Below are positions 1-64,000 of a stretch of 64,000 nucleotides of DNA, one piece after another. The translations under genes were made by a program, and so were the position numbers. How positions within the stretch are numbered: the first letter of the stretch is position 1; every line of letters begins with the position of its first letter. The stretch comes from Halococcus salsus (lineage in GTDB: Archaea; Halobacteriota; Halobacteria; Halobacteriales; Halococcaceae), in contig NZ_JAAAJC010000004.1 in assembly GCF_009900715.1 (NCBI RefSeq), positions 1-64,000 on the forward strand, written 5' to 3'. A model generated the notes under the pieces. The model did no database searches. It saw only the letters and a program-made list of their open reading frames with translations, and was not told the origin of the DNA.

Positions 1-1
1 T

Positions 2-1786
2 GCCATCGTCGCGGAGTCGACGGCGGGTCACTTCGAGGTACGGAACACGCGTATCGGGGTCGACCCCGACGGGGTTCGGGCCGTACTGGGCAAGGAGCCC
101 GACGGCGGCGCGTACGAACCGCCGGCCGAGCCCCACTCGGCCGTCTTCGAGGACGTGAGCATCACCGGCGATGCCGGCGGCAACGAGGCGATCAGGCTCG
201 TCGGCCGCCCGGATTCCGTCGTCGATGGCTGTCGTTTCAAACAGGAGGGAGGGAACCGCGACGGGGTCGTCCTCGTCGACTCGCCTGATACGGCCATCAG
301 CGACACGGTCTTCGACGTCACCGGGACCCCGGTCACACGGGAGAACTCGCCGGGCGTCGACGACTTCACCGTCGAGGACATCTCATCGGTCGATGCGCCC
401 TCGGAGGGGACGGGTTCGGACGACACGGACTCCAGCGACGACGCCGGCGGGACGGGGTCGGAACCCGGGCTCCGCTGGAGTTCCTCCGGCGAGCTGACGA
501 TCGAGGCACCGGGGGACGGCGGGGCGTCGTATCTGCTCACCGTCGGCGACAACCTCGAACCGAGCACCGACAACGGCGCGACGATCGACGACACGGACGA
601 CGTTTCGCGGAACACGGCCATGGGACAGGTGGGCGACGGCGGCATCGACTCGTACACGTTCGACGGCGGCATCCTCGCGTTCGAGATGGACGGCGACGCG
701 GCGCTCACGCTCAACGGCCAGGAGATAACCGCCGACCAGCTGCCGGACAACACCATCACGATCGCGAGCGACGGGGGCCCGAGTTCGTACCGTCTCGCGG
801 TGAGCGTCGCGCTCGGCAAGAGCGACGCGATGAACGCGACCGTCGACGACAACGACGACCTCTCGGGCTCCCACGCGACGGGCCAGGTCGACGGCGGCGG
901 GCGGGACAGTTACGGTTTCTCCGGCGAGATCACCGGTTTCGACCTCGATGGGAACGCGACGGTCTACCGGAACGGCGAGGAGGTCGACCCCGACGACCTC
1001 CCGACCGAGACGCTCTCGATCACGAGCGTCGGCGGGTCGACGTCGTATCGGTTCACGGTCGGCGACGACGTCGAGCGAACCACGACGAACGGCGCGACCG
1101 TGGACGACAACGACGTCGTCGACGGGAAGACCGTCACCGGGCAGGTCGGCGGTGGCGGTCGTGACAGCTACTCGATCTCGGGTGGGATCGTCTCGTTCGA
1201 GATGGACGGCGACGCGCTGGTCTACCTCAACGACCGGGAGATGGAGGCCGGCCAGTTCTCGAACAACACCATCACGATCGCGAGCGACGGGGGCCCGAGT
1301 TCGTACCGTCTCGCGGCGAGCGTCGCGCTCGGCAAGAGCGACGCGATGAATGCGACCGTGGACGACAACGACGACCTCTCGGGTGCCCACGCGACGGGGC
1401 AGGTCGACGGCGGCGGCCGGGACAGTTACGGCTTCTCCGGCGAGATCACCGCCTTCAGCCAGGACGGCGACGCGTCGGTCTACCTCAACAGCGAGGAGGT
1501 CGACCCGGACTCGCTCCCCGACAACACCCTCACGGTTTCGAGCCAGGGTGGGCGATCCACCTACGAGTTCACCGTCGACGGCGACGTCGGGAAGACCACG
1601 ACGAACGGCGCGACCGTGGACGACAACGACACCATCTCCGGAAACACCGTCTCGGGCCAGGTCGGTGGCGGCGGCCGGGACAGCTACTCGATCTCGGGGA
1701 CGGTCTCTGCGTTCGACATCGACGGGGACGCCGCGCTCTACTTCAACGACGAGGAGGTCGCGCCCGGCGACGTCACGAACCGATAG
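2..1786 (+). CDS. Secreted beta-helix protein with five C-terminal tandem repeats (5' partial)
   Basis: The reading frame is open from base 2, so the gene begins outside the window; 594 residues are visible. The first ~120 residues have the short turn-strand rhythm of right-handed parallel beta-helix proteins (for example AIRLVGRPDSVVDGCRF). An acidic Ser/Asp/Gly linker follows at about residues 125-160, then five tandem repeats of about 86 residues with the recurring motifs ATVDDND, GQV-GGGRDSY and GDA-VYLN. Such proteins are usually surface-exposed or secreted, and repeats of this kind may form beta-sandwich domains for adhesion or polysaccharide binding; this role is inferred. No catalytic residues can be assigned because the N-terminal part is missing. 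It could instead be a polysaccharide lyase with carbohydrate-binding repeats. Confidence 0.75.
   Translation, partial: AIVAESTAGHFEVRNTRIGVDPDGVRAVLGKEPDGGAYEPPAEPHSAVFEDVSITGDAGGNEAIRLVGRPDSVVDGCRFKQEGGNRDGVVLVDSPDTAISDTVFDVTGTPVTRENSPGVDDFTVEDISSVDAPSEGTGSDDTDSSDDAGGTGSEPGLRWSSSGELTIEAPGDGGASYLLTVGDNLEPSTDNGATIDDTDDVSRNTAMGQVGDGGIDSYTFDGGILAFEMDGDAALTLNGQEITADQLPDNTITIASDGGPSSYRLAVSVALGKSDAMNATVDDNDDLSGSHATGQVDGGGRDSYGFSGEITGFDLDGNATVYRNGEEVDPDDLPTETLSITSVGGSTSYRFTVGDDVERTTTNGATVDDNDVVDGKTVTGQVGGGGRDSYSISGGIVSFEMDGDALVYLNDREMEAGQFSNNTITIASDGGPSSYRLAASVALGKSDAMNATVDDNDDLSGAHATGQVDGGGRDSYGFSGEITAFSQDGDASVYLNSEEVDPDSLPDNTLTVSSQGGRSTYEFTVDGDVGKTTTNGATVDDNDTISGNTVSGQVGGGGRDSYSISGTVSAFDIDGDAALYFNDEEVAPGDVTNR
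494..1783 (+). repeat. Five tandem in-frame repeats of about 258 bp
   Basis: Units begin at 494, 755, 1013, 1271 and 1529, giving spacings of 261, 258, 258 and 258 bp. Units 2 and 4 are nearly identical in DNA over about 185 bases (751-935 against 1267-1451, roughly eight differences, most of them silent). Units 3 and 5 also resemble each other more than their neighbours. The likely recent duplication unit is therefore a 516-bp (172-residue) pair. Confidence 0.85.
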
Positions 1787-1924
1787 TCGGGCGACGGGGT
1801 CGGCTACGAGAGGGGCGCACGAGACGTCGAAGCGTCCATCCTACTGATTCGACGCCCGCGTCTCTATACCACTCGATAGATTCGGGAGTCTAGGCTCAAC
1901 TACCGTCGGCCCGATACGCGACCA

Positions 1925-2245
1925 ATGTCGGAACGGGTTCTCGCCGACGGGGAGGAGGGCGAGCAGGGATCCACCGAGCGCTCCCTGTCGCGGGCGTACG
2001 CGAAACTCGTCGGGATGGCCGACCGTCGGGAGGAGATCCTCGGCCGGTTCCTCGAACGATATCGGCACAGCAGTCGTCTCTCGCCGGTCCGAACCCTCGC
2101 GTTCTGGTCGGCGATCGTGCTCCCCTGCATCTATCTCCCGCTGTTCGCGACCGGACTGTCGAGCGGGGCGAAACGCCACGCGTTCGTCATCCTCCTCGCG
2201 CTGAACTACCTCGCCTTCCTCGCGGGCTACGACCACCGCCCGTGA
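1925..2245 (+). CDS. Small two-helix membrane protein, unknown function
   Basis: The 106-residue product has a charged N-terminal half (about residues 1-55, rich in Arg and Glu) and two hydrophobic segments near residues 58-78 and 85-102. Both ends are probably cytoplasmic. I do not recognise the family. It lies 44 bases before the sulfite-oxidase-like gene on the same strand, but an A/T-rich stretch just before that gene (tctataact) suggests a separate promoter, so shared function is not implied. Confidence 0.6.
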   Translation: MSERVLADGEEGEQGSTERSLSRAYAKLVGMADRREEILGRFLERYRHSSRLSPVRTLAFWSAIVLPCIYLPLFATGLSSGAKRHAFVILLALNYLAFLAGYDHRP

Positions 2246-2289
2246 CCACGGCCAATCTATAACTGGCCGAGCCCCGAAGTCGCCTCACA

Positions 2290-3543
2290 ATGGCTATCGA
2301 GAGCCCACGGGAACGCCGTCACGAGGAGATCGAACGGATCGTCGAGGCGAAGGGTGCCGTGACGCCGACGCGCGACGAGGCCGACAAGTACACCGTCGTG
2401 GGGGCGGCCCACAGGCGAACCTTCGCGGACTGGCTCACGCCCATCGGGGCCCACTTCGTCTGTCACCGAAACGATATCCCGGCGGCCGACGCCGATTCGT
2501 GGACCGTCGCGCTCACGGGCGACGCCGAGGGGAGCCTCACGATGGCCGACCTCCGGGACTATCCGACGGTGGCGGTCGCCCACACGATGGAGTGTGCCGG
2601 CAACGGTCGTGGCCAGCACGACCCCGAAACGGGAAGCGTCCAGTGGGGGTTCGAGGCCGCGGGGACCGCGGTCTGGACCGGGGTCCCAGTGAGTTCGGTG
2701 CTCCGCGACCACGGCATCGACGCGGCCGACGGTCGCTGGCTGACCGCCGTCGGGGGCGACCCGTCCGACGCCGAGGACATCTTCGCCCGGTCGATCCCGC
2801 TCTCGAAGGCGCTCGACGACTGTCTCCTCGCCACCGAAATGAACGGCCAGCCCCTCCCGCGCGAACACGGCTTCCCGGTTCGGCTGATCGTTCCGGGCTG
2901 GTACGGCGTCAACAACGTGAAGTGGGTCGACGAGCTCCGGGTGATGGAGACGATGGTCCACGAGGACTCGCTCGACCGGCCGGGGAAACACGATTTCTGG
3001 CAGCAGGTCTCCTACCGGATCCATCCCGAGGGCGCCGATCCCGCCGTCAACGACACCGTCGAGACGACCGACACGTGGGAGCAGATCGAGGGCGCGGTCG
3101 ACCACCCCTACACGTTCGACACCAACGTGATGTCCGTCATCGGCCTCCCGGACGGCGAGGCTCCCGTCACGCCTCGGGACGACGGCACGGTCGAGGTTCG
3201 CGGGGTGGCGTGGGCCGGCGACGACCGCGTCGAGCGCGTGGAGCTGTCGACCGACGGCGGCGAGACCTGGGCGGACGCGGAGCTGTTCGGGCCCGACTAC
3301 GCGGGCGCGTGGCGGCTGTTCCGGTACGACTGGCCCGCCGACGCCGGCCGGCACACGCTCTGTTCGCGCGCGACCGACGAGCGCGGCCGCCGCCAACCCG
3401 CACGGATCAGCGGTCCGGAAGAGTGGCGGGACGCGCTCGACGACGACGCGTACCCGTGGAACCAGGGCGGGTTCGCGGCGAACGCCTTCGAGCCGAACGC
3501 GGTCACGGTCGAGGTCGAGAGCGGTCCCACCTCGACCGAGTAG
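2290..3543 (+). CDS. Sulfite oxidase-like molybdopterin oxidoreductase
   Basis: The 417-residue protein matches the sulfite oxidase/nitrate reductase (SUOX) fold: a Moco-binding domain at about residues 30-260 and a C-terminal dimerisation domain at 270-400 of immunoglobulin type (VELSTDGGETWADAEL, followed by WR-FRYDWPADAGRHTL). Cys102 in HTMECAGNGRG is the expected molybdenum ligand. There is no heme b5 domain and no Tat signal at the N-terminus, so it should be cytoplasmic. Its substrate may be sulfite or another small oxo-anion or sulfoxide; this is not decidable here. The ATG at 2290 sits about 27 bases after an A/T-rich box, which suits a leaderless transcript. Confidence 0.88.
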   Translation: MAIESPRERRHEEIERIVEAKGAVTPTRDEADKYTVVGAAHRRTFADWLTPIGAHFVCHRNDIPAADADSWTVALTGDAEGSLTMADLRDYPTVAVAHTMECAGNGRGQHDPETGSVQWGFEAAGTAVWTGVPVSSVLRDHGIDAADGRWLTAVGGDPSDAEDIFARSIPLSKALDDCLLATEMNGQPLPREHGFPVRLIVPGWYGVNNVKWVDELRVMETMVHEDSLDRPGKHDFWQQVSYRIHPEGADPAVNDTVETTDTWEQIEGAVDHPYTFDTNVMSVIGLPDGEAPVTPRDDGTVEVRGVAWAGDDRVERVELSTDGGETWADAELFGPDYAGAWRLFRYDWPADAGRHTLCSRATDERGRRQPARISGPEEWRDALDDDAYPWNQGGFAANAFEPNAVTVEVESGPTSTE

Positions 3544-3568
3544 CCCTCCGCTCCGGAACGACCCGGCG

Positions 3569-4741
3569 CTACGCCTCCGTCACCGCCGGCAATCGGCCAG
3601 TCGCGCCGAGCAGGGCGAGACCGACGACGACGCCCGCGAGAACGACTGCGAGTCCCTGGAAGACGGCATCGTAGCCGATCCCGAGTTCGACGACCTCGCC
3701 GACGAACCAGCTCCCGAGCGCCTGGCTGAACATCATCCCGCCGCTGAACGTGGCGTAGGCCCCGCCGCGGTGTTCATCGGGGAGCGCGGAGAGCAGGAAG
3801 GCGTCCGCCGCCGGGAACATGCTGTGGATCACGTAGCCGATGACGGCGCTCAGCACGACGATCCCCGCGAGCCCGTTCGTGACCGTGAGGAGGAGTAGAC
3901 AGCCGACGAAGGCGACGATCACCCCGAGGATGTACGGCGCGACGCGCACCCGGTCGACGATGGTGCCGCTGAGCCAGAAGGCGGGCACGCCGGCGGCGAA
4001 CATCACGGTGAGGAGGGTGCGCGAGAAGCCGGGCGAGAAGCCGCGGGCGGTTTCGAGGTACGACGGATAGAAGTTGAACAGCCCCTGCCAGACGAAGCTC
4101 GCCGCCCCGAACGTCACGACCCCGACGACGATCAGTCGCCACTCGGCGACGACCGCCCCCCGGAAGTTCCGATCGACGCCGCTGGCCGCCGGGAACTCGA
4201 CGCGTTTCGCGACCCGATAGAAGACGGCGGTCGTGACGAGCGCCACGACCGCGACCGCGACGAAGACCACGCGCCAGGAGACCGTCAGCGCGAGCGTGAC
4301 GAGCGGCGCGGCGAGCACCGCCGCGACCTGGCTCGCGGTGCCGTGGATCCCGAGCCGGCGGCCGACCTCGCTGACGTAGAGTTCGCTGAGCAGTGGGTTC
4401 GCGGCAACGAAGTACGCGCCCGTCGCCGTCCCCAGCAGGAAGGCCCCGGCCCCGAGGGTGAGAACGGAGTTCGCGAGCGCCGCGACGACCGACGCGCCGG
4501 TCAGCATCGCGCCCGAGAGCAGCACGACGTGGTGGCGCGGCAGGACCGTCAGGAGGTAGCCGACGGGGATCCGCGGCAGCGCGCTCCCGGCCCAGACGAG
4601 GGTCACGACCAGCCCGACGGTTCCGGGCCCGATCGCGAAGGCCTGCTGGAGCGGTTCGACCAGCGGCGCGTAGACGACGCGAACCAGATTGACCAGGAAC
4701 GCCATCGAGCACAACGACGTGAAGAGCCTGGCCTTGGACAC
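3569..4741 (-). CDS. Major facilitator superfamily transporter
   Basis: A polytopic protein of about 390 residues with 11-12 hydrophobic segments, Gly/Pro-rich helices and a cytoplasmic basic loop near the middle (VAKRVEF), as in 12-helix MFS carriers. I place the start at the GTG at 4741 (VSKARLFTSL), because the 23 residues upstream are Arg/Pro-rich and unlike a membrane protein. An ATG at 4810 is the alternative. Substrate unknown; the sugar-phosphate/organic-anion and drug-efflux branches look similar at this level. It ends 25 bases from the convergent molybdoenzyme gene. Confidence 0.82.
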   Translation of the reverse strand: MSKARLFTSLCSMAFLVNLVRVVYAPLVEPLQQAFAIGPGTVGLVVTLVWAGSALPRIPVGYLLTVLPRHHVVLLSGAMLTGASVVAALANSVLTLGAGAFLLGTATGAYFVAANPLLSELYVSEVGRRLGIHGTASQVAAVLAAPLVTLALTVSWRVVFVAVAVVALVTTAVFYRVAKRVEFPAASGVDRNFRGAVVAEWRLIVVGVVTFGAASFVWQGLFNFYPSYLETARGFSPGFSRTLLTVMFAAGVPAFWLSGTIVDRVRVAPYILGVIVAFVGCLLLLTVTNGLAGIVVLSAVIGYVIHSMFPAADAFLLSALPDEHRGGAYATFSGGMMFSQALGSWFVGEVVELGIGYDAVFQGLAVVLAGVVVGLALLGATGRLPAVTEA

Positions 4742-4856
4742 TGCTCGACCCGACGTCGTGACGGGGTTCAACCCTTCCGGAACGCGACGGACACCACAGG
4801 ACCGCACCACCGACTCCGTCGACGATCGCCCGACTCGGCTCGGGCGAGGGGCACCG

Positions 4857-6101
4857 TCATCGACCGGCTGCCGAGAGCGCGACGACGCGGCCGTCGCCGT
4901 ACATCACGTAGATCTCGTCGACTCCGTCGCCGTCGGTGTCCGCGATCCGAGGGTGTTCCCAGATCGGGACGTTCCGCTCGTAGGTCCCGCGCACCGAACC
5001 GTCCGCCGGGTCGACGACCGAGACGGCCCCGCCGTTCGTCACCGCGACGAGCTCCGGGTTTCCGTCGCCATCGACGTCGCCCATGCTCGGCGGTGGTACG
5101 ACCTGGATGTCCCCGGTATCGAGCGTCGTGGTCCACTCGGTCGCGCCGGTGGCCGCGTCGAGGCTCCGGAGCTTGCCGTCGCGTGCGACCGCGTACACCT
5201 CCGGTCGGCCGTCGTCGTCCCCGTCCCCGAACGCGTGAACCGCCGCGAAGTCGCCGAGGTCTCGCTGCCACTCGACACGACCGGTGCGTCCGTCGACGGT
5301 GACCACCTGTCCCGTCACCGTTCCGACGACGACCTCGACCGCCGGGTCCGCGTCGGTCTGCCCGGTGACCATCCACGTGATGGTTCCGTCCGACGGCGGG
5401 GACCGACGCCAGGCGACCGTGCCGTCGGGCTCGAAGACGACCAGCGCCTTGGCACCGAACCCGACCGCGAGCTCACGGGTGCCATCGCCCGTGAAGTCGG
5501 CGAGCGCCGGCTGGGCGTTGACGTAGCCGGGAACGGTGCGTCGCCACACCGTCGTCCCGTTCGCGTCTCGTACGACGACCGTTCCGCTCGTGTCGACACC
5601 GATGACCTCCTCGTCCTCGTCGCCAGTGAAGTCCGCCACGATAGGCTGGGTGTAGCCGTAGGACGCGAGGGGATAGCTGAAGCGTTGGCGACCGGTGAGC
5701 GCATCGAACCCGTGTATCAGGTTCTCGGTCGTCTCGGCAAGCACTTCCTCGGTCCCGTCCCCGTCCAGGTCGGCGATCGCGGGGTCGGCGACCGAGTGAA
5801 TCGTACAGTTCGTCGCGGGCACCTGGTAGTTCCAGAGCCTCGCGCCCGTCGTCGCGTTGAGCGCGACGAGCGCACATTGCGCCGAGCTGTAGTTCCCACT
5901 GATGGGGGCGTAGACGACCGGGTGGCCGTCGACCCGTCCCGCCGTCGGTGCGTGGTGGTTGCCCAGCACGGGTCGCTCGGTGTCGCTGACCCACAGCGTC
6001 CGGAGTTCGCCCCCGCCCGTCCCTATCGTGACGCCGTACGCCACGACGCCACCGAGCGCTATCGCCACGACGACGAGCACGACCGTAGTCCTCCTCCGCA
6101 T
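4857..6101 (-). CDS. Membrane-anchored FG-GAP/PQQ-type beta-propeller protein (copy 3)
   Basis: The 414-residue protein starts with a basic tip and a single hydrophobic helix (residues 5-22), so the body should lie outside the cell. The body is a run of about seven blades containing calcium-loop motifs of the D-DGDG--E type (ADLDGDGTEE, GDVDGDGNPE, ADTDGDGVDE), mixed with PQQ-like blade ends (GRVEWQRDLG). Residues 48-50 (NHH), Cys76 and Cys99 are conserved in both neighbouring paralogues and may form a metal site and a disulfide. It is the last of three tandem copies on this strand, 41 bases after copy 2. Function unknown; FG-GAP propellers usually mediate adhesion or protein contacts. Confidence 0.8.
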   Translation of the reverse strand: MRRRTTVVLVVVAIALGGVVAYGVTIGTGGGELRTLWVSDTERPVLGNHHAPTAGRVDGHPVVYAPISGNYSSAQCALVALNATTGARLWNYQVPATNCTIHSVADPAIADLDGDGTEEVLAETTENLIHGFDALTGRQRFSYPLASYGYTQPIVADFTGDEDEEVIGVDTSGTVVVRDANGTTVWRRTVPGYVNAQPALADFTGDGTRELAVGFGAKALVVFEPDGTVAWRRSPPSDGTITWMVTGQTDADPAVEVVVGTVTGQVVTVDGRTGRVEWQRDLGDFAAVHAFGDGDDDGRPEVYAVARDGKLRSLDAATGATEWTTTLDTGDIQVVPPPSMGDVDGDGNPELVAVTNGGAVSVVDPADGSVRGTYERNVPIWEHPRIADTDGDGVDEIYVMYGDGRVVALSAAGR

Positions 6102-6142
6102 TCCGTTCGGTGCACGACGGGGCAGGTGCTAAGCCATGTGGT

Positions 6143-7390
6143 TCACGTCTCGATAGCGGCCGCCGGACGGCCACGCGACGAGTCGTACGAGAGCGCGACG
6201 ACCCGCCCGTCGCCGTACATCACGAGGACCTCGTCGGTCCCATCACCATCGAGGTCGACGAGCGTCGGATGCGTCCAGACGGCGACGTCGCGTTCGTAGG
6301 ACGCGAGGCGGTTCCCGTTCGCCGGGTCACGGACCGAGACGGCCCCGCCGTTCGTCACGGTCACGAGTTCCGACTCACCGTCGCCGTCGAGGTCCCCGAG
6401 TGCCGGCGGCGGGGTGACCGAATCCTCCGTCGAGAGACCCGCGTGCCACTCGACCTCGCCGGTCCGCGCCGAGAGCGCGTCGAGGTTGCCGTCGCCGGTC
6501 GTGACGTAGAGTTCTTTCGACCCGTCCCCGTCGCCGTCGCCGAGCGCGTGGATCGCGGGTCGGTTGTTCGAGGTGTTCCAGCGCCACTCCGTCGCCCCGG
6601 TCGCCCCGTCGAGCGCCGCCACACCGTCTCCGGTGGCGACGAACAGCGTCTGCGCCCCGTCGACCGACCCGCTCGCCGCGAAGGCGGCGTAGACCGAGCG
6701 CTCCCAGACGACGCTCCCGTTCGGTTCGTAGAGCGTGACGTTCCCCGGCGCGCTGACGGCGACCTCCGGACCGCCGTCACCGTCGAAGTCCGCCCTCCTC
6801 GTGTCGGCGGTCACGCCGGCCGCGACCCGGTCCCGCCACGCGACGGTTCCGTTCGGCCGCACCGCGAACACCGAGCCGTTGAAGTCCGCGACGACCGCTC
6901 TACGGGCCGGTTCGGCGAGGACCGCGGGCGCGCTGTAGCCGAACGAGGTGAGGTCGAAGCGGAGGGTTTCGGTCCCATCGTTCACGTCGTAGCCGTAGAG
7001 CACGTTCTCGGTCGTGGGAACGAGCACGTCCGGTTCACCGTCGCCGTCGAGATCCGCGATCGTCGGGTCGCCGATACCGTGAGTGGCACACGACCGGTTC
7101 CGGATGGTCCGCTCCCACTCGACCGTCCCAGTACCATCGAGCATGACGAGCGCGCACTTCGCACCGGACGAACCGCCGACCGAACTCACTGGGGCGGCGA
7201 TTATCGTCCGATTGTTGGTCCGGACCGCGGCCACGGAGTGGTGGTTGACCTGGTTCGGCCGCGGGGTGTCGCTCACCCACTCCTCGGTGAGCGTCCCACC
7301 GGACGCCGTAACCGTATCGTAGCCGACCACCGCCGCCCCGGCGAGCGCGGCGACGACGACGGCCACGACCAGCCCGGTCCGCACCTGCAT
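6143..7390 (-). CDS. Membrane-anchored FG-GAP/PQQ-type beta-propeller protein (copy 2)
   Basis: The 415-residue paralogue has the same plan: an N-terminal helix at residues 6-24, NHH at 49-51, Cys79 and Cys101, then repeated Asp-rich loops (IADLDGDGEPD, GDGDGDGSKE, VDLDGDGTDE) in a propeller-like series. The C-terminal segment VMYGDGRVVALSYDS is shared almost unchanged with copy 1. The 63-base gap to copy 1 contains no obvious strong promoter, so co-transcription is possible. No catalytic motif is visible. Confidence 0.8.
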   Translation of the reverse strand: MQVRTGLVVAVVVAALAGAAVVGYDTVTASGGTLTEEWVSDTPRPNQVNHHSVAAVRTNNRTIIAAPVSSVGGSSGAKCALVMLDGTGTVEWERTIRNRSCATHGIGDPTIADLDGDGEPDVLVPTTENVLYGYDVNDGTETLRFDLTSFGYSAPAVLAEPARRAVVADFNGSVFAVRPNGTVAWRDRVAAGVTADTRRADFDGDGGPEVAVSAPGNVTLYEPNGSVVWERSVYAAFAASGSVDGAQTLFVATGDGVAALDGATGATEWRWNTSNNRPAIHALGDGDGDGSKELYVTTGDGNLDALSARTGEVEWHAGLSTEDSVTPPPALGDLDGDGESELVTVTNGGAVSVRDPANGNRLASYERDVAVWTHPTLVDLDGDGTDEVLVMYGDGRVVALSYDSSRGRPAAAIET

Positions 7391-7453
7391 ACCCGCTCCT
7401 GTCCTCGTGCCCGAATAAGGTCTCGCGTTGGTCCCCCCGATTCGAGACCCGTA

Positions 7454-8716
7454 CTACGAGTCGTACGAGAGCGCGACCACCCGGGCGTCGTCGTAGATCA
7501 CGAATATCTCGTCGTCGCCGTCGCCGTCAAAGTCAGCCACCCGCGGGAAGGTGTTGATCGGGACGTCACGCTCGTAGGAGTCGACCGTCTCGCCGTTCGC
7601 CGGGTCGATCACGAGGACGCGGCCGGCGGCGGTCACAGCGACGAGTTCGGGGTCGCCGTCGCCGTCGAGGTCGCCGAGGCTCGGCGGCGGCATCACCCGC
7701 GCGTCCGTCTCGGCCGTGAGTCTGGTTCGCCAGTCGAGGCTCCCGTTCGCGGCGTCGAGGCTCCGGAGCACGCCGTCCCGCGCGACCACGTAGACCTCCG
7801 TTCGACCGTCGCCATCGCCGTCGCCCATCACACGGACCGACGCCCCCTGCGCACTGAAATTCCGCCGCCACTCGACCGACCCGTTCGCGCCGTCGAGCGT
7901 GACCACCTCACCGAAGAAGGTCGCGAAGGTGAGTTCGAGCGGGGCGTCGTCGTCGGCCTGCCCGGTCGTCATCCACTTCGTGGCGCTCGCGTTCGGGATC
8001 GCTTGCCGCCACGCCACACTCCCATCTCGTTCGAGGACGATCGCCTCACCGCCGAGCTGTCCGATGGCGATCTCCGGATCGCCGTCGCCGTCGACGTCGG
8101 CGATCACTGGCTGGCGGACGCGGGCGTCGCCGAACGACCGCTGCCACGCGATGCTGCCGTCGTCCGCGAACGTGAACACGCCGCCACCGAGGTCGACGAC
8201 GACCGTCTCGTTGCCCGCTCCCGGGAGGAGGTCGCCGACGAGGGGTTTCGAGTAGCCGTACGACGAGAGGTCGCGACGGAACTCGACGCTCCCGTTTCGG
8301 AGGTCGTAGGCGACGACCTCCTCGGCGCTCGTCGCGGCGATCACTTCCGTCTCGCCGTCGCCGTCGAAGTCGGCGATCGTCGGGTCCGAAATCGAGTGGA
8401 TCGTACACTCCTCGGCGGCGATGGTTCGGTTCCAGCGCTCGGTGCCGTCGCCGTCGAGCGTGGTCAGTCGACACGTCGTCCCCCGCCGGCTGTTGATCGG
8501 CACCACGACGAACGACTCGCCGTCGACGAACGCCGCCGCCGGTGTGTGGTGATTGGATTCGAGGACCGCCGGTGGGGTGCTCACCCACCGCTCGGAGAGG
8601 GTTCCGTTGTCGGCGCTCCGGCCGGTGGGGTCGCCGGTGTCGGTCAGTCCGACGACCGCCGCACCGACCAGCCCGACCAGAACGACGGCCACCACCAGCG
8701 CGGTCCGGGGACGCAT
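7454..8716 (-). CDS. Membrane-anchored FG-GAP/PQQ-type beta-propeller protein (copy 1)
   Basis: The first transcribed of the three paralogues, 420 residues, with an anchor helix at residues 6-24 (MRPRTALVVAVVL), NHH at 55-57, Cys82, Cys104, and Asp-rich loops from residue 116 (ADFDGDGETE) to near the C-terminus (ADFDGDGDDE). The predicted topology is one helix in the membrane and a large calcium-binding propeller outside. It starts 114 bases from the divergent membrane-protein gene at 8831, with an A/T-rich stretch between (atcagttacctttttgtg), so both transcripts may start there. Confidence 0.8.
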   Translation of the reverse strand: MRPRTALVVAVVLVGLVGAAVVGLTDTGDPTGRSADNGTLSERWVSTPPAVLESNHHTPAAAFVDGESFVVVPINSRRGTTCRLTTLDGDGTERWNRTIAAEECTIHSISDPTIADFDGDGETEVIAATSAEEVVAYDLRNGSVEFRRDLSSYGYSKPLVGDLLPGAGNETVVVDLGGGVFTFADDGSIAWQRSFGDARVRQPVIADVDGDGDPEIAIGQLGGEAIVLERDGSVAWRQAIPNASATKWMTTGQADDDAPLELTFATFFGEVVTLDGANGSVEWRRNFSAQGASVRVMGDGDGDGRTEVYVVARDGVLRSLDAANGSLDWRTRLTAETDARVMPPPSLGDLDGDGDPELVAVTAAGRVLVIDPANGETVDSYERDVPINTFPRVADFDGDGDDEIFVIYDDARVVALSYDS

Positions 8717-8830
8717 TGGTCGGGAGTATCAGCAGTCGATCATAAGCGCTCGGCTTGGCCGCCCGGATTCGAGGATCGGACCAATACACCAGATCAGTTA
8801 CCTTTTTGTGTCCGTCGCCGAAGCCGCGGT

Positions 8831-10210
8831 ATGAGACCGCGTCGGGCAGCCGCCGTTCTGCTCTCCCTGCTCGTCGCCGCGGTCGGGACCGCGAGCGCCC
8901 ACCAGATCCAGGGTTCGCGGTTCGCCGCGCCCATTCCGCTGAGGTTCCTGTTCGGCGGTGCGGGCGTCACGGTCGCCATCACCGCCCTCTGGGTCGGCCG
9001 AACCGGCGACGCGACGGGCGGTCGAACCTGGCGCACGCCGCTAGCGATACCACATCGCGTCGCGACCGCGCTCCGCTACGGCGCGAAGGCCGTCTTCTTC
9101 GCCGGCTTCCTCGTCACGATCGGGCACGGTCTCGTCGGCCCGCAGATCGAGGCCGAGAACTTCTCGACGGTGTTCGTCTGGTCGGTCTGGATCGCGGGGC
9201 TGGGGCTGTTCTCCGTTCTCTTCGGGAGTCCGTGGCGGGTGCTCTCGCCCTGGCGTGCGGTCTACGACGCGCTGGTCCGCCTCGAAGGCCGAGCGATCCG
9301 GCTGGTCGACACGTATCCGTCGTGGCTCGCGTCGTGGCCGGCGGTCGTCGTCTTCGTCGTCGGCATCGGCGTCCTCGAGAACCTGACGGTGGTCCCGCGC
9401 TCGCCGGCGTCGACCGCGGTCGTCGTCGCGGGCTACGCCGCGGCCATGATCCTCGGCGGGGTCGTCTTCGGCGAGGAGTGGTTCGAGCGCGCCGACGGAC
9501 TGGCGGTGCTCTATCGGCTGTTCGGCCGGGTCTCCCCAGTGACGTTCGTCGAAGCCCGAGGTGGCTACCGACTCCGACTCCGCCCGCCGTGGACGGGCTG
9601 TACGGACGCGGTCGCGGACCTCAGCCTCGTGGCGTTCGTCGTGGGGACGGTCTACACCGTGAGCTTCGACGGCTTCACGAGCACGCCGGAGTACCAGAAC
9701 CTCCTCTTCGGGTTACGCGATTTCCTCGATACCGGACCGACCACCAGCGTCCTGATCTACGTCGTTGGGCTGGGTGGATTCCTCGTCGCGTTCGTCGTCG
9801 TGAGTATTATGATGGCGCAACTGAGCGCCCGGGAGTCAGCCTGGCGGGAGACGGCGCTGGCGTTCGCGCCGACGGTCCTCCCGATCGCGGCGGCCTACGA
9901 GGTCGCCCACTACTACCCGCTCGTCGCCGAACGCCTCGGCGTGCTCGCCGCGCTCGCGTGGTCGGTCACGATCGCACCGGCGGACCCCGTGACGGTCCTC
10001 GGCTGGCTCTCGCTCCCGGCGTTCTGGGGGTCGCAGGTGCTCCTGATCGTCGTCGGCCACGTTATCGCGGTCGTGGCCGCCCACGCCGTCGCCGTCGAGC
10101 GCTCGACGAACCTCGCGGCGGCTCGCCGGACCCACCTCCCGCTCGTGGTGCTGATGGTCGGCTACACCGTCCTCTCGCTCTGGATCGTCTCGCGACCCGT
10201 CGTCTCGTGA
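8831..10210 (+). CDS. Polytopic membrane protein with cleavable signal and mature N-terminal His
   Basis: The start is the ATG at 8831; the long open frame before it (to 6110) is only the complement of the propeller genes. The 459-residue product begins with a classical signal peptide ending TASA-HQIQG, which would leave His as the first mature residue, followed by about ten hydrophobic segments. Further His residues sit in or beside helices (TIGHGLVG, EVAHYYPLV, VVGHVIAVVAAH), which could bind copper or heme; this is inference. I do not recognise a named family. Downstream genes on the same strand are a His-rich small membrane protein and a regulator. Confidence 0.7.
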   Translation: MRPRRAAAVLLSLLVAAVGTASAHQIQGSRFAAPIPLRFLFGGAGVTVAITALWVGRTGDATGGRTWRTPLAIPHRVATALRYGAKAVFFAGFLVTIGHGLVGPQIEAENFSTVFVWSVWIAGLGLFSVLFGSPWRVLSPWRAVYDALVRLEGRAIRLVDTYPSWLASWPAVVVFVVGIGVLENLTVVPRSPASTAVVVAGYAAAMILGGVVFGEEWFERADGLAVLYRLFGRVSPVTFVEARGGYRLRLRPPWTGCTDAVADLSLVAFVVGTVYTVSFDGFTSTPEYQNLLFGLRDFLDTGPTTSVLIYVVGLGGFLVAFVVVSIMMAQLSARESAWRETALAFAPTVLPIAAAYEVAHYYPLVAERLGVLAALAWSVTIAPADPVTVLGWLSLPAFWGSQVLLIVVGHVIAVVAAHAVAVERSTNLAAARRTHLPLVVLMVGYTVLSLWIVSRPVVS

Positions 10211-10365
10211 CGATTCGATAGGCACACCAGAATCGTTATTCGCCCGAGCGCGTATTCTCGATCGATGCACTGCCGCCGGTCCCGCCGCACCGCCGCTTCG
10301 CCCGATCCGTGGGTCGAAACGCCGGCTCGTGGCCGAACCGACCGACGGCCGGCGGGGCGCGAGCG

Positions 10366-10719
10366 ATGACGCCCGCCCTCCACCTCGCCCGTTTCGCCGT
10401 CGCCGAGTGGCCGGGGGTCGGAACGTTCGCCCTCCCCAGCGTGCTGGTGGTCGCGGGTATCTCCTCGGTGGCCATCGTGGGGCTCGGCGTGGCGGCGCTC
10501 TCCCAGCGACGCTCGCGGTCGTACCTGCTGATAACGCTGGCGCTCGCGACGCTGCTGGTGCGAACGCTGGTCGGGGGGCTCGCACTCGAAGGGATGCTGA
10601 GCATGCACCTCCACCACCTGATCGAACACGCCTCCGACGGGGTGATGGCGGTCCTGCTCCTGGCCGCAGTCTACTTCGCCCGGACCGCGAACCCACGCTC
10701 CGACGAGGACACCATATGA
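10366..10719 (+). CDS. Small three-helix membrane protein with His cluster
   Basis: The 117-residue product has hydrophobic segments near residues 20-42, 50-72 and 88-106. Between the last two lies HLHHLIEH, a dense histidine cluster that could bind metal. The start is taken at the ATG at 10366, because the upstream extension is Pro/Arg/Gly-rich and not membrane-like. The stop overlaps the next gene's start (ATGA, 10716-10719), a sign of translational coupling to the regulator. Function unknown; the coupling suggests a membrane sensor or partner for the DNA-binding protein. Confidence 0.7.
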   Translation: MTPALHLARFAVAEWPGVGTFALPSVLVVAGISSVAIVGLGVAALSQRRSRSYLLITLALATLLVRTLVGGLALEGMLSMHLHHLIEHASDGVMAVLLLAAVYFARTANPRSDEDTI

Positions 10720-11237
10720 ACGGAACCAGACGCCGCGTCGCCCGCTGTGTGCGGGCCACGCCCGGCATCCATTTCAACGAACTCGTCCGAACGCTCGACC
10801 TCGCCCCGGGCCAGGTCCAGTACCACCTCAAACGCCTCATCGCGACCGACTCGGTGGTCGACGAACAGCGCTACGGCCGAACCCACTACTTCGCGCCCGA
10901 GGTCGACGACTGGGAGCGCGGGGCGCTCTCGCTGGTACGCCGCGAGACCGCCGGCGACGTCGTCGCCGCTCTCCACGACCGAGGCCCGATGTCGCCCGGT
11001 GCACTCGCCGACGTCCTCAACGTGGCCCGGAGCACGCTCGAGTGGCACCTCGACCACCTCGCCGAACAGGACGTCGTCCGCAAGGACCGCGACGAGCGAA
11101 ACCGCGTCACGCTGGTGCTCACCCGACCCGACGAAACCGCAGCGCTCCTGCGAACCGTCCAGCCCTCGACCGCCAGCCGGATGGTCGACCGCTTCACCCG
11201 ACTCGCGGACCACCTGCTCGACGACGCGGACCGGTAG
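10716..11237 (+). CDS. Double winged-helix transcriptional regulator
   Basis: The 173-residue protein holds two winged helix-turn-helix domains in series: residues ~1-70 (GIHFNELVRTLDLAPGQVQY, then HLKRL) and ~85-150 (SPGALADVLNVARSTLEWHL). This tandem arrangement without an effector domain is common among haloarchaeal regulators. It is coupled by a 4-base overlap to the small membrane protein, so it probably controls that gene and possibly the membrane protein at 8831. The inducing signal is unknown; the histidine-rich neighbours make a metal or redox cue a reasonable guess only. Confidence 0.8.
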   Translation: MNGTRRRVARCVRATPGIHFNELVRTLDLAPGQVQYHLKRLIATDSVVDEQRYGRTHYFAPEVDDWERGALSLVRRETAGDVVAALHDRGPMSPGALADVLNVARSTLEWHLDHLAEQDVVRKDRDERNRVTLVLTRPDETAALLRTVQPSTASRMVDRFTRLADHLLDDADR

Positions 11238-11441
11238 GCCGCTCGGCGGCTCGACTGGACATCGGTGGCTCGGTGCTCGCCCAGCGCCACGGGACGGCTA
11301 TCGCGACCGACGACGGTCGTCTCCCGGCGAACGTCGCCGTTGCAGGTCGGAACTATCATCCTCTGTGGCCCGTCTCACCCGGATAACCGACGAAAACCGC
11401 GACCCGCCGCTCGAATGACAGACTACGATCCTATTGTCGAG

Positions 11442-11470
11442 TTATCATAAAATATGCAATATATCTTATG
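11442..11470 (+). promoter_or_regulatory. A/T-rich promoter region of the HdeD-like gene
   Basis: In an otherwise GC-rich region, 11442-11470 is nearly all A/T (ttatcataaaatatgc, then aatatatcttat) and lies 36-64 bases before the ATG at 11506. This fits an archaeal TATA element driving a transcript with a leader of about 20-35 bases. Confidence 0.5.
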
Positions 11471-11481
11471 CTGGTTGCCGA

Positions 11482-11498
11482 CCTCCCCTTACGGGAGG
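11482..11498 (+). promoter_or_regulatory. Hairpin overlapping the Shine-Dalgarno of the HdeD-like gene
   Basis: CCTCCC (11482-11487) can pair with GGGAGG (11493-11498) across a five-base loop. The right arm is also the ribosome binding site, 7 bases before the ATG at 11506. Pairing would hide it, so the hairpin could act as a simple translational switch. Most haloarchaeal genes here lack a strong Shine-Dalgarno, so this arrangement is unusual in the window. Confidence 0.45.
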
Positions 11499-11505
11499 GA
11501 GAACA

Positions 11506-12102
11506 ATGAGTTCGAACATCGAATCCAGTCGGGAAGACACGCCGCTCGCGGCGAGCTGGCGTGTGCTCGCAGGTGTCGGGACGCTCATCGCAGTGCTCGG
11601 CCTGATCGCGATCGTTTCACCGTTCATCACCGGCGTCGCGCTATCGGTGCTACTCGGCGCACTGCTCGTCGTCGGCGGGGTGGGTCACGGGGTTCACGCC
11701 GTCTCCGCACGGGGCTGGCGGGGGTTCGTCTGGGAAGCCCTGCTCGCGGTGCTCTACGTCGTCGGCGGCGTGGCGCTGTTCGTGAACCCAGTCGTGGGGC
11801 TGTTGACCCTCACGCTCGTCCTGGCGGCGTTCTTCGTCGTCGAGGGCGTCGTCGGGGTCGTGCTGGGGCTCCGACTCCGCCCGGCGGATGGGTGGGGCTG
11901 GATGTTCGCGAGCGGGCTCGTCGGCGTCGCCGCCGGAGCCGTGGTCTGGCTCGGCTGGCCGTCGACCGCGCTCTGGGTGATCGGCCTCGTCTTCGGCATC
12001 AGGCTGCTCGCGGCCGGCAGCGCGATGGTCATGCTCGCGATGGGGTCCCGCCGGGTGGCTCGCGAGACCCGATCGATCGGGGCCACGCCCCGCGGTGGCT
12101 GA
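11506..12102 (+). CDS. HdeD/DUF308-family membrane protein
   Basis: The 198-residue product has six hydrophobic segments in three hairpin pairs (about residues 24-44, 47-66, 75-95, 98-118, 130-150, 153-175), with short Arg-containing loops, as in the HdeD (DUF308) family associated with acid resistance in bacteria. The C-terminal ~20 residues are polar. The molecular role in archaea is unknown. It is preceded by a distinct A/T-rich promoter and an exposed or sequestered GGAGG, so it is probably regulated separately. Confidence 0.8.
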   Translation: MSSNIESSREDTPLAASWRVLAGVGTLIAVLGLIAIVSPFITGVALSVLLGALLVVGGVGHGVHAVSARGWRGFVWEALLAVLYVVGGVALFVNPVVGLLTLTLVLAAFFVVEGVVGVVLGLRLRPADGWGWMFASGLVGVAAGAVVWLGWPSTALWVIGLVFGIRLLAAGSAMVMLAMGSRRVARETRSIGATPRGG

Positions 12103-12200
12103 GCGGCCGATGGATCCGGACGACTCGTCGGTGACCACGCGACACGACCAGCGATGACCGCGGACGAAGACCGGGAACCGGTCGGCGGGAGGGGGCGGTC

Positions 12201-12818
12201 GTGAGCTTTCTGACCGTGCTTCCACTCGCGGTCGTGATGGTCTCCGGCCCGCAGATCCTGAGTGTCGTCTTCCTCGCCACGAGCAGGGAGTGGCGACGCA
12301 ACTCGCTCGCCTTCGTCGCTGGCGCGGCGGCGTCGGTATCGCTCGTCGTCAGCCTCGCGTTCCTGCTCGGCTTCGGTGCCGTCGGGACGGGCCGGTCGCG
12401 CCCGGTGCTCCACGTGCTGATCCTGGTCGTCATCCTGGCCGCCATGGTCTCCACGTACCTGCAGCGCGAGCGATCGGAGCCCCCGAAGTGGATGGGACGA
12501 CTCGAACGCGCGACCCCGCGGTTCTCGCTCCGACTGGGGTTCCTGCTGCTCGGCTTCTTTCCCACCGACGTCATCACGTCCGTCACCGTCGGCTCCTACC
12601 TCGCTACCCAGGGGCTGCCGCTGACGGACGCGGTCCCGTTCGTCCTGGCGACGTTACTGCTGCTGGCACTCCCGTCGCTCGCCGTGGCCATGCTCGGCGA
12701 GCGCGCGAAGACCGTTCTTCCGACGGTTCGCGACTGGATGAACACGAACTCCTGGGTCGTCAACGAGGTGGTGCTCCTCTTCTTCGCCGGCATCGTTCTG
12801 AACGGACTCCTGAACTAG
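12201..12818 (+). CDS. GAP-family (LysE-like) membrane protein
   Basis: A 205-residue protein with six hydrophobic helices, starting at a GTG. The helix-1 region (LTVLPLAVVMVSGPQILSVV) and the central FPTDVITSV loop before helix 4 are typical of the GAP family (named from mycobacterial Sap proteins thought to help export glycolipids) within the LysE superfamily. It follows the HdeD-like gene by 98 bases in the same direction. The transported compound is unknown. Confidence 0.7.
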   Translation: MSFLTVLPLAVVMVSGPQILSVVFLATSREWRRNSLAFVAGAAASVSLVVSLAFLLGFGAVGTGRSRPVLHVLILVVILAAMVSTYLQRERSEPPKWMGRLERATPRFSLRLGFLLLGFFPTDVITSVTVGSYLATQGLPLTDAVPFVLATLLLLALPSLAVAMLGERAKTVLPTVRDWMNTNSWVVNEVVLLFFAGIVLNGLLN

Positions 12819-12879
12819 GTGAACCGCCCACACCGCCGGCCGTGAGGGCCCGGATCCCGCACCGACGCCGAACGGTGAC

Positions 12880-13335
12880 CTACTCCTGTTCGTCGAGGAG
12901 TTCGCGCGCCCGCTTGCGGTCTTCGAGGTCCTCCAGCGTCTCGGTTTCGAGGAGGCGCTCGAGTTTGCGCTCGAACTGCGCGTCCGTCAGCTCCCCCCGA
13001 GCGTAGCGTCGGCGGATGATCGAGAGGGAATCCTCCGACGGCTCCGCGTCGGCCTCCGTCGACGCCTCGGCTTCGTCCGTCGTCGAGCTCCCCCACCAAT
13101 CGTCGAGCCAGTCGTCGTCGCCCCACCAGTCGTCCCACCACTCCGAACGGTCGTCCTCGTCGCCGAACAGCAGCGCGACGAGCGGGACGACCACGAGGAA
13201 GCCGAGGGCGAAGATGACCCAGAAGTTGCCCACCCCCAAGAAGAGCGCGGCGAGCCCGAGCCCGACCACGAGCGTCGACGCTATCTCGACGGCGTTGTCC
13301 TTGGCGCGCTGGGTCGGCGTGTCCCGGGAGTTCAT
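12880..13335 (-). CDS. SHOCT-domain membrane protein
   Basis: The 151-residue product has two hydrophobic segments (about residues 17-35 and 40-57), a Trp/Asp-rich cytoplasmic stretch (EWWDDWWGDDDWLDDWWG at ~65-82), an acidic linker, and a C-terminal SHOCT domain (SIIRRRYARGELTDAQFERK). SHOCT domains are short amphipathic helices often found at protein ends and linked to oligomerisation. It begins 39 bases after the stop of the MscS gene on the same strand, so the two may be co-transcribed. Confidence 0.8.
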   Translation of the reverse strand: MNSRDTPTQRAKDNAVEIASTLVVGLGLAALFLGVGNFWVIFALGFLVVVPLVALLFGDEDDRSEWWDDWWGDDDWLDDWWGSSTTDEAEASTEADAEPSEDSLSIIRRRYARGELTDAQFERKLERLLETETLEDLEDRKRARELLDEQE

Positions 13336-13374
13336 CGGTGAAACGAGGGTCCGGCGGGCTAAAAACTGCTGTGC

Positions 13375-14262
13375 TCACTCGTCGAAGACGGCCCGCGTGT
13401 GTGGATAGGCGAGCTCGACGTTCGCGTCCGCGAAGCCCGCTCGCACGTTTTCGAGTATCGCCGACCGAACGGGGAGCTGCGCGTACGGGCTCTCGACCCA
13501 GTAGAACAGCCTGAGCGCGACGCCGTTCTCGGCGAACGACTCGACGACGCACGCCGGCGCGCTCGCGTATCGGGCGCTCCCGATCCGGATGTTCCGCCCG
13601 CCCGCGACCACACCATCGACGCCCTCGGCGGCTCGTTCGGCGATGGCACGTGCCTGCGCGATGTCGCTCTCGTAGGTGACGAGCAGGTCGAGCGAGAGCC
13701 ACGTCCGCGGGTCGTCGGCCGATCGGTTGACGATGTCCCGGTTCTGGGCCTGTTCGTTCGGGACGACCAGAAACGTGTTGTCGAGCGTGTATATCTTGGT
13801 GTACCGGAGCGTGATGAGCTCGATGAAGCCACGGTGGCCGATGTCGGGAAGCTCGACCATGTCCCCGATCTCGTAGGCGTTGTCGCTCAGTACGGAGAGG
13901 CCGTCGACGAACGCCCTGATGAACGGCGTGAGGACGGCCCCCGCACCGGCGAGCAGTATCGCCGCCGCGAGCCCGAGTCGTCCCGGCCCGACGCCGTAGA
14001 CCCCGAGCGCGACGAACGCGCTCAGGATGAGCACCACGATACGCACACCCCGAACGACCGCCAGGCTGAGGCTCCGTCGGTGGACCCGGCGCGCGACGGG
14101 CTCCCGAAGCGCCTCGACCAGCAGCCGCGAGCCGCGCCAGGCCACGAGCAACACCGCCAGCGCCAGCCCGGTTCGCACCGCCCACCCGGGGACACCCCGG
14201 AGAAGCGCCTGAGCAAGCGCTCGGCCGACGCTCGACAGCAGGCCGTCGCCGACCCCGCTCAT
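13375..14262 (-). CDS. MscS-family mechanosensitive ion channel
   Basis: The 295-residue protein has three predicted transmembrane helices in its first ~130 residues, ending in the pore-lining helix (LAAAILLAGAGAVLTPFIRA), followed by the conserved beta domain (YEIGDMVEL, IGHRGFIELI, LRYTKIYTLDNTFLVVPN) and a C-terminal alpha/beta domain. It would open under membrane tension to release solutes after hypo-osmotic shock. The size matches minimal MscS channels. A SHOCT membrane protein follows and may be its partner; that is inferred only from spacing. Confidence 0.9.
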   Translation of the reverse strand: MSGVGDGLLSSVGRALAQALLRGVPGWAVRTGLALAVLLVAWRGSRLLVEALREPVARRVHRRSLSLAVVRGVRIVVLILSAFVALGVYGVGPGRLGLAAAILLAGAGAVLTPFIRAFVDGLSVLSDNAYEIGDMVELPDIGHRGFIELITLRYTKIYTLDNTFLVVPNEQAQNRDIVNRSADDPRTWLSLDLLVTYESDIAQARAIAERAAEGVDGVVAGGRNIRIGSARYASAPACVVESFAENGVALRLFYWVESPYAQLPVRSAILENVRAGFADANVELAYPHTRAVFDE

Positions 14263-14445
14263 GCGGACGGAGCGCCCGCCGTTTCGATCACCCGCCGCGC
14301 TCTCGACATGGTCGTGACTCCAACGTCCCTTCCTCCATGGGTTCGGCAGACGATCCGCGGAAAAAGCGATTTCGAACTCGTCGTGGGTCCCGGAAGCGAC
14401 GCCCCTACCCGACTGGCGACCCGAGCGATCCCGATGACCGACGAG

Positions 14446-15432
14446 ATGACCGCCTACGTGATCGAGGAGTACGGTGACCCGGACGTCTTCACCCGAACCA
14501 CCCGCGAGGTCCCCGAACCCGAGGCGAACGAGATCCGCGTCTCAGTCACCGCCTCCAGTGTGAACCCTGTCGATTACAAGATCCGCCAGGGCGCGCTCCC
14601 GGACTTCGCACCCACCTTCCCCGCGACCCTCCACTGTGACGTCTCGGGGGTCGTCGACGCCGTCGGGGCGGACGTCGAGACGTTCGAGGCGGGCGATAGG
14701 GTCTACGGGATGCCCGGCGGCGCGGGACGACAGGGCGCGCTCGCCGAGTACGTCGTCGGCCACGCCGGCACCTTCGCCCAGGCTCCGGAGGCGATATCGC
14801 TCGAAGCGGCCGCGGCGCTCCCGGTCGTCGCGCTCACGGCCTGGGAGATGCTGACCGACAAGACGGCCGTCGGAAGCGACGACGACGTGCTCGTCTACGG
14901 GGCGAGCGGCGGCGTCGGCCACGTCGGCGTCCAGGTCGCCGACCGGCTCGACGCCGACGTGACGGGGACCGCCTCCAGCGACGAGAAACGCGACCTCGTC
15001 GAGTCGCTCGGTGCCGACGCGGTCGTCGACTACACGACGACGGACGTCGGGAGCTACGTCGAGGAGCACGCCAACGGGGCGGGGTTCGACGTCGTCTTCG
15101 ACCCGGTCGGCGACGACCACCTCGCGACGGCCTTCGAGGCGGTCCGACCCTACGGGACGGTGGTGACGACCGAATCGAGCTCCACGCAGGACCTCTCGCC
15201 CATGCACGCGAACTCGCTCGACCTCGGTGTCGTGCTCGTGATCCTCCCCGTCCTGCTCGGCGACCGCCAGGAGCGAATCGGCGAGGAGCTCGCCGAGATC
15301 GCCGACCTCGTCGACGACGGCGCGCTCGAACCCCACATCGTGGAGCGCTTCGGGTTCGACGAGGTCGCCGAGGCACACCGACGGGCCGAGGCGGGCGACT
15401 TCAGCGGGAAGCTCCTGCTCGTCGACGAGTAG
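14446..15432 (+). CDS. NADPH:quinone reductase-like medium-chain oxidoreductase
   Basis: A 328-residue medium-chain dehydrogenase/reductase of the zinc-independent quinone reductase (zeta-crystallin) type: an N-terminal GroES-like domain with SSVNPVDYKIRQG where zinc enzymes carry Cys, and a Rossmann nucleotide site (VLVYGASGGVGHVGVQVA). The motif DVVFDPVGDDHLATAF is typical of the family. I chose ATG 14446 (MTAYVIEEYGDPDVF); ATG 14434 would add four residues. The likely reaction is NADPH-dependent reduction of quinones or enones. It stands alone, divergent from the MscS gene. Confidence 0.85.
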   Translation: MTAYVIEEYGDPDVFTRTTREVPEPEANEIRVSVTASSVNPVDYKIRQGALPDFAPTFPATLHCDVSGVVDAVGADVETFEAGDRVYGMPGGAGRQGALAEYVVGHAGTFAQAPEAISLEAAAALPVVALTAWEMLTDKTAVGSDDDVLVYGASGGVGHVGVQVADRLDADVTGTASSDEKRDLVESLGADAVVDYTTTDVGSYVEEHANGAGFDVVFDPVGDDHLATAFEAVRPYGTVVTTESSSTQDLSPMHANSLDLGVVLVILPVLLGDRQERIGEELAEIADLVDDGALEPHIVERFGFDEVAEAHRRAEAGDFSGKLLLVDE

Positions 15433-15554
15433 CGTTCCGGCCGGATCGGTGCTCGTTCGCCGTCGACACGACGGGTACGGCCGTCTTCTGGCACTGCCGA
15501 GCCGCCGCGGAACGACTTCAGTAGGAGAGTGACGGTCTGTGGTCCGTTGGGATA

Positions 15555-15962
15555 TCAGTTCCAAACCGTCTCGTAACCGGCATCGCGAATGACCCCATCT
15601 GTCGTGAGAATCGCGTCCGTGTCGTGTGCTCGGTGACTGCTGACGATCAGGGCGTCGTGGATGCTGAACTCGTCCACCACCTGCGCGTACTCGACCAGCT
15701 CCGCGTCGTCGACCGGTGCGACAGCGACAGGTCCGTTCCCGATCAGTGCCTTCCGAGCGTCTTCCGGCGTTCCTGTGAGGGTGATACCTCGGATGTCTTT
15801 GTCACGGGAGACCGAGTACAGCACTTCGGCGAGCGCCGTGCTCGGTGCCTGGATGACCGTTTTCGCCGCTTCGGCTTCGGCGAAGATTCGATCGACCTTC
15901 TCTGGAAGCGCATCAACCAGGTAGACGAGGAGGGAGACGGCGTCAGCGGTGTACGTCGACAT
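15555..15962 (-). CDS. vapC: PIN-domain toxin (VapC family)
   Basis: A 135-residue PIN-domain protein with the expected acidic metal-binding residues Asp7, Glu46 (ALAEVL), Asp103 (SIHDALIV) and Asp122 (ILTTDGVI). VapC toxins are Mg-dependent ribonucleases acting on tRNA or rRNA. The ATG follows the stop of the AbrB-type antitoxin gene with no gap, the standard VapBC order. Base composition here is less GC-rich than the surroundings, and the module lies beside a decayed gene, both consistent with horizontal gain. Confidence 0.87.
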   Translation of the reverse strand: MSTYTADAVSLLVYLVDALPEKVDRIFAEAEAAKTVIQAPSTALAEVLYSVSRDKDIRGITLTGTPEDARKALIGNGPVAVAPVDDAELVEYAQVVDEFSIHDALIVSSHRAHDTDAILTTDGVIRDAGYETVWN

Positions 15963-16223
15963 TCAGGCTTCCTCGTAGTTATGGTCTCGGCGCTTGCGGA
16001 CGCGGCGCTCCAGCTCTTCGGCGATCTCCTCACGCTTCCCTTCAGAGGTATCGTCGGGCACAAGCATCCCACGCCCACCGGTGCGGGTACGCTTCTTCAC
16101 GACGATACCCTCATCTGAATCTACCCAGACGACCTCATCGCCGGGCTCTAAGTCGTATTTTTCGCGAAGGTGCTTCGGGATCGTTGCTTGTCCCTTCTCC
16201 GTGACACGTGTGGATTCGCTCAT
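15963..16223 (-). CDS. vapB: AbrB/SpoVT-type antitoxin (VapB family)
   Basis: The 86-residue protein has an N-terminal swapped-hairpin AbrB DNA-binding domain (TRVTEKGQATIPKHLREKYD, then LEPGDEVVWV) and a basic/acidic C-terminal helix (KREEIAEELERRVRKRR) that should wrap the toxin. It would neutralise VapC and repress its own operon. A perfect 7-bp inverted repeat lies 6 bases before its ATG, in a position to serve as operator on a leaderless promoter. Confidence 0.87.
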   Translation of the reverse strand: MSESTRVTEKGQATIPKHLREKYDLEPGDEVVWVDSDEGIVVKKRTRTGGRGMLVPDDTSEGKREEIAEELERRVRKRRDHNYEEA

Positions 16224-16228
16224 ATTCA

Positions 16229-16255
16229 GTAATACCCGTTGTATTACATTAGTTT
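16229..16255 (-). promoter_or_regulatory. vapBC promoter with palindromic operator
   Basis: The perfect inverted repeat GTAATAC-ccgtt-GTATTAC occupies 16229-16247. The A/T-rich box at 16247-16255 (actaatgta on the coding strand) is about 27 bases before the vapB ATG at 16223, as expected for a leaderless archaeal promoter. The palindrome lies between TATA and start codon, where a bound VapB-VapC complex would block initiation. Confidence 0.6.
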
Positions 16256-16305
16256 TGTGGGAGGAGAATTGCTCTATCGAGTGATTTGGGGGTGGTGCGT
16301 CGGTT

Positions 16306-16458
16306 GAGGCTGGTTCGCGCCCGGTCGCCGACGATATCCAGCACCACCTCGTCGCCGATGACGAGGGCGGACGACCCGAGGGGAGCGACGCGGTCCCCGA
16401 GTTCGGTCACGACACCCCGTCCCTGAACGTACGCCGCGGGCGATTTGAACGAGTACAT
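16306..16458 (-). pseudogene. gldA: Remnant of glycerol dehydrogenase (N-terminal ~51 residues)
   Basis: The stretch starting MYSFKSPAAYVQGRGVVTEL and continuing to IVGDRARTSL resembles the first ~51 residues of haloarchaeal glycerol dehydrogenase (iron-containing alcohol dehydrogenase fold, normally about 350 residues). After residue 51 similarity stops; an unrelated tail of 18 residues leads to a stop at 16249. The NAD-binding and metal-binding regions are absent, so it cannot be functional. The break lies next to the vapBC promoter, suggesting that acquisition of the module and loss of the gene are linked. Confidence 0.6.
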
Positions 16459-16685
16459 TGCTATCCTTCACAGGCTTGGAGCGGCTACCTGATGAGGTTG
16501 CCGGGCCGGTCGATCGACGACCGAACGGGGTCGATCCACTCGCTCCCGACCGCCTCGACGTGCCGTCGGCACCGAGGTCGGTGGGTCACTCACGGTTCGG
16601 CCGGGGACGGGAACCGAGTGTCCCGGTTTCGACGGCCGGTTCGGGTGAACGGTGCGCTTTTGCTCGTTCATCGGTGACACACCGT

Positions 16686-19001
16686 ATGAACCCAGCCGAC
16701 GGCTCGTCCGCCGGAAGCGACCCGCCCCGCCGGGAGGACCGCGGGCTCCTCACGGGTGCGGCCACGTTCACGGCCGATTCGAGCGCGCCCCGGCTGGCCC
16801 ATCTCGCGTTCGTCCGGAGCCGGTACGGCCACGCCCGTATCGGGAGCATCGAGACGGCTGCCGCGGCTCGACGGGAGGGGGTGCACGCGGTGTTCACCTG
16901 GACGGACGTGGCGGCTTCGGACACACCGGGGGTCCTCCCGCTGGCGAGCGAGCAGCTCGACGTCGACGTTCCCGGCCACCCCGTGCTCGCCCGCGACCGG
17001 GTCCGGTATCAGGGCCAGCCCGTCGCGGCGGTCGTCGGCGAAACGCCCGCGCTCGCGGCCGATGCCGCGGCGGCGGTCGCCGTCGAGTACGACCGACTCG
17101 ACGCCGTCGTGGACCCGGTCGACGCCACGGCGGACGACGCACCGACGGTCTTCGAGGGTGCCCCGGACAACGTCGCCGTCAGCGGGACGCTGGGCGACCG
17201 CGAGGCGACCGACCGCGCGTTCGCCGAGGCGGACCGGACGGTGGCCCTCGACCTCGAGAACAACCGCCTGATCCCGAACGCGATGGAGCCACGGGCCGCG
17301 CTCGCGAGCTACGAGGCCGCCGAGGGCCGATTCCGAGTCGAGATGACCAGCCAGTCGCCCCACGGCCACCGGGGCGACCTCGCGACCACCCTCGGGGTCC
17401 CCGAACGCACGATCCGCGTCGTCGCGCCCCGCGTCGGTGGCGGGTTCGGCCACAAGGGCCACCACTACCCCGGGGAGGCCGTCGCGGCGTGGTGTGCCCG
17501 CGAACTCGACCGACCCGTGAAGTGGACCGCGACGCGGAGCGAGAACTACGCCGCCGGCGCGCACGGCCGCGACCACCGAACCCACGCCGAGCTCGCGCTC
17601 GACGAGAACGGTTCGATCCGGGGGCTCCGCGTCGAGACGCACGCCAACGTCGGCGGCTACGGCCTCGGCGGCGCGCCCGTCCTCCCGACGGGCTACGGTC
17701 GGTTGCTGTCGGGCCAGTACCGGATCCCGGCGATCCACTGCCGAACCCACAGCGTCTTCACGAACACCGCGCCGGTGCACAGCTACCGGGGTGCCGGACG
17801 GCCGGAGGCGGTCTACGTCGTCGAACGGCTGGTCGACGTCGCCGCCCGCGAACTCGACGTCGACCCGGTCGCGCTTCGCCGCGAGAACCAGCTCCCGCCC
17901 GACGCGTTTCCCTACGAGACCCCGGTGGGGGCGACCTACGACAGCGGCGACTACGGGACCGCGCTCGAAGAGGTGCTGACGGAGGTCGGCTACGACGACC
18001 GCCGTGAACGGGAGACGAAACCCCGTGCCGACGGTCGGTACGTCGGGGTCGGGGTCGCGTGTTACGTCGAGTCCACGGGTCTCGGTTTCGAGAGCGGCGT
18101 CGTTCGCGTCCACCCGGACGGCGGCGTCACCGTCTACGCGGGGACCCACTCGCACGGACAGGGCCACCGGACGACCTACGCACAGATCGTGGCCGCGGAG
18201 CTCGGGGTGCCCTACGACGACATCGAGGTGGTCGAGGGCGACACGGAACGGGTGCCAGCGGGGACCGGGACCTTCGGCTCCCGAAGCACCATCGTGGGCG
18301 GGAACGCGGTCGCCGAGAGCGCGCGGGCGGTCACGGCGAAGGCGCGGCGGATCGCCGCCGACCGGCTCGAAGCCAACGCCGACGACGTCGCGTTCGAGGA
18401 CGGCGAGTTTCACGTCGCGGGGGCTCCGGACCGGAACCTCTCGTTCGCGACGGTCGCGGAGGCCGCCTACGGCCACGGACTCGGCGAAACCGAACCCGGA
18501 CTCGACGAAACGACGTTCTACCGGCTCGACGAGACGGCCTACACCTTCGGAACCCACGCCGCGGTCGTCGCGGTCGATCCAACCACAGGCGAGGTCTCGA
18601 TCGAGCGCTACGTCGCGGTCGACGACTGCGGTCCGCGCGTCAACCCCACCATCGTCGAGGGGCAGGTCCACGGCGGCGTCGCACAGGGCATCGCTCAGGC
18701 ACTCTCCGAACACGCGCTCTACGACGAGAACGGCTCGTTGCTGACGGGCTCGCTCCAGGATTACGCCGTCCCGAAGGCCGTCGACCTGCCCTCCATCGAG
18801 ACGGGTTCGACGGTGACTCCGAGCCCGACGAACCGACTCGGGGTGAAGGGGATCGGCGAGGCCGGCACCATCGCCGCACCGCCGGCGGTCGTGAACGCCG
18901 TCTGTGATGCCCTCTCGCCGTTCGGGGTCCGACACCTCGACATGCCGCTCGACGCCGAGTCGGTCTGGCGAGCGGTCGAGGACGCGTCCCCACCGGCGTG
19001 A
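16686..19001 (+). CDS. Xanthine dehydrogenase/aldehyde oxidase-type molybdenum hydroxylase, large subunit
   Basis: The 771-residue protein is a full-length molybdopterin-cytosine-dinucleotide subunit of the xanthine oxidase family: domain a/b hammerhead (to ~residue 120), then Moco-binding regions with VGGGFGHKGHHYPGE, the active-site loop SYRGAGRPEA and a C-terminal GVKGIGEAGTIA containing the catalytic Glu. The active-site loop lacks the Cys of true aerobic CO dehydrogenases (AYRCSFR), so it is a form II/aldehyde or purine-type hydroxylase. The usual FAD and 2Fe-2S subunits are not adjacent. ATG 16686 gives the standard length and N-terminal sequence (REDRGLLTGAATFTAD). Confidence 0.88.
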   Translation: MNPADGSSAGSDPPRREDRGLLTGAATFTADSSAPRLAHLAFVRSRYGHARIGSIETAAAARREGVHAVFTWTDVAASDTPGVLPLASEQLDVDVPGHPVLARDRVRYQGQPVAAVVGETPALAADAAAAVAVEYDRLDAVVDPVDATADDAPTVFEGAPDNVAVSGTLGDREATDRAFAEADRTVALDLENNRLIPNAMEPRAALASYEAAEGRFRVEMTSQSPHGHRGDLATTLGVPERTIRVVAPRVGGGFGHKGHHYPGEAVAAWCARELDRPVKWTATRSENYAAGAHGRDHRTHAELALDENGSIRGLRVETHANVGGYGLGGAPVLPTGYGRLLSGQYRIPAIHCRTHSVFTNTAPVHSYRGAGRPEAVYVVERLVDVAARELDVDPVALRRENQLPPDAFPYETPVGATYDSGDYGTALEEVLTEVGYDDRRERETKPRADGRYVGVGVACYVESTGLGFESGVVRVHPDGGVTVYAGTHSHGQGHRTTYAQIVAAELGVPYDDIEVVEGDTERVPAGTGTFGSRSTIVGGNAVAESARAVTAKARRIAADRLEANADDVAFEDGEFHVAGAPDRNLSFATVAEAAYGHGLGETEPGLDETTFYRLDETAYTFGTHAAVVAVDPTTGEVSIERYVAVDDCGPRVNPTIVEGQVHGGVAQGIAQALSEHALYDENGSLLTGSLQDYAVPKAVDLPSIETGSTVTPSPTNRLGVKGIGEAGTIAAPPAVVNAVCDALSPFGVRHLDMPLDAESVWRAVEDASPPA

Positions 19002-19220
19002 ACGGCCCGACCCGTCACGCCGGGGCGGGGTCGGTCGCTGGCCGGGCCGTCGCCATCGCGTTCCGGTCGTCGACCGGTCGAGTTTGCCTGGGGAGCAAGA
19101 GTTATTTTTGTCGGTAGATAGTAGTCGGTGTAAAATGGAGTTCGAGTGGCAGCTCCGTACCCGGCGGGAACGTTGCGATAGCACGTGCCACGCCTTTTCG
19201 GGGACCGCCGGGAACGAGCG

Positions 19221-19430
19221 ATGAGCGACTGTCCACTCTGTGGGGCACCCCTCCCCGAGGAGCGACCCCGGCACAAGGTCACCCTCAAAGCCCGCGACGA
19301 CACCCGGTCGGTCGCCGGGTCCGAGACGACGGCTCCGGAGACGTCGACGGGACACCGCCGGTACCAGGTCTGCCGCGACTGCTGGGAGACCCTGAAGACG
19401 GACCTCACCGGGCACGACGCCGAGTCCTGA
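19221..19430 (+). CDS. Small zinc-ribbon-like protein
   Basis: The 69-residue protein has two Cys pairs, CPLCGAPLP near the N-terminus and CRDCWETLK near the C-terminus, joined by a polar Thr/Arg-rich loop; together they should bind one zinc ion. Many haloarchaeal zinc proteins of this size are known only as conserved hypotheticals. ATG 19221 is preceded by gagcg. The gene lies alone 219 bases after the molybdenum hydroxylase. Confidence 0.6.
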   Translation: MSDCPLCGAPLPEERPRHKVTLKARDDTRSVAGSETTAPETSTGHRRYQVCRDCWETLKTDLTGHDAES

Positions 19431-19589
19431 CGGCCTCCCTTCGCTCGACTATGGAACCCTGCCTCGACGAACGGGTCCCACAGATCACCTCGGACGTCCT
19501 CGGCGAAGCGGTGCCGTTCCGCCACCCGTCGCTACTCGAACGGAGTCACGGTCGTGTCACCGGGAACGGAACGCACCGGTCGTGTCGAG

Positions 19590-19889
19590 CTAGTCGCTTC
19601 CCGGCCCCTCTCGGGGACTGACGGGACCCTCGTCGCGGTCGGCGATCGTCCGGTGGCGTTCGATGGTCACCGTGTAGGCCTCGCTCACTCCCTCGTCGGA
19701 GGCCGCCAGCAGGGGGTCGGTCGGTTCGATGTCGCACACGCTCCACCCCGCCTTCCCGAGCGTCGTCGTCACTTCGTCGGGGACGGTGCGGACCCGTTCG
19801 TCGTCGGCTGGTCCCGTGGCGTCCGTCGGGAGGTCGATCGTCCGAACCCGTGGTTCGTCCCTGAACCAGCGTCGTAGTCTCTCGAGCAT
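19590..19889 (-). CDS. Hypothetical acidic protein
   Basis: The 99-residue product begins MLERLRRWFRDEPRVRTIDL; ATG 19889 is preferred over the upstream ATG at 19961 because the added 24 residues are Arg/Pro-rich. No transmembrane segment or catalytic motif is visible. Strand-like segments at residues 40-65 and 75-85 (WSVCDIEPTD, EAYTVTIERHR) suggest a small alpha/beta domain. It is 129 bases upstream of the tail-end of the Dps gene pair on the same strand as that pair but downstream in transcription. Confidence 0.5.
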   Translation of the reverse strand: MLERLRRWFRDEPRVRTIDLPTDATGPADDERVRTVPDEVTTTLGKAGWSVCDIEPTDPLLAASDEGVSEAYTVTIERHRTIADRDEGPVSPREGPGSD

Positions 19890-20018
19890 CACTGACTGTG
19901 GTCGTGTTCGATACTCGTTCCGCGGACGCTTAACCGTAGGCAATGAGGAAGCGTACTGCACCGTTTCGCACTCGCCCGTCGTCCCGTTCTCCGGGCGTGC
20001 AGGGGTCTCGAAGGCGTT

Positions 20019-20597
20019 CTACCGTCGAGAGGCCAGCACGTCGCTCCGAACGAGCGTGTCGCCGGCGAGGCACTTCGCGAGCGTGTCACCGTCGTCCTCC
20101 AGGGTCGGGAGGTGTCGCCGGAGGATCTCGCCCGTTCCCGTATCGCCCAGCCGCTCGGCCAGCTCGATGTGCTCTCGCATCCCCACGACGAGCGTCGCGT
20201 AGCCGTCGAGGTCGCGGGCGAGCGACGATCGGACGTCGTACCGGTGGGCGGCCTCGATGTCCATCGGCGCGTACTGGCGGATACCCATCGGCCCACAGAC
20301 GGGAACGCCGCCGAGCGCGTGAACCCGGACCGCGACCTCGTCGGTGATCGTCGAGAGCCGGTCGGCGGCGTCCGCGAGGAACGCCTTCAGGAGTTCGAAC
20401 TCGGGCCCCTCGACGCACCACTTGTGTTTGCGGACCTGGTTGAACAGGAGGTAGAGTCCCGAGACGTCACGATTGAGGGCCTCGACCACCTGTTCGGCCG
20501 CTTCCCGTTCGATCCCGAGGGCGTTGTCGGTGACCGTCCCCCACTCCTGACGGAGATGGACCGGGTCGGGGCTGCGGAGGTGGGGCGCGCTCGCCAC
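20019..20597 (-). CDS. Dps-like ferritin-fold protein lacking ferroxidase residues
   Basis: The 192-residue product has the Dps/ferritin four-helix plan and clear relatedness to haloarchaeal DpsA (LNRDVSGLYLLFNQVRKHKW, YDVRSSLARDLDGYATLVVG). The residues that form the Dps ferroxidase centre are altered: His next to Trp is Lys (KHKW), the second His is Lys (ELLKAFL), and the Glu of the D---E pair is Val (TDEVAVRV); only the Asp remains. It may therefore form a shell subunit without iron oxidation. The GTG at 20597 is 2 bases after the stop of the other Dps-like gene, so the two are probably co-expressed and may co-assemble. Confidence 0.8.
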   Translation of the reverse strand: MASAPHLRSPDPVHLRQEWGTVTDNALGIEREAAEQVVEALNRDVSGLYLLFNQVRKHKWCVEGPEFELLKAFLADAADRLSTITDEVAVRVHALGGVPVCGPMGIRQYAPMDIEAAHRYDVRSSLARDLDGYATLVVGMREHIELAERLGDTGTGEILRRHLPTLEDDGDTLAKCLAGDTLVRSDVLASRR

Positions 20598-20599
20598 GG

Positions 20600-21175
20600 T
20601 CAGCGCACCTCCTCGGCGCGGACGAGGGTGTCGTCCTCGAGGAACTCCTCGACGGTCTGGGCGTCGTCCTCGAGGACTTCGAGGTGTTCGCGGAGGCGCT
20701 CCGCCGTGTCGGGGTCGCCGAGCTCCTCCGCCAGCCCGATGTGTTCGCGGAGGCTCACGACCAGCACCGCGTAGCCGTCGAGGTCCCCTTCGAGCGAGGT
20801 GCGCACGTCGTAGAGGTTCTCGGCTTCGAGGTGGACCCCGGCGCGCGCCTGGATCGTCGGCGGCGTGTTCGGCGGGATGCCGCCGAGTTCGACGATCCGT
20901 TCGGCAAGGTCGTCGTTGATGTCGCGGGCGCGTTTGTAGGCGGCTTCGAGGAACTCGCTCACCTCCTCGTGTTCGGCACCCTCGACGGTCCAGTGGTGTT
21001 TTCTCAGCAGGTAGAACAGGTTGAACGACCCGGCGAAGTCGACCCCGAGCGCCTCGACCAGCTTCTCGGCGACGTCGCCGGGGATGCGGAGTTCGTTCGG
21101 TTCGAGCGTCTCCCATTCCTGAAGCCGCTCGCCGGTCTCGGGCTCGCGGACCAGTCGACCGTATCTCGTTGCCAT
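20600..21175 (-). CDS. DpsA-like ferritin-fold protein
   Basis: A 191-residue relative of haloarchaeal DpsA with LFYLLRKHHWTVEGAEHEEV, RARDINDDLAERIVELGG and YDVRTSLEGDLDGYAVLVVS. Three of four ferroxidase ligands are present (His before Trp, Asp and Glu of DDLAER); the second His is Ser (EEVSEFL). Dps proteins store iron and remove peroxide inside the cell as 12-subunit shells. It is longer than usual at the N-terminus by about 15 residues. ATG 21175 is preferred to 21205. It is the first gene of a two-gene unit with the degenerate paralogue. Confidence 0.85.
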   Translation of the reverse strand: MATRYGRLVREPETGERLQEWETLEPNELRIPGDVAEKLVEALGVDFAGSFNLFYLLRKHHWTVEGAEHEEVSEFLEAAYKRARDINDDLAERIVELGGIPPNTPPTIQARAGVHLEAENLYDVRTSLEGDLDGYAVLVVSLREHIGLAEELGDPDTAERLREHLEVLEDDAQTVEEFLEDDTLVRAEEVR

Positions 21176-21283
21176 TACGCGTGGTATAGCGGACGGCGAC
21201 TTCAAGGATGGGGTCGACCCGCGAGACCGGTGCCGTCGGTAGAACTTCGACGGTCTGGATGGAGGTCGAACGGGGAAGTTCCC

Positions 21284-22099
21284 TCAGAGACCGAGCTTCG
21301 AAGCGAGCGCGTCGTCGAGGTCGCCCTCCGTGGCGAACAGCCGCCGCATCTCCTCGTCGGTGAGTTCGAAGTCGAAGACGTCGTAATTCTCGCGGACGTG
21401 TTCCGGGTTCGACGACCGCGGGATCGTCGACACGGAGGGCTGCTGGAGCAGCCAGCGGATCGCGACCTGTCGGGGTGTCTTCCCGTGTGTATCGGCGATC
21501 CCCTGGACGACGTCGTCTTCGAGTCGGTCCCCGAGCTTGATCGGGCTGTAGGCGGTGAGCATGACCTCCTCGTCGAGACAGAACGAGAGGAGGTCGTCCT
21601 GGCGCTCGGCGAGGTTGTACTCGACCTGGTTGGTGAGGATCGGTGCCGAGGAGTGTTCGATCGCGTTCTTCGTCTCCTCGACGGAGAAGTTCGACACGCC
21701 GATGTGTTTCACGACGTCCTCGGCGACGAGTTCGTTCATCGCGTCGAGAGTCTCCTCGTGTGAGGGCTCCTGGTCGGGCATGTGGATCAACAGGAGGTCG
21801 ACGTAGTCGGTGTCGAGCCGGGTGAGGCTCTCGTATGTCGAGTCGACGACCGACTCGTGGTCGCGGTTGCCGCCGTCCAACTTCGTGGTGACGAACAGCT
21901 CCTCGCGGTCGATCCCCGAGTCGGCGATCGCCGCCCCGACCGCGGACTCGCTGTCGTACATCTGTGCCGTATCGATATGGCGATAGCCGGCGTCGAGCGC
22001 GGCCGAGATGGCGTCGTATCGTTCCTCGTCGGTGTCCATGCCTGCCGTCCCGAACCCGAGCGCCGGGACCTCGGTGTCCGCGATCGTGATGGGGTCCAC
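21284..22099 (-). CDS. Aldo/keto reductase
   Basis: A 271-residue NADPH-dependent reductase of the AKR TIM-barrel family with the full catalytic tetrad: Asp43 and Tyr48 (YRHIDTAQMYDSE), Lys73 (FVTTKLDGG) and His106 (DLLLIHMP), plus the cofactor-binding HIGVSNF and IPRSSNPEHVREN stretches. Its length matches the AKR5-like group that reduces small dialdehydes or 2,5-diketogluconate. It is divergent from another aldo/keto reductase that starts 114 bases away. Confidence 0.9.
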   Translation of the reverse strand: MDPITIADTEVPALGFGTAGMDTDEERYDAISAALDAGYRHIDTAQMYDSESAVGAAIADSGIDREELFVTTKLDGGNRDHESVVDSTYESLTRLDTDYVDLLLIHMPDQEPSHEETLDAMNELVAEDVVKHIGVSNFSVEETKNAIEHSSAPILTNQVEYNLAERQDDLLSFCLDEEVMLTAYSPIKLGDRLEDDVVQGIADTHGKTPRQVAIRWLLQQPSVSTIPRSSNPEHVRENYDVFDFELTDEEMRRLFATEGDLDDALASKLGL

Positions 22100-22212
22100 G
22101 CGTGGTCTTCACGGTGAGCGGGTAAAGCCGTTCGTGGTACGTGATTTTACGACCAGCGGTGAGGTCGAAACTATCGGCATGGTATTTACCCCCGCCCGTC
22201 GTCGTGGGACGA

Positions 22213-23115
22213 ATGGAGACCCGCCCGCTCGGCGACATCGGCCACGACAGTTCGGTCCTCACCTTCGGTACCATCGCGTTGGACTTCCTCGATCAGGACG
22301 ACGCCGACCGGATGGTCGAGGACGTTCTCGACGCGGGCGTCAACCACTTCGACGTCGCGCCGACCTACGGCGACGCCGAGCTCAAACTGGCCCCGAAGCT
22401 CGCCGAGCACCGCGATGAGGTCTTCCTCGGTTGCAAGACTCAGGAGCGAACCTACTACGGCGCGTGGGGTGAACTCCAGCGGTCCCTCGACCGGCTCGGC
22501 ACCGACTCGATCGACCTCTATCAGTTCCACGCGGTGACTCGGTACGACGAACTCGACACCATCACGGGCGACTACCACCCCGAGATGTCCCAGGGCGAGC
22601 ACGACCCGGGCGCGCTGCAGGCGTTCGTGGACGCAAAGGAGGCGGGGTTGATCGACCACATCGGGCTGACGAGCCACGGCGACCCGAGCCTCATCCGCAC
22701 GGCGATCAAGCGGATCCCCGAACTCGAATCGGTGATGTTCCCGTTCAACTACACCCTCGATTCGAAGGCCGGCCCCGAGTACGACTACCGCTCGGTGCTC
22801 GACCTCGCCCACGAGCGCGGCCTCGGGACCCTCTGTATCAAGGGATTCGCGAAACAGCCGTGGCCGGAGGACCTCCCCGAAGACGACCGCCCCTACGCCA
22901 CGTGGTACGAACCCTACGACGAGAAAGAGGACCTCGTCGACTGTCTGCGATACGCCCTCTCGCAGGGAATGACCAGCATCCCGAGCGCGGGCGACCCCCA
23001 GCTCGTCCCGGCGATCCTCGATGCGGCGACCGCGTACGAACCGCTCAGCGGGGACGAAGAGGCGCGACTGCTGGAGGCGGGCCGAACCAACGAATCCCCG
23101 GTTCCCGACCCGTAA
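22213..23115 (+). CDS. Aldo/keto reductase-family protein
   Basis: A 300-residue AKR barrel with a divergent catalytic set: Asp47 and Tyr52 (NHFDVAPTYGDAE), Lys75 (FLGCKTQER) and His in DLYQFHAV. The YHPEMSQGEHDPGALQ insertion and GLTSHGDPSLIR resemble the haloarchaeal AKR subgroup related to general stress reductases rather than the classical 270-residue enzymes. ATG 22213 is preferred; the upstream extension is not AKR-like. An A/T-rich segment (atggtatttacc, 22179-22190) lies about 27 bases upstream, so the transcript is probably leaderless. Confidence 0.87.
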   Translation: METRPLGDIGHDSSVLTFGTIALDFLDQDDADRMVEDVLDAGVNHFDVAPTYGDAELKLAPKLAEHRDEVFLGCKTQERTYYGAWGELQRSLDRLGTDSIDLYQFHAVTRYDELDTITGDYHPEMSQGEHDPGALQAFVDAKEAGLIDHIGLTSHGDPSLIRTAIKRIPELESVMFPFNYTLDSKAGPEYDYRSVLDLAHERGLGTLCIKGFAKQPWPEDLPEDDRPYATWYEPYDEKEDLVDCLRYALSQGMTSIPSAGDPQLVPAILDAATAYEPLSGDEEARLLEAGRTNESPVPDP

Positions 23116-23266
23116 CGGCGTCGGTCCGTTCGCCAGTCATTTGTTCTCGTCTCTACCGAAGGAGAGTCCACAATCTCGACGAAATTCACCGATCGAACCG
23201 TTCCGAGTGGGTTCGGGGAATCACCGACTCGGAATCGGGGCACCCGGTCGAATCGGTTGTCTCGAC

Positions 23267-23518
23267 CTACTGCACGGCGTCGTCGTCGGTGACGATGTCC
23301 TCGGCGACACTCCGAACGTGCCGTTGATGCTCCGAGGACGTGTTCGTCGCTCGTGCGGCTTCGAGCTGGTCGTCGACCAGCGCGTTCTGTTGTGGGCCCC
23401 AGACGTCCGGTGGCTCGCGTTCGATGTATCGTACCCACTGTTTGATCGCTTCTATGCGCCGTTCGCGGTTCGCTTCGTGCTTCGTGGTGAGTGTTTCATG
23501 CACGTCTGAGTCGGTCAT
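23267..23518 (-). CDS. Small helical protein, putative partner of the nucleotidyltransferase
   Basis: The 83-residue, charged, mostly helical protein (RERRIEAIKQWVRYIEREPP, then ARATNTSSEHQRHVRSVAED) has no recognised domain. Its ATG lies inside the end of the nucleotidyltransferase gene (23-base overlap), which implies translational coupling. Short proteins in this position are frequently toxin-antitoxin partners. The local base composition is less GC-rich than the neighbours, as in the VapBC region. Confidence 0.6.
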   Translation of the reverse strand: MTDSDVHETLTTKHEANRERRIEAIKQWVRYIEREPPDVWGPQQNALVDDQLEAARATNTSSEHQRHVRSVAEDIVTDDDAVQ

Positions 23519-24098
23519 ATTTGTCCTCGATATCGAGTCGCTTGGCCCACTGTTCGAGCCGCTGGGTACTAAGGTTTGGCTCGAAGAGCGTGTACAGGTG
23601 CACCGCGTCCTCGACGTCCTTCTGCGCCCCCAGATAGAGCTTGTACGCGATCTGTAGTTCCAGCGGCCCGATCGGGATCGTCTCTTCACCGACCTGCGCC
23701 GTGATAGCGGTCCGTAACGACGCTCGGTCGAACTCATCGCCGACGAACTTCACTTCCAAGTGCGGAGTCATCTGGTCTTCCGGTGCAACCCAGATGTTAT
23801 CGCCGTTCGAGAGCATTTCGTACGCGGACGCGAGTGGCATCGCGGGACCCCAGAATCCTTCCGCATCGAGCGCCGCCGTGAGGTCGTCGACCTGTTGTTC
23901 AGTCAGCGATTCGACGAGCACATCGATATTCTGCGTTGCCCGTGCTCGCCCGGAGAGAATCGCGACATAGCCAGCAACGAAAACGTGGCCAATGTCGAAC
24001 CGTTCGAGAAGTCGTGAGAACGCGATCGCTAGCTCGTCAAGCCGGTTTGGGTCTCGATCGACGACAAGGGTTTCATCGGTCAGCGTGACGCCACTCAT
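23496..24098 (-). CDS. DUF6036/AbiEii-like nucleotidyltransferase
   Basis: The 200-residue protein resembles small nucleotidyltransferases of the DUF6036/AbiEii type: a Gly-containing strand-turn (HVFVAGYVAILSGRARATQN, then IDVLVE), an EVKFVGDEFDR strand, and the C-terminal region PIGPLELQIAYKLYLGAQKD, then VEDAVHL, which is diagnostic of this group. In the usual R-T-D-I-D motif the first Asp is Asn57; Asp59 is present, so activity may be altered. Such proteins are commonly the catalytic part of type II/IV toxin-antitoxin or phage-defence pairs. The overlapping 83-residue gene downstream is the likely partner. Confidence 0.75.
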   Translation of the reverse strand: MSGVTLTDETLVVDRDPNRLDELAIAFSRLLERFDIGHVFVAGYVAILSGRARATQNIDVLVESLTEQQVDDLTAALDAEGFWGPAMPLASAYEMLSNGDNIWVAPEDQMTPHLEVKFVGDEFDRASLRTAITAQVGEETIPIGPLELQIAYKLYLGAQKDVEDAVHLYTLFEPNLSTQRLEQWAKRLDIEDKYDRLRRA

Positions 24099-24256
24099 CG
24101 TCGGTCGAGGAATGGTCCCGTCTCAGCCGCCGGACGTGAATCCGGAGAGCCGCTTTCGGGTTGTCTCTTGTAACCCATCTCGTCGCGGGCCTATGAAGCG
24201 AGATGTTTTGTGGTTGTCGCCTCCCTCAGTGCTTTTGCACGCGGTTCTACTCGCGT

Positions 24257-25279
24257 CTACTCGATGTCGACGACGACCTTCCCTTGGTGGTCGCCGCTCT
24301 CCAGATATCGGTAGGCGTCACGCGCCGCGTCGAACTCGAAGACGCGGTCGACGACGGGCGTCGTGCCGGTCGTTTCGAGCGCGCGGTTCATCCGGTCGAA
24401 CATCGCCCGACTGCCGACCCCGAAGACCCCTTCGAGCGTGACGGCCTTCCCGAGGACCGGCGACGGGTCGATCTCGCCCTGTTGACCCGTCAGAACCCCG
24501 ATGAGGTGGACGTGGCCGTTGATACCCACCGCCCCGAGCGAGCGTTCGAGCGTGCCCTGGCCACCGACCTCGACGACGTGGTCGACGCCCTCGCCGTCGG
24601 TGCGTTCCATGACCGTCTCGTGCCAGTCGGGCGTCTCCTCGTAGTTGATGGTCTCCCAGGCACCCAGCTCGCGGGCCCGGTCGAGCTTCTCGTCGCTGGA
24701 GGAGGTGACGACCGAGCGCGCGCCGTGCATCTCGGCGAACTGGAGCGCGAACGTCGAGACGCCGCCCGTTCCGAGCGCGAGGACGGTCTCGTCGGCGCTG
24801 AGGCCGCCGTCCTCGACGAGCGCGCGCCACGCCGTGAGCCCCGCGCAGGAGAGGGTCGCCCCCTCCTCGTACGAGAAGTGATCGGGGAGGCGAGGCACGC
24901 TCTCCGCGGGGAAGGTGGCGTACTGCGCGAGCGCGCCGTCGACGTTCCCGCCGGTGCTCGTCGCGAGCTTCTCGGCGGTCCCCGGCCCGTCGACCCAGTT
25001 CGGGGCGAACGGGGTCGCGACCCGGTCGCCCTCGGCGAGGCGTTCGACGGCGGTCCCGACCTCGACCACGTCCCCGGCCCCGTCCGAGAGCGGGACGACC
25101 GGGAGGGACGCGCCGGGGTATTCGAGCTCGCTGTTCGCGATCGCGAGGTCGCGGTAGTTGAGCGAGGCGGCCCGCAGCCGGATCAGTACCTCGTCGTCCG
25201 CCGGCGTCGGTCGGTCGCGCTCCGTTCTGGTCACCCCGTCGTAGTCGGGGTCGGTCTCGCGGACTTCGTAGGCGTCCAT
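24257..25279 (-). CDS. Zinc-independent medium-chain alcohol dehydrogenase/quinone reductase family protein
   Basis: A 340-residue medium-chain dehydrogenase/reductase. The position of the catalytic zinc Cys is Asn in RAASLNYRDLAIAN, and the structural zinc Cys cluster is absent, so it belongs with zinc-independent reductases rather than true alcohol dehydrogenases. The nucleotide-binding turn is VLALGTGGVSTFALQFAE. The substrate-side motif VDHVVEVGGQGTLERSLGAV is common in a bacterial/haloarchaeal subgroup with unassigned substrate. It ends 158 bases from the nucleotidyltransferase gene and is not obviously part of an operon. Confidence 0.86.
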   Translation of the reverse strand: MDAYEVRETDPDYDGVTRTERDRPTPADDEVLIRLRAASLNYRDLAIANSELEYPGASLPVVPLSDGAGDVVEVGTAVERLAEGDRVATPFAPNWVDGPGTAEKLATSTGGNVDGALAQYATFPAESVPRLPDHFSYEEGATLSCAGLTAWRALVEDGGLSADETVLALGTGGVSTFALQFAEMHGARSVVTSSSDEKLDRARELGAWETINYEETPDWHETVMERTDGEGVDHVVEVGGQGTLERSLGAVGINGHVHLIGVLTGQQGEIDPSPVLGKAVTLEGVFGVGSRAMFDRMNRALETTGTTPVVDRVFEFDAARDAYRYLESGDHQGKVVVDIE

Positions 25280-25369
25280 CGATCGATAGATGTCGTCGGC
25301 GACGGGAAAGGAACCCGATTACGGTGGTCGATCGGACGGCCGGGTGATGTCCTGTGAGGACGAGTGGGT

Positions 25370-26188
25370 TCAGTAGTGAGCCATGACGCCCTCGCGGCGC
25401 GCCCATCGCTGGCAGTACTGGAGAACGACGTACCCGACCAGGAGGTAGCCGACCGCCGTCGCGAGGAGGATACCGAGGTCGGTCGGGTTCATCGCGACGA
25501 CCGAAACCCCGTCCGCCATCGCGCGTGTGAGCAGGTGGCTGCCCTCGGCGAGCGGGAGCCACTTGAGCAACGGATACTGGTCGACCGGCGCGGCGATCAG
25601 CCCGATGAAGACGAACTGGACGAGTTGAAACGCGTTCTCGATCCGTTTGAACCGGATCGCGAGCCCCCCGAAGACGAACCCGACGCCGACCGCCGGCGCG
25701 ACGGCGAGGGCGGCGATAGGGACCACGGTCAGCGGGTCGAGCGCCAGCGTCCGCCCGGTTACGAACAGCATTACGGCGAGCGTCACCACCCCCCAGAGCA
25801 GCGACTCACACAGGTTGACGACCGTCTTGATCACCATCACGGCACCGAAGCCGAGCGGCGACATGAACAGCTGTTCGAGCGTCCCCCACTGCGCTTCACG
25901 GGTGACGGCCCAGGAGAGCCCCGAGTACGCCGTCAGCGAGAGGGTCCAGAGTAGATAGCCGACGATCAGCCCCGAGAGCGAGTCGCTCATCGCGGCCGGC
26001 GCGAGCGCGCGGCCGGTATAAAAGAGGATGACGAAGAAGAGCAGTATCGTTCCGAACTGCGAGAGCGTGTTCACCGGGTAGCGAACGAGCAGGATGATCG
26101 TCTTTCGCAGCGAGGCGACGAAGAACCGGAGGTAGTCCCGAAAGCCGGGGTCGATCCGCTCGTTGCCCTCGGCACCGAGGCCGCTCAC
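25370..26188 (-). CDS. ABC-2 type transporter permease
   Basis: The 272-residue membrane protein has six hydrophobic segments (first about residues 38-60, GTILLFFVILFYTGRA) and the cytoplasmic loop typical of ABC-2 exporters (SWAVTREAQWGTLEQLFMSP). The GTG start at 26188 overlaps the stop of the ATPase gene by four bases (GTGA), proving tight coupling. It should form the channel of an exporter with that ATPase; the exported compound (drug, lipid, polysaccharide) is unknown. Confidence 0.87.
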   Translation of the reverse strand: MSGLGAEGNERIDPGFRDYLRFFVASLRKTIILLVRYPVNTLSQFGTILLFFVILFYTGRALAPAAMSDSLSGLIVGYLLWTLSLTAYSGLSWAVTREAQWGTLEQLFMSPLGFGAVMVIKTVVNLCESLLWGVVTLAVMLFVTGRTLALDPLTVVPIAALAVAPAVGVGFVFGGLAIRFKRIENAFQLVQFVFIGLIAAPVDQYPLLKWLPLAEGSHLLTRAMADGVSVVAMNPTDLGILLATAVGYLLVGYVVLQYCQRWARREGVMAHY

Positions 26189-27210
26189 CGCTCGGCTCCC
26201 GTGCTCTCGACGGCACGGTCGGTGACTTCGAGGAAGACGTCTTCGAGATCCGGGTCTTGGCTGTCGATGTCCGCGACCCTGCTGCCCGTCTCCCGAAGCA
26301 CGTCGAGGACGTCGTAGAGCGACTCGTCGTCGGTCAGCGTCACCTCGAAGCTGGTCCGGTTGCCGCGAGTCTCCCACCCCGTCGCGTCGAAGCGTTCGTC
26401 GAGCATCCCGCGTGTCCGGTCCTCGACCGGTCCGTCGGTCTCGATCCGATAGGCCTGGGTCTCGAAGAGGTCCACGAGGTCGGTCACGGTGTCGTCGGCG
26501 ATCACACGACCGTTCGAGAGGATGACGACGCGGTCACAGAGCTCCTCGACGACGGCCATGTCGTGGCTGGAGAGCACCACCGTCACGTCGTCCTCGTCGG
26601 CCAGCCGACGGAGCTCGTGGCGGAGTTCGAGCGAGGCCTCGACGTCGAGCCCGAGGGTCGGTTCGTCGAGGAAGACGACGTCCGTCCCTCGTGCGAGCGT
26701 ACAGGCGAGCGAGACCTTCTGTTTCTGCCCGCGCGAAAGTTCGTTGACGGGCTCGTCGGCCATCCCCGAGAGACCGAACTGTTCGAGCAGGCGCTCCCGG
26801 CGCTCCCGCGTCGCTTCACCCCCTTGCCCACCGAGTGCGGCGAAGAAGGAGAGGTTCTCGCGAACGGTGAGCCGCCAGTAGACGTTCCGTGCACCCTCCA
26901 GCATCGCGCTGACGTGACCGTAGGCCGCGCGGGGGTGTTCGCTCGCGTCCAGTCCACAGACCTCGATCCGACCCGCCGAGGGGACGATGAGACCGAGGAT
27001 GGACTTGATGGTCGTGGTCTTGCCCGCGCCGTTCGGCCCGAGCACACCGACGACCTCGCCGCGTTCGACATCGAAGGAGACGCCGTCGGCGGCCGTCACC
27101 GCCCCGTCGCCCTCACCGTAGGTCTTTTCGAGGCCGTCGATACGAAGGACGGTCTCACGGGTCGATCGCGACCGTTCCGCCGCGTCCCCCCGTTGCTCCG
27201 CTCGTTGCAT
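26185..27210 (-). CDS. ABC-2 type transporter ATP-binding protein
   Basis: A 341-residue ATPase with Walker A (GPNGAGKTTTIKS), the Q-loop region, ABC signature NELSRGQKQKVSLA, Walker B (VVFLDEPTLGLD) and the H-loop (LSSHDM). About 100 residues follow the ATPase core and look like the regulatory C-terminal domain of DrrA/NatA-type exporters. It is the first gene of a two-gene exporter operon with the permease. Confidence 0.92.
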   Translation of the reverse strand: MQRAEQRGDAAERSRSTRETVLRIDGLEKTYGEGDGAVTAADGVSFDVERGEVVGVLGPNGAGKTTTIKSILGLIVPSAGRIEVCGLDASEHPRAAYGHVSAMLEGARNVYWRLTVRENLSFFAALGGQGGEATRERRERLLEQFGLSGMADEPVNELSRGQKQKVSLACTLARGTDVVFLDEPTLGLDVEASLELRHELRRLADEDDVTVVLSSHDMAVVEELCDRVVILSNGRVIADDTVTDLVDLFETQAYRIETDGPVEDRTRGMLDERFDATGWETRGNRTSFEVTLTDDESLYDVLDVLRETGSRVADIDSQDPDLEDVFLEVTDRAVESTGAER

Positions 27211-27328
27211 GGTTGTATTCGAACTAGTCGGGACCTAAAGGTTTCTTCGTAGACCCTGGTTTCTACACCATCGATTTCGCTTTCTGGGTATCGTTGTCGC
27301 GACACCGCTCTCTCGTTCCCTTCGTCGG

Positions 27329-28177
27329 CTACACGGAGGATTTAGTCAATATCTCGGTCCCCTCGATCCGGTAGCGGTGTTTCTCGCCCCACGCCGTCTC
27401 GATGGTCTCGGGGGTTCGCTCGCCGTTGACGATCGATTCGAGGTGGTCGCGGAGCGTATCGAGGAGCGAGAGCTCCTCGTCCGCTATCGGCGGGTTGTGG
27501 CCTGTCAGTAGCGTCGAGAAGACGTTCGCCTCCCGAAGCTCGATGGTCCGTTCGAAGCTCTCGATGTACTCCCGAACATCGCAGTCCCGAAAGTGGACGT
27601 AGAGGTTTCGGTCGCCGTGGACGAGGTCGCCGCCGTAGAGCCGGCCGCGGTCGCGGTCGAGGACGCCGAGCTGGCCCGGTGAGTGGCCCGCGAGGTCGAC
27701 GAGTTCGAGCCGTCGGTCCCCGAGCTCGATCACGTCCCCGGCCTCGACCGGCTCGACGCCCGTGACCGGCGGCACGTCGAACGTCTCGGGGTCGACCGCG
27801 TCCGGGAGCGAGCCGCCGGCTTCCAGGTGTTCCTCGACGAACCGTTTCGGACGGCCAACGAACTCCTCCGAGAGCGAATCGATCCGAACCTCGCCCTCGG
27901 CGGACTCGGTCGGGTGGACGTGCGCCCGGTCGAACCGATGTCCGGCCCCGATGTGGTCCCAATGGGTGTGGGTGAGCAGCAATCGGTCGGTATCGCCCGC
28001 GAGTTCGCCGCACGTACTCCGGAGGTCGCCGACGCCGAACCCCGAATCGACGACCAACCGCTCCTCGCCGTCGGTCAGGAGGTACGCGTTGCTCGGGACG
28101 CCGTTCAGGGTCTCGGTGAGCCGGTAGTCGCCCGCCGTCGTCGACGCTATTCCGTACCAGTCCGTCGTGCGATCCAT
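27329..28177 (-). CDS. MBL-fold metallo-hydrolase
   Basis: A 282-residue metallo-beta-lactamase-fold enzyme with the di-metal motif LLLTHTHWDHIGAG near residue 90, a later metal His in DLAGHSPGQLGV, the bridging Asp in LYGGDLVHGD and the C-terminal LLTGHNPP. Members hydrolyse thioesters, lactones or glyoxalase-type substrates. The ~70-residue C-terminal helical part may carry substrate contacts. No neighbour suggests the substrate. Confidence 0.88.
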   Translation of the reverse strand: MDRTTDWYGIASTTAGDYRLTETLNGVPSNAYLLTDGEERLVVDSGFGVGDLRSTCGELAGDTDRLLLTHTHWDHIGAGHRFDRAHVHPTESAEGEVRIDSLSEEFVGRPKRFVEEHLEAGGSLPDAVDPETFDVPPVTGVEPVEAGDVIELGDRRLELVDLAGHSPGQLGVLDRDRGRLYGGDLVHGDRNLYVHFRDCDVREYIESFERTIELREANVFSTLLTGHNPPIADEELSLLDTLRDHLESIVNGERTPETIETAWGEKHRYRIEGTEILTKSSV

Positions 28178-28289
28178 CCCGGCACGCGGACCGCCGGCGA
28201 TTTGGGGATTTCGACCGTTCCGCCCCGCGGGGATCCGTCACCGTTCGACACACTGGCGGAGACTCGGCTTCGTGAGAAGAACGGGTTCG

Positions 28290-29609
28290 TCAGTCGTCGG
28301 CGACCGAATCCGCCGCCGTGCTCGTTCCGCCATCGACCCAGGTTCCGCTCCCGAAGTCGATCGCCCGGTTCCACTTCGCGGCGAGCGCCGAGACCGCGAG
28401 GTCGCCGGTCACGTTGTTCATCGTCGCGATCCGACCCAGAAGTGGGTCGACGGCGGCGACGAAGCCGACGACGGTCAGCGGGAGGCTCGCCTGCTGGAGG
28501 ATCACGGTGAGCATGATCAGCCCCGCGCCGGGAACCCCGGCGGTGCCGATGCTGATCAGGACCGTTACGAGGAGCACCGAGACCTGGGTCCCGAGGTCGA
28601 GCGGCTGTCCCACCACGTTCGCGGCGAACACCACCGTCACGGTCTGTCGGATCGCCGCCCCGTCCATGTTGGCGGTCGAACCGAACGGCAGCGAGAAGCC
28701 GTAGACGCTCTCGTCGATCCGGAGGTTCTCCTCGGCGTCGCGCATCGTGACCGGCAGCGTCGCGCTCGACGACCGGGTGCTGAACGCCATCACCATGGCG
28801 TTCTTCGCCCCGTGGAGGAACGCGACGGGTGACTTCCCGAGGAGCCCACCGACGATGCCGCCGAGGTACGTGACCCCGATGTGGACGACCACGCCGAGGG
28901 CGACGACCCCGACAAGCGACGCCAGCGCGAGGACCGCGCCGACGTCCTCTCCAGCGAGTTCGGCGGCGACGAGCGCGAAGACCCCGACGACGCCGAACTC
29001 CATCACACCCCAGACGATGGTGAACAGGGCCTCCATACCGGCCTCGGCCAGCGAGAAGAAGGTCTCGGCCCCACGGCGCACCGACTCGTCGGTGGCCGTG
29101 TCGCGGGCGATCGCCAGCGCGATCCCGAAGACGATCGTGAAGAAGATGATCGGGAGGAGGTTCCCCTCCGCGAGGGCGTTCAAGGGGTTCTCGGGGACGA
29201 TCCCGAGAACGAGTTCCTGAAGGCTCGGGACCTGCGCCGACTGTGCTTCGCCCCCGGTGAAGGCGAGGCCGGTCCCCGGATCGAGGAGGTTCGCCACCGT
29301 GAGCCCGATGACGCCGGCGACGGTCGTCGTCACCGCGTAGAGCCCCACGACGCTGCCCCCGACGCGCCCCATCTGCGTTGGCGAGAGCTGTCGAACGCCG
29401 ACGAGGAGGCTGAAGACGACGACCGGAACCACGATCATCTGGAGCAGCCGGAGGAAGAGGTCGCCGACGGGGGCGAGCACCGTCGCCGGTTCGCCAACGC
29501 CGAAGGCGACGACGACGCCGAGCACGAACGAGACCGCGAGACGATACACGACCGGTATCGACCGATATCGATTCCAGAGGGACCGTACCGAACGCCCTGT
29601 TTCAGACAC
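28290..29609 (-). CDS. Dicarboxylate/amino acid:cation symporter (DAACS family)
   Basis: The 439-residue carrier resembles GltP/Glt(Ph) glutamate and dicarboxylate symporters: eight helices with two hairpins, AFSTRSSSATLPVTMRDAEE (the serine-rich hairpin HP1), FSLPFGSTANMDGAAIRQTV (helix 7 with the NMDG sodium/substrate motif), and GVPGAGLIMLTVIL (HP2). The NMDG motif implies Na-coupled uptake of glutamate, aspartate or C4-dicarboxylates into the cell. It is divergent from the ABC exporter that begins at 29757. Confidence 0.92.
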   Translation of the reverse strand: MSETGRSVRSLWNRYRSIPVVYRLAVSFVLGVVVAFGVGEPATVLAPVGDLFLRLLQMIVVPVVVFSLLVGVRQLSPTQMGRVGGSVVGLYAVTTTVAGVIGLTVANLLDPGTGLAFTGGEAQSAQVPSLQELVLGIVPENPLNALAEGNLLPIIFFTIVFGIALAIARDTATDESVRRGAETFFSLAEAGMEALFTIVWGVMEFGVVGVFALVAAELAGEDVGAVLALASLVGVVALGVVVHIGVTYLGGIVGGLLGKSPVAFLHGAKNAMVMAFSTRSSSATLPVTMRDAEENLRIDESVYGFSLPFGSTANMDGAAIRQTVTVVFAANVVGQPLDLGTQVSVLLVTVLISIGTAGVPGAGLIMLTVILQQASLPLTVVGFVAAVDPLLGRIATMNNVTGDLAVSALAAKWNRAIDFGSGTWVDGGTSTAADSVADD

Positions 29610-29756
29610 ACTGACAGTACCCTTCTGAGACGGGTAGGCGTGTCGGGATGGAACGGATCGGGTGGGCCAGGAACGAGATCGTCACCGACCGTCGCCCGGT
29701 TAAATCAGCGGGAACTGGTATCAGGATTTATCAGGTCGCGGTCGGTCGATCGGCGC

Positions 29757-30527
29757 ATGACCGAACCGCTCGCCATCGAAGCCGACGGCCTCGAAAAGCG
29801 GTACGGGGGGACGCGGGCCGTCCACGACCTCCAGTTCTCGATCGACCGCGGGACGATCTACGGGTTTCTCGGGCCGAACGGCGCGGGCAAGACCTCGACG
29901 ATCCGGATGCTCACCACGCTCACCCGCCCCTCGGCCGGGTCGGCGCGGATCATGGGCCACTCCGTCGAGGATCGCTCGAAGGTGACCCCGCACATCGGCT
30001 ACCTCCCCGAGGAACCGCCGTTGTACGACGAGCTCACGGGCCGCGAACAGCTCACCTACATCGCCGGGCTGCGCGACATGGCGACCGAGCGGGCCGCCGA
30101 GCGTATCGGGACGCTCCTCGACCGCTTCGACCTCACCGGGGCCGCCGACGACCGGATCGCGACCTACTCGAAGGGGATGAAACAGAAGACCGGCATCATC
30201 CAGGCGCTGCTCCACGAGCCGTCGGTCGTCTTCCTCGACGAACCCACCTCCGGGCTCGATCCCCGGGCCGCCCGGACCGTCCGGGAGATCATCGCCGAGG
30301 TCGCCGCCGGGGACTCGACCGTGTTCCTCTCGACGCACATCCTCCCGGTCGTCGAGGAGCTCGCGGACACGGTCGGCGTGCTCTTCGACGGCACGATGGT
30401 CGCCGAGGGCGCGCCCGACCGTCTCAAGGACCGCGTCGAAACCGGTGCCGGGAGCTCCCTCGAAGACGTCTTCCTCGAACTCACCGCGGAACGGCCCGTC
30501 GAACGGGAGGCCGGCCCGGCCGAATGA
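29757..30527 (+). CDS. ABC transporter ATP-binding protein
   Basis: The 256-residue ATPase has Walker A (GPNGAGKTSTIRM), signature TYSKGMKQKTGIIQA, Walker B (VVFLDEPTSGLD) and the H-loop (FLSTHILPVVEE). ATG 29757 gives the standard N-terminus (IEADGLEKRYGGTRAVHDLQ). The stop overlaps the permease start as ATGA, so the pair is one exporter. An A/T-rich element (tcaggatttatcagg, 29721-29735) lies about 27-35 bases before the ATG. Confidence 0.93.
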   Translation: MTEPLAIEADGLEKRYGGTRAVHDLQFSIDRGTIYGFLGPNGAGKTSTIRMLTTLTRPSAGSARIMGHSVEDRSKVTPHIGYLPEEPPLYDELTGREQLTYIAGLRDMATERAAERIGTLLDRFDLTGAADDRIATYSKGMKQKTGIIQALLHEPSVVFLDEPTSGLDPRAARTVREIIAEVAAGDSTVFLSTHILPVVEELADTVGVLFDGTMVAEGAPDRLKDRVETGAGSSLEDVFLELTAERPVEREAGPAE

Positions 30528-32251
30528 GCTCGCCCGATGGCCTTGGGCACGTTCTCGACGACGCCCGACTGGTCGTCCGGACCGAGCTCCGCCGCCGCCG
30601 TCGAACGCTCGGCGAGAACGACCGGATGCTCGTCGTCTGGGCCTTCGGCGCTCTCTTCGGGCTGGTGTTCGTCCTGGTGTTCCTGGGCGGGGCCTACTCG
30701 TTCGGGACGATGGTCGGCACCGAGGGATTCGCCGACGCGCTCCCGATCGCCCGCGGCATCGTTCTCGGCGTCTGTGGCTACGTCGTCTTCATCACGGGGG
30801 TTCGAACGGTACAGAACCAGAACGCGCTCGATGCGCCCGCGGGGATACTGACGGCCACCTCGCCCGCCGCGGCGGCGGTCGGGCTGCTCCTCGCCGACTA
30901 CGCGGTCGTCGCCGGGATCGCCGTGCTCCCGCTCGTGGTGGCGGGGCTCCTGTTCGCCCTCGGCGCGGGCACACCGGCGAGCGTCGTCGTCGCCCCGGTC
31001 GTGCTGCTCGCCGCGCTCGCGCTCGGCGTCGTCCTCGGGTTCGTGCTAGGGCTGGTCATCAAGACCCTCGTTTCCCGCTTCGCGATAGTTGCACGGCTCA
31101 AGACGGTGTTGAGCATCGCGCTCTTTCTCGCCTACCTGGCGATGCTGTGGAGCGACGGCCTGAACAGCATCCTCGGGCAAGCGTTCGGCGTGGTCCAGCG
31201 AACGCCGCTCGGTTGGATCACCGACCTCGCGCTGTTCGGTACCCCCGACCCGGCCATCGGGGTCGTGCGACCGGCGGTGGCCGCGGTGACACTGGTGGTC
31301 GCCGTGCCGCTGCTGACGTGGGTCGTCGTCCGGCTCGACCGTGGGCTCTGGTACAACGACTCCGTGCAGCCCGGCCACGGCGGGGGTTCGATACTGGGCG
31401 GACGGTCCTCGGCGACCTCGAATACCTCCGAAAGCGGTTCCGCTGAAACGACCGCTTCGTCGGTACCGACCGCCGAGACCGACGTGCTCGCGACGGGGGT
31501 CTCGGACCGGCTGTTCGGCGAGCGCGTCCCGCGACCGACGCTTCGGGTGGCCCAGAAGAGCTGGCGGCGGGCCTATCGAGCGCCGATGAAGCTCCAGTAC
31601 GCGGTCATCCCGGTCTTCTTCCTCGTCGACCCGATCCGCCGAAGCATCGAATCGGGGACGGTCGCGCCGGTGTTGCCGGCGGCGGTCGCCATCTACGGGG
31701 CGTGGGCGACGGGTGCGTCGTTCACGCTCAACCCGCTCGGCGACGAGGGGGCGGTGTTGCCAGTCACGCTCACGACGCCGGTCTCGGGCGAACAGGTGCT
31801 CTCCGGACTGATGCTGGCCGGGCTGGTCGTGGGGGCACCGGTGACCGCGCTCGTCGCGACGGGGCTCGGGATACTGAGCCCCCTCGACGTCGTCGGCTCG
31901 GTCGCGGTCGGCCTGCTCGGCGTCGTCCTGTGTGCCGGTGCCTGTGCGGTCGGTGCCGGCGTCGGGACGGCGTATCCGAAGTTCGAGCGCACGCGGATCA
32001 GCCGGAGCCGGAAGGCCGTCGTGCCGAGCCTGTCGGCCTTCCTCGTCTACTCGTTGGTGCTGCTGGCCGTCTCGCTCCCGGGGCTCGTGATGGGCGTTCC
32101 GGTCGTCGCGGCGTGGGCGGGCGACACAGTTGGGGTCCCCCGGACGGCGGTCACGCTGGGTGGGTTGGTGGCCACGGTAGTGCTCGCGGCCGTGGCCGGT
32201 CGGGTCGCTATCCGGTCGGCCGGCGAGACCATCGGCGAGTTCCGGTTCTGA
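30524..32251 (+). CDS. ABC transporter permease, two-halved large membrane protein
   Basis: The 575-residue permease has about twelve hydrophobic segments in two blocks (residues ~35-285 and ~365-570) separated by a polar, Ser/Thr-rich linker of about 80 residues (TSNTSESGSAETTASSVPTA). It is coupled by a 4-base overlap to its ATPase. The layout resembles the large haloarchaeal ABC-2-related permeases of unknown cargo. The linker may be cytoplasmic and regulatory. Confidence 0.83.
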   Translation: MSSPDGLGHVLDDARLVVRTELRRRRRTLGENDRMLVVWAFGALFGLVFVLVFLGGAYSFGTMVGTEGFADALPIARGIVLGVCGYVVFITGVRTVQNQNALDAPAGILTATSPAAAAVGLLLADYAVVAGIAVLPLVVAGLLFALGAGTPASVVVAPVVLLAALALGVVLGFVLGLVIKTLVSRFAIVARLKTVLSIALFLAYLAMLWSDGLNSILGQAFGVVQRTPLGWITDLALFGTPDPAIGVVRPAVAAVTLVVAVPLLTWVVVRLDRGLWYNDSVQPGHGGGSILGGRSSATSNTSESGSAETTASSVPTAETDVLATGVSDRLFGERVPRPTLRVAQKSWRRAYRAPMKLQYAVIPVFFLVDPIRRSIESGTVAPVLPAAVAIYGAWATGASFTLNPLGDEGAVLPVTLTTPVSGEQVLSGLMLAGLVVGAPVTALVATGLGILSPLDVVGSVAVGLLGVVLCAGACAVGAGVGTAYPKFERTRISRSRKAVVPSLSAFLVYSLVLLAVSLPGLVMGVPVVAAWAGDTVGVPRTAVTLGGLVATVVLAAVAGRVAIRSAGETIGEFRF

Positions 32252-32515
32252 GATCCGTCTCGTGAGTGGCGAACGCCGTTTCTTTCGCCGCGGACCGATT
32301 CGACGCGCTCTGCGTCGCCGATATCGGCCGGTCGCGTTCGTTCGTATCACTTCGATATCTTTTTCGGCGTATAGCCACGACGACGCAAGACATGACGAAC
32401 ATACCAGGGACGCCCGATACGCCGACGTTCACTGTGGGGACGAATGCTATCCCCCGACACTCCTATTGAGAATGACATCAGAGACGAACAGTAGAACGGG
32501 GCCGCGGGGGTCGCC
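32252..32515. other. Intergenic region with candidate promoter and short reading frame
   Basis: This 264-base gap has an A/T-rich box at 32353-32364 (cgatatcttttt) and a 25-codon open frame from ATG 32392 to 32469, ending 47 bases before the asparagine-synthase-like gene. The box is about 28 bases before that ATG, so a leaderless transcript with a short leader peptide is conceivable. Codon usage over so few codons cannot test this. Confidence 0.3.
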
Positions 32516-34285
32516 ATGACCGGGTTCGTCGGTGGGGCGGTCACCGGACGACCGCTCCAGCAACTGGCCGACGGGATGTACCACGAACCCTGGTACGAAC
32601 ACGAGTTCTTCGAGGGCGGAACCCACGGTATCGGGTTCGCTCACCACGGGGACCGCGACCCGCTCGGCCACACCACGTGGCAGGGCGACGGCCGCATGGG
32701 TATCGTCTACGGCGGGATACCCGACCACGACCGACCGGCCGAGGTGTTCGACCGGCTGCTCGATGCCCCGGCGACGCTCGCCGACCTCGATGGGTCGTTC
32801 GCCGTCGTCTGTCTCGACACCCGGGGTGAGACCGACCGGGTGCTGGTCGCGACCGACAAGCTCGGTACGCGACCGTGTTACTACGTCGAGGACCGGGCGC
32901 TGTTCGGCTCCTCGCTCAGTACGCTCCTACCCGAGCTCGACGACCCGATCGTCGACGAGCAGGCGGTGAGCGACATGCTCCTTCTGGGGAACCTCTGGGG
33001 GGACCGAACGCTCGTCGACGAGGTGAAGGCACTGCCACCGGCGACGGTACTCGAGTACTCCGAGGGGGAGGTGCGAACCGAACGCTACTGGAAGCCCGAC
33101 TTCGAGAGCGCGCCGCGCCGAGGGTACATCCCCGAGCTGAAGACCCGGTATCGAGAGGCGGTCGACGAGGCCTCCTCGACCTTCGGCGACACCGCCGGAC
33201 TGTGGCTCTCCGGCGGGCTCGACAGCCGAACGCTGGCGGACGGGTTGGCTCGGAACGCCGGTCGCACGTTCGATTCGCTCGTCGCCTACACCTACGACGC
33301 GAACCCGCGAGGTGGCGGCAATCCGGCGATCGCCCGACGGGTGGCCGCACAGCTCGGCGTCGAGGTCGAGGAGCTCGTGATGACGCCCGATCGCTTCCTC
33401 GACGTCTTCGAGACGAGCGTCGACCTCACCGACGGCATGCTCCGGTGGTCGTCGCTGCTCAACCTCTCGACGATATTCAACCTCGATGGCGAACCGGCGA
33501 ACGTCCTCCTCGAAGCGTCGGGACAGGGCGAGCTGATCGGCCAGCATCCCCGCCGATACAACTTCGTCGAGCACGACTCGGCGGTCGAGGGGCTGGTCCG
33601 AAGCGAGCAGATGGTCGATACCGACACCGTCCAGTCCCTCCTGGCCATCGACGCCGACCCGCTCCGGACCTTCAAGGAGACGGTCGCCGAGAGCGACGAG
33701 ACGACACAGCGGGGGCGGATGCTCGACGTCCACTATACCAACTACTACTCGCGGATGACCCTCGCGAGCAACACGGTGCCACGGAGCCAGGCCGGGACGC
33801 GCGTACCGTTCGTCAACAAGGACTTCCTCGAACACACCGCGGCGCTGCCACAGGCGTACCGGATGGGGACGTTCCCGCTCACCGGTGGCTCGATCCCGTA
33901 CGGGATGACGCGACCGAAGCACGAGCTGGCGCGCGAACTCGACAACGGGCTGGACCGGATCCCCTACGAACGGACGGGGCTCGGCCCACGTCGACCCTTT
34001 TTGGCCCATCTCGCGGGTTTCGTCGTCAAGACCGGTACCGCCCGACTCCGCTCGAAGGTCGCCTACGGCGGGGCCCACGAACCCGACATCTGGTACCGCG
34101 AGCACGAGGGGTTGCGCGAGCGCATCGACGACCTCCTCCGCGGGGCCTGCGATCGGCCGTGGTTCGACGCCGACGAGATCCGCCGGCTCCGACGCGAACA
34201 CCTCCGCGGGGAGGCCAACCACATGACGACCTCGCTCGCGGCGATCACGACGCTCGAGTGCTGGTTCCAGCGCCACCTCGACTGA
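32516..34285 (+). CDS. Asparagine synthase-like protein lacking the glutaminase Cys
   Basis: The 589-residue protein has the two-domain plan of AsnB: an N-terminal Ntn-hydrolase-like domain (~residues 1-190, with ATDKLGTRPCYY) and a C-terminal PP-loop ATPase domain with SGGLDS at residues 232-237. Residue 2 is Thr where glutamine-dependent enzymes need Cys, so glutamine hydrolysis is unlikely and free ammonia or another acceptor would be needed. Such AsnB-like proteins occur in surface-glycan clusters, where they amidate sugar acids. The GNAT and flippase genes next to it agree with that. Confidence 0.8.
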   Translation: MTGFVGGAVTGRPLQQLADGMYHEPWYEHEFFEGGTHGIGFAHHGDRDPLGHTTWQGDGRMGIVYGGIPDHDRPAEVFDRLLDAPATLADLDGSFAVVCLDTRGETDRVLVATDKLGTRPCYYVEDRALFGSSLSTLLPELDDPIVDEQAVSDMLLLGNLWGDRTLVDEVKALPPATVLEYSEGEVRTERYWKPDFESAPRRGYIPELKTRYREAVDEASSTFGDTAGLWLSGGLDSRTLADGLARNAGRTFDSLVAYTYDANPRGGGNPAIARRVAAQLGVEVEELVMTPDRFLDVFETSVDLTDGMLRWSSLLNLSTIFNLDGEPANVLLEASGQGELIGQHPRRYNFVEHDSAVEGLVRSEQMVDTDTVQSLLAIDADPLRTFKETVAESDETTQRGRMLDVHYTNYYSRMTLASNTVPRSQAGTRVPFVNKDFLEHTAALPQAYRMGTFPLTGGSIPYGMTRPKHELARELDNGLDRIPYERTGLGPRRPFLAHLAGFVVKTGTARLRSKVAYGGAHEPDIWYREHEGLRERIDDLLRGACDRPWFDADEIRRLRREHLRGEANHMTTSLAAITTLECWFQRHLD

Positions 34286-34298
34286 GGACCGAAACCGG

Positions 34299-35369
34299 TC
34301 AGCTCGTATCCCGCACGGCGAGCGGCAGGGCCCAGTCGTCCGCGGTCTCGAACCCGACGGTCGTGTCGTCGAGCGCCGTCACGAACAACACGTAGCCGGT
34401 GCGAAACCGGCGCAGCAGCGGGACGTCGTCCGGGACGAAGCCGCTTTTCAGGAGCAGGGTGCGGGGAAGGCTCGTCTCCGTCGCAACGACGACGTCACTG
34501 TCTCGGTGCTGGCCGAGTGCCCGTGTCAGCAGGGCTCCGAGCGTGGGTTCCTCGATGCCGGTCATGGGGAGCACGTCCGCGATGTGGGTTATCCTCGTCC
34601 CGAAGGCCGTCCGCGTCCGGGTGACGATGGCACCGACGGGGTCGCCGGCGCGCGTCGCGAGGTGGGTCGCCGTCGACCACCGAGGGCTGTCGTATCGCCA
34701 CTCGTAGTAGGGCTCGTCGCCGCCGACGTGGAGTGCGTCGGGGACGTGACGGCGATACAGCGAAGCCAACGCCGCGGCGGGGACCCCCGACTCGTGCTCG
34801 ATTCGGACGTCGGGATCACGCCGGACGAGCCGGTCACAGGCGGCGAGGTAGCCGCGGGCGAGACCGCGTCCGATCCGTCCGACGGCTCGCGTGACCCGGT
34901 CGTCGCGGAACACCGAGAGCGGGGCGGCGGGGTTCTGGACGCGATAGTACATCCGTGCGGTCGTCACGTCGTGCCAGCCCCAGTGGGCGTAGATCGGTCG
35001 CGAGTTCGCGTTCGTCAGGCAGAACAGGAGCGAGACGCGCCCGTCGAGGTGGTCGATCGTCCGCCGGTTCAGTCGGGTGAACAGCCCTTCGCCGCGATGT
35101 GCCGGATGCAACATCATGTTCTGGAAGTAGCCGGCTCGGAGCGCCGTCCCACCCGCGGACAGGGGAACGACTTGGTACGGTCGGATCCCGACGATGTCGT
35201 CTCCGTGTTCGGCGACGAACATCGGGACGTCCTCGGCGAAGGGGCTCCGGGCGAACTTCCACTCGAACCACTCCGGGTCCGGCCCGTGACCGCTCACGGT
35301 TTCGTAGAGGGCGCGAACACGGTCCTCGTCGCTCGGTTCGTACGGTCGGATCCGATACGCGTCGCTCAT
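34299..35369 (-). CDS. GNAT-family N-acetyltransferase of surface-polysaccharide type
   Basis: A 356-residue acetyltransferase with the acetyl-CoA motif A region (QNMMLHPAHRGEGLFTRLNR) near residue 95 and FCLTNANSRPIYAHWGW following it, typical of the long GNAT proteins found in haloarchaeal glycan clusters. The second half (~residues 190-340) looks like a second, degenerate GNAT fold. It ends 14 bases from the convergent asparagine-synthase-like gene. The acceptor is probably an amino sugar or amino acid on a surface polymer; this is inferred. Confidence 0.83.
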   Translation of the reverse strand: MSDAYRIRPYEPSDEDRVRALYETVSGHGPDPEWFEWKFARSPFAEDVPMFVAEHGDDIVGIRPYQVVPLSAGGTALRAGYFQNMMLHPAHRGEGLFTRLNRRTIDHLDGRVSLLFCLTNANSRPIYAHWGWHDVTTARMYYRVQNPAAPLSVFRDDRVTRAVGRIGRGLARGYLAACDRLVRRDPDVRIEHESGVPAAALASLYRRHVPDALHVGGDEPYYEWRYDSPRWSTATHLATRAGDPVGAIVTRTRTAFGTRITHIADVLPMTGIEEPTLGALLTRALGQHRDSDVVVATETSLPRTLLLKSGFVPDDVPLLRRFRTGYVLFVTALDDTTVGFETADDWALPLAVRDTS

Positions 35370-35518
35370 TCGTGGGTCGGTCGGCGTCGGTGGCTCCGTT
35401 CGAACCGGCGCTCACCGGTCACTGGGTCGTCCATCGAGTGACCCAACGCGGGCCCGGGTAATCATCGTTGCTGAGACGCGGTCGGGTTCGGTAACCATCG
35501 AGGCCGTCCGGGGACGGT

Positions 35519-37090
35519 TCACTCCGAGTCGTCCAACTGGGCGGTGAGATCCGACTCCCCTTCGTCGTTCCCCTCGGGGATGTATCGTCGGACGAACGGG
35601 ATCGTTACCGGGAGCTTGTCCTCGACCAGTTCGAGCGGGATCGTGTCCTCGGCCTGGAGACAGCCCGTGAGCGCCGCGACGACGACCGTCGAGACGACGC
35701 ACGCGACGACCACCACCGGGAAGACGACGATGGTCAGCGTGAGATACTGCGAGACGAACACCATCGCCGGGATCAGGATGCCCGGGAGGAGCACGTAGGT
35801 CCGTACCGTCCACTTCGAGAACGGTGTGATGCCGTGGGTGTACCAGAGCACGACGAACGCGATGACGTTGAGGGCGACGAACGAGATGGCCGTCGCCGTC
35901 GCGGCACCCATCAGCCCGAACGCGGGTATCAGGACGGCGTTGAGCACGATGTTGAGGACGGCGGCGACGGTGTTGACCGCGAGGATGATCCGCGTATAGC
36001 CGATCGCCGCGAGGGTGTCCTGGGCCCGACCGACAGCCGCGCTGATGAAGAACCCGGTCGCCAGAAGCCAGAGGGCGTCGCTCCCGCCGGCGTACTCCGT
36101 ACCGAAGACCAGCGAGACGGTGTCGTAGGGGAACGAGACGAACAGTAGGTAGAGGGGAAAACCGGCGATGAAGAGCCACTTCGTCGTGACCTTGTAGATC
36201 TCGTTTATCTCGTCGTAGCTCTTCTCGGAGTCGAGCCGGGAGGTCAGCGGGAGATACAGGAAGCCGAACGAGCTCAGTATCACCGGCAGGCCGGCGGCGA
36301 GCTGGTAGGCGGGGTCGTAGAGCCCCACGACGACGTTGGTCTTGAAGTACCCGAGCATCAGGGTGTCGACCTCGCCGAGGACCTTCGAGACCATCGCCGC
36401 GAGCACCAGCGGGATCGAGAAGGTGAGGAGCCGGCGGGGGTAGAGGTTGACCCCACCCCGGAGCGGGAGGAGACGGTTCAGGAAGAAGTGGGCGACCACG
36501 ACCGTCGCCATCGCGGCGGCCAAGTACGCGTAGCCGACGGCCATCACGCCGACGCCGGCGACCAGCAGCGCGACGATGAGGAAGAAGCGAAAGCCGTTGT
36601 AGAAGAGGTCCTGGCTGTAGGTCCGATAGATCGTGTTCTCGAAGCCCCTGATCGCCCCGACCGCCATGTAGAACCCGACGTTGAAGGGGATCGCGAGGAT
36701 GAACAGGTTGAGGAGCGCCTGTGAGTCCGGCGTGTCGTAGATCAGCCCGACGATCGTCCGTCCGTTGAGGAGGAGGAGGGTAGTGAAGACGAGCGAGACC
36801 CCGACCGCCAGCACCAGCCCGGTCAGCCACAGCCCGCGCACGTCCCGTTCGTCGTCGAACCGGGACATGTACCGGGCGATGCCCTGGTTCAGACCGAGGA
36901 CGGTGAGCGTGGTGCTCAGCGCGAGCACGGAGAGGCCGAGCGCGACCTCCCCGTAGACTCCCGGGTCGAGGACCCGCGTGATGACGATGCGCTCGACGAG
37001 CTTCGAGGAGGAGCCCAGTATCCCGCCGACGAGCATGAGACTCGCGCTCGAAGCCAGACTCGAGAGATCGGTGGTGGTAGACTGAGACAA
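35519..37090 (-). CDS. Polysaccharide flippase (Wzx/MATE-like, MOP superfamily)
   Basis: A membrane protein of 523 residues with 14 hydrophobic segments and the N-terminal pattern SLASSASLMLVGGILGSSSK of polysaccharide-export flippases. It would move lipid-linked glycan units across the membrane. I choose the TTG at 37090 because the 45 residues encoded from the GTG at 37225 are Arg/Ser-rich and unlike the family; a GGAGG-like site lies upstream of the TTG. The C-terminal ~40 residues are acidic and cytoplasmic. The neighbouring GNAT gene suggests one surface-glycan pathway. Confidence 0.82.
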   Translation of the reverse strand: MSQSTTTDLSSLASSASLMLVGGILGSSSKLVERIVITRVLDPGVYGEVALGLSVLALSTTLTVLGLNQGIARYMSRFDDERDVRGLWLTGLVLAVGVSLVFTTLLLLNGRTIVGLIYDTPDSQALLNLFILAIPFNVGFYMAVGAIRGFENTIYRTYSQDLFYNGFRFFLIVALLVAGVGVMAVGYAYLAAAMATVVVAHFFLNRLLPLRGGVNLYPRRLLTFSIPLVLAAMVSKVLGEVDTLMLGYFKTNVVVGLYDPAYQLAAGLPVILSSFGFLYLPLTSRLDSEKSYDEINEIYKVTTKWLFIAGFPLYLLFVSFPYDTVSLVFGTEYAGGSDALWLLATGFFISAAVGRAQDTLAAIGYTRIILAVNTVAAVLNIVLNAVLIPAFGLMGAATATAISFVALNVIAFVVLWYTHGITPFSKWTVRTYVLLPGILIPAMVFVSQYLTLTIVVFPVVVVACVVSTVVVAALTGCLQAEDTIPLELVEDKLPVTIPFVRRYIPEGNDEGESDLTAQLDDSE

Positions 37091-37377
37091 GGTAGACCCT
37101 TCTGAGCCTCCGTTTTGTCGGCTCGGACTTATCAACCTTGATTCATCCACGCGGGTGCGATGGACGAGATCGTTGCGACCACGGGTCGCACGCGGAACGA
37201 ACGTATCGATAGCAGCGACAGCCACTACGGAGTCGGTCGGGAAACCGACGCGAGTGTGAGACGATCCGTCCTCACGACCGTTCGACGGTATCGCCGTTCG
37301 ATTCGAATCCGGCCGACGTGAGGGATTCCCGAGTCTCCTGCCGACCTGTGCGAGCGGCGTGCGAGGCGACCGGTCCG

Positions 37378-38574
37378 TCAGCCGGTGGGCGTCTCGCCGG
37401 GTGTGGTCGGTTCGCCCCCTGCGATCCCGGCCCCCTCGCGCTCGGGTCGTTCCCCGAGGGTGACGTCGAGGGTCCGTCGGTTCCCGTCCCGGCGGACGGT
37501 GACGGGCACCGTCTCGCCGGGCGAGGTGTTGAGCGCGAGATACGAGGAGAGTTCCTGGCGGGTGTCGATCGCGGTGCCACCGACCCCGACGATCACGTCA
37601 CCGCCCGTCGGGACCGCGCCGCCCTCGACTTGCTGTCGACCCTCGGTCCCCTGGAAAACGCCGGCGGCCGGGCCGTCGCGGGAGACGGCGTCGACGTAGA
37701 CGCCGCGGGTTCGGTCGAGACCGTTGGCCTCGGCGAGTGACGGCGTCATCGTCGCGGAGGCGACGCCGAGGTACGCGTGGGTGTACGTCCCGTCCTCGAT
37801 GAGCGCGGGGACGACCCGCTCGACGAGCGCCGCCGAGATCGCGAAGGCGATGTTCTCGCCGCCGCCGGAGTTGATCACGCCGACCACCCGCGAGTCGAGG
37901 TCCATCAGCGGGCCGCCCGAGTTCCCCGGGTTCACCGCCGCGTCGGTCTGGATCGCGTCTGGGATGGTGTAGCCGTTCTGGGCGGGGATCGAACGATTGA
38001 CGCCGCTCACGATCCCGGCCGACGCCGAGCCGTCGAAGCGGCCGTACGGGTTGCCGATCGCCACCACCTCGGTGCCGATCGGCGGTCGCGTCTCGACGAG
38101 CGGGAGCGCGGTCGCGGAGCCCGGTTTGTTCGAGACTTCGAGCACCGCGAGGTCGCTCGAAACGTCGGTTCCCACGACCGACGCCGAGCGCCAGCCGCCC
38201 TCCGCGAACCGCACCCGGACCGACGAGGCCTCGCTCACGACGTGTTCGTTCGTCACCACGTAGCCGTTCCGGTAGACGAAGCCCGACCCCGTGGCGGGTC
38301 CCGCCGGGGTGGTCGCGTCGATCAGCACTACCGACTGGATGGTGTCCCGGTAGACACGCGTGTAGGGGCTAGTCGTCCCGTTCGCGGACCGGGTGGCGTT
38401 CGCCGCGGTCGTCGGGCTCGTCGTGTTCGTCGTGGCCGTCGCGTTCGTCGTCGTTTCGTTGCCGGTGGCGGTGCCGTCGGTATCACCGAGCGCGTTCGAA
38501 CAGCCCGCGAGACCGGCCGCGAGGAGCGCCCCCATCCCGCCGAGGTACGCCCGTCGGCTGGGGCCGTCGGTCAT
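37378..38574 (-). CDS. HtrA/DegP-like serine protease, Tat lipoprotein with PDZ domain
   Basis: The 398-residue protein begins with a twin-arginine signal (PSRRAYLGGM) and a lipobox ending at Cys25 (AAGLAGC), so it should be a Tat-exported lipoprotein outside the cell. A Thr/Asn-rich stalk (residues ~33-70), a likely site of N-glycosylation, leads to a trypsin-like domain with His111 (TNEHVV), Asp141 (SSDLAV) and Ser219 (NPGNSGGPL). A PDZ domain follows (~residues 265-375). HtrA proteins degrade or refold damaged exported proteins. The ATG at 38574 sits 2-3 residues before the signal's basic pair. Confidence 0.93.
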   Translation of the reverse strand: MTDGPSRRAYLGGMGALLAAGLAGCSNALGDTDGTATGNETTTNATATTNTTSPTTAANATRSANGTTSPYTRVYRDTIQSVVLIDATTPAGPATGSGFVYRNGYVVTNEHVVSEASSVRVRFAEGGWRSASVVGTDVSSDLAVLEVSNKPGSATALPLVETRPPIGTEVVAIGNPYGRFDGSASAGIVSGVNRSIPAQNGYTIPDAIQTDAAVNPGNSGGPLMDLDSRVVGVINSGGGENIAFAISAALVERVVPALIEDGTYTHAYLGVASATMTPSLAEANGLDRTRGVYVDAVSRDGPAAGVFQGTEGRQQVEGGAVPTGGDVIVGVGGTAIDTRQELSSYLALNTSPGETVPVTVRRDGNRRTLDVTLGERPEREGAGIAGGEPTTPGETPTG

Positions 38575-38753
38575 CGCTTCTCCCTGGTCGCCGTCGTTCC
38601 CTCGGTGGATCCGAGCGGACCCGCTCCGAGCGTCGTCCGTCGCGGTCGTCGACCGAATCGTTCCATTGTGGCCGGCCGTTGGAACGCATCGAATAAAGCT
38701 CCCGGCCGTGGTTTCACTCGTTGAAGACACCCCGATTCGAGGACGACCGGCGG

Positions 38754-39104
38754 TCAGTACCGATACAGCGAGTAGAGCAACGACAGGAGCCCGACCACGA
38801 CGAGCACGCCGCTGAGGGTCTGTATCCTGAGGAGTTCGAGGCCACCCAAGAGGAACGAGCCCTTGACCCCGACCTGGTAGACCACGATGACGAGGTTGCC
38901 GGCGGTCACGAGCCCGAAGCCGAGCGCCGCGAACTGGAACGACCGGTCGCGTTCGCGGCGATAGGCCAGATAGCTGATGGTCGCGAGCACACTGCCGGCG
39001 AGGAAGACCAGCACGCTGGCCGAGAGGGTCGTCCAGAACTCCGTCGGCTGGCGTAGTGGGACGAAAGCGGTCGTGATGATCGCGACGGTCGTGACCGGGG
39101 TCAT
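38754..39104 (-). CDS. Small membrane protein coupled to the wHTH regulator
   Basis: The 116-residue product has three to four hydrophobic helices (about residues 5-15, 28-48, 57-78 and 95-113). Its ATG overlaps the stop of the winged-helix regulator (ATGA at 39104-39101), so the two are translated together. Such pairs, with a haloarchaeal ArsR-type regulator followed by a short polytopic protein, recur in haloarchaea. The function and signal are unknown. Confidence 0.7.
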   Translation of the reverse strand: MTPVTTVAIITTAFVPLRQPTEFWTTLSASVLVFLAGSVLATISYLAYRRERDRSFQFAALGFGLVTAGNLVIVVYQVGVKGSFLLGGLELLRIQTLSGVLVVVGLLSLLYSLYRY

Positions 39105-39475
39105 CGCGTTCGGCCGACCTCCTCGGGGCGGTCACCGAGGTCGCGCCAGAACGCGCCGAAGCGGTCGACGATGTCGCGTTTGAGTCGGACGGTCGCGCTG
39201 AAGCCGGTTCGTTCGATATCGAGCCGAACCGTTTCGAGGTTCGAGACGTAGAGCGTGTAGTGGTTGCCGTCGTCGGCGACGCGGACGACCTCTTCGAGGA
39301 GGTCCTGTTCGACGAGCGCGTTGACCCGGCGATAGACCGTCGGCAGCGAGGTCCCACACCGTTCGGCGAGGCTCTGAGCGGACCGGGGCTCGTCCTCGGC
39401 GGCCACGAGGATCTCGCGGGCGTGGTTGCTACAGAGGGCCTCGAAGACGGCATCGGGGTCACGCGCTTCGCTCAC
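39101..39475 (-). CDS. ArsR-like winged-helix transcriptional regulator
   Basis: The 124-residue regulator has a winged helix at residues 12-80 (LCSNHAREILVAAEDEPRSA, SLAERCGTSLPTVYRRVNAL) and a C-terminal strand-rich part (HYTLYVSNLETVRLDIE) typical of haloarchaeal ArsR-type proteins. The GTG at 39475 is chosen because the upstream 39 residues are Gly/Arg-rich noise. It is the first gene of a two-gene unit with the small membrane protein, and divergent from a second regulator at 39679. Confidence 0.83.
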   Translation of the reverse strand: MSEARDPDAVFEALCSNHAREILVAAEDEPRSAQSLAERCGTSLPTVYRRVNALVEQDLLEEVVRVADDGNHYTLYVSNLETVRLDIERTGFSATVRLKRDIVDRFGAFWRDLGDRPEEVGRTR

Positions 39476-39619
39476 ACGTGGACCAGTGGCGCTCGGACGA
39501 AAAAACTGGCCATGACCGCCTCGTTTCCCTCCACCGCGGGCCGACCCGAGAGCGATGCCCGACGGATAGTCGTTGAAAACGGACACGTCCACGGAGAATC
39601 GTACGTTTCGCCACCTAGT

Positions 39620-39653
39620 GGTGGATTTTCGTGGTTTCGTCCACCAGATTTAA
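39620..39653 (+). promoter_or_regulatory. Promoter with inverted repeat before the wHTH gene at 39679
   Basis: An inverted repeat GGTGGA (39620-39625) and TCCACC (39640-39645) with a 14-base spacer lies directly upstream of a TATA-like box (atttaa, 39648-39653). The box is 27-31 bases before ATG 39679, as for a leaderless transcript. The repeat sits where TFB would bind, so a regulator there could repress or activate; autoregulation by the encoded protein is plausible. Confidence 0.45.
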
Positions 39654-39678
39654 CCGCTGTAGATTCGTTGGCATACGT

Positions 39679-40203
39679 ATGACATCGATCGAACTCACCG
39701 AGAGCCAGAAGACGATCCTCCAGGAGCTCGTCGACCTCTATCGGGACACCGAGACCGCGGTCAAGGGCGAGACGATAGCGGAACAGATCGACCGGAATCC
39801 AGGGACGATCCGCAACCAGATGCAGAGCCTGAAGGCTCTCCAGCTGGTCGAGGGGGTTCCGGGGCCGAAGGGCGGCTACAAACCGACGGCGAACGCGTAC
39901 AACGCGCTCGACATCGAGGAGATGGACGAGGCCGAACCCGTTCCGCTCGGTCACAACGGCAACCCGATTGAGGAGCAGGTCATCCAGGAGATCAACCTGA
40001 TGAGCGTCCACCACCCCGAGAAGTGCCGGGCCGAGATCCGTCTGCAGGGCTCGGTGCGCGACTTCCACGAGGGTGATTCGATCACCGTCGGCCCGACGCC
40101 GAAATCGAGCCTCGCCATCACGGGGACGATCGACGGGGTCGTGAACGCGGACAACAAACTGATCATCAACACCGAGACGATGGAAGCCCCCGTCGACCAG
40201 TAG
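39679..40203 (+). CDS. Winged-helix regulator with C-terminal effector-like domain (RNase R-HTH type)
   Basis: A 174-residue protein with an N-terminal winged helix (residues 8-75: VKGETIAEQIDRNPGTIRNQ, SLKALQLVEGVPGPKGGYKP) of the type also found at the N-terminus of RNase R and in archaeal TrpY-like repressors, followed by a strand-rich C-terminal domain (residues 105-170, HPEKCRAEIRLQGSVRDFHE). The second domain may sense a ligand. An inverted repeat and a leaderless promoter lie just upstream. Confidence 0.78.
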   Translation: MTSIELTESQKTILQELVDLYRDTETAVKGETIAEQIDRNPGTIRNQMQSLKALQLVEGVPGPKGGYKPTANAYNALDIEEMDEAEPVPLGHNGNPIEEQVIQEINLMSVHHPEKCRAEIRLQGSVRDFHEGDSITVGPTPKSSLAITGTIDGVVNADNKLIINTETMEAPVDQ

Positions 40204-40299
40204 GTCGCCTTCGAGCGTTTCCCGATATCGAAACCTCGAGATCAGCAGCTATATCGATCGAACCCGATTCGCGCTGCCTGATCGGCGTCGGCGGACCTC

Positions 40300-41151
40300 T
40301 CACACGTAGATGTGGCCTTCGATGCCGACCACCTCCCGATACGCCTCGTCGGTACCGTCGAATCCCTCGGGGGCGGACAGGTCCCCCATCGACAGCGGAC
40401 CCTCGCGGGCCGCCCGGAACGCCGCACACGCGGCCACGATGCTGTCGAGCGCGTCGCCTTCGTCGTCCGCTGCCACCGTTTCTCGGAGCGAATCGGCCGT
40501 CCGCAGGTCCGCCCGCTCGACCAACCCCTCCAGGTTCCGCGTTCGGCGCGTCCTCGCCCGCTCGGTGGCCTCCTTGTAGCCGTCGCGGTGGAGACCGTAT
40601 CGAGCGAGCGTGGCCGCCGGGTACACCTCGACGAGCCCTCTCGGATCCGCCTCGGGGTTCGTCATCGGTGAGACCGGAGTCCCGTGGTCGGTCACCAGCG
40701 GGTGGAGCACCGCGGCGACCCCGTAGTACGTCTGGTACTGAATACGGATGTTGTACGGACACATCGCACCGGCCAGCGCGTCCGTCGCGCGGAGCCGGTG
40801 ACCGTCTCCGTCCTCGGTACAGGTCTCTCGGAGATGGGCCGGGTCCGCAAAACGGTCTACGAACCCGTCGATGACCGTCGTCCACTCGTCGCCGTCGACG
40901 ACCCCTCTCGGGAGCCCGAACGGGAAGTCGAAGCCGAAGAGACAGTACGGGTGCTCGCGAACGAACCCCCGCAACTCCTCGAAGACCGCCGTTCGGTCCG
41001 TCGTCCCGAACCTGTCGGCGGCGGACCGGCAGTCCTCGACGACGAGTTCGTCGTCCGCGACGTATCCACCAGCGATCCAGACCTTCCTGCCCGCGTCCCG
41101 TGCCCCGCTGAAGTCCACCCCGTAGATCCGCCGTCCCGACGAGCTCGTCAT
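40300..41151 (-). CDS. DUF429-family protein (RNase H-like fold)
   Basis: The 283-residue protein begins with IYGVDFSGARDAGRKVWIAG, has FGFDFPFGLPRG around residue 90, and ends with EGDALDSIVAACAAFRA, the conserved Asp-bearing motifs of DUF429 proteins predicted to have an RNase H-like nuclease fold. No biochemical function is established for this group. ATG 41151 is chosen over 41271 because it places the first strand at the N-terminus. It is divergent from the zinc-ribbon/Hsp20 pair. Confidence 0.82.
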   Translation of the reverse strand: MTSSSGRRIYGVDFSGARDAGRKVWIAGGYVADDELVVEDCRSAADRFGTTDRTAVFEELRGFVREHPYCLFGFDFPFGLPRGVVDGDEWTTVIDGFVDRFADPAHLRETCTEDGDGHRLRATDALAGAMCPYNIRIQYQTYYGVAAVLHPLVTDHGTPVSPMTNPEADPRGLVEVYPAATLARYGLHRDGYKEATERARTRRTRNLEGLVERADLRTADSLRETVAADDEGDALDSIVAACAAFRAAREGPLSMGDLSAPEGFDGTDEAYREVVGIEGHIYV

Positions 41152-41218
41152 GACGAGAAGTGGCGTCGAATGTGTGAAAACCCAGGGGTTGATACGACGC
41201 GCGTTCCTACGGGAGGCC

Positions 41219-41377
41219 ATGCCCGCAACCCTGGAAGTCGTCTGTACCGACGACGACTGCGAGATGGACATGTTCGAGCTGCACTACACCTACGACATGC
41301 CCGACGACGTGGGCGTGGAGGACTTCCAGTGTCCGTACTGCGGGGGCACCGACTGCCTCGAAGCCATCGAGCTATGA
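41219..41377 (+). CDS. Small zinc-ribbon protein coupled to an Hsp20
   Basis: A 52-residue protein with Cys in VVCTDDDCEMDMFE and FQCPYCGGTDCLE, enough for one zinc site. Haloarchaea encode many such tiny zinc proteins, several shown in Haloferax to affect motility or biofilm formation, but this one is uncharacterised. The stop overlaps the ATG of the Hsp20 gene (ATGA, 41374-41377), so both are translated together. Confidence 0.75.
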   Translation: MPATLEVVCTDDDCEMDMFELHYTYDMPDDVGVEDFQCPYCGGTDCLEAIEL

Positions 41378-41859
41378 GGCGGGAGATCGAGGCGTTCGGC
41401 GACGCGCTCGTCGGTCGTGCGGGCCGCCTCGCGGGCCGCGCCCAGGAGCGCCACCCGCTGCCGAACGACCTGCTCGAAAGCGACGACGCCTACCTCGTCG
41501 TCTTCGACGCGCCGGACGTCGACATCGACGACGTCCAGGTCCGGTTCGCGGATGGAACCGTACACGTCCGTATCGACCGCACCCGCGAACACCGCGCGGG
41601 CTTCGAGATGCGCTTTCCCGGTCGCGGGATGACCCTCGACGGCCACGTCGACCTCCCCGCCGGCGTGACCGTCGACCCCGACGGAGCCACCGCCAAACTC
41701 ACCGACACCGGAGTCCTCCGGATCGAGATCCCCAAGGTCGACGACCCCGACGACGGCCCGGTCCGGATCCCGACCGACGAACCCGTCGACGAACCGGACC
41801 CGATCGACGCCGACGAGGGAACCGACGACCCCGACGCCTACGACCCCGGTGAGGAGTAG
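41374..41859 (+). CDS. Hsp20/alpha-crystallin family small heat-shock protein
   Basis: The 161-residue protein has an alpha-crystallin domain at residues 28-120 (LLESDDAYLVVFDAPDVD, RFPGRGMTLDGHVDLPAGVT) closing with the conserved GVLRIEIPK. The C-terminal 40 residues are very acidic with several Pro, unlike the short I-X-I tail of canonical sHSPs. It probably binds unfolding proteins in the cytoplasm without ATP. It is coupled to the upstream zinc-ribbon gene. Confidence 0.85.
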   Translation: MRREIEAFGDALVGRAGRLAGRAQERHPLPNDLLESDDAYLVVFDAPDVDIDDVQVRFADGTVHVRIDRTREHRAGFEMRFPGRGMTLDGHVDLPAGVTVDPDGATAKLTDTGVLRIEIPKVDDPDDGPVRIPTDEPVDEPDPIDADEGTDDPDAYDPGEE

Positions 41860-41984
41860 GTTCGGTCACGCTGGTCGAGCGGTCGCGTTCAGCTGCTTTT
41901 CGGTCCGACAGCCACCACTACCACGACAACGGTTTCGGGATCGTCCCTCAACGGTTATGCCCGAACGACGCTTCACGGTACGAT

Positions 41985-42662
41985 ATGACGGTCACCGTGG
42001 AGTTCCTCGTCAGTTCACCCTTGCTCCCGTTCGTCAGTTTCGCCGAATCGTTACCATCCGGTCGCATCGAGTGTGTCCATGGGCTCTGCCTCGGGAGGGA
42101 CTCTCGGGTCTTCGTCGTCCATCTCGACCCGGCTGACGAGGTTTCCGAGGACGACCTCTCCGCCCTCGCTGAAGTGCGAGAGACGACCGCACTCGGGCGC
42201 GCAAACGACCGAGATGTCTATCAGCTAAATATCGAACTGGACGATGCCGTCTCGGACGTGTTCGTTCCCGGACGGCTCGCGAAGACGCAGGTAGAACCAA
42301 CGGTCGTTACTCCCGAAGGCTGGTACGAGAAGAAGATCTTTCCGGATTACGAGGCGTTCAACGACATGCAGAACCATTGCGACGAGTACGGCCTTTCGGT
42401 CGAACTCATCTCGATCGCACAGGATTCCCCGTCGTCGGACGAACACACACGGTACGGACTAACTGACCGGCAATACGAGGCGTTGCTGCTCGCCATCTCT
42501 CGTGGCTACTACGATCGTCCCCGAGGGGCCACGGCCGGCGAGTTGGCCGAAGAGATGGATATTTCGCAACCTGCGATGTCGAATCTCCTTCGTCGAGGGG
42601 AGCGTCAGTTGCTCACGTCGACGATCGGGACACGACTACAGCGACCTCTCTCTTCGACGTGA
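41985..42662 (+). CDS. HTH-10 (bacterio-opsin activator-like) transcriptional regulator
   Basis: A 225-residue regulator with a C-terminal HTH-10 domain (LTDRQYEALLLAISRGYYDR, TAGELAEEMDISQPAMSNLL) and an N-terminal ~150-residue sensory domain of the haloarchaeal Bat-like type without PAS or GAF motifs. Members respond to unknown signals and regulate neighbouring or distant genes. The start ATG 41985 follows cgatatgacgg. GC content drops toward the 3' end, as in the following aldo/keto reductase region. Confidence 0.85.
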   Translation: MTVTVEFLVSSPLLPFVSFAESLPSGRIECVHGLCLGRDSRVFVVHLDPADEVSEDDLSALAEVRETTALGRANDRDVYQLNIELDDAVSDVFVPGRLAKTQVEPTVVTPEGWYEKKIFPDYEAFNDMQNHCDEYGLSVELISIAQDSPSSDEHTRYGLTDRQYEALLLAISRGYYDRPRGATAGELAEEMDISQPAMSNLLRRGERQLLTSTIGTRLQRPLSST

Positions 42663-42893
42663 CACGCGCCGGATGATGATGGAGACCTGCAAAGCAGCCG
42701 CTATTCGACCGTCGCTGCCTTCATCGAGAGTGTCGTTGTCTTAGCATCCGTTCTCGTTCTCGACCGCGTACTGGATCCCGAACCGGATACACCATCCAGG
42801 ATGCTCTATGAAGCCGTCTTCGAGCCAGCCGGGGACTTAAACGGGTTTTCAAAATAGCATCGGGTCCAAACGGGACGCGGTCCACGTTCCGGT
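42663..42893. other. Non-coding gap with A/T-rich segment
   Basis: The 231 bases hold no convincing gene. A short open frame at 42801-42857 begins MLYEAVFE, a start reminiscent of HTH-10 regulators, and stops after 18 codons, so it may be a relic. The segment 42836-42857 (cttaaacgggttttcaaaatag) is A/T-rich and 37-58 bases before the GTG of the aldo/keto reductase, a possible promoter. Confidence 0.35.
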
Positions 42894-43751
42894 GTGGAAA
42901 GCGAAACCGTCGAGCTGAACAACGGTGTGGAAATGCCGGTCCTCGGGTTCGGTACGTACCAGATCGAGGACCTCGATGTCTGTGAACGAAGCGTGGCCGA
43001 CGCGCTCCGTACCGGGTACCGTCTCGTCGATACCGCGGCCGGGTACGAGAACGAGGAGGCCGTCGGCAGGGCGATCGAGGCGAGCGACGTCCCCCGGGAG
43101 GAGGTGTTCGTCACGACGAAGCTCTGGATACAGGATGCTGGCTACGAGAGCACGAAGCGGGCGTTCGAACGATCGCTCGATCGACTGGGGCTGGATTATC
43201 TGGATCTGTATCTGATCCATCAACCCTTCGGTGACGTTCACGGCTCGTGGCGGGCGATGGAGGACCTCTACGACGAGGACGAGGTCCGGGCTATCGGTGT
43301 TAGCAACTTCGACCCGGATCGCCTGGTCGACCTGGTCGTCCAGAACGAGGTCGTCCCCGCCGTCAACCAGATCGAGACACACCCCTTCTGTCAGCGGACC
43401 GACGATGCTGCGTTCTTGAACGAGTACGGGATTCAACACGAGTCCTGGGGACCGTTCGCCGAGGGACGGAACGACCTCTTCGAGCACGACGTACTGGTCT
43501 CGATCGGCGAGCAGCACGGCAAATCGGCCGCACAGGTCGTTCTTCGATGGCTGATACAGCGGGGGATCGTCGCGATTCCCAAGTCGGTCCACGAGGAACG
43601 GATCGTCGAGAACTTCGACGTCTTCGATTTCGAACTGCGCGTCGAGGACATGAACTCGATTGCGGGGCTGAACGAGTCCGAGTCACTGTTCGGCGACCAT
43701 CGAGATCCGGAGTTTGTCAGGCAGTTGAGCAACGTGAAAGCCAACACCTGA
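42894..43751 (+). CDS. Aldo/keto reductase (bacterial YvgN/diketogluconate reductase-like)
   Basis: A 285-residue reductase with the complete tetrad: Asp46 and Tyr51 ([14 protein letters not shown]), Lys76 ([10 protein letters not shown]) and His109 ([14 protein letters not shown]), plus [12 protein letters not shown] and [13 protein letters not shown]. The [10 protein letters not shown] pattern and WGPFAEG loop are those of bacterial AKR5 enzymes that reduce glyoxals or 2,5-diketogluconate. Codons are less GC-biased than in the neighbours, and the gene resembles bacterial sequences, consistent with acquisition by transfer. Starts at GTG. Confidence 0.88.
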
Positions 43752-43900
43752 GCGCTCACGAGCGCCAACCCCGTTTCGGCTCCACCTAGCGACGAACATC
43801 GTACCGGCCAGAACGGCTGTCGGATGCAGCGAATCGTTGCGTCCTGAGGAGGGAGCGATCCTACGTGTCCATTGACGTCCCTAACCGATGATCGATACTA

Positions 43901-45421
43901 CTAGAGACGCATGTTGATCGTCTTGGTCTGTGAGTAGTGGTCGAGGGTCTCCTTCGCCTGTTCGCGGCCGATGCCGGAGTGTTTGTAGCCGCCGAAGGGC
44001 TGGCCGGCGGGGAAGTCGTTGTACTGGTTGACCCAGATGTTGCCCGCCTCGATGTCCCGGGCCGCTCGATTCGCCTTCGAGAGGTCCTGGGTGATGACCC
44101 CCGCCGCGAGGCCGTACTCGACGTCGTTCGCCCGCTCGATCATCTCATCGTAGTCGGACCACGCGAAGACCTCCTCGACGGGGCCGAAGATCTCCTCTTG
44201 GACGGGTTCGGAGTCGTGGTCGATCTCGTCGATCACGGTGGGCACGACGAAACAGCCGTCCGCGAGCGCTTCGTCCTCGGGCTGGCCACCGCCGGTGACG
44301 ATCCGCGCGCCGTCCTCGCGGGCCTGCTCGACGTACGACAGCGTGCGCTCGACCTGTTCTTCGGAGACCTTCGGGCCGAGACGGGTATCTTTCGAAAGCG
44401 GATCACCCATCTGAAGTCCCTGTGCGCTCTCGACGAACGCGTCCATGAACGTCTCGTAGATATCCTCGTGGACGAACAGCCGCGTGCCGGCAGTGCAACA
44501 CTCACCGGTGTTGTAGAACATCGCGAGCATCATCACCCGGACGGCCTGGTCGATGTCGGCGTCGGGGAACACGACGACCGGGCTCTTCCCGCCGAGTTCG
44601 AGAGTGACATCGGTAATGTTCTCGGCGGCGGCCTTCATGACCTCCCGACCGACCGCCGTGGAGCCGGTGAAGGAGACCTTTCGGACCTCGGGGTGTTCGG
44701 TGAGCGGCGCGCCGGCCTCCGCGCCGTAGCCCGTCACGACGTTGACCACGCCGTCGGGGAGGACGTCGCCGACGAGCCGCATGAGTTCGAGAATCGAGAG
44801 CGGGGTCTCCTCGGCGGGTTTGAGGACGACAGTGTTGCCGGCCGCGAGCGCCGGTGCGAGCTTCCAGGCCGCGATCAGGAGCGGGAAGTTCCAGGGCACC
44901 ACCGCACCGACGACCCCGTAGGGCTCGCGAATGGTTTGGATGTTCTTTCGGTGGTCGGTGGGGACCGTCTCGCCACCGTGGGTTCGGGCCGCGCCCGCGA
45001 AGTAGCGGAACTGGTCGGCCACCAGCGCCACGTCGGCCCGCGCCTCCCGTATCGGCTTGCCGTTGTCGAGGGTTTCGAGCGTCGCGAGGTCGCTCCGGTG
45101 CTCCTCGACCTGGTCGGCGATCTCGGTCAGCACGCGCTGGCGTTTGGTGGGGTCGGCATCCGACCACTCGGATTCGTAGGCGTCCCACGCCGCCGCGACC
45201 GCACGGTCGATGTCCTCGCCGGTACCGGCCTGGGCCTCGCCGAGCACCTCGCCCGTCGTCGGGTCGCGGGTCTCGAACGTCTCGCCCGAGGCGCTCTCGA
45301 CCCACTTGCCACCGATGTAGTGGCGGACGGGGTCGTCGGGGACGAGTTCCTCGCGGGCTTCGGTGTGGCGCTCCTGGATCGCGTCGCGCGTGTCGTCGAC
45401 GGGCTGGGTTTCGGATGACAT
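43901..45421 (-). CDS. NAD(P)-dependent aldehyde dehydrogenase
   Basis: The 506-residue enzyme has the ALDH fold with VVPWNFPLLIAAWKLAPALA near residue 175, KVSFTGSTAVGREVMKAAAE, the catalytic Glu in LELGGKSPVVVF and the nucleophilic Cys in NTGECCTAGTRLF, then EEIFGPVEEVF and the C-terminal PFGGYKHSGIGREQ. The GYKHSGIGRE ending and length are closest to the betaine-aldehyde/gamma-aminobutyraldehyde dehydrogenase group; betaine synthesis would fit a halophile, but the substrate is not provable from sequence. Transcription is away from the acylase gene. Confidence 0.92.
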   Translation of the reverse strand: MSSETQPVDDTRDAIQERHTEAREELVPDDPVRHYIGGKWVESASGETFETRDPTTGEVLGEAQAGTGEDIDRAVAAAWDAYESEWSDADPTKRQRVLTEIADQVEEHRSDLATLETLDNGKPIREARADVALVADQFRYFAGAARTHGGETVPTDHRKNIQTIREPYGVVGAVVPWNFPLLIAAWKLAPALAAGNTVVLKPAEETPLSILELMRLVGDVLPDGVVNVVTGYGAEAGAPLTEHPEVRKVSFTGSTAVGREVMKAAAENITDVTLELGGKSPVVVFPDADIDQAVRVMMLAMFYNTGECCTAGTRLFVHEDIYETFMDAFVESAQGLQMGDPLSKDTRLGPKVSEEQVERTLSYVEQAREDGARIVTGGGQPEDEALADGCFVVPTVIDEIDHDSEPVQEEIFGPVEEVFAWSDYDEMIERANDVEYGLAAGVITQDLSKANRAARDIEAGNIWVNQYNDFPAGQPFGGYKHSGIGREQAKETLDHYSQTKTINMRL

Positions 45422-45545
45422 GGTGGAACGGGTGGCGTCCGTCCGGACGCGGTCGGCGTCCGTCGGGCCGCTGGTCGGCTCTTCGGCCCGCTGGTTCTTG
45501 CCGTTTGCGCCAGCGACGATGGCGTCGACGAGTGTGAACCGGCTT

Positions 45546-45884
45546 CTACAGCAGCCAGCGCACGAGTGCCGCGAACGTCGCCGTCGCTACCGGGATCGCG
45601 AGGCTGACGACGGCGATCTCCCCCATCGCGAGGTACTGCCAGAGGTCGCCGCTCGCGAGCAGCGTCGCGAGGAAGACGACCCAGACCAGAACGCCGAATC
45701 CCAGCCCCGCGAGCAGCGCACGTCTCCGGGTGACGGCGGCGAGCCCCACGAGGGCACCGCCGAGGAACAGCCCAGTCCAGTGGAGGGCGGCGGCGACCAG
45801 TCCCACGAGGATGGCGACGACCATCGTCGCCCATCGCGATCGCTCGTCGGCACGGAGCTCGCGAACGCGGCCCGTGAGGCTCAC
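45546..45884 (-). CDS. Small membrane protein coupled to the acylase gene
   Basis: A 112-residue protein with four hydrophobic segments (about residues 18-35, 38-55, 60-78 and 85-108). Its GTG start overlaps the stop of the acylase gene by four bases (GTGA), suggesting coupled translation. I do not recognise a family. If the acylase frame is truly broken, expression of this gene may be affected. Confidence 0.65.
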   Translation of the reverse strand: MSLTGRVRELRADERSRWATMVVAILVGLVAAALHWTGLFLGGALVGLAAVTRRRALLAGLGFGVLVWVVFLATLLASGDLWQYLAMGEIAVVSLAIPVATATFAALVRWLL

Positions 45885-48252
45885 CGGTCGCCTCCGTTCT
45901 CGAAGGATATCGTGGGCGTGCCCCGTATCTCTCGGGACATGGACTTGTACTCGCCGTCGGCCCAGCGGCCGAGCTGGTCGTCGTAGTGGTCGGAGAAGTA
46001 GTTCCCCGAGTTCCCGCCGGGGAGGACGCCCGCCGACGGTCCGTCCATCGGGACGACCATCCGCCAGCTACTCCCCGTGGGGTTCTCGAGGGCGTAGTTG
46101 TTCACCGTCGCGCGCGACCCGTCCATCGGTCGCGTGGGGTATTCGAGGAAATCGAGACCGAGCGGGTGGTCGAGCGCGTCGGTGGTGTTGTAGTCGCCGT
46201 AGGTCTCCTCGCTTGCGTCCTCGATGTCGCCGACGGCTTGTCGAAGCGCGCGCACCATCACCTCGTCCCGCGACTCGTCGCCGAACCATCGACTGTCGGG
46301 GCCGAGGTGTTGAAGCACCCAGTCGGCGGGGTAGGAGGACTCGTCGAGGCCGTGGCGCTCGAACGCGGGCGAGAACGTCAGGTCGCGGTAACGCTCGAAC
46401 CAGTGGACGAAGACGAGCGCGGCCAGCGAGTCGCGCTCCATCCGGTAGCCCCACGAGTCGAGCGCGTCGAGGTCGTTCGTGAGGTCGTCTGTGTCGTCGG
46501 CCTCGCGGGTGGCGCGAACGAGAACGGGGGTAAGTGCTTTCGCGCGCAGGTCGAGCGTGTCGCGTTGCATCCGTTTCATGAACGCCGGATCCATCGGCTC
46601 CCCCGAGTTCGCGCGCCGGTCCAACAGGTCGTAGATCCGGATACCACGATAGGGATCGGAGTAGGCCTCCGCGAGGTAGTGGTTCGGCCGGTCGACGACC
46701 CGCTGGTTCGCCGTCCCGAGGTAGTCGGGATTCACGACGTGGGGTTTCTCATCGAACGGGACGAACCCCTCCCACGACGAGGTTCCAAAGGGGGTGAACC
46801 CCCGCCACTCGCCCTCGCCCGCCGAGCCATCGAAGACCCGATCCCCCGCGACTTCCTCGCCGTCGACCGTCCGGATCGGGATCTGCCCGGTGACGTAGTA
46901 GAGGGTGTTGCCGTCGCGGTCGGCGTAGACGAGGTTCTGGGTCGGCGAGTCGAAGCGCTCGGTCGCCGCCAGCATGTCGTCGAGCCCCGAACACTGGCTG
47001 TACTCGTAGATCGCCCGTGTGGTCCGGGTCGCGGTGTGGCCGGTCCACGCCACCCCGACCCGTCGACCCTCGCGTTCGATCACCGGCCCGTGAACGGTCT
47101 TTCGCACCGTCACCCGCCGGTTCTCGCCGTCACTGACCGCGATCTCGCGCTCTTCGGTGTCGAACTCGCGCCAGTCCCCTTGTACCGATACTCGCCGTCT
47201 CGGGTGTCGTAGCGATAGAAGTCGATGACGTCCGCGCCGGCGTTGGTGAAACCCCACGCGCCGGCGTCGTTCTCGCCGATGACGACGAACGGCACCCCCG
47301 GAAACGTCACGCCGCGAACGCTCACGTCGTCGGTTCGGAGGGTCATCTCGTACCATACTGGTGGGGCCATCAGGCTCAGATGGGGGTCGTTCGCCACGAT
47401 GGGCGCGCCGCTCTCCGTGTACTGTCCCGAGACGACCCAGCTGTTCGAGCCGATCCCCAACGGGGACTCGAACTGTCCCAACCACTCGACGAGCGCCGGC
47501 TCGACAGCGTGGGCTCCTGCCGCCGAGCCGTGGTCCGCTTGGTTTCCTGGCCCGTTGTTCCCGCCCCGAACGATCGGCGAGTCGAAGTCGAACCGGTTCG
47601 GGTAGAGGTCGTTCGCTGCACCCTCGCCAAGACGGTCCGCGACGAGCGCCTTCCGGAGGGTGCGGAAACTCCCCGTGAGGTTCCAAGCGATCTGCTTTTG
47701 CATCAACATCGTGTCGACCGGCGTCCACGGGTCGGGGTCGTACGCCAGCAGCGCGAATTCGACCGCCGACGGGTCGTTCGCCAGGACTCGGTTGACGCCC
47801 GCAGTGTAGGCTTCGACGAGCGCCCCCGCACGGGTGTCGCCGAGGAGGTCCCAGTTCGCCCGCGCCGCGCCCGCGAAGTCCATCTTCACGTGAAACTCGT
47901 CGGAATCGAGCGTCACGTCCCCGACGACCGCCGAGAGTTCGCCACGCAGTTGCCGGCGCTGGAGATCCAGTTGGAACCCCCGGTCGCGTGCCTGGGCGTA
48001 CCCGACCGCGAAGTAGAGCGCTCGTTCGCTCTCGCCGGTGACGTTCGGAACGCCGTACTCGTCGTAGCGTACCGTGGCCGCTCCGTACGGGCTTTCGACC
48101 GTCCGATCGGTTTCGTCGGTCGCGTCCCACGCCGACCCCGAGAGCGGCGCGAACCGTTCGAGATAGCCCCGTACCGGCGAGAACGCCGTCCCGACCGCCC
48201 CACCCGCGAGGATCGCGCCGACGAGCGCCCGGCGCGTGAGGTCACGACTCAT
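45881..48252 (-). pseudogene. Penicillin acylase family protein, single frameshift
   Basis: Two reading frames together make one ~790-residue Ntn-hydrolase of the penicillin acylase family. The N-terminal frame (48252 to ~47179) has a Tat-like start (MSRDLTRRALVGAILAGGAV), the processing site G-SNSW with nucleophile Ser269, and APIVANDPHLSLMAPPVWYE. It runs out of frame after GEYRYKG; the second frame resumes at once with DWREFDTEEREI and continues to 45881. One G is missing in a G-run on the coding strand (C-run at 47176-47179): four bases where five restore the frame. This is either a sequencing error, a real null allele or slippage. The substrate class would be N-acyl compounds such as acyl-homoserine lactones. 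Confidence 0.8.
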
Positions 48253-48320
48253 TGACTCCGTGAATCGTTTATGAGATATAACGGCGTGGATCGAAGCCGC
48301 CGCTCGTGTCGTGTGGTTTC

Positions 48321-48340
48321 GATCGGTCCGAAAACGGATC
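48321..48340 (-). terminator. Possible terminator after ndk
   Basis: About 20 bases beyond the ndk stop, TCCG-tttt-CGGA can pair (read on the coding strand) around a four-T loop, with partial extension of the stem. It is a weak candidate for ending the ribosomal/ndk transcript, since archaeal termination depends mostly on T-runs. Confidence 0.25.
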
Positions 48341-48360
48341 GGCCGCGAACGTGACCCGGT

Positions 48361-48843
48361 TCAGTGGTCGTCGGCGTCCTCGTAGACCCAGGTCGCGGTG
48401 CCCTGCTCCCAGTCGACGAGTTCGTCCTCGTCGAAGAACAGGTCGATCTCGCGCTCGTTCGCGCCCTCGTCCTCGTGGTCGCTGCCGTGGATGAGGTTGT
48501 GCCCGAGGTCGTTCCCGAGGTCGCCGCGGATGGTACCCGGCTGGGCCTCCTGGGCGTCCGTCGCGCCCATCATCCGGCGGACCTGTCGGGTGGCGTCCGC
48601 GCCCTCCCAGACCATCGCGAAGACCGGCCCGGAGGTGATGAACTCCACGAGACCGTCGAAGAACGGCTTGTCCTCGTGTTCGCCGTAGTGTTCGTGGGCG
48701 AGTTCCTCGTCGATCTGCATGAACTTCCCGCCGACCATCTTGAGACCCTTGCCTTCGAGTCGGGAGACGATCTCGCCGACCACGCCGCGCTGGACGGCGT
48801 CGGGTTTGGCCATCACGAACGTCCGCTCGTCGTGGTGGCTCAC
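48361..48843 (-). CDS. ndk: Nucleoside diphosphate kinase
   Basis: A 160-residue kinase that balances nucleoside triphosphates through a phospho-His intermediate: His119 in HNLIHGSDHEDEGANEREI, with the N-terminal ERTFVMAKPDAVQRGVVGEI and the Kpn-loop region. It is slightly longer than the usual ~150 residues because of an acidic tail (DWEQGTATWVYEDADDH). It is the last gene of the rpl7ae-rps28e-rpl24e-ndk operon found across haloarchaea; its ATG overlaps the stop of rpl24e by four bases. Confidence 0.97.
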   Translation of the reverse strand: MSHHDERTFVMAKPDAVQRGVVGEIVSRLEGKGLKMVGGKFMQIDEELAHEHYGEHEDKPFFDGLVEFITSGPVFAMVWEGADATRQVRRMMGATDAQEAQPGTIRGDLGNDLGHNLIHGSDHEDEGANEREIDLFFDEDELVDWEQGTATWVYEDADDH

Positions 48844-49487
48844 TGGTCGTCCTCGTTGTCGTCGCTTTCCTCGCGGTCCTCGTCGACGACCACTTCGTCG
48901 GCCTCGTCCTGGGAGACCGTCTCGTCACTGGTGCGGTCGACGTCGTCCTCGTCGAACTCGGCGTCCGCGTCGGTCTCCCGCGTGGTCTCCTCGTCGACGT
49001 TCACCTCGGCGTCGCTCTCTTCGAGGTCGGGGACGTCCTGGTCCTCCTCGACGTCGGGGTCGCTCCCGCCGGCGCGTCGACCCTCGACCTCGTCGAGTTC
49101 GTCGGTCTCGGCCCCGGTGTCGACGACCTCGTCGGGGTCGTCGGTCGGTACGTCCTCCGACTCCGTCTCGACCGCCGCCGCGGCGACCGCCTCGGCGTCG
49201 GATTCGCCTTCGACGGTGTCGATCTCGTCCGCGACGGTCTCGCTTCCACCTGCGGACGGCTCCGCCGCGACCTGCTCGGCCTCCTCGGGGGTGCCCGCCT
49301 GGCTGGCCCCGATGCGCTGGCCCTCGGCGGTCCACTCGAGGTCGCGCGAGGCCCGACCGAGTTCGGCGTTGTTCTCGCACTTCGACGAACAGAAGTGGAC
49401 GACGCGACCGTCGACGTGGACGTACATCGTGCCGGTGCCGGGCTCGATGTCCGACCCGCAGTAATCGCACGAACGCGTCTCGACCAT
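48840..49487 (-). CDS. rpl24e: Ribosomal protein eL24 with long acidic C-terminal extension
   Basis: The first ~62 residues are a complete eL24 (L24e) zinc-finger protein: Cys7, Cys10, Cys33 and Cys37 in CDYCGSDIEPGTG and FCSSKCENN, ending LEWTAEGQRI. A further ~150 residues are almost entirely Asp, Glu, Ala, Val, Thr and Ser (for example EADEVVVDEDREESDDNEDD), low-complexity and probably disordered. Archaeal eL24 is normally only about 60-70 residues. The frame is uninterrupted and directly coupled to ndk. The tail cannot sit inside the ribosome and would project from the 50S surface near the 30S interface. Confidence 0.93.
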   Translation of the reverse strand: MVETRSCDYCGSDIEPGTGTMYVHVDGRVVHFCSSKCENNAELGRASRDLEWTAEGQRIGASQAGTPEEAEQVAAEPSAGGSETVADEIDTVEGESDAEAVAAAAVETESEDVPTDDPDEVVDTGAETDELDEVEGRRAGGSDPDVEEDQDVPDLEESDAEVNVDEETTRETDADAEFDEDDVDRTSDETVSQDEADEVVVDEDREESDDNEDDQ

Positions 49488-49705
49488 CAGCGACCCCCGA
49501 TGGCGTCGGCCTCGCGGGCGGTCTCCTTGAGCTGGATGATGTCGCCCTCGCGGACCGGGCCGATACAGTTGCGCGTGATGATCCGACCACGGTTCTCGCC
49601 CGCCTGGATCCGACAGTTGACCTGCATCGCCTCGCCGTGCATCCCGGTCTTCCCGACGACCTCGATGACCTCGGCGGGCGTGGAGTCAGTTCCTTCGGAG
49701 CTCAT
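49487..49705 (-). CDS. rps28e: Ribosomal protein eS28
   Basis: The 72-residue small-subunit protein has the conserved [20 protein letters not shown] core and [20 protein letters not shown], ending [12 protein letters not shown] as usual for eS28. It binds 16S rRNA near the decoding/exit region. ATG 49705 is four bases after the L7Ae stop, and its TGA overlaps the L24e ATG by one base. Confidence 0.97.
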
Positions 49706-49709
49706 CGTC

Positions 49710-50072
49710 CTATCGGAGGTCCTCGACCTTGCCGGTGATCTCCTCGACGTCGGACTCGGCATCGCCGGCGTCCACGATGGCCGCTGCGGCGCTGCCGACT
49801 TCGAGGCCGGCCGCGTGGCCGACGTCGTCCTGGGTCTCGACGAACACGAACGGGATCTCCTTCTCGTCGGCGAGCTCGGGGAGGTGCATCACGATCTCCT
49901 CGGGGCTCACGTCCTCGGCGATGTAGACCAAGGAAGCGTTGCCGCGCTCGATCGCCTTGGTGGTCTCGTTCGTGCCTTTCTTCACGGTGCCGGTGTCCCG
50001 AGCGACCTCGAGCGCCTCGATGGCGTCGTCTTCGAGGTCCGCCGGAACGTCGTAGGTAACGTAAACTGACAT
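49710..50072 (-). CDS. rpl7ae: Ribosomal protein L7Ae (eL8), kink-turn RNA-binding protein
   Basis: A 120-residue L7Ae protein with the k-turn-binding [20 protein letters not shown] and [20 protein letters not shown], plus [20 protein letters not shown]. It is part of the 50S subunit and of C/D and H/ACA RNPs and RNase P in archaea. It is the first gene of the operon and is preceded by a ~140-base leader with two hairpins. In other archaea L7Ae represses its own mRNA by binding the leader, so autoregulation is plausible here. Confidence 0.97.
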
Positions 50073-50393
50073 TGGTTGGTCCTTCCCGCGCGCGGGTTCG
50101 GGCTCCCCCGCCGTTGCGAGGACCGACGATGGTCCTCGGCCGCACGTCGAGACCGCCTCGACGGCGAGCGATTTCCTGAGAGGCTAGGAGCTTCACAACC
50201 CCGCGCAGGTTGTAGACTGCGGTAGCGGAGCACCGCATAAAAGCGCTTTCAAACCGCCCACGCCGTGTGATCCGAGCGCACGCAGGAGGGCCGGCGACCC
50301 GATCGGGTCGCCGATCCGGGTTCGCGAGACGGTCCTGCTGTCGGCTCGCGGAGGGAGTAGATTCAACTCCCCCGTGCACATCGGTTTCGTATC
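50073..50393. promoter_or_regulatory. Intergenic region with the ribosomal operon promoter and structured leader
   Basis: The TATA-like box of the rpl7ae operon is at 50237-50242 (cttttat on the coding strand), predicting transcription from about 50213 and a leader of ~140 bases. The leader contains two perfect hairpins: GTCGAG/CTCGAC at 50146-50162 and CGAGGACC/GGTCCTCG at 50117-50138, then the self-complementary CCCGCGCGCGGG at 50085-50096. The remaining ~150 bases toward the PfkB gene (GTG 50394) contain no gene; its promoter is not obvious. Confidence 0.5.
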
Positions 50394-51353
50394 GTGACCA
50401 CACCCGACGTCCTCGTCGCCGGGGAGACGTTGATCGACTTCATCCCCGATCAGGCCGGCTCGCTCTCGTCGGTCGAGACTTTCTCGCGGCGGGCGGGCGG
50501 CGCACCCGCGAACGTCGCGGTCGGGCTGGCACGGCTCGACCGCCCACCGTGGTTCCTCACCAACGTTGCCGAGGACGCCTTCGGCGAGTTCCTCGTCGAC
50601 GGCCTCCGCGAACACGGGATCCCTCAGCGGTTCGTGACCCGCGACCCCGACCACCAGACGACGCTGGCGTTCGTCGCCCACGACGCGGCCGCCGACCGGG
50701 AGTTCTCCTTCTATCGCACCGAGACCGCCGACCAGTACGTCGACCCGAGAGTCGTGGACGACGACGCGCTCGATTCGACGTCGTGGGTCGCGCTCGGCGG
50801 GGTCGCGCTCGCGAACGAACCCGCGCGGTCGCGCCTGTTCGAGTTCGTCGAGCGCGCCCGGGACCACGGCTGTGCCATCGTCTTCGACCCCAACACCCGA
50901 CCCGAACTCTGGGAGTCCGACGAAACCTTCGAGGCCGTGCTCGAACGGATGCTCTCGCTGACGGACGTCCTCAAGACCTCGGCCGACGACCTCCTCGGGA
51001 CCGGATTCGCCGACCGGGGGTCGGTAGCCGAAGAAGCGCTGTTCGACGTCGGGCCGCACACCGTCGTCGCGACCCGTGGGGCCGCGGGTGCGCGCGCCGT
51101 TTCGAGCCCCGACGCCCCGTGGGGGGCGCTCGACGAGACTCATCCCGGCTACGCCGTCGACCCCGTCGACACCACGGGTGCGGGCGATGCGTTCCTCGCG
51201 GGGGTGCTCGCGGGACTCGTCGACGACGAACCGCTCGACGAGGTGCTCGGGTTCGCCAACGCGGTCGCGGCACTCACGACCACCGATGCGGGCGCGAGCA
51301 CCGCGCTCCCCGACCGTGCCGCCGTCGCCGAGTTCCGTGCCGAGAACGAGTAG
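50394..51353 (+). CDS. PfkB-family sugar kinase, fructokinase-like
   Basis: The 319-residue ribokinase-fold kinase has the N-terminal GGAPANVAVGLARLDR signature and the C-terminal DTTGAGDAFLAGVLAG containing the catalytic Asp and anion hole. FDPNTRPELWES and VALGGVALANEP are typical of fructokinases and related kinases, so D-fructose is the most likely substrate, although 2-keto-3-deoxygluconate or ribose kinases share the fold. It is divergent from rpl7ae and ends 9 bases from the convergent kdgK gene. Confidence 0.85.
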   Translation: MTTPDVLVAGETLIDFIPDQAGSLSSVETFSRRAGGAPANVAVGLARLDRPPWFLTNVAEDAFGEFLVDGLREHGIPQRFVTRDPDHQTTLAFVAHDAAADREFSFYRTETADQYVDPRVVDDDALDSTSWVALGGVALANEPARSRLFEFVERARDHGCAIVFDPNTRPELWESDETFEAVLERMLSLTDVLKTSADDLLGTGFADRGSVAEEALFDVGPHTVVATRGAAGARAVSSPDAPWGALDETHPGYAVDPVDTTGAGDAFLAGVLAGLVDDEPLDEVLGFANAVAALTTTDAGASTALPDRAAVAEFRAENE

Positions 51354-51362
51354 CTACCGAAC

Positions 51363-52319
51363 CTACCGACGGACCGCGTCGCGCTCGCCGACGAAGACGT
51401 CGAGTTCCTTTCTCGTGGGGAGCCCCTCGGTGTCGCCCGCGACGGTCGTCGCGAACGCGCCGACCGCGTTCGCCGTCTCGGTGGCCGCGACCGGGTCCTG
51501 GCCCTCGATCCGACCCGCGAGGAAGCCGGCGGCGAAGCCATCGCCCGCGCCGACGGGGTCGACAACGCGCTCGACGTCGTAGCCCGACACCCGTTCGGTC
51601 GTCGAGCCGTCGGCGACGACCGCGCCGGCCGCACCGAGTTTGACGACCGCGACCCTCGCACCGTGGTCGAGACACGCCGCCGCGATCGCCTCGGGGTCGT
51701 CCGTCCCGAACAGCGCGGCCCCCTCCTCGATACCCGGGAGGACGATGTCCGACAGCGAGACGAGTTCGAGCATCGTCTCGCGCATCCGCTCGTCGGACTC
51801 CCAGAGCTTCCGGCGAACGTTCGGGTCGAACGAAACCGTCATCCCCGCCTCGGTAGCGCGTTCGGCCGCCAGGAGCGTCGCCTCACGACACGATTCACTG
51901 AGGGCGGGCGTGATCCCGGTGAGGTGGAGGTACTCCGCGTCCGTGAGGTAGTCCACGGGGAGGTCGTCGGGAGCCATCAGCGACGCCGCGGAGCCGTGCC
52001 GATAGTAGTGGACGGCGGGTTCGCCGAGTTCGCGGCGCTCCTTGAACATGATGCCCGTCGGTGCCTCGTCGGTGAACTCCACCGTCGAGGTGTCGATGCC
52101 CTCGCCACGGACGAAGAACTCGAGGTACTCGCCGTGCGGGTCGGCCCCGAGCTTCGAGTACCAGCCGACGTCGTGACCGAGCCGCGCGAGACCGATGGCG
52201 ACGTTGGTCTCGGCACCGGCGAGGCTCTTTTCGAACTCGTGGGCGTGTTTCATCGGGCCCGTCGTCGATGGGTAGACGAGCACCATCGTCTCGCCGAGGG
52301 TGACCACGCGGGGTGACAT
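51363..52319 (-). CDS. kdgK: 2-keto-3-deoxygluconate kinase
   Basis: The 318-residue PfkB kinase begins MSPRVVTLGETMVLVYPSTT, has SLAGAETNVAIGLARLG and PTGIMFKERRE (sugar-acid contacts), FDPNVRRKLWES, and the catalytic DPVGAGDGFAAGFLAGRIEG. These match haloarchaeal KDG kinases, which phosphorylate 2-keto-3-deoxygluconate in the semi-phosphorylative Entner-Doudoroff pathway. The regulator gene GfcR lies about 600 bases upstream on the same strand, matching the known control of this step in Haloferax. Confidence 0.9.
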   Translation of the reverse strand: MSPRVVTLGETMVLVYPSTTGPMKHAHEFEKSLAGAETNVAIGLARLGHDVGWYSKLGADPHGEYLEFFVRGEGIDTSTVEFTDEAPTGIMFKERRELGEPAVHYYRHGSAASLMAPDDLPVDYLTDAEYLHLTGITPALSESCREATLLAAERATEAGMTVSFDPNVRRKLWESDERMRETMLELVSLSDIVLPGIEEGAALFGTDDPEAIAAACLDHGARVAVVKLGAAGAVVADGSTTERVSGYDVERVVDPVGAGDGFAAGFLAGRIEGQDPVAATETANAVGAFATTVAGDTEGLPTRKELDVFVGERDAVRR

Positions 52320-52422
52320 GATGGTCGGTGTTTACCCAGGGTGGTGGTATGCGTTCCGGGTTCGGACGGCAGACCGGGCCCAGGTCGACGTTCGGGTTCC
52401 TGCGTTCGGTGCAGCCGACCGG

Positions 52423-52908
52423 TTATCGCCGTCTCAGTCCCCAGTTCCACTGGGGAAGCAAGCTATCCAAGACCGCTACGAGGCGGGGGAACAGCCGGAC
52501 GGCACCGAGCGAGAGGCCGACCGCGACGACGAGCGACCCGACCGTCGACCCCGTGGCGACGTCGACCGCCGCACCGCCGGCCGCCACCGCGACGACGGTG
52601 AGGCTGTGATAGACGGGGCGGACGAGGAAGAGCACCGGCGTCGCCGCCGGCCAGTCGAACGACGTGAGGCCGGTCCGAACCGTTCCGATCGCCAGCGTGA
52701 GGGTCGTGACGCCGACCAGCGCGGCGAACTTCACCGCCGCGTTCTGCGGTGCGGCCATCAGCGCCAGCAATCCCGGAATACCGAGCACGGCGACCTCCGC
52801 CAGCCCGAAGAAGACGTTCTCGACCCATCGCTCGACCCCGACCTTCCGGACGGCTCGCGGCCCCGCCTTACGCCGCTCGGTGGTCGGGTCGGTTCCACGG
52901 TCGCTCAT
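52423..52908 (-). CDS. Hypothetical membrane protein
   Basis: The 161-residue product has four or five hydrophobic segments (about residues 34-52, 57-78, 88-104, 105-125 and 128-150) and a basic N-terminal tail (TERRKAGPRAVRKVG). No known family was recognised. It sits between gfcR and kdgK on the same strand, 28 bases after gfcR, so it may be co-transcribed with the regulator and linked to sugar metabolism by position only. Confidence 0.65.
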   Translation of the reverse strand: MSDRGTDPTTERRKAGPRAVRKVGVERWVENVFFGLAEVAVLGIPGLLALMAAPQNAAVKFAALVGVTTLTLAIGTVRTGLTSFDWPAATPVLFLVRPVYHSLTVVAVAAGGAAVDVATGSTVGSLVVAVGLSLGAVRLFPRLVAVLDSLLPQWNWGLRRR

Positions 52909-52936
52909 GATGGTTCGGGAGGCTCCACCCGCCGGC

Positions 52937-53587
52937 TCACTCCTCGTCGCGGCTCACTCGGATGACCTGCATCAGCGATTCGACCGGGACGCCTTCGAGC
53001 TCCTCGACGCCGCTCTTGTCGACGAGCACACCACAGCCGACCGGCGTGCCGCCCTCCTCGGTGATGGCGTCGATGGTCTCGGTCATCGTCGTCCCGCTGG
53101 TGATGGTGTCGTCGATGACGTAACACTCCCGGCCCCGGATCTCGGCGAAGTTCCGCGAGAAGTTCCCGCTGAGGTCCTCGATGTCGCCCTCCTCCCACTG
53201 GTGCTTTCGGGGCGCGTAGGTCGCGAGGTCGGCCCCGAGTTCGAGCGCCACGGTGGTCGCGAGCGGCGTGCCGGCCTTCTCGATCCCGACCACGAGGTCG
53301 ATCTCGCTGTCGTCGTGGCCGCCGAGGAGGTCCGCCATCGCGTGCCCCACGTCCGAGAGTCGGGTGCTGTCCCGCCCGAGCGCGCTCCAGTCGATGTGGA
53401 TGTCCGAGAGCGGGCCGGCCGGCTCCGCGCTCTCGGTGGTCGTGGGCTGGGTGCTCCCGCCGCCACGTTCGACCAGCCAACTCGCGGTCTCACGCGAGAC
53501 GTTGAGCTCGTCGGCGATTTCGCCGTTCGAGAGCCCCTGACCAGCAAGCTCGTTCGCGCTCTCGATGAGGTCGTCGACGTTTTTCAT
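52937..53587 (-). CDS. gfcR: GfcR-type transcriptional regulator with PRTase domain
   Basis: The 216-residue protein joins an N-terminal helix-turn-helix (residues 5-42, NELAGQGLSNGEIADELNVS, RETASWLVERG) to an orotate-phosphoribosyltransferase-like domain (ECYVIDDTITSGTTMTETID is the PRPP loop). This is the architecture of GfcR, the glucose/fructose catabolism activator of Haloferax volcanii, once annotated as a PyrE-like enzyme. ATG 53587 lies about 27 bases after a TATA-like box, so it is leaderless. Its place beside kdgK and a fructokinase-like gene supports the assignment. Confidence 0.92.
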   Translation of the reverse strand: MKNVDDLIESANELAGQGLSNGEIADELNVSRETASWLVERGGGSTQPTTTESAEPAGPLSDIHIDWSALGRDSTRLSDVGHAMADLLGGHDDSEIDLVVGIEKAGTPLATTVALELGADLATYAPRKHQWEEGDIEDLSGNFSRNFAEIRGRECYVIDDTITSGTTMTETIDAITEEGGTPVGCGVLVDKSGVEELEGVPVESLMQVIRVSRDEE

Positions 53588-53608
53588 GCGGGAGGGTTGG
53601 CCCGGGCT

Positions 53609-53620
53609 GTAATAGGTGTG
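53609..53620 (-). promoter_or_regulatory. gfcR promoter
   Basis: The coding-strand sequence cacacctattac spans 53609-53620, with the TATA centre about 27 bases before ATG 53587, the expected spacing for a leaderless haloarchaeal transcript. Confidence 0.5.
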
Positions 53621-53677
53621 TTGTCCCACTTTTTTCCGACTCGGGTGCGCTTGCTTCGCTCGCGCACCACTCGTCGC

Positions 53678-53695
53678 AAAAACCTGGACTAAAAA
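53678..53695 (-). terminator. T-run terminator after the DMT transporter
   Basis: Read on the coding strand, two T5 runs (53691-53695 and 53678-53682) occur 36-53 bases beyond the stop at 53731. T-runs of this kind commonly end archaeal transcripts, and they separate this gene from gfcR. Confidence 0.45.
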
Positions 53696-53730
53696 CTGCC
53701 GCTCACTCGCTCCGCTCGTTCGCGGTACAA

Positions 53731-54756
53731 TCACTTACCAGCTACCGCAACCGCTTCGCACAGCACCGCCCCGCGACAGCCACGAGCCTCCCCAACCGAT
53801 TCGCTCTGCTCGCGGTGCTCGCGTCGCTCATCCCTCGCACGTCCTGGCCCTCCGGGCCATTCCTCGCGCGCCACGACGGTTATCCCGGCCAGGATCACCA
53901 CGCCCCCGACCACGGTGGCGGCGGTCGGGACCTCGCCGAGCAACACGAGCGCGAGCAGTGCGCTCCCCACGGGTTCGCCGAGCAGCGAGGCGCTGACGAC
54001 ACTGGATTCGAGGTGACCGAGCGCCCAGTTGAGGACCGTGTGCCCGAAGACGCCGGGGCCGACGGCCATCCCGAGGAAGAGCAGCCACTCGCGCGGCGGG
54101 TAGTTCGTCAGGGCTGCGCCGTCGGCGAGGACGAGCGCGAGGAGCACGATGGTACAGGCCGAGTAGACCACGACGACGTAGGGGATCAGCGCGATCCGCT
54201 GGCGGAGCACCCGCCCCACGAGGACGTAGCCCGCCGAGAAGGCCGCGCCGGCCACCGCGAGCGCGTCACCGAGAAGCGGGGCGCTCCCTGCGACCACACC
54301 CCCCGACGCGTCGCCGACCGAGAGCACCACGATGCCGGCGAGCGCGAGGAGCATCCCCATGACGGTACGCCGGGTGACGAACTCGTCGAGGAACACCGCC
54401 GCGCCGGCCGCGACGAAGAGCACCTGACACTGGACGATCGTCACCGAGGCGGCGACGCTCGTGAGTTCGAGGCTCGCGAACCACGACGCGAAGTGGAGGG
54501 CGAGCGCGACGCCGCCAGCCCCCGCGGCCAGCCAGTCCCGACGGGTGAGTCGGGCGAAGGCGTCGCGGTGGCGGACGAGGGCGAACGGCAGGAGGAGGAG
54601 GGTCGTGAAGAGCACCCGGTAGAACGCCTTCACGAGGCTCGGCGCGGCGCTGTACCGAACCAGGATCGCGCTGGTGCTCACCGCGACCACGGCGACCCCG
54701 AGCGCGACGAACGGCAACGTCCCGCGCTCGATACCGACGACCGAACGGGTACTCAC
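53731..54756 (-). CDS. EamA/DMT-superfamily transporter
   Basis: The 341-residue carrier has ten hydrophobic helices arranged as two EamA repeats (residues ~13-140 and ~160-305), with LVKAFYRVLFTTLLLLPFAL in the first and VVSASLLGEPVGSALLALVL in the second. The last ~35 residues (RRDERREHREQ-type, ending EAVAVAGK) are not conserved in such transporters and are encoded by DNA with the short GAGCGA-type repeats found 3' of it. Substrate unknown; metabolites or drugs are possible. Confidence 0.83.
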   Translation of the reverse strand: MSTRSVVGIERGTLPFVALGVAVVAVSTSAILVRYSAAPSLVKAFYRVLFTTLLLLPFALVRHRDAFARLTRRDWLAAGAGGVALALHFASWFASLELTSVAASVTIVQCQVLFVAAGAAVFLDEFVTRRTVMGMLLALAGIVVLSVGDASGGVVAGSAPLLGDALAVAGAAFSAGYVLVGRVLRQRIALIPYVVVVYSACTIVLLALVLADGAALTNYPPREWLLFLGMAVGPGVFGHTVLNWALGHLESSVVSASLLGEPVGSALLALVLLGEVPTAATVVGGVVILAGITVVAREEWPGGPGRARDERREHREQSESVGEARGCRGAVLCEAVAVAGK

Positions 54757-54853
54757 ACGCGACCCGACGACGAGTGCGTGTTTACGGGTTGTGTTTCCCG
54801 GTTATTCGGCGTCACCGGACGTGCGACGCACGTCCGGTTGGCACGAAACTCGA

Positions 54854-55417
54854 TTACTCGGCGTCGTCGGGCACGTCGAAGTCGTGGAAGTGCTCGCCCT
54901 TCTCCTTCGTGAGGATGTTGAGCGCCGCCGCGGCACCGTCGCCGGCGGCGATGACCGCCTGCCACTCCTCGGCGCGGACCATCGCGCCCGTCGCGTAGGC
55001 GTCCTCGACACTCGTCTCGGTCGTCACGTCGATGTCGACCACGTCCTCGTCGGTGAACGCACAGCCCAACTCCTCGGCGAGGTCGCGCTTCGCGCCCGTC
55101 GCGAGGATCACGTAGCTCGCCTCGTACTCCTCGTCCGCGGTCGAGACGGTGAAGCCGTCGCCGTCTGCTTCGACATCCGTGACCTCGGTGCCCTGGTGGC
55201 GCTCGACACCGAACTCGTCGACCTGGGCGCGCGAGTCCTCCATGAACGCGGAGCCGTCCTCGCTCTCGATCCCGAGGTAGTTGAACAGGTGCGCCTTGTG
55301 CATCCACGTCTGGTCGGTGTCGAACAGCTGGGTCTCCAGCCCGTTCTTCGCGGTGAACAGCGCCGCGCTGAGTCCGGCCGGGCCACCACCGATGATCGCG
55401 ACATCACTGTCCGTCAT
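54854..55417 (-). CDS. Short FAD-dependent oxidoreductase (thioredoxin reductase-like)
   Basis: The 187-residue protein starts with an FAD-binding Rossmann motif (VAIIGGGPAGLSAALFTAKN) and ends with an ATGA-MVRAEEWQAVIAAGDGAAAA second FAD-contact region. It lacks the NADPH domain and the redox CxxC of thioredoxin reductase, which is about 310 residues. Its own domain resembles the FAD part alone. It may need a separate reductant or partner; haloarchaea often carry such short forms. ATG 55417 is preferred, since the upstream 73 residues are not part of the fold. Confidence 0.8.
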   Translation of the reverse strand: MTDSDVAIIGGGPAGLSAALFTAKNGLETQLFDTDQTWMHKAHLFNYLGIESEDGSAFMEDSRAQVDEFGVERHQGTEVTDVEADGDGFTVSTADEEYEASYVILATGAKRDLAEELGCAFTDEDVVDIDVTTETSVEDAYATGAMVRAEEWQAVIAAGDGAAAALNILTKEKGEHFHDFDVPDDAE

Positions 55418-55556
55418 ACCGTCGGCCGTACGACCGCCGGTCGGATAAATCGTGTGCGACGACCACTGGCCGCACGGTGGTGGTGTGGTTGGCTCAGCAT
55501 TGTTCCGCCCTTCACCGAGTCGTCGGTCTTTTCGTGGTGCTCGTCGACCTCGAACC

Positions 55557-56060
55557 ATGTCCGTCGCCGCCGAGACCAGACGCGCCGTCCACGAACAGCC
55601 GTTCGTCCACGAGGCGCTCCGGGCCGGGGTCATCAACTACACCGCCGCCGCCCGGTTCCTCGACGTCGGGGAGCCCGAACCCGTCGCGGCCGCGCTCCGG
55701 CGCTACGCCGAGGCCCTCCCCGACCCCGAGACCGCCTCCCGCGAGGCGCGGGTCACGATGCGAAGCGGGATCGGCCCCGCGGCCAATGCCGATCCGGAGG
55801 AAGCCGTGCTCGCGGTCGGCGACACCGCGTTCGCGGACGGGGGGTCACTCACGGGCGTGCTCGCCACGGGCGCGGTCGACCCCGCCGCGCTCGGACACGT
55901 CCTCTCGCGGTTCGCCGTCGAGGATATCGAGCCCGAGGCCGCCGGTGTCGCCGGTGACGCGCTCGTCGTCGTCGTGGGACGACGCGACGCGCCCGACGCC
56001 GTGCGTGTCGTCGAGGACGCGCTGTCGGCGGTCCCGGTTACGGGGACTCCGACGGATTGA
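55557..56060 (+). CDS. Conserved hypothetical protein upstream of cysS
   Basis: A 167-residue protein with an N-terminal helical region (residues 5-65, including FVHEALRAGVINYTAAARFL) and a C-terminal alpha/beta part (DALVVVVGRRDAPDAVRVVE) like a small regulatory domain of ACT type. No catalytic motif is seen. It starts at ATG 55557 and ends 24 bases before cysS on the same strand, which suggests they share a transcript. Confidence 0.7.
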   Translation: MSVAAETRRAVHEQPFVHEALRAGVINYTAAARFLDVGEPEPVAAALRRYAEALPDPETASREARVTMRSGIGPAANADPEEAVLAVGDTAFADGGSLTGVLATGAVDPAALGHVLSRFAVEDIEPEAAGVAGDALVVVVGRRDAPDAVRVVEDALSAVPVTGTPTD

Positions 56061-56084
56061 AACGCTCGAACGCGTAGGAACCCC

Positions 56085-57593
56085 ATGACGCTGCGCGTCG
56101 AGAACACGCTGACCGGCGAGCGCGAGCCGTTCGAGCCACGCGACCCCGACTCCGTTCTCCTCTACTACTGTGGGCTCACGGTCTCGGACCGCGCTCACCT
56201 CGGCCACGCGCGCACCTGGACTCACGTCGACGTGATGCACCGCTGGCTCGAATTCCTCGGCTACGACGTCCGCCACGTCGAGAACTTCACTGACGTCAAC
56301 GAGAAGATCGTCGCCCGCATCGGTGAAGACGACCTCGGCGACTCGGAGCACGCGGTCGCGGACGGCTTCATCCAACGAACCCTCGACGACATGCGCGCAC
56401 TGGGGCTCAAACGCGCCGAGGTCTATCCACGGGTCTCGGAACACGTCCCCGAGATAATCGACCTCGTCGAGACGCTGATCGAGAAGGGCTACGCCTACGA
56501 GTCGAATGGATCTGTCTATTTCGACGTCACGACCTTCGAGGACTACGGGAAACTCTCGAACCAGCGCCTCGACGACATCGAAGCCCAGGGCGAGGCCGAC
56601 GAACGTTCGGAGAAGCGCCACGCCGCCGACTTCGCGCTCTGGAAGGCCGACGGGGTCTCGCCGAACGCGCTCGCCGACCACCGCTCCGAGGACCGTCCGG
56701 TCGGGGACCACCCGCCGAACGGCGAGATCTGGGACTCGCCGTGGGGCGAGGGCCGGCCGGGCTGGCACATCGAGTGCTCGGCGATGAGCATGACCCACCT
56801 CGACGACACTATCGACATCCACGTCGGCGGTCGGGACCTGGTCTTCCCCCACCACGAGAACGAGATCGCCCAGAGCGAGGCCGCAACAGGGGAGGAGTTC
56901 GCCCGCTACTGGCTCCACGCCGACCTCTTCTCGATGGACGAGGAGAAGATGAGCACCAGCCTCGGGAATTTCATTACTGTTGAGGACGCGCTCGCCGAAT
57001 ACGGCCGCAACGCGGTCCGCACGTTCCTCCTCTCGGGGAGCTACAACACCACCCAGACCTACAGCGAGGCTGCCATCGAGGAGGCCGTCGAGCGTGCGGC
57101 GCGCCTCGAACGCACCCACGAGCGCGCCGAGACGGTGCTCGACGGTTCGCACACGTCCTCGAAGTCACCCGACAGCGTGCTTCGGGAGTCGACGAACGAC
57201 ACGCGCGAGGCGTTCGAAGCCGCGATGAACGACGACTTCAACACCCGGGGCGCGCTCGCCTCGTTGCTCGAACTCTCGACGGTCGTCAACCGCCACCTCG
57301 ACGACCGCGGGGCCGCCGGCGAAGCCTACGACTACCAAGGGCTCCTGGCGGCGGTCGAGACGGTCGAGGAGCTCGGCGGCGGGGTGCTCGGGCTGAGCTT
57401 CGGCGAGACGGCGGACGGCGACGTCAGCCTCGCCGACGAACTCGTCGAGCTCGTGCTCGAGACCCGCGAGGCCGAACGCGCCGCCGGCAACTACGACCGC
57501 GCCGACGACCTCAGAAACGAACTCGAAGCCCTCGGCGTCGAGATCGAGGACACCGACGACGGCCCCACCTTCTCGGTCGAGACGACGGAGTAG
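56085..57593 (+). CDS. cysS: Cysteinyl-tRNA synthetase
   Basis: A 502-residue class I aminoacyl-tRNA synthetase. It has the zinc-site Cys in LLYYCGLTVSDRAHLGHART, which contains the HIGH-type HLGH, further zinc ligands in GWHIECSAMS and FPHHENEIAQSE, and the KMSTSLGNF loop. The C-terminal anticodon-binding region is near normal length (DALIRE-like helices to residue 500). It attaches Cys to tRNA-Cys using ATP. Present in many haloarchaea as the main route to Cys-tRNA. Confidence 0.96.
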   Translation: MTLRVENTLTGEREPFEPRDPDSVLLYYCGLTVSDRAHLGHARTWTHVDVMHRWLEFLGYDVRHVENFTDVNEKIVARIGEDDLGDSEHAVADGFIQRTLDDMRALGLKRAEVYPRVSEHVPEIIDLVETLIEKGYAYESNGSVYFDVTTFEDYGKLSNQRLDDIEAQGEADERSEKRHAADFALWKADGVSPNALADHRSEDRPVGDHPPNGEIWDSPWGEGRPGWHIECSAMSMTHLDDTIDIHVGGRDLVFPHHENEIAQSEAATGEEFARYWLHADLFSMDEEKMSTSLGNFITVEDALAEYGRNAVRTFLLSGSYNTTQTYSEAAIEEAVERAARLERTHERAETVLDGSHTSSKSPDSVLRESTNDTREAFEAAMNDDFNTRGALASLLELSTVVNRHLDDRGAAGEAYDYQGLLAAVETVEELGGGVLGLSFGETADGDVSLADELVELVLETREAERAAGNYDRADDLRNELEALGVEIEDTDDGPTFSVETTE

Positions 57594-57632
57594 GAACGAA
57601 AAACACACCGCGACGACCGCTCTATTGAACGT

Positions 57633-58040
57633 ATGAAGTCCGGCGAGCACTTCCTGATATCGATCCCCGTGGTCGGCGTCGTCCTCACGAAACTCCGCGA
57701 GCACTACTCGTCGCGTCAACTGGGACTGCTCGCGGTCTACGGCGTCGGGCTCGGCGTGCTGATCGACCTCGACCACTTCGTGCTCGCGCGGCTCCGCGTG
57801 GGCGACTGGCGACACACCGTGGACGTCCTCCGCAACCCGACACGTGTGTTCACCGACCAGGAGAACCTCTTCGAGGGGACGGGTGGGATGGCGAGCCTCC
57901 GAATCCTGAGCCACGTCGTGATCGGCGGCGCGCTGACCTGGCTCTGGGCACGGATCAGCCGGCCGGTCGCGCTGTTGACCGGGGCCGTGCTCTACGTCCA
58001 CGTTCTCGCCGACCTCCTGCGCGACAACGACGTCGTCTGA
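57633..58040 (+). CDS. Small membrane protein with DxDH motif
   Basis: A 135-residue protein with three or four hydrophobic segments and a GVLIDLDHFVLARLR motif near residue 45, resembling the D-DH metal-binding motif of the YdjM/DUF457 family of membrane-bound putative metal-dependent hydrolases, plus His in RILSHVVIGG and LYVHVLADLLRD. The role is unknown. It follows cysS by 39 bases. Confidence 0.65.
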   Translation: MKSGEHFLISIPVVGVVLTKLREHYSSRQLGLLAVYGVGLGVLIDLDHFVLARLRVGDWRHTVDVLRNPTRVFTDQENLFEGTGGMASLRILSHVVIGGALTWLWARISRPVALLTGAVLYVHVLADLLRDNDVV

Positions 58041-58088
58041 GGCAACCCTCCCGAACGTATATGATGGTTCGTGGTGTAGGAAGCGGGG

Positions 58089-58286
58089 ATGGCATCGAAC
58101 GACGAGAGCGACGACCGGCAGCTCGCGGAGGACCGCCAACCCCGAACGGTGCTGTGCCAGCGTTGTAGCGAGGAGTTCGACTGGCACGAGGACGTCTGTC
58201 CGGCCTGCGGCTGGGAGAAGGACGAGTGGGTCGAGAGCGGTCGGTACGGCCTCGGCGGGTCCTACGGGATCGAAGGCTCCGGCTAG
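58089..58286 (+). CDS. Small zinc-ribbon protein
   Basis: The 65-residue protein has two Cys pairs (LCQRCSEEFDW and VCPACGWEKDEW) that should form one zinc ribbon, flanked by acidic and Gly-rich ends. Function unknown. Its 3' end overlaps the convergent DUF59-family gene by four bases. Confidence 0.75.
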   Translation: MASNDESDDRQLAEDRQPRTVLCQRCSEEFDWHEDVCPACGWEKDEWVESGRYGLGGSYGIEGSG

Positions 58287-59032
58287 TCGCGCTTCAGTTT
58301 TCGCGCCCGGTCGAGCCCCTCGCAGATGGTTCCCTGTCCGGAGATGGTCGCGCCCGTCAGCCGTGCCCGGCGCTGTTCGTGGGCGAGGTCGTCGGCCGCG
58401 ATCGGGTCCGCCTCGACGGTGGCGAAGAGCCGGTCGGTGGGTTCCCGGACCAGCCCGGTCTCGGCTGCCTTTTCGAGGTGGTCGGCGAGCGGGTCGGCCG
58501 GGACGCACACGGCGAAGGCGTCGTCGGCGAGGTAGACCAGCGCCTCGTCCGTTTCGTCCTCGAAGTCGACGTCCGCGCGGGTGAGGGCGACGACCTGGTC
58601 GGCGTCGAGCCCCGCATCGAGCAGCGCGTCGACGGCACGGTACTGGCGGCTCACGCGCGCCTTCTCCGCGAGGGTTCGACGGACCGCCTCGATGTCGTCC
58701 TCGGCGTCCTCGAAGACCGTCTCGAAGGCGAGGCGTTCGTTGACGCCACGGTTGATCTCCGTCGCGTGCATGTGGTCGTCGAGGGTGATCGTCGCGGTCG
58801 TCACGGTCGGAAGGGCTTCGAGCTCGTCGCGCGCGCCGGTCGCCATCATCCACGCGAACGCCGGCGAGCACCACGCCGTCGGCAACACGAGCGTTACCAG
58901 TACCTCCGACCCGTCGATCGTGAGGTCGTGGACGTACTCGAGGTCGACGATCGACTCGTCGAGCTCGGGGTCGTCGACCGCCGCGAGCCGCGCGCGGACG
59001 TCGTCGGCCGTCGGCTGGGCAGTGGCGGCCAT
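58283..59032 (-). CDS. DUF59 (MIP18)-family Fe-S/metal-assembly protein, monooxygenase-accessory type
   Basis: The 249-residue protein has a DUF59 domain at residues ~8-100 (DPELDESIVDLEYVHDL, LVTLVLPTAWCSPAFAWMMA, with a conserved Cys) and a ~150-residue C-terminal part absent from SufT-like proteins. The AWCSPAFAWMMA/GARDELEAL pattern resembles the DUF59 protein located beside an amidohydrolase in bacterial propane-monooxygenase clusters; I know this from the family, not a search. Its start overlaps the amidohydrolase stop by one base, so the two form an operon. Confidence 0.78.
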   Translation of the reverse strand: MAATAQPTADDVRARLAAVDDPELDESIVDLEYVHDLTIDGSEVLVTLVLPTAWCSPAFAWMMATGARDELEALPTVTTATITLDDHMHATEINRGVNERLAFETVFEDAEDDIEAVRRTLAEKARVSRQYRAVDALLDAGLDADQVVALTRADVDFEDETDEALVYLADDAFAVCVPADPLADHLEKAAETGLVREPTDRLFATVEADPIAADDLAHEQRRARLTGATISGQGTICEGLDRARKLKRD

Positions 59033-60084
59033 CAGTCTGCGGTGGCACCCCCGTACTGGTCCCCGAGGTCGAACTCGGCGCTGATGGCGTCGTCGGCCAG
59101 TTTTTTCTTCTGCTCCTCGATGTCGATATCGTAGAGCTCGGCGGCGTTCTCACCCATCACCTTCTGCTTGGTTTCGAGGTCGAACTCGAGGCCGTACTCG
59201 TCGCGCTGGTCCTCGGTGAGTTCGGCCTCCATCACGGCCTCGACCACCCACTCCGGTTCCCAGAGCGCGTAGTCGCTGCCGAAGAGGAGGTTGTCCTCGC
59301 CGACCCAGTAGAGGAGTTCGCCCATGATCTCGCCGAACTTCCGTGGTCGGGCCAGCGCCATCGGCGCGACCACTGCGAGGCCGCCGTAGACGTTGGTCTC
59401 CTGGGTGGCGATGTGGGCGAAGTCGTCGAACCGGGGGAAGCCGACGTGCTCGACGATGAAGTTGAGCTCGGGGAACGAGGTCGCGGCGTCGTCGACGTCC
59501 CGCACGTCGAAGGCGTCGCGGTTGAGCGGGCGGATCGTCGGCCCCTTGTGAGCGTGGATGTTCGTGATGCCGAGCTCGGCACACTTTTCGAGGTACTCGA
59601 AGGAGTCCTCCGAGTCGAGCCGCCAGCCCTTCGAGTCACCCCGCCACTCGGCGGTGTAGAGCTTGACCCCCGTGATGTCGTGTTCGTCCTTTTGTCGTTC
59701 GAGTTCTTCGAGCCCCGCCTCCCCTTCACGCGGGTCGAACCGGCCGTTGAGCACGAACCGACCCTCGTACGTCTCGGCGAGCCCCGCGTTGTCCTCGATG
59801 GTGTTGAACCCGTTCTCGTAGAACTCGCCGAGGTAGGTCGGTTGGAAGACCGCCATGTCGTCGTGGCCGTCCCGAAAGAGGTCCTCGACCATCCGTTCGG
59901 CGCTGTACTTCCGGTACTCGTCGATGCTCCACTGGCGCTCCGCCGGTGTGAACGCGGTGTGGTAGTCGTGGAAGCACTGGATGAACTGTTCGCCGCCCTC
60001 GTGGATGATGTTCTCCGTGCTCGCGTCCCAGTGGTGGACGTGGGCGTCGATGACGAAGACATCCGCTCCCTCGTGCCGGTACAT
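59032..60084 (-). CDS. Amidohydrolase-family (PF04909-type) protein, monooxygenase-accessory type
   Basis: A 350-residue TIM-barrel protein. The N-terminal VIDAHVHHWDAS gives the metal-binding His-x-His, followed by KLYTAEWRGDSKGWRLDSED, NIHAHKGPTIRPLNRDAFDV, EHVGFPRFDDF and LFGSDYALWEPEW (catalytic Asp). The stretch from KLYTAEWRGDSKGW through FDVRDVDDAA is very like the amidohydrolase encoded next to soluble di-iron monooxygenases (propane/mimABCD-type) in actinobacteria, as remembered from that family. There the protein helps produce an active hydroxylase. No monooxygenase gene is present in this window. ATG 60084; divergent from the ADH. Confidence 0.85.
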   Translation of the reverse strand: MYRHEGADVFVIDAHVHHWDASTENIIHEGGEQFIQCFHDYHTAFTPAERQWSIDEYRKYSAERMVEDLFRDGHDDMAVFQPTYLGEFYENGFNTIEDNAGLAETYEGRFVLNGRFDPREGEAGLEELERQKDEHDITGVKLYTAEWRGDSKGWRLDSEDSFEYLEKCAELGITNIHAHKGPTIRPLNRDAFDVRDVDDAATSFPELNFIVEHVGFPRFDDFAHIATQETNVYGGLAVVAPMALARPRKFGEIMGELLYWVGEDNLLFGSDYALWEPEWVVEAVMEAELTEDQRDEYGLEFDLETKQKVMGENAAELYDIDIEEQKKKLADDAISAEFDLGDQYGGATAD

Positions 60085-60140
60085 TGCACATCATCGATAG
60101 TGTTTGACAATCATACGTCTTTTGGCCCCGGAAAGCGGCT

Positions 60141-60158
60141 GTACCCCGATTTCGGTAC
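60141..60158. promoter_or_regulatory. Palindromic site between amidohydrolase and ADH genes
   Basis: GTACC and GGTAC form an inverted repeat (60141-60145 and 60154-60158) in the 115-base divergent gap. The ADH-side A/T box (acactttt, 60161-60168) is just downstream of it, about 35 bases before ATG 60200. The palindrome could bind a dimeric regulator of both transcripts. Confidence 0.35.
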
Positions 60159-60199
60159 GAACACTTTTGACCGTGACAGTCCTACCGCGGTGTGGTCAC

Positions 60200-61240
60200 A
60201 TGCAAGCAGCCAGACTCCACGAGTACACCGAGGAGATGGAGGACGCGCTCTCGATCGACGAGGTCGACGAACCGCAGGCCGAGGCCCCCGACGGCGTGGT
60301 CGTCGAGGTCGAGGGCGCGGGATGGTGCCAGACCGACAACCACGTGATCGAGGGCCAGTGGGCCGAGTACATGCCCCAGGACCTCCCGATGACCCTCGGC
60401 CACGAGAACGCCGGCCGGGTCGTCGAGGTCGGCGACGACGTCACGATGGTCGAGGAAGGCGACCCGGTGATCTGTCACACCGTGATGACCTGTGGGACGT
60501 GTCGCCCCTGCCGGCTCGGCGACGACATGCACTGTGAGGACCTCGCGTTCCCCGGCCTCTCGACGGACGGCGGCTTCGCCGACTACCTCCGGACGAACGA
60601 GCGGGCGGTGATCCCGCTCCCCGACGGCGTGAGCACCGTCGACATTGCACCCCACGCCGACGCGGGTATCACGGCCTACCACGCGGTCAAGCGCGCCTCG
60701 CGCGAACTCAACCCCGGCGACCACGCCGTCGTGATCGGGATCGGCGGGCTCGGCCACATCGGGCTCCAGTGTCTCGACGCGATGAGCCCCGTCACCATCA
60801 CCGCGGTCGACATGAAGGACGAGGCGCTCTCGATGGCCGACGACCTCGGCGCACACCACACGATCGACCCGGGGAACGAGGACGTCGCGAGCGAGATCGA
60901 GGCGATCACCGACGGCGTGGGCGCACGCTCGGTGCTCGACTTCGTCGGGGCGGACGAGACCACGGCACTGGCTCCCGAGATCGTCGCCGCCGGCGGCGCA
61001 CACACCGTCATCGGCTACGGTGGCCACGTCCACCAACCCTCCCAGGCGCTGGTCAACGGCGACTTCAGCTATCGGGGGAGCCTCGTCGGCAACTACACCG
61101 AACTCCAGGAACTCGTCGCGCTGGTCGAGCGCGGCGACGTCGACCTCCGGACCACGCGCTACGGGCTCGACGAGATCAACGACGTCGCGGCGAAGCTCGA
61201 ACACGGCGAGATCGAGGGACGGGCGGTCATCACGCCGTAA
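60200..61240 (+). CDS. Zinc-dependent alcohol dehydrogenase
   Basis: The 346-residue enzyme is a true zinc medium-chain dehydrogenase: catalytic ligands Cys43 (GWCQTDNHVI) and His68 (LGHENAG), structural-zinc Cys98, 101, 104 and 112 (CGTCRPCRLGDDMHC), and the NAD site VIGIGGLGHIGLQC. It would oxidise a small alcohol such as 2-propanol or another secondary alcohol with NAD. Its position opposite the amidohydrolase/DUF59 pair matches the order of bacterial propane-oxidation loci, where an ADH oxidises 2-propanol. Confidence 0.9.
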   Translation: MQAARLHEYTEEMEDALSIDEVDEPQAEAPDGVVVEVEGAGWCQTDNHVIEGQWAEYMPQDLPMTLGHENAGRVVEVGDDVTMVEEGDPVICHTVMTCGTCRPCRLGDDMHCEDLAFPGLSTDGGFADYLRTNERAVIPLPDGVSTVDIAPHADAGITAYHAVKRASRELNPGDHAVVIGIGGLGHIGLQCLDAMSPVTITAVDMKDEALSMADDLGAHHTIDPGNEDVASEIEAITDGVGARSVLDFVGADETTALAPEIVAAGGAHTVIGYGGHVHQPSQALVNGDFSYRGSLVGNYTELQELVALVERGDVDLRTTRYGLDEINDVAAKLEHGEIEGRAVITP

Positions 61241-61296
61241 CCGGTCGAGGTTCGGGAGACGAAGCCACTAAATCGCCGTCGCCCGTAGGACGGGGT

Positions 61297-62169
61297 ATGC
61301 CGGCGCTCGTCATCGTCGCCCACGGCTCACACCTGAATCCCGGCTCGCACGGACCGGCCTTCGCCCACGCCGACACCGTCCGCGAGTCCGGCGCGTTCGC
61401 CGAGGTCCGCGAGGCGTTCTGGAAGGAGGAGCCCTCCTTCCGGGAGGTCCTCCGGACCCTCGACAGCGAGGAGGTCTACGTGGTCCCGCTGTTCATCTCG
61501 GAGGGCTACTTCACCGAACAGGTCATCCCGCGCGAACTCCGCCTCGACGACTGGGACGTCTCGCTCTGGGACTCCTCGGGGACCGATGCCGACACCGCCA
61601 CCCTCACCGCCGCGGACGTCGAGAAGACCGTTCACTACTGTGGTCCGGCCGGAACCCATCCCTCGATGACCGACGTGATCGTCCAGCGCGCCGAGAGTGT
61701 AACTGGTGATCCCGACGTCGGCGAGGACTTCGGCCTCGCGGTCGTCGGCCACGGCACCGACAGGAACGAGAACTCCGCGAAAGCCGTGAAGTACCACGCC
61801 GACCGGATCGCGGAGATGGACCGGTTCAGCGAGGTGAAGGCGCTGTTCATGGACGAGGAGCCCGAGGTCGACGACGTCACCGACTACTTCGAATCGGAGG
61901 ACGTGGTCGTCGTCCCGCTGTTCATCGCCGACGGCTACCACACCCAGGAGGACATCCCCGAGGACATGGGCCTCACCGACGACTACCGCGAGGGCTACGA
62001 CGTTCCGGCGGAGGTCGACGGCCACCGGATCTGGTACGCGGGCGCGGTCGGCACCGAACCCCTGATGGCGGACGTGATCCTCGAACGCGCCGCCGACGCG
62101 GGAGCGGACGTCACCGAGGCGCTCGACATCGTCCGCCGACGGACCGCGACCCCGGCGGCGGGGGACTAG
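61297..62169 (+). CDS. cbiX: CbiX-type sirohydrochlorin chelatase
   Basis: A 290-residue protein made of two CbiX-like halves, starting VIVAHGSHLNPGSHGPAF and repeating at residue ~148 (LAVVGHGTDRNENSAKAVKY). His and Glu residues in YVVPLFISEGYFTEQVIP and VVVPLFIADGYHTQEDIP are the metal-insertion ligands. It would insert cobalt (or iron/nickel) into sirohydrochlorin for cobalamin or siroheme-type cofactors. ATG 61297; its stop directly precedes the ATG of the DR2241-family gene. Confidence 0.87.
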   Translation: MPALVIVAHGSHLNPGSHGPAFAHADTVRESGAFAEVREAFWKEEPSFREVLRTLDSEEVYVVPLFISEGYFTEQVIPRELRLDDWDVSLWDSSGTDADTATLTAADVEKTVHYCGPAGTHPSMTDVIVQRAESVTGDPDVGEDFGLAVVGHGTDRNENSAKAVKYHADRIAEMDRFSEVKALFMDEEPEVDDVTDYFESEDVVVVPLFIADGYHTQEDIPEDMGLTDDYREGYDVPAEVDGHRIWYAGAVGTEPLMADVILERAADAGADVTEALDIVRRRTATPAAGD

Positions 62170-63234
62170 ATGAACGACTCCCAACTCGACGCGCTCCGCG
62201 AGGCCGCCGCCGACGACGTGGCGTGTGACGGTCTCTCGGTGAGCCACGACGGCTCGGGGTACGCCTTCGAGACGCCGGGCGCGAGTCACGCGGACCTCTC
62301 CGAGACCGAGTTCGACGCGCTCGCGACCGAGAACCCGTGGTTCGTCTCGAACTGGGAGTACTGGGACGGGCTGGACGGCGCGACGAAGGCGTTCCTCCGG
62401 TGGGTCGAACGCGCCGACGAGGTGGGGGTCCGGGAACGCTACGAGCGCCTCGTCGCCGGGCTCGCCCGCGAGTGGGGCCAGCTCCTGATCACCGCCGGGC
62501 TCGGCGACGACGGTGAGCGGGTCTACGAACTCCGGCACACCGCCGACGTCGACGTCGAGGTCGACGACCTCGAACACCACGACGACCCGCTCGACGCCCG
62601 CGAGCTGGCCACCCTCGACGACGACGGGGAGTACCGACCGCTCAAGACCGCGCCGACGCTCGCCACCGGGTGGGTCTTCCCCGCGCTCGACGGTCGCGAC
62701 CTCGCCAGGACTGTGGAGTTCTTCTACCCCGCGACGGTGGCGAACTGGCACCGCGAGCGCGAGGGCGACCTCGACGTCACCCACTTCCGCGAGACCGCCG
62801 AGCGCCAGACAGGGATCTACGGCGTCGTCGACGAGCTCGACGTCGAGGGGGTCGAGAACCTCGCGGCGGCCTGCTGTGTGGATTCCCAGTGTCTCAAGCG
62901 CCGCGAGTGGGACGAGGATAGCAGTACGGAACTCGACGTGCCGCGCGGCGACGGCGTGTTCCCGTGTCGCGAGCCCTGCTCGCTCGTGATCGCCGCGGCG
63001 CGCCAGTGGGCGATCCTCGAAAACGAGGAGCCGCGAACCTACGAGGTCGAACTCACGCCGAGCGAACGGAGTCAGATCGAGACGTTGATCGAGGCGGTGG
63101 CCGACGGCCGGGTCGACGAGGTCCGCGAGGCCGACGTCGGCGACGGCGCGAACCGCTACCGGGCGCGGTACCTCCGAGCGAAACGGCTCGACGACGACGG
63201 CGGGTTCGAGGGGATCCGCGAGACGGACTCCTGA
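62170..63234 (+). CDS. DR2241-family Fe-S protein
   Basis: A 354-residue protein of the DR2241 family. It has an N-terminal alpha/beta part and a C-terminal Cys-rich [4Fe-4S]-type site formed by AACCVDSQCLKRREWDED and FPCREPCSLVI. The gene begins at the base after the cbiX stop, a fixed order in haloarchaea, so it probably works with CbiX in tetrapyrrole metal insertion or redox protection. The exact reaction is unknown. Confidence 0.8.
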   Translation: MNDSQLDALREAAADDVACDGLSVSHDGSGYAFETPGASHADLSETEFDALATENPWFVSNWEYWDGLDGATKAFLRWVERADEVGVRERYERLVAGLAREWGQLLITAGLGDDGERVYELRHTADVDVEVDDLEHHDDPLDARELATLDDDGEYRPLKTAPTLATGWVFPALDGRDLARTVEFFYPATVANWHREREGDLDVTHFRETAERQTGIYGVVDELDVEGVENLAAACCVDSQCLKRREWDEDSSTELDVPRGDGVFPCREPCSLVIAAARQWAILENEEPRTYEVELTPSERSQIETLIEAVADGRVDEVREADVGDGANRYRARYLRAKRLDDDGGFEGIRETDS

Positions 63235-63882
63235 TCAGTAGAGCACGAGATAGGCGGCCGCGATGACGCCGACGAGCACCGCGAGCGCGCCGATGTAGAC
63301 CGCCACGACGTCCGAGAGGAAGAGCAGGACGATACCGACGATCACGACCACGGCCGCGGCCCCGAGGAGGGCGGGCGTGCTGAAGCCGTCGGTCGATCGA
63401 GCCGACGCCGAGGAGCCCGTCGAACCCGTGCGTCGCGGGGTGCTCGAAGCAGTCGAGCGGGTCGATTCGACGCTCCCCGAACTCGCGAGGCTCCCGCTCC
63501 CGGAGCGCTCGATGAGGGACTCGTCGATCTTGACGCGGCGTTTGCCCGCGTTGGGCTCGATGGTGAGCGGGACCGTCTCGGTCTGGCTGCCGTAGGCGGT
63601 CGCGATGGTGAGCGTGCCGCCGGCCGGTCCGGGGTCGCTGACGCTGACCGGGATACGCGTCGTCGCGCCGGGGCGGACGTAGTGGTTGCTCGATGGCACC
63701 GAAGCCACCCCCGAGAGCGCCTCGTCGAGCCGGAGGTGGACGTGGGTCCCCTCGCCGTGGTTCTCGAGTTCGATCACGAACGAGTCGGCGCTCGCGAAGC
63801 TCTCGGGGACGTCTATCGAGTGGAGCCCCGTGCGGTTGAGGTGGACGGTGAGCGTCGTGGAGTCGCTCGATTCGCCCGCCAT
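63235..63882 (-). CDS. Membrane-anchored protein with beta-sandwich domain
   Basis: The 215-residue product has an N-terminal beta-sandwich (residues 8-108, SIDVPESFASADSFVIELEN, RPGATTRIPVSVSDPG), a Ser/Thr/Gly-rich linker (~residues 125-165) and two C-terminal helices (about 170-190 and 193-213). It is probably anchored in the membrane with the N-terminal domain cytoplasmic, since there is no signal peptide. Function unknown. Its ATG is one base after the stop of the Trm112 gene. Confidence 0.68.
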   Translation of the reverse strand: MAGESSDSTTLTVHLNRTGLHSIDVPESFASADSFVIELENHGEGTHVHLRLDEALSGVASVPSSNHYVRPGATTRIPVSVSDPGPAGGTLTIATAYGSQTETVPLTIEPNAGKRRVKIDESLIERSGSGSLASSGSVESTRSTASSTPRRTGSTGSSASARSTDGFSTPALLGAAAVVVIVGIVLLFLSDVVAVYIGALAVLVGVIAAAYLVLY

Positions 63883-63883
63883 G

Positions 63884-64000
63884 CTACGCCGGTGCGTCGT
63901 CGCGCATGTCCGGCGGCAGGAGGTTCGGGATGCCCTCCTCGATCGGGTACTCCTCGCCGCACTCGGTGCAGACGAGACGGCCCTCGAGCACCTCGTCGTC
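63884..64000 (-). CDS. Trm112-family methyltransferase partner (5' partial)
   Basis: The last 38 residues of a Trm112-like protein are visible: LEGRLVCTECGEEYPIEEGI, PNLLPP and DMRDD at the end. Trm112 is a small zinc protein that activates class I methyltransferases acting on tRNA and release factor. The N-terminal zinc Cys pair lies outside the window. The tail matches the C-terminal strand and helix of haloarchaeal Trm112 as I know it. Confidence 0.82.
   Translation of the reverse strand, partial: DDEVLEGRLVCTECGEEYPIEEGIPNLLPPDMRDDAPA

Follow-up and report, generated by a model that had tools for sequence, protein, structure and literature searches.

Paired Dps-fold paralogues of Halobacteria as candidate non-catalytic subunits of a mixed mini-ferritin

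Dps proteins are described as homo-dodecamers in the available part of one account (PMC9103930), and the accessible text of a 2026 paper credits all of them with ferroxidase centres (PMC13319912). The window, by which we mean the whole 64,000-nucleotide stretch of Halococcus salsus DNA analysed here (contig NZ_JAAAJC010000004.1, positions 1 to 64,000 of the forward strand), contains two adjacent Dps-like genes whose products carry an incomplete set of ferroxidase ligands. The locus raises the question of whether such proteins are redundant copies in decay, self-sufficient proteins with another task, or parts of a common complex. Comparison across the class assigns them to two old Dps clades in strict partnership, which have lost most of the ferroxidase centre yet stay under selection; NCBI naming has kept both out of sight by calling every member "DpsA".

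The gene pair and its relation to DpsA

The pair, referred to below as B and C, is laid out as follows.

20600–21175, minus strand: gene B (P0001), ATG start to stop, 191 amino acids; Dps-fold paralogue, first of the pair
20598–20599, minus strand: 2-nt gap between the stop of B and the start of C
20019–20597, minus strand: gene C (P0002), GTG start, 192 amino acids; Dps-fold paralogue, second of the pair

The open frames bear out the initial observation of two tandem Dps-like genes 2 bases apart. Both products match the Pfam Ferritin family (PF00210), and both exceed the curated cut-off of 170 bits for the haloarchaeal DpsA family NF041388 of NCBIfam, with 180.7 bits for P0001 and 185.7 bits for P0002; by an E-value criterion (E ≤ 1e-10) rather than that cut-off, the family is matched by 38/38 C and 36/36 B sequences. 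The top solved-structure match of both is Halobacterium salinarum DpsA, 1moj (HMMER E 7.8e-42 for P0001 and 1.6e-38 for P0002), to which each aligns without gaps. AlphaFold2 models reach a mean pLDDT of 81.7 for B and 86.1 for C, and a Foldseek search with the C model returns 1moj_A as top match (TM 0.77/0.81). Taken together, the models, the Foldseek result for C and the HMMER alignments predict a four-helix Dps fold for both proteins. They do not belong with the bacterioferritins, as the NCBIfam matches are to DpsA or Dps families only and the top solved matches are Dps-type.

B and C have the same fold and the same length as H. salinarum DpsA (1moj, 1tjo and others; NF041388), and duplication of DpsA is their likely source. 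They are nevertheless paralogues and not orthologues of DpsA with an intact ferroxidase site, since they form separate clades and occur beside further Dps proteins. In the genome of the window a canonical DpsA with the full His, His, Asp, Glu set is encoded away from the pair (G000:C1:548291-548815), and there are two further ferritin-like genes besides these three. The number of dpsA copies is not to be equated with iron-oxidising capacity. A plasmid of Halarchaeum sp. CBA1220 illustrates the naming: it carries B and C behind a third Dps gene, A, and the three are annotated as three dpsA genes in a row.

Loss of the ferroxidase ligands

In DpsA (1moj) the ligands H52/H64/D79/E83 are accompanied by E75. 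The four ligand positions correspond to H61/S73/D88/E92 in P0001 and to K59/K71/D86/V90 in P0002, and the codons concerned are these.

20993–20995, minus strand: B codon 61 (CAC, His), at H52; Tyr (TAC) in the related loci L056 and L057
20957–20959, minus strand: B codon 73 (AGC, Ser), at H64
20924–20926, minus strand: B codon 84 (Arg), at E75; a charge reversal
20912–20914, minus strand: B codon 88 (Asp), at D79, retained
20900–20902, minus strand: B codon 92 (Glu), at E83, retained in the window's B
20421–20423, minus strand: C codon 59 (AAG, Lys), at H52
20385–20387, minus strand: C codon 71 (Lys), at H64
20340–20342, minus strand: C codon 86 (Asp), at D79, retained
20328–20330, minus strand: C codon 90 (Val), at E83

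Alignment to 1moj thus agrees with the ligand sets first read from the letters, His/Ser/Asp/Glu and Lys/Lys/Asp/Val. That the missing ligands sit at shifted positions, which would have undone this reading, is ruled out by the gap-free alignments with the Halobacterium protein.

In all 42 sequences of canonical DpsA and of A, positions 52, 64, 75, 79 and 83 are His, His, Glu, Asp and Glu (42/42 each). Position 52 in B (n=38) is Tyr in 34, His in 2 and Phe in 2, and in C (n=40) Tyr in 29, Lys in 3, His in 2, Arg in 2 and other residues in 4, so that B and C mostly lack the first His; the second, at position 64, is absent throughout (0/38 B, 0/40 C). Glu83 is kept in 8/38 B sequences, the others having mostly Val or Ile, and in 0/40 C, whereas Asp79 persists in 37/38 B and 40/40 C. 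Glu75 of DpsA has given way to Arg in 37/38 B and to Thr, Ser or Ala in 40/40 C, and position 72 is Lys or Arg in 28/38 B and Asp in 38/40 C. C has invariant residues of its own, Asn46 and Thr78 (40/40 each). Neither clade therefore presents the His, His, Asp, Glu ligands of an inter-subunit ferroxidase site. These counts, like the tree below, are taken without the B fragments of L085, which are frameshifted, and the B of L093, whose start is not aligned.

The sequence-only reading had taken the two genes as progressively degraded and had named a mixed shell with one active and one structural subunit as a possibility. The gradient does not survive comparison with the nearest relatives, since the B codon at position 52 is TAC in L056 and L057 and CAC in the window, and the simplest account of the window's His is that it replaced Tyr recently. 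Tyr52 is common to B and C, an indication that loss of the first His preceded the separation of the two clades. Nor is the division of labour supported: with His at position 52 in 2/38 B and 2/40 C and at position 64 in none, neither protein is likely to be the active subunit, for which the third protein, canonical DpsA, is the candidate. The B protein of the window, which combines H52, D79 and E83, may have kept weak activity. Positions 72, 75, 79 and 83 are spaced 3–4 residues apart on one face of helix B, and the charge changes would plausibly affect the former ferroxidase interface. We also considered a light-chain-like retained function at E154, the nucleation residue of DpsA in the part of PMC12532284 available to us; this proved uninformative, as the position is already variable in canonical DpsA.

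Pairing, inheritance and selection

C-type proteins occur in 40 of 391 genomes of the class, with 54–94% identity in the other genomes (P0002 search, among the matches listed). B-type proteins (E ≤ 1e-48) likewise occur in 40 of the 391, and these are the same 40 among the matches listed, a coincidence that rests on listed best matches at the stated E-values; for one genome, G233, the match listed in the B search is its C gene, its B being frameshifted. At the thresholds used and among the matches listed, the 391 genomes hold no B without C and no C without B. In 40/40 loci, counting the window's, the Dps gene nearest to C is B, placed upstream and in the same orientation. Carriers belong to 20 of the 86 genera of the sample, and within the window's own family to 2 of 18 genomes. 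A profile search of contigs from named genomes, where a single-protein query had found no match, recovered 26 loci in 15 named genera and one unplaced Natrialbaceae MAG, ranging from Halolamina, Halarchaeum and Haloarcula to Natronococcus. B is upstream of C in all 26, and 8 of them are genomes beyond the 40. (Profiles A1 and A2 were built without L089 and L083, and A2 also without L085 and L093.) Among 294 sampled genomes of the phylum, 4 score above 300 bits with the C profile, and the 46 that match it at E ≤ 1e-40 are without exception members of the window's order. Among viral contigs the pair has no relative. Ten DpsA-like matches of 44–47% identity (L121–L130) were suspected of being single B or C genes; all have the full His, His, Asp, Glu set and are canonical.

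The two genes are also closely joined. Among 38 pairs with both starts assigned, the spacing from B to C is −4 nt in 22, +2 in 11, +1 in 4 and +6 in 1. Halogranum rubrum (L083, L114) encodes both in a single open frame of 451 codons, in the order B–C, joined by an acidic linker some 35 residues long, and in Halogranum amylolyticum (L108) both domains likewise lie in one frame; the two Halogranum fusions may represent one shared event. Fusion is the strongest single hint that both products act in one complex, and the fused proteins are a ready-made test object for co-assembly. The sequence-only reading had made its mixed shell depend on conserved pairing, and on this point it has fared well, with B and C in the same 40/391 genomes among the matches listed, adjacent in 40/40 and fused in Halogranum.

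The maximum-likelihood tree of 123 sequences (38 B and 40 C among them) unites B in one clade (100/99), C in another (100/99) and both together (100/100). B and C are two old, well-supported sister paralogue clades and not a case of private decay. Their distance matrices correlate with r=0.91 over 38 loci (0/2000 permutations as high); over the 23 loci with A, r is 0.97 between B and C and 0.71 for both A–B and A–C. Sixteen tandem A sequences group with B and C (98/89), and nine others belong to another DpsA lineage. Together, the correlations and the tree indicate that B and C are passed on as a unit, with at least one exchange of A.

That these genes are redundant dps copies on their way to becoming pseudogenes would agree with the loss of ligands, with a frameshifted B in Halarchaeum rubridurum (L085, G233) and with a pair that has been split (L089). 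Such neutral decay is very improbable, given that dN/dS is well below 1 in 16/16 B and C pairs, that frames are intact in nearly all loci, that invariant residues distinguish the clades, and that the pair has spread over 20/86 sampled genera. Between the window and L056, dN/dS is 0.093 for B and 0.126 for C; over the selected pairs to which the estimates refer, it ranges from 0.093 to 0.428 for B (8 pairs), from 0.077 to 0.265 for C (8 pairs) and from 0.035 to 0.166 for A (5 pairs). Both B and C are under purifying selection. In the split locus (L089, G245) about 400 nt of other DNA stand between B and C, at about 6645–7047, and both genes are on long branches; it reads as a pair in the course of being lost. 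The split and the frameshift show that the pair can be lost.

B and C might instead each form a homo-dodecamer of its own, without normal ferroxidase activity, and be merely co-expressed, protecting DNA or the nucleoid or binding another metal or ligand. Dps proteins without the usual site exist in Lactococcus lactis, the whole Dps fold is kept in B and C, and D79, still in place beside a Tyr or Lys in position 52, could serve to bind another partner. Moreover, tandem paralogues can be co-expressed without mixing, a point that tells against any mixed shell. We consider separate homo-dodecamers unlikely, because occurrence in the same 40/391 genomes among the matches listed and the B–C fusions argue for one complex. 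DNA binding through basic tails is disfavoured as well, the N-terminal tails of both B and C being close to neutral, with a median net charge of 0.

A possible mixed shell, gene A and the upstream palindrome

That B and C act jointly, without catalysis, within a Dps shell is supported by their strict pairing and close spacing, by the fusions, by their shared inheritance and by the selection on both. We propose, with a probability of roughly 0.6, that B and C ("DpsB" and "DpsC") serve as two specialised subunits without catalytic function in a hetero-oligomeric mini-ferritin, which may also include DpsA. The comparative support for their joint action is strong as genomic evidence goes, and co-occurrence in the same 40 genomes, adjacency and the Halogranum fusion make mixed assembly a good hypothesis. 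The mixed shell of the sequence-only reading was thus right in direction and partly supported, and wrong in giving activity to the first gene. Counted against the proposal are the Glu83 that the window's B shares with seven other B sequences and the want of the upstream palindrome, described below, before the window's pair, as well as the split and the frameshifted loci.

The events would have begun with the duplication of an ancestral haloarchaeal dpsA. In one copy the His residues of the inter-subunit ferroxidase site would have disappeared, and a second duplication of that copy would have given B and C, inherited since as one closely coupled unit. B and C would dimerise across the two-fold interface of Dps, the normal position of the iron, with side chains taking the place of the metal: Arg75 and Lys72 of B, Asp72 and Asp79 of C, and Tyr52 of either. 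Such dimers would then assemble into a shell of the Dps type, either by themselves or in company with catalytic DpsA dimers responsible for oxidising the iron, and the shell might store or buffer it. In its most specific form, an obligate B–C heterodimer with a metal-free, salt-bridged interface (Arg75/Lys72 against Asp72/Asp79) would combine with DpsA dimers, where present, into a three-component mini-ferritin; we offer this version tentatively.

A part for DpsA is suggested by gene A, whose His, His, Asp, Glu set is intact and which stands directly upstream of B in 25/40 loci, 12–13 nt before it in 14/25 and −1 to +5 nt from it in the other 11. The 15 loci without a linked A, the window's among them, come from genomes with at least three Dps matches, at least one of them besides B and C. 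One version of the non-catalytic-subunit reading, narrower than it and compatible with it, would place A, B and C in one shell, their ratio tuning iron oxidation against storage; in the window species the His residues of DpsA and the D79 and E83 of P0001 could even complete sites across an A–B interface. This arrangement is possible but not the one we would bet on. The upstream position of A and its close spacing, the presence of a third Dps in each of the 40 genomes, the grouping of 16 tandem A sequences with B and C, and the D79 and E83 kept in P0001 speak for it. A is unlinked in 15/40 loci, which makes a part for DpsA less certain than the association between B and C; A also evolves out of step with its neighbours (r 0.71 vs 0.97), nine tandem A sequences come from another DpsA lineage, and the window's pair lacks the palindrome that precedes its genome's DpsA.

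At a minimum of 10/12 matches, this palindrome, TTTAGG-N4-CCTAAA, is found in the 200 nt upstream of the leading gene for 24 of 39 clusters (the fused L083 being left out of the scan), whereas 0.4% of shuffled regions reach this score. It precedes 20/25 clusters that begin with A and 4/14 that begin with B, and it is present in 25 of 26 canonical dpsA loci scanned whole (L001, L008–L022, L121–L130), L129 alone being without it. We take such sites to go with haloarchaeal iron regulators of the DtxR/Idr type. Two sites precede the DpsA gene of the window's genome; the window itself has none with up to 2 mismatches, and its B–C pair has apparently left that control. In L001 there are sites on either side of the genome's own dpsA, at 1161–1210 before it and at 2208–2257 behind it, and the adjacent gene may be served by them as well. 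Four loci without A (L070, L074, L080, L082) still have, about 110 nt ahead of B, a palindrome together with a TATA-like stretch, in some of them followed by an ATG near the expected start of A; it looks as if A had been deleted and its promoter left in front of B.

If B and C co-assemble as proposed, they would bring a mixed-subunit cage to the Dps branch of the ferritin superfamily. In mammalian heavy/light ferritin, itself a hetero-oligomer, the ferroxidase centre belongs to the H subunit (PMC12532284). It is a fair analogy of principle, in that catalytic and non-catalytic subunits come from one superfamily. That ferritin is a 24-mer with an intra-subunit site, whereas B and C belong to a family of 12-mers with an inter-subunit site and comprise two inactive chains, always paired, with an active third chain often but not always linked. 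The closest experimental precedent is given by the hetero-oligomeric bacterioferritins of Magnetospirillum (Bfr1/Bfr2) and Shewanella (SoBfr12). There two paralogues, one with a mutated ferroxidase centre, build a common cage (PMC6529640, PMC12120770), and cells are protected by this mixed form only (PMC6529640; see also PMC12120770). Those cages are 24-mers with haem; B and C have the Dps fold, and both lack the site. Nostoc punctiforme has five Dps proteins with differing ferroxidase centres and so also has several paralogues per genome, but those discussed in the accessible text have a metal centre, and no obligate tandem pair with loss of the site is described there (PMC6675082). Titles and opening lines of abstracts on haloarchaeal, paralogous or hetero-oligomeric Dps in open-licence PMC describe no such pair.

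Apart from the Dps genes, no gene family recurs in more than 7 of the 40 flanks as a conserved partner of the cluster. In the window, an open frame of 123 amino acids (19590–19961, minus strand) begins 57 nt downstream of C on the same strand; its conservation beside other B–C pairs was covered through this general flank comparison only. Farther out, the frame at 15963–16223 (minus strand, 86 amino acids) is presumably an AbrB/VapB-type antitoxin, and that at 23496–24098 (minus strand, 200 amino acids) resembles what we take to be a nucleotidyltransferase of the toxin–antitoxin type.

Follow-up and report, generated by a model that had tools for sequence, protein, structure and literature searches.

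In actinobacteria, the accessory gene set that concerns us here lies downstream of prmABCD, the genes of a soluble di-iron monooxygenase (SDIMO) (PMC4428276). An amidohydrolase is also marked in the SDIMO clusters of another study, together with a protein of iron-sulfur cluster assembly (PMC9213486). Active MimABCD is obtained in a foreign host only with the chaperonin MimG, according to a passage of PMC7570240 that cites Furuya 2013. No report that mimABCD activity requires the amidohydrolase or the DUF59 protein was found in the open-access literature, nor did the literature yield an established role for these two genes of propane/acetone monooxygenase loci. We recovered complete clusters of this content from bacteria: in Paracoccus, Caballeronia, Aminobacter, Bradyrhizobium, Ponticoccus and Gemmobacter the amidohydrolase gene (AMH) and the DUF59 gene follow a four-component SDIMO and precede GroEL, and one or more alcohol dehydrogenases (ADHs) lie near the pair.

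The window analysed is a 64,000-nt stretch of Halococcus salsus (contig NZ_JAAAJC010000004.1, positions 1 to 64,000). Three of its genes (Table 1) had been described in the original prediction as the accessory set of a propane/mim-type SDIMO locus, a likeness that the bacterial clusters bear out. The three open reading frames lie where they were placed, each with Pfam matches, and the motifs KLYTAEWRGDSKGW in AMH and AWCSPAFAWMMA in the DUF59 protein are both present. The coordinates given for AMH and DUF59 stand, but the ADH starts at the ATG at 60200, a start kept in relatives, rather than at 60104, so that the divergent intergenic region is the one listed.

Table 1. Features of the AMH-DUF59-ADH locus in the window
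Feature	Coordinates	Strand	Remarks
AMH, amidohydrolase-2 family, 350 aa	59032..60084	-	First operon gene; PF04909 E 9.7e-43
DUF59 / FeS_assembly_P protein, 249 aa	58283..59032	-	Second operon gene; PF01883 E 5.7e-14
Zinc-dependent NAD(P) ADH, 346 aa	60200..61240	+	PF08240 and PF00107; divergent from AMH-DUF59
Divergent intergenic region, 115 bp	60085..60199	.	Predicted to hold both promoters

AMH and DUF59 form one operon, in which they meet in a 4-bp ATGA overlap. The spacer between AMH and the divergent ADH measures 95-332 bp in 65 relatives, mostly less than 190 bp. A shared operator was sought in the divergent region, where no clear palindrome was found and the k-mers resemble generic promoter elements; a sigma-70 promoter scan gave no match, the sigma-70 model being unsuited to archaea. 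Directly 3′ of the ADH lies a gene for a DR2241/4Fe-4S-domain protein, apparently unrelated to the module. Against relatives, dN/dS is 0.05-0.15 for AMH, 0.13-0.38 for DUF59 and 0.08-0.22 for the ADH. All three are genuine, undamaged genes on which purifying selection acts.

Judged by its model (pLDDT 88), AMH is an ACMSD-type PF04909 protein, with a predicted TIM barrel and the metal set of HxH, two His and Asp. All five ligands (H15, H17, H179, H213 and D271) are retained in haloarchaea; HxA replaces HxH in two bacterial members (L154 and L183), which weakens a strictly catalytic role for those two. In a fold search the model matches decarboxylases and hydrolases of the ACMSD branch: the best match is 3irs (Z 25.9), and ACMSD and the 5-carboxyvanillate and dihydroxybenzoate decarboxylases score Z of about 19-21. 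Single-sequence and profile searches of AMH against the PDB gave no match.

The DUF59 protein scores 52.6 bits against PF01883 (cut-off 23.5). Its invariant residues are D21, P22, E23, L24, C55, H87, C237 and R244; C55, the Cys of AWCSPAFAWMMA, is invariant from haloarchaea to bacteria. On its sequence it is classed as an FeS_assembly_P protein, having the domain with its DPE motif and conserved Cys. It falls below every NCBIfam cut-off and resembles PaaD weakly (NF041868, E 2.6e-6), scoring 27.5 bits against the 180 demanded by NF041868 and 20.2 against the 108 of TIGR02159, so it is not assigned as PaaD. The model (pLDDT 95) has two domains. The N-domain (about residues 1-105) has a CIAO2B/SufT-like fold (Z 10-12.5). 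The C-domain (about 120-235) resembles, in fold searches that returned no competing fold, the catalytic domain of tyrosine recombinases, with Z 10.9 over 101 residues against Cre and weaker scores against Xer and lambda Int. At the sequence level this likeness has weak support (hhalign 46% over 24 residues; one of 34 members matches PF00589, at E 0.17). The catalytic Arg I (GxR) is absent from the C-domain, where GLDADQ stands instead, and no HxxR motif is conserved there. Because both are missing, the C-domain would reuse the tyrosine-recombinase fold in a non-catalytic way.

The nearest solved relative of the ADH is 1h2b (348 bits). Haloarchaeal ADHs linked to the module and those standing alone are interleaved within a single haloarchaeal clade of the ADH tree, and many of the bacterial relatives have no link to SDIMO. 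As far as sequences tell, this ADH belongs to a wider haloarchaeal family with many stand-alone members and is not diagnostic of an SDIMO-type set.

Among 146 haloarchaeal genomes, AMH and DUF59 occur together in 32 and are both missing from the other 114 (Fisher p ~6e-33, a value that ignores the kinship of the genomes); the co-occurrence in relatives on which the original prediction had staked itself is strict. A scan of 84,980 species genomes added ~75 loci from haloarchaea; in almost all of them DUF59 directly follows AMH, and the ADH usually lies upstream in divergent orientation. The ATGA overlap (1 base of spacing) recurs in 51 of 79 loci. Across ~80 haloarchaeal neighbourhoods the only widely recurring families are AMH, DUF59 and ADH (81, 75 and 72 loci), and no third conserved neighbour of AMH-DUF59 was found in them, the next family occurring in 23 loci. 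The ADH is present in 31 of the 32 genomes with the module and in 30 of the 114 without it (p 1e-13, inflated by shared ancestry). It adjoins AMH in 27 of the 32 and is absent or unlinked in five. AMH-DUF59 is the core of the module and the ADH a frequent companion, because the ADH is also found in genomes lacking the module and its linked and stand-alone copies are interleaved.

Two further matches were seen among these genomes. One genome (G005) has a decayed second copy, a C-terminal scrap of DUF59 beside an ADH. A second DUF59-like match in another (G072, locus L164) lies in an AT-rich region, where neither a clear gene set nor a clear partner accompanies it, and was set aside.

The hydroxylase and GroEL, which the original prediction had noted as missing at the locus, are missing genome-wide. 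The Phenol_Hydrox family PF02332, for the SDIMO hydroxylase alpha/beta subunits, has no match anywhere in this genome, whose assembly is 95% complete, or in any of the 32 module genomes. No MimG-like GroEL was matched in this genome at E<=1e-20, and one fragment was found among the 146. The same SDIMO search matched all eight bacterial genomes with AMH (five, together with G201, G221 and G321), so that its negatives are informative; 14 separate control genomes gave no match. Among 50 sampled named haloarchaeal genomes that bear the module, two have an SDIMO, a Haloglomus and a Natronolimnohabitans, in both cases of the toluene-monooxygenase type and not adjacent to the module. With the 32 above, 82 module-bearing genomes were searched, although the two sets may overlap. 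The haloarchaeal SDIMO alpha subunit is 45% identical to the toluene-4-monooxygenase-type protein of Thermomicrobium roseum and 25% to a Paraburkholderia PrmA-like protein, and the haloarchaeal SDIMO clusters include an extradiol-type ring-cleavage protein. The phenylacetyl-CoA epoxidase subunits PaaA/PaaC (PF05138) are absent from this genome and from nine other module genomes, and PF05138 is not associated with the module (22 of 32 genomes with it, 66 of 114 without; p 0.31). SDIMO as a partner of the module was rejected on its absence, and PaaABC on its lack of association. The suggestion that the pair might mature a different di-iron enzyme finds no backing in these counts, with an SDIMO in only two of the 82 genomes. 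The locus is not a group V SDIMO operon; it is a stand-alone relative of the accessory genes of one.

In the AMH tree the family is split from other amidohydrolases by a long branch with 100% support. Bacterial members form one clade (98/91) without haloarchaea; the haloarchaea are its sister, with a monophyly supported at only 74/88. The expectation that AMH would group with SDIMO-linked proteins was right as to family (57% identity, 100% support) but not as to clade, since the haloarchaeal AMH lies outside the bacterial one. It follows that the haloarchaeal genes were not copied recently from a known prm/mim operon. Among Pseudomonadota, AMH is found in four of 249 genomes, three of them newly found and all with SDIMO. 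Three bacterial AMH-DUF59 loci have no adjacent SDIMO. A plasmid of Thermomicrobium roseum has a DUF59-AMH-ADH cluster, and the only SDIMO on that plasmid is toluene-4-monooxygenase-like, in a separate cluster about 368 kb away. The other two, examined at the level of the neighbourhood, are AMH-DUF59-DJ-1 in Peribacillus and AMH-DUF59-gloA-2-hydroxyacid dehydrogenase in Rhizobium N324.

What the haloarchaeal pair does can be read in several ways. It might be all that a lost propane/acetone monooxygenase operon has left behind, now in decay, as its homology to the accessory genes, the absence of the hydroxylase, reductase, coupling protein and GroEL and the decayed copy in G005 would have it. 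We rejected this reading as very improbable. It is largely refuted by selection, dN/dS being well under 1 for all three genes; in addition, AMH is 66-96% identical across haloarchaeal families, 93 of its positions are conserved from haloarchaea as far as bacteria, 22% of the 146 genomes keep intact pairs and the haloarchaeal AMH lineage is not nested in SDIMO-linked bacteria. The two proteins might instead be maturation factors, which in haloarchaea would mature a different metalloenzyme encoded elsewhere. In bacteria the pair has the SDIMO genes on one side and the MimG chaperonin on the other, which suits such a role, as do the CIAO2B-like fold of the DUF59 domain and its kinship with Fe-S assembly factors and, weakly, with PaaD. 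We nevertheless think it rather unlikely: none of the 32 module genomes has an SDIMO, PaaA/PaaC shows no association, and no candidate client gene is conserved beside the pair, the client families searched being SDIMO and PaaA/PaaC.

It is also conceivable that AMH-DUF59 and the ADH are functionally unrelated and only share a divergent promoter region. The 30 module-less genomes with an ADH, the interleaving of linked and stand-alone copies and the five genomes in which AMH lies away from an ADH speak for this, while the ADH tracks the module (with the inflated p given above), adjoins it in most genomes, accompanies the pair in several SDIMO operons and stands with it in the independent arrangement of Thermomicrobium. 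On balance we doubt it somewhat more than the maturation of a separate enzyme.

Our leading explanation, to which we give about an even chance, is that AMH-DUF59 is a functional unit of its own, neither a leftover nor dependent on an SDIMO. In archaea without a propane- or acetone-oxidizing enzyme, AMH and DUF59 probably do a job of their own. AMH would be a catalytically active, mononuclear metalloenzyme from the ACMSD branch of the amidohydrolase superfamily, and the small oxygenated carbon compound on which it acts would be decarboxylated, hydrolysed or cleaved at a C-C bond. The DUF59 protein, translated together with AMH, would be a partner devoted to it: it would provide or keep Fe/Fe-S or some other metal, or its recombinase-fold half would make it a scaffold. 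That the Fe-S clients of DUF59 proteins are usually other ones counts against AMH as the client here. The ADH, of the secondary-alcohol type, would make a ketone or ketol by oxidizing a small alcohol, and AMH would convert this product further; the usual head-to-head placement of the genes makes this order of steps the likeliest, and the five genomes with the ADH absent or unlinked make the pathway link a loose one. The AMH substrate is plausibly a small ketone, ketol or oxo-acid tied to alcohol oxidation. A chemistry of small alcohols, ketones and ketoaldehydes is suggested by the neighbouring ADHs and, in two bacteria, by neighbouring DJ-1 and glyoxalase genes. In bacteria the same pair would have been built into propane/acetone monooxygenase operons.

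Protein abundance in such bacteria bears on this explanation. In Actinomycetospora on 2-HIBA, AMH is 3.2% of the proteome, alongside 1.8% for MimA, 3.8% for MimC and 4.0% for MimG (PMC7176365). An abundance comparable to that of hydroxylase subunits suits an enzyme, or a structural component, more than it does a chaperone present in trace amounts. Taken with MimG as the required factor and with selected pairs in SDIMO-free genomes, it makes SDIMO-specific maturation less likely as the role of AMH-DUF59 than metabolism by a metalloenzyme that has a partner of its own. More tentatively, and with somewhat less confidence than in the functional unit itself, we propose that AMH-DUF59 may be an uncharacterized two-component metalloenzyme system that reuses a recombinase fold as an accessory domain, needs no monooxygenase in haloarchaea or in certain bacteria, and was drawn only secondarily into propane/acetone monooxygenase operons, where the ‘SDIMO accessory genes’ would be an independent catabolic step.

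A pair that is strictly linked, under selection and oxygenase-free need not function in oxygenase maturation, and haloarchaea offer a cleaner system for finding what it does. The module may also shed light on the use of small alcohols and ketones by haloarchaea. In the open-access literature we found no description of this set in haloarchaea, in keeping with the original prediction, and nothing relevant on haloarchaeal use of propane, acetone or isopropanol.

The closest described systems are the prm/mim operons of group V SDIMOs in Rhodococcus, Gordonia, Mycobacterium, Paraburkholderia and Paracoccus. Their AMH is 52-57% identical to the haloarchaeal protein and their DUF59 30-42%, in the same gene order and, as here, adjacent; often they have a zinc ADH too (42-50%). 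The haloarchaeal locus differs in having no hydroxylase, reductase, coupling protein or GroEL and in its divergent ADH, transcribed away from AMH-DUF59. The Thermomicrobium roseum plasmid cluster has the same three genes, likewise with no adjacent SDIMO or GroEL, but on a single strand, with DUF59 before AMH and an IclR regulator; unlike this genome, T. roseum has a toluene-4-monooxygenase-type SDIMO elsewhere on the same plasmid. The toluene-monooxygenase-type SDIMOs of haloarchaea (Haloglomus, Natronolimnohabitans and G129) are not beside the module and, at 25% identity, are distant from PrmA. At the protein level, AMH has the fold and metal-ligand pattern of ACMSD and the 5-carboxyvanillate and dihydroxybenzoate decarboxylases (PF04909) at 12-20% identity. 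The haloarchaeal DUF59 protein has its N-domain, DPE motif and Cys in common with SufT, CIAO2B and PaaD, and differs from them in its extra C-domain of tyrosine-recombinase-like fold.

The DUF59 protein has a C-terminal domain (residues about 120-235) that is predicted to adopt a tyrosine-recombinase-like fold, and from which the catalytic residues of tyrosine recombinases are missing; a search of open-access literature found no paper naming both DUF59 and tyrosine recombinase. The 3′ end of its gene is overlapped by 2 bases by a small zinc-ribbon-like ORF, for which Pfam gave no match. In a congener (genome G005) a scrap of the DUF59 C-terminus adjoins a second copy of the zinc alcohol dehydrogenase (ADH) gene, and this region is a second module, now decayed, of the amidohydrolase (AMH)-DUF59 type.

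Features discussed, with their locations
Feature	Location	Remarks
DUF59 protein, C-terminal part	window 58283-58675	tyrosine-recombinase-like fold, predicted
Zinc-ribbon-like ORF, 65 aa	window 58090-58284	convergent with DUF59 gene; CxxC...CxxC
Second ADH copy and DUF59 C-terminus scrap	G005:C7:60775-62004	
Toluene-monooxygenase-type SDIMO clusters	L225, L226, L160	Haloglomus halophilum, Natronolimnohabitans sp. A-GB9 and genome G129, respectively

Among bacterial homologues, HxA replaces the HxH metal motif in the AMH of Peribacillus pA (L154) and Rhodococcus sp. JS3073 (L183), hinting that the metal site may have been lost or changed in these two bacteria. The AMH-DUF59 pair is adjoined by a DJ-1/PfpI gene in the Peribacillus locus and by glyoxalase and 2-hydroxyacid dehydrogenase genes in Rhizobium sp. 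N324 (L158); no soluble di-iron monooxygenase (SDIMO) was found on the plasmids bearing these two pairs.

The haloarchaeal SDIMO clusters contain alpha, beta, MmoB-like, Rieske and TmoB-like genes, accompanied in L225 and L226 by extradiol dioxygenase-like and aldolase genes; in G129 a transposase separates beta from alpha.
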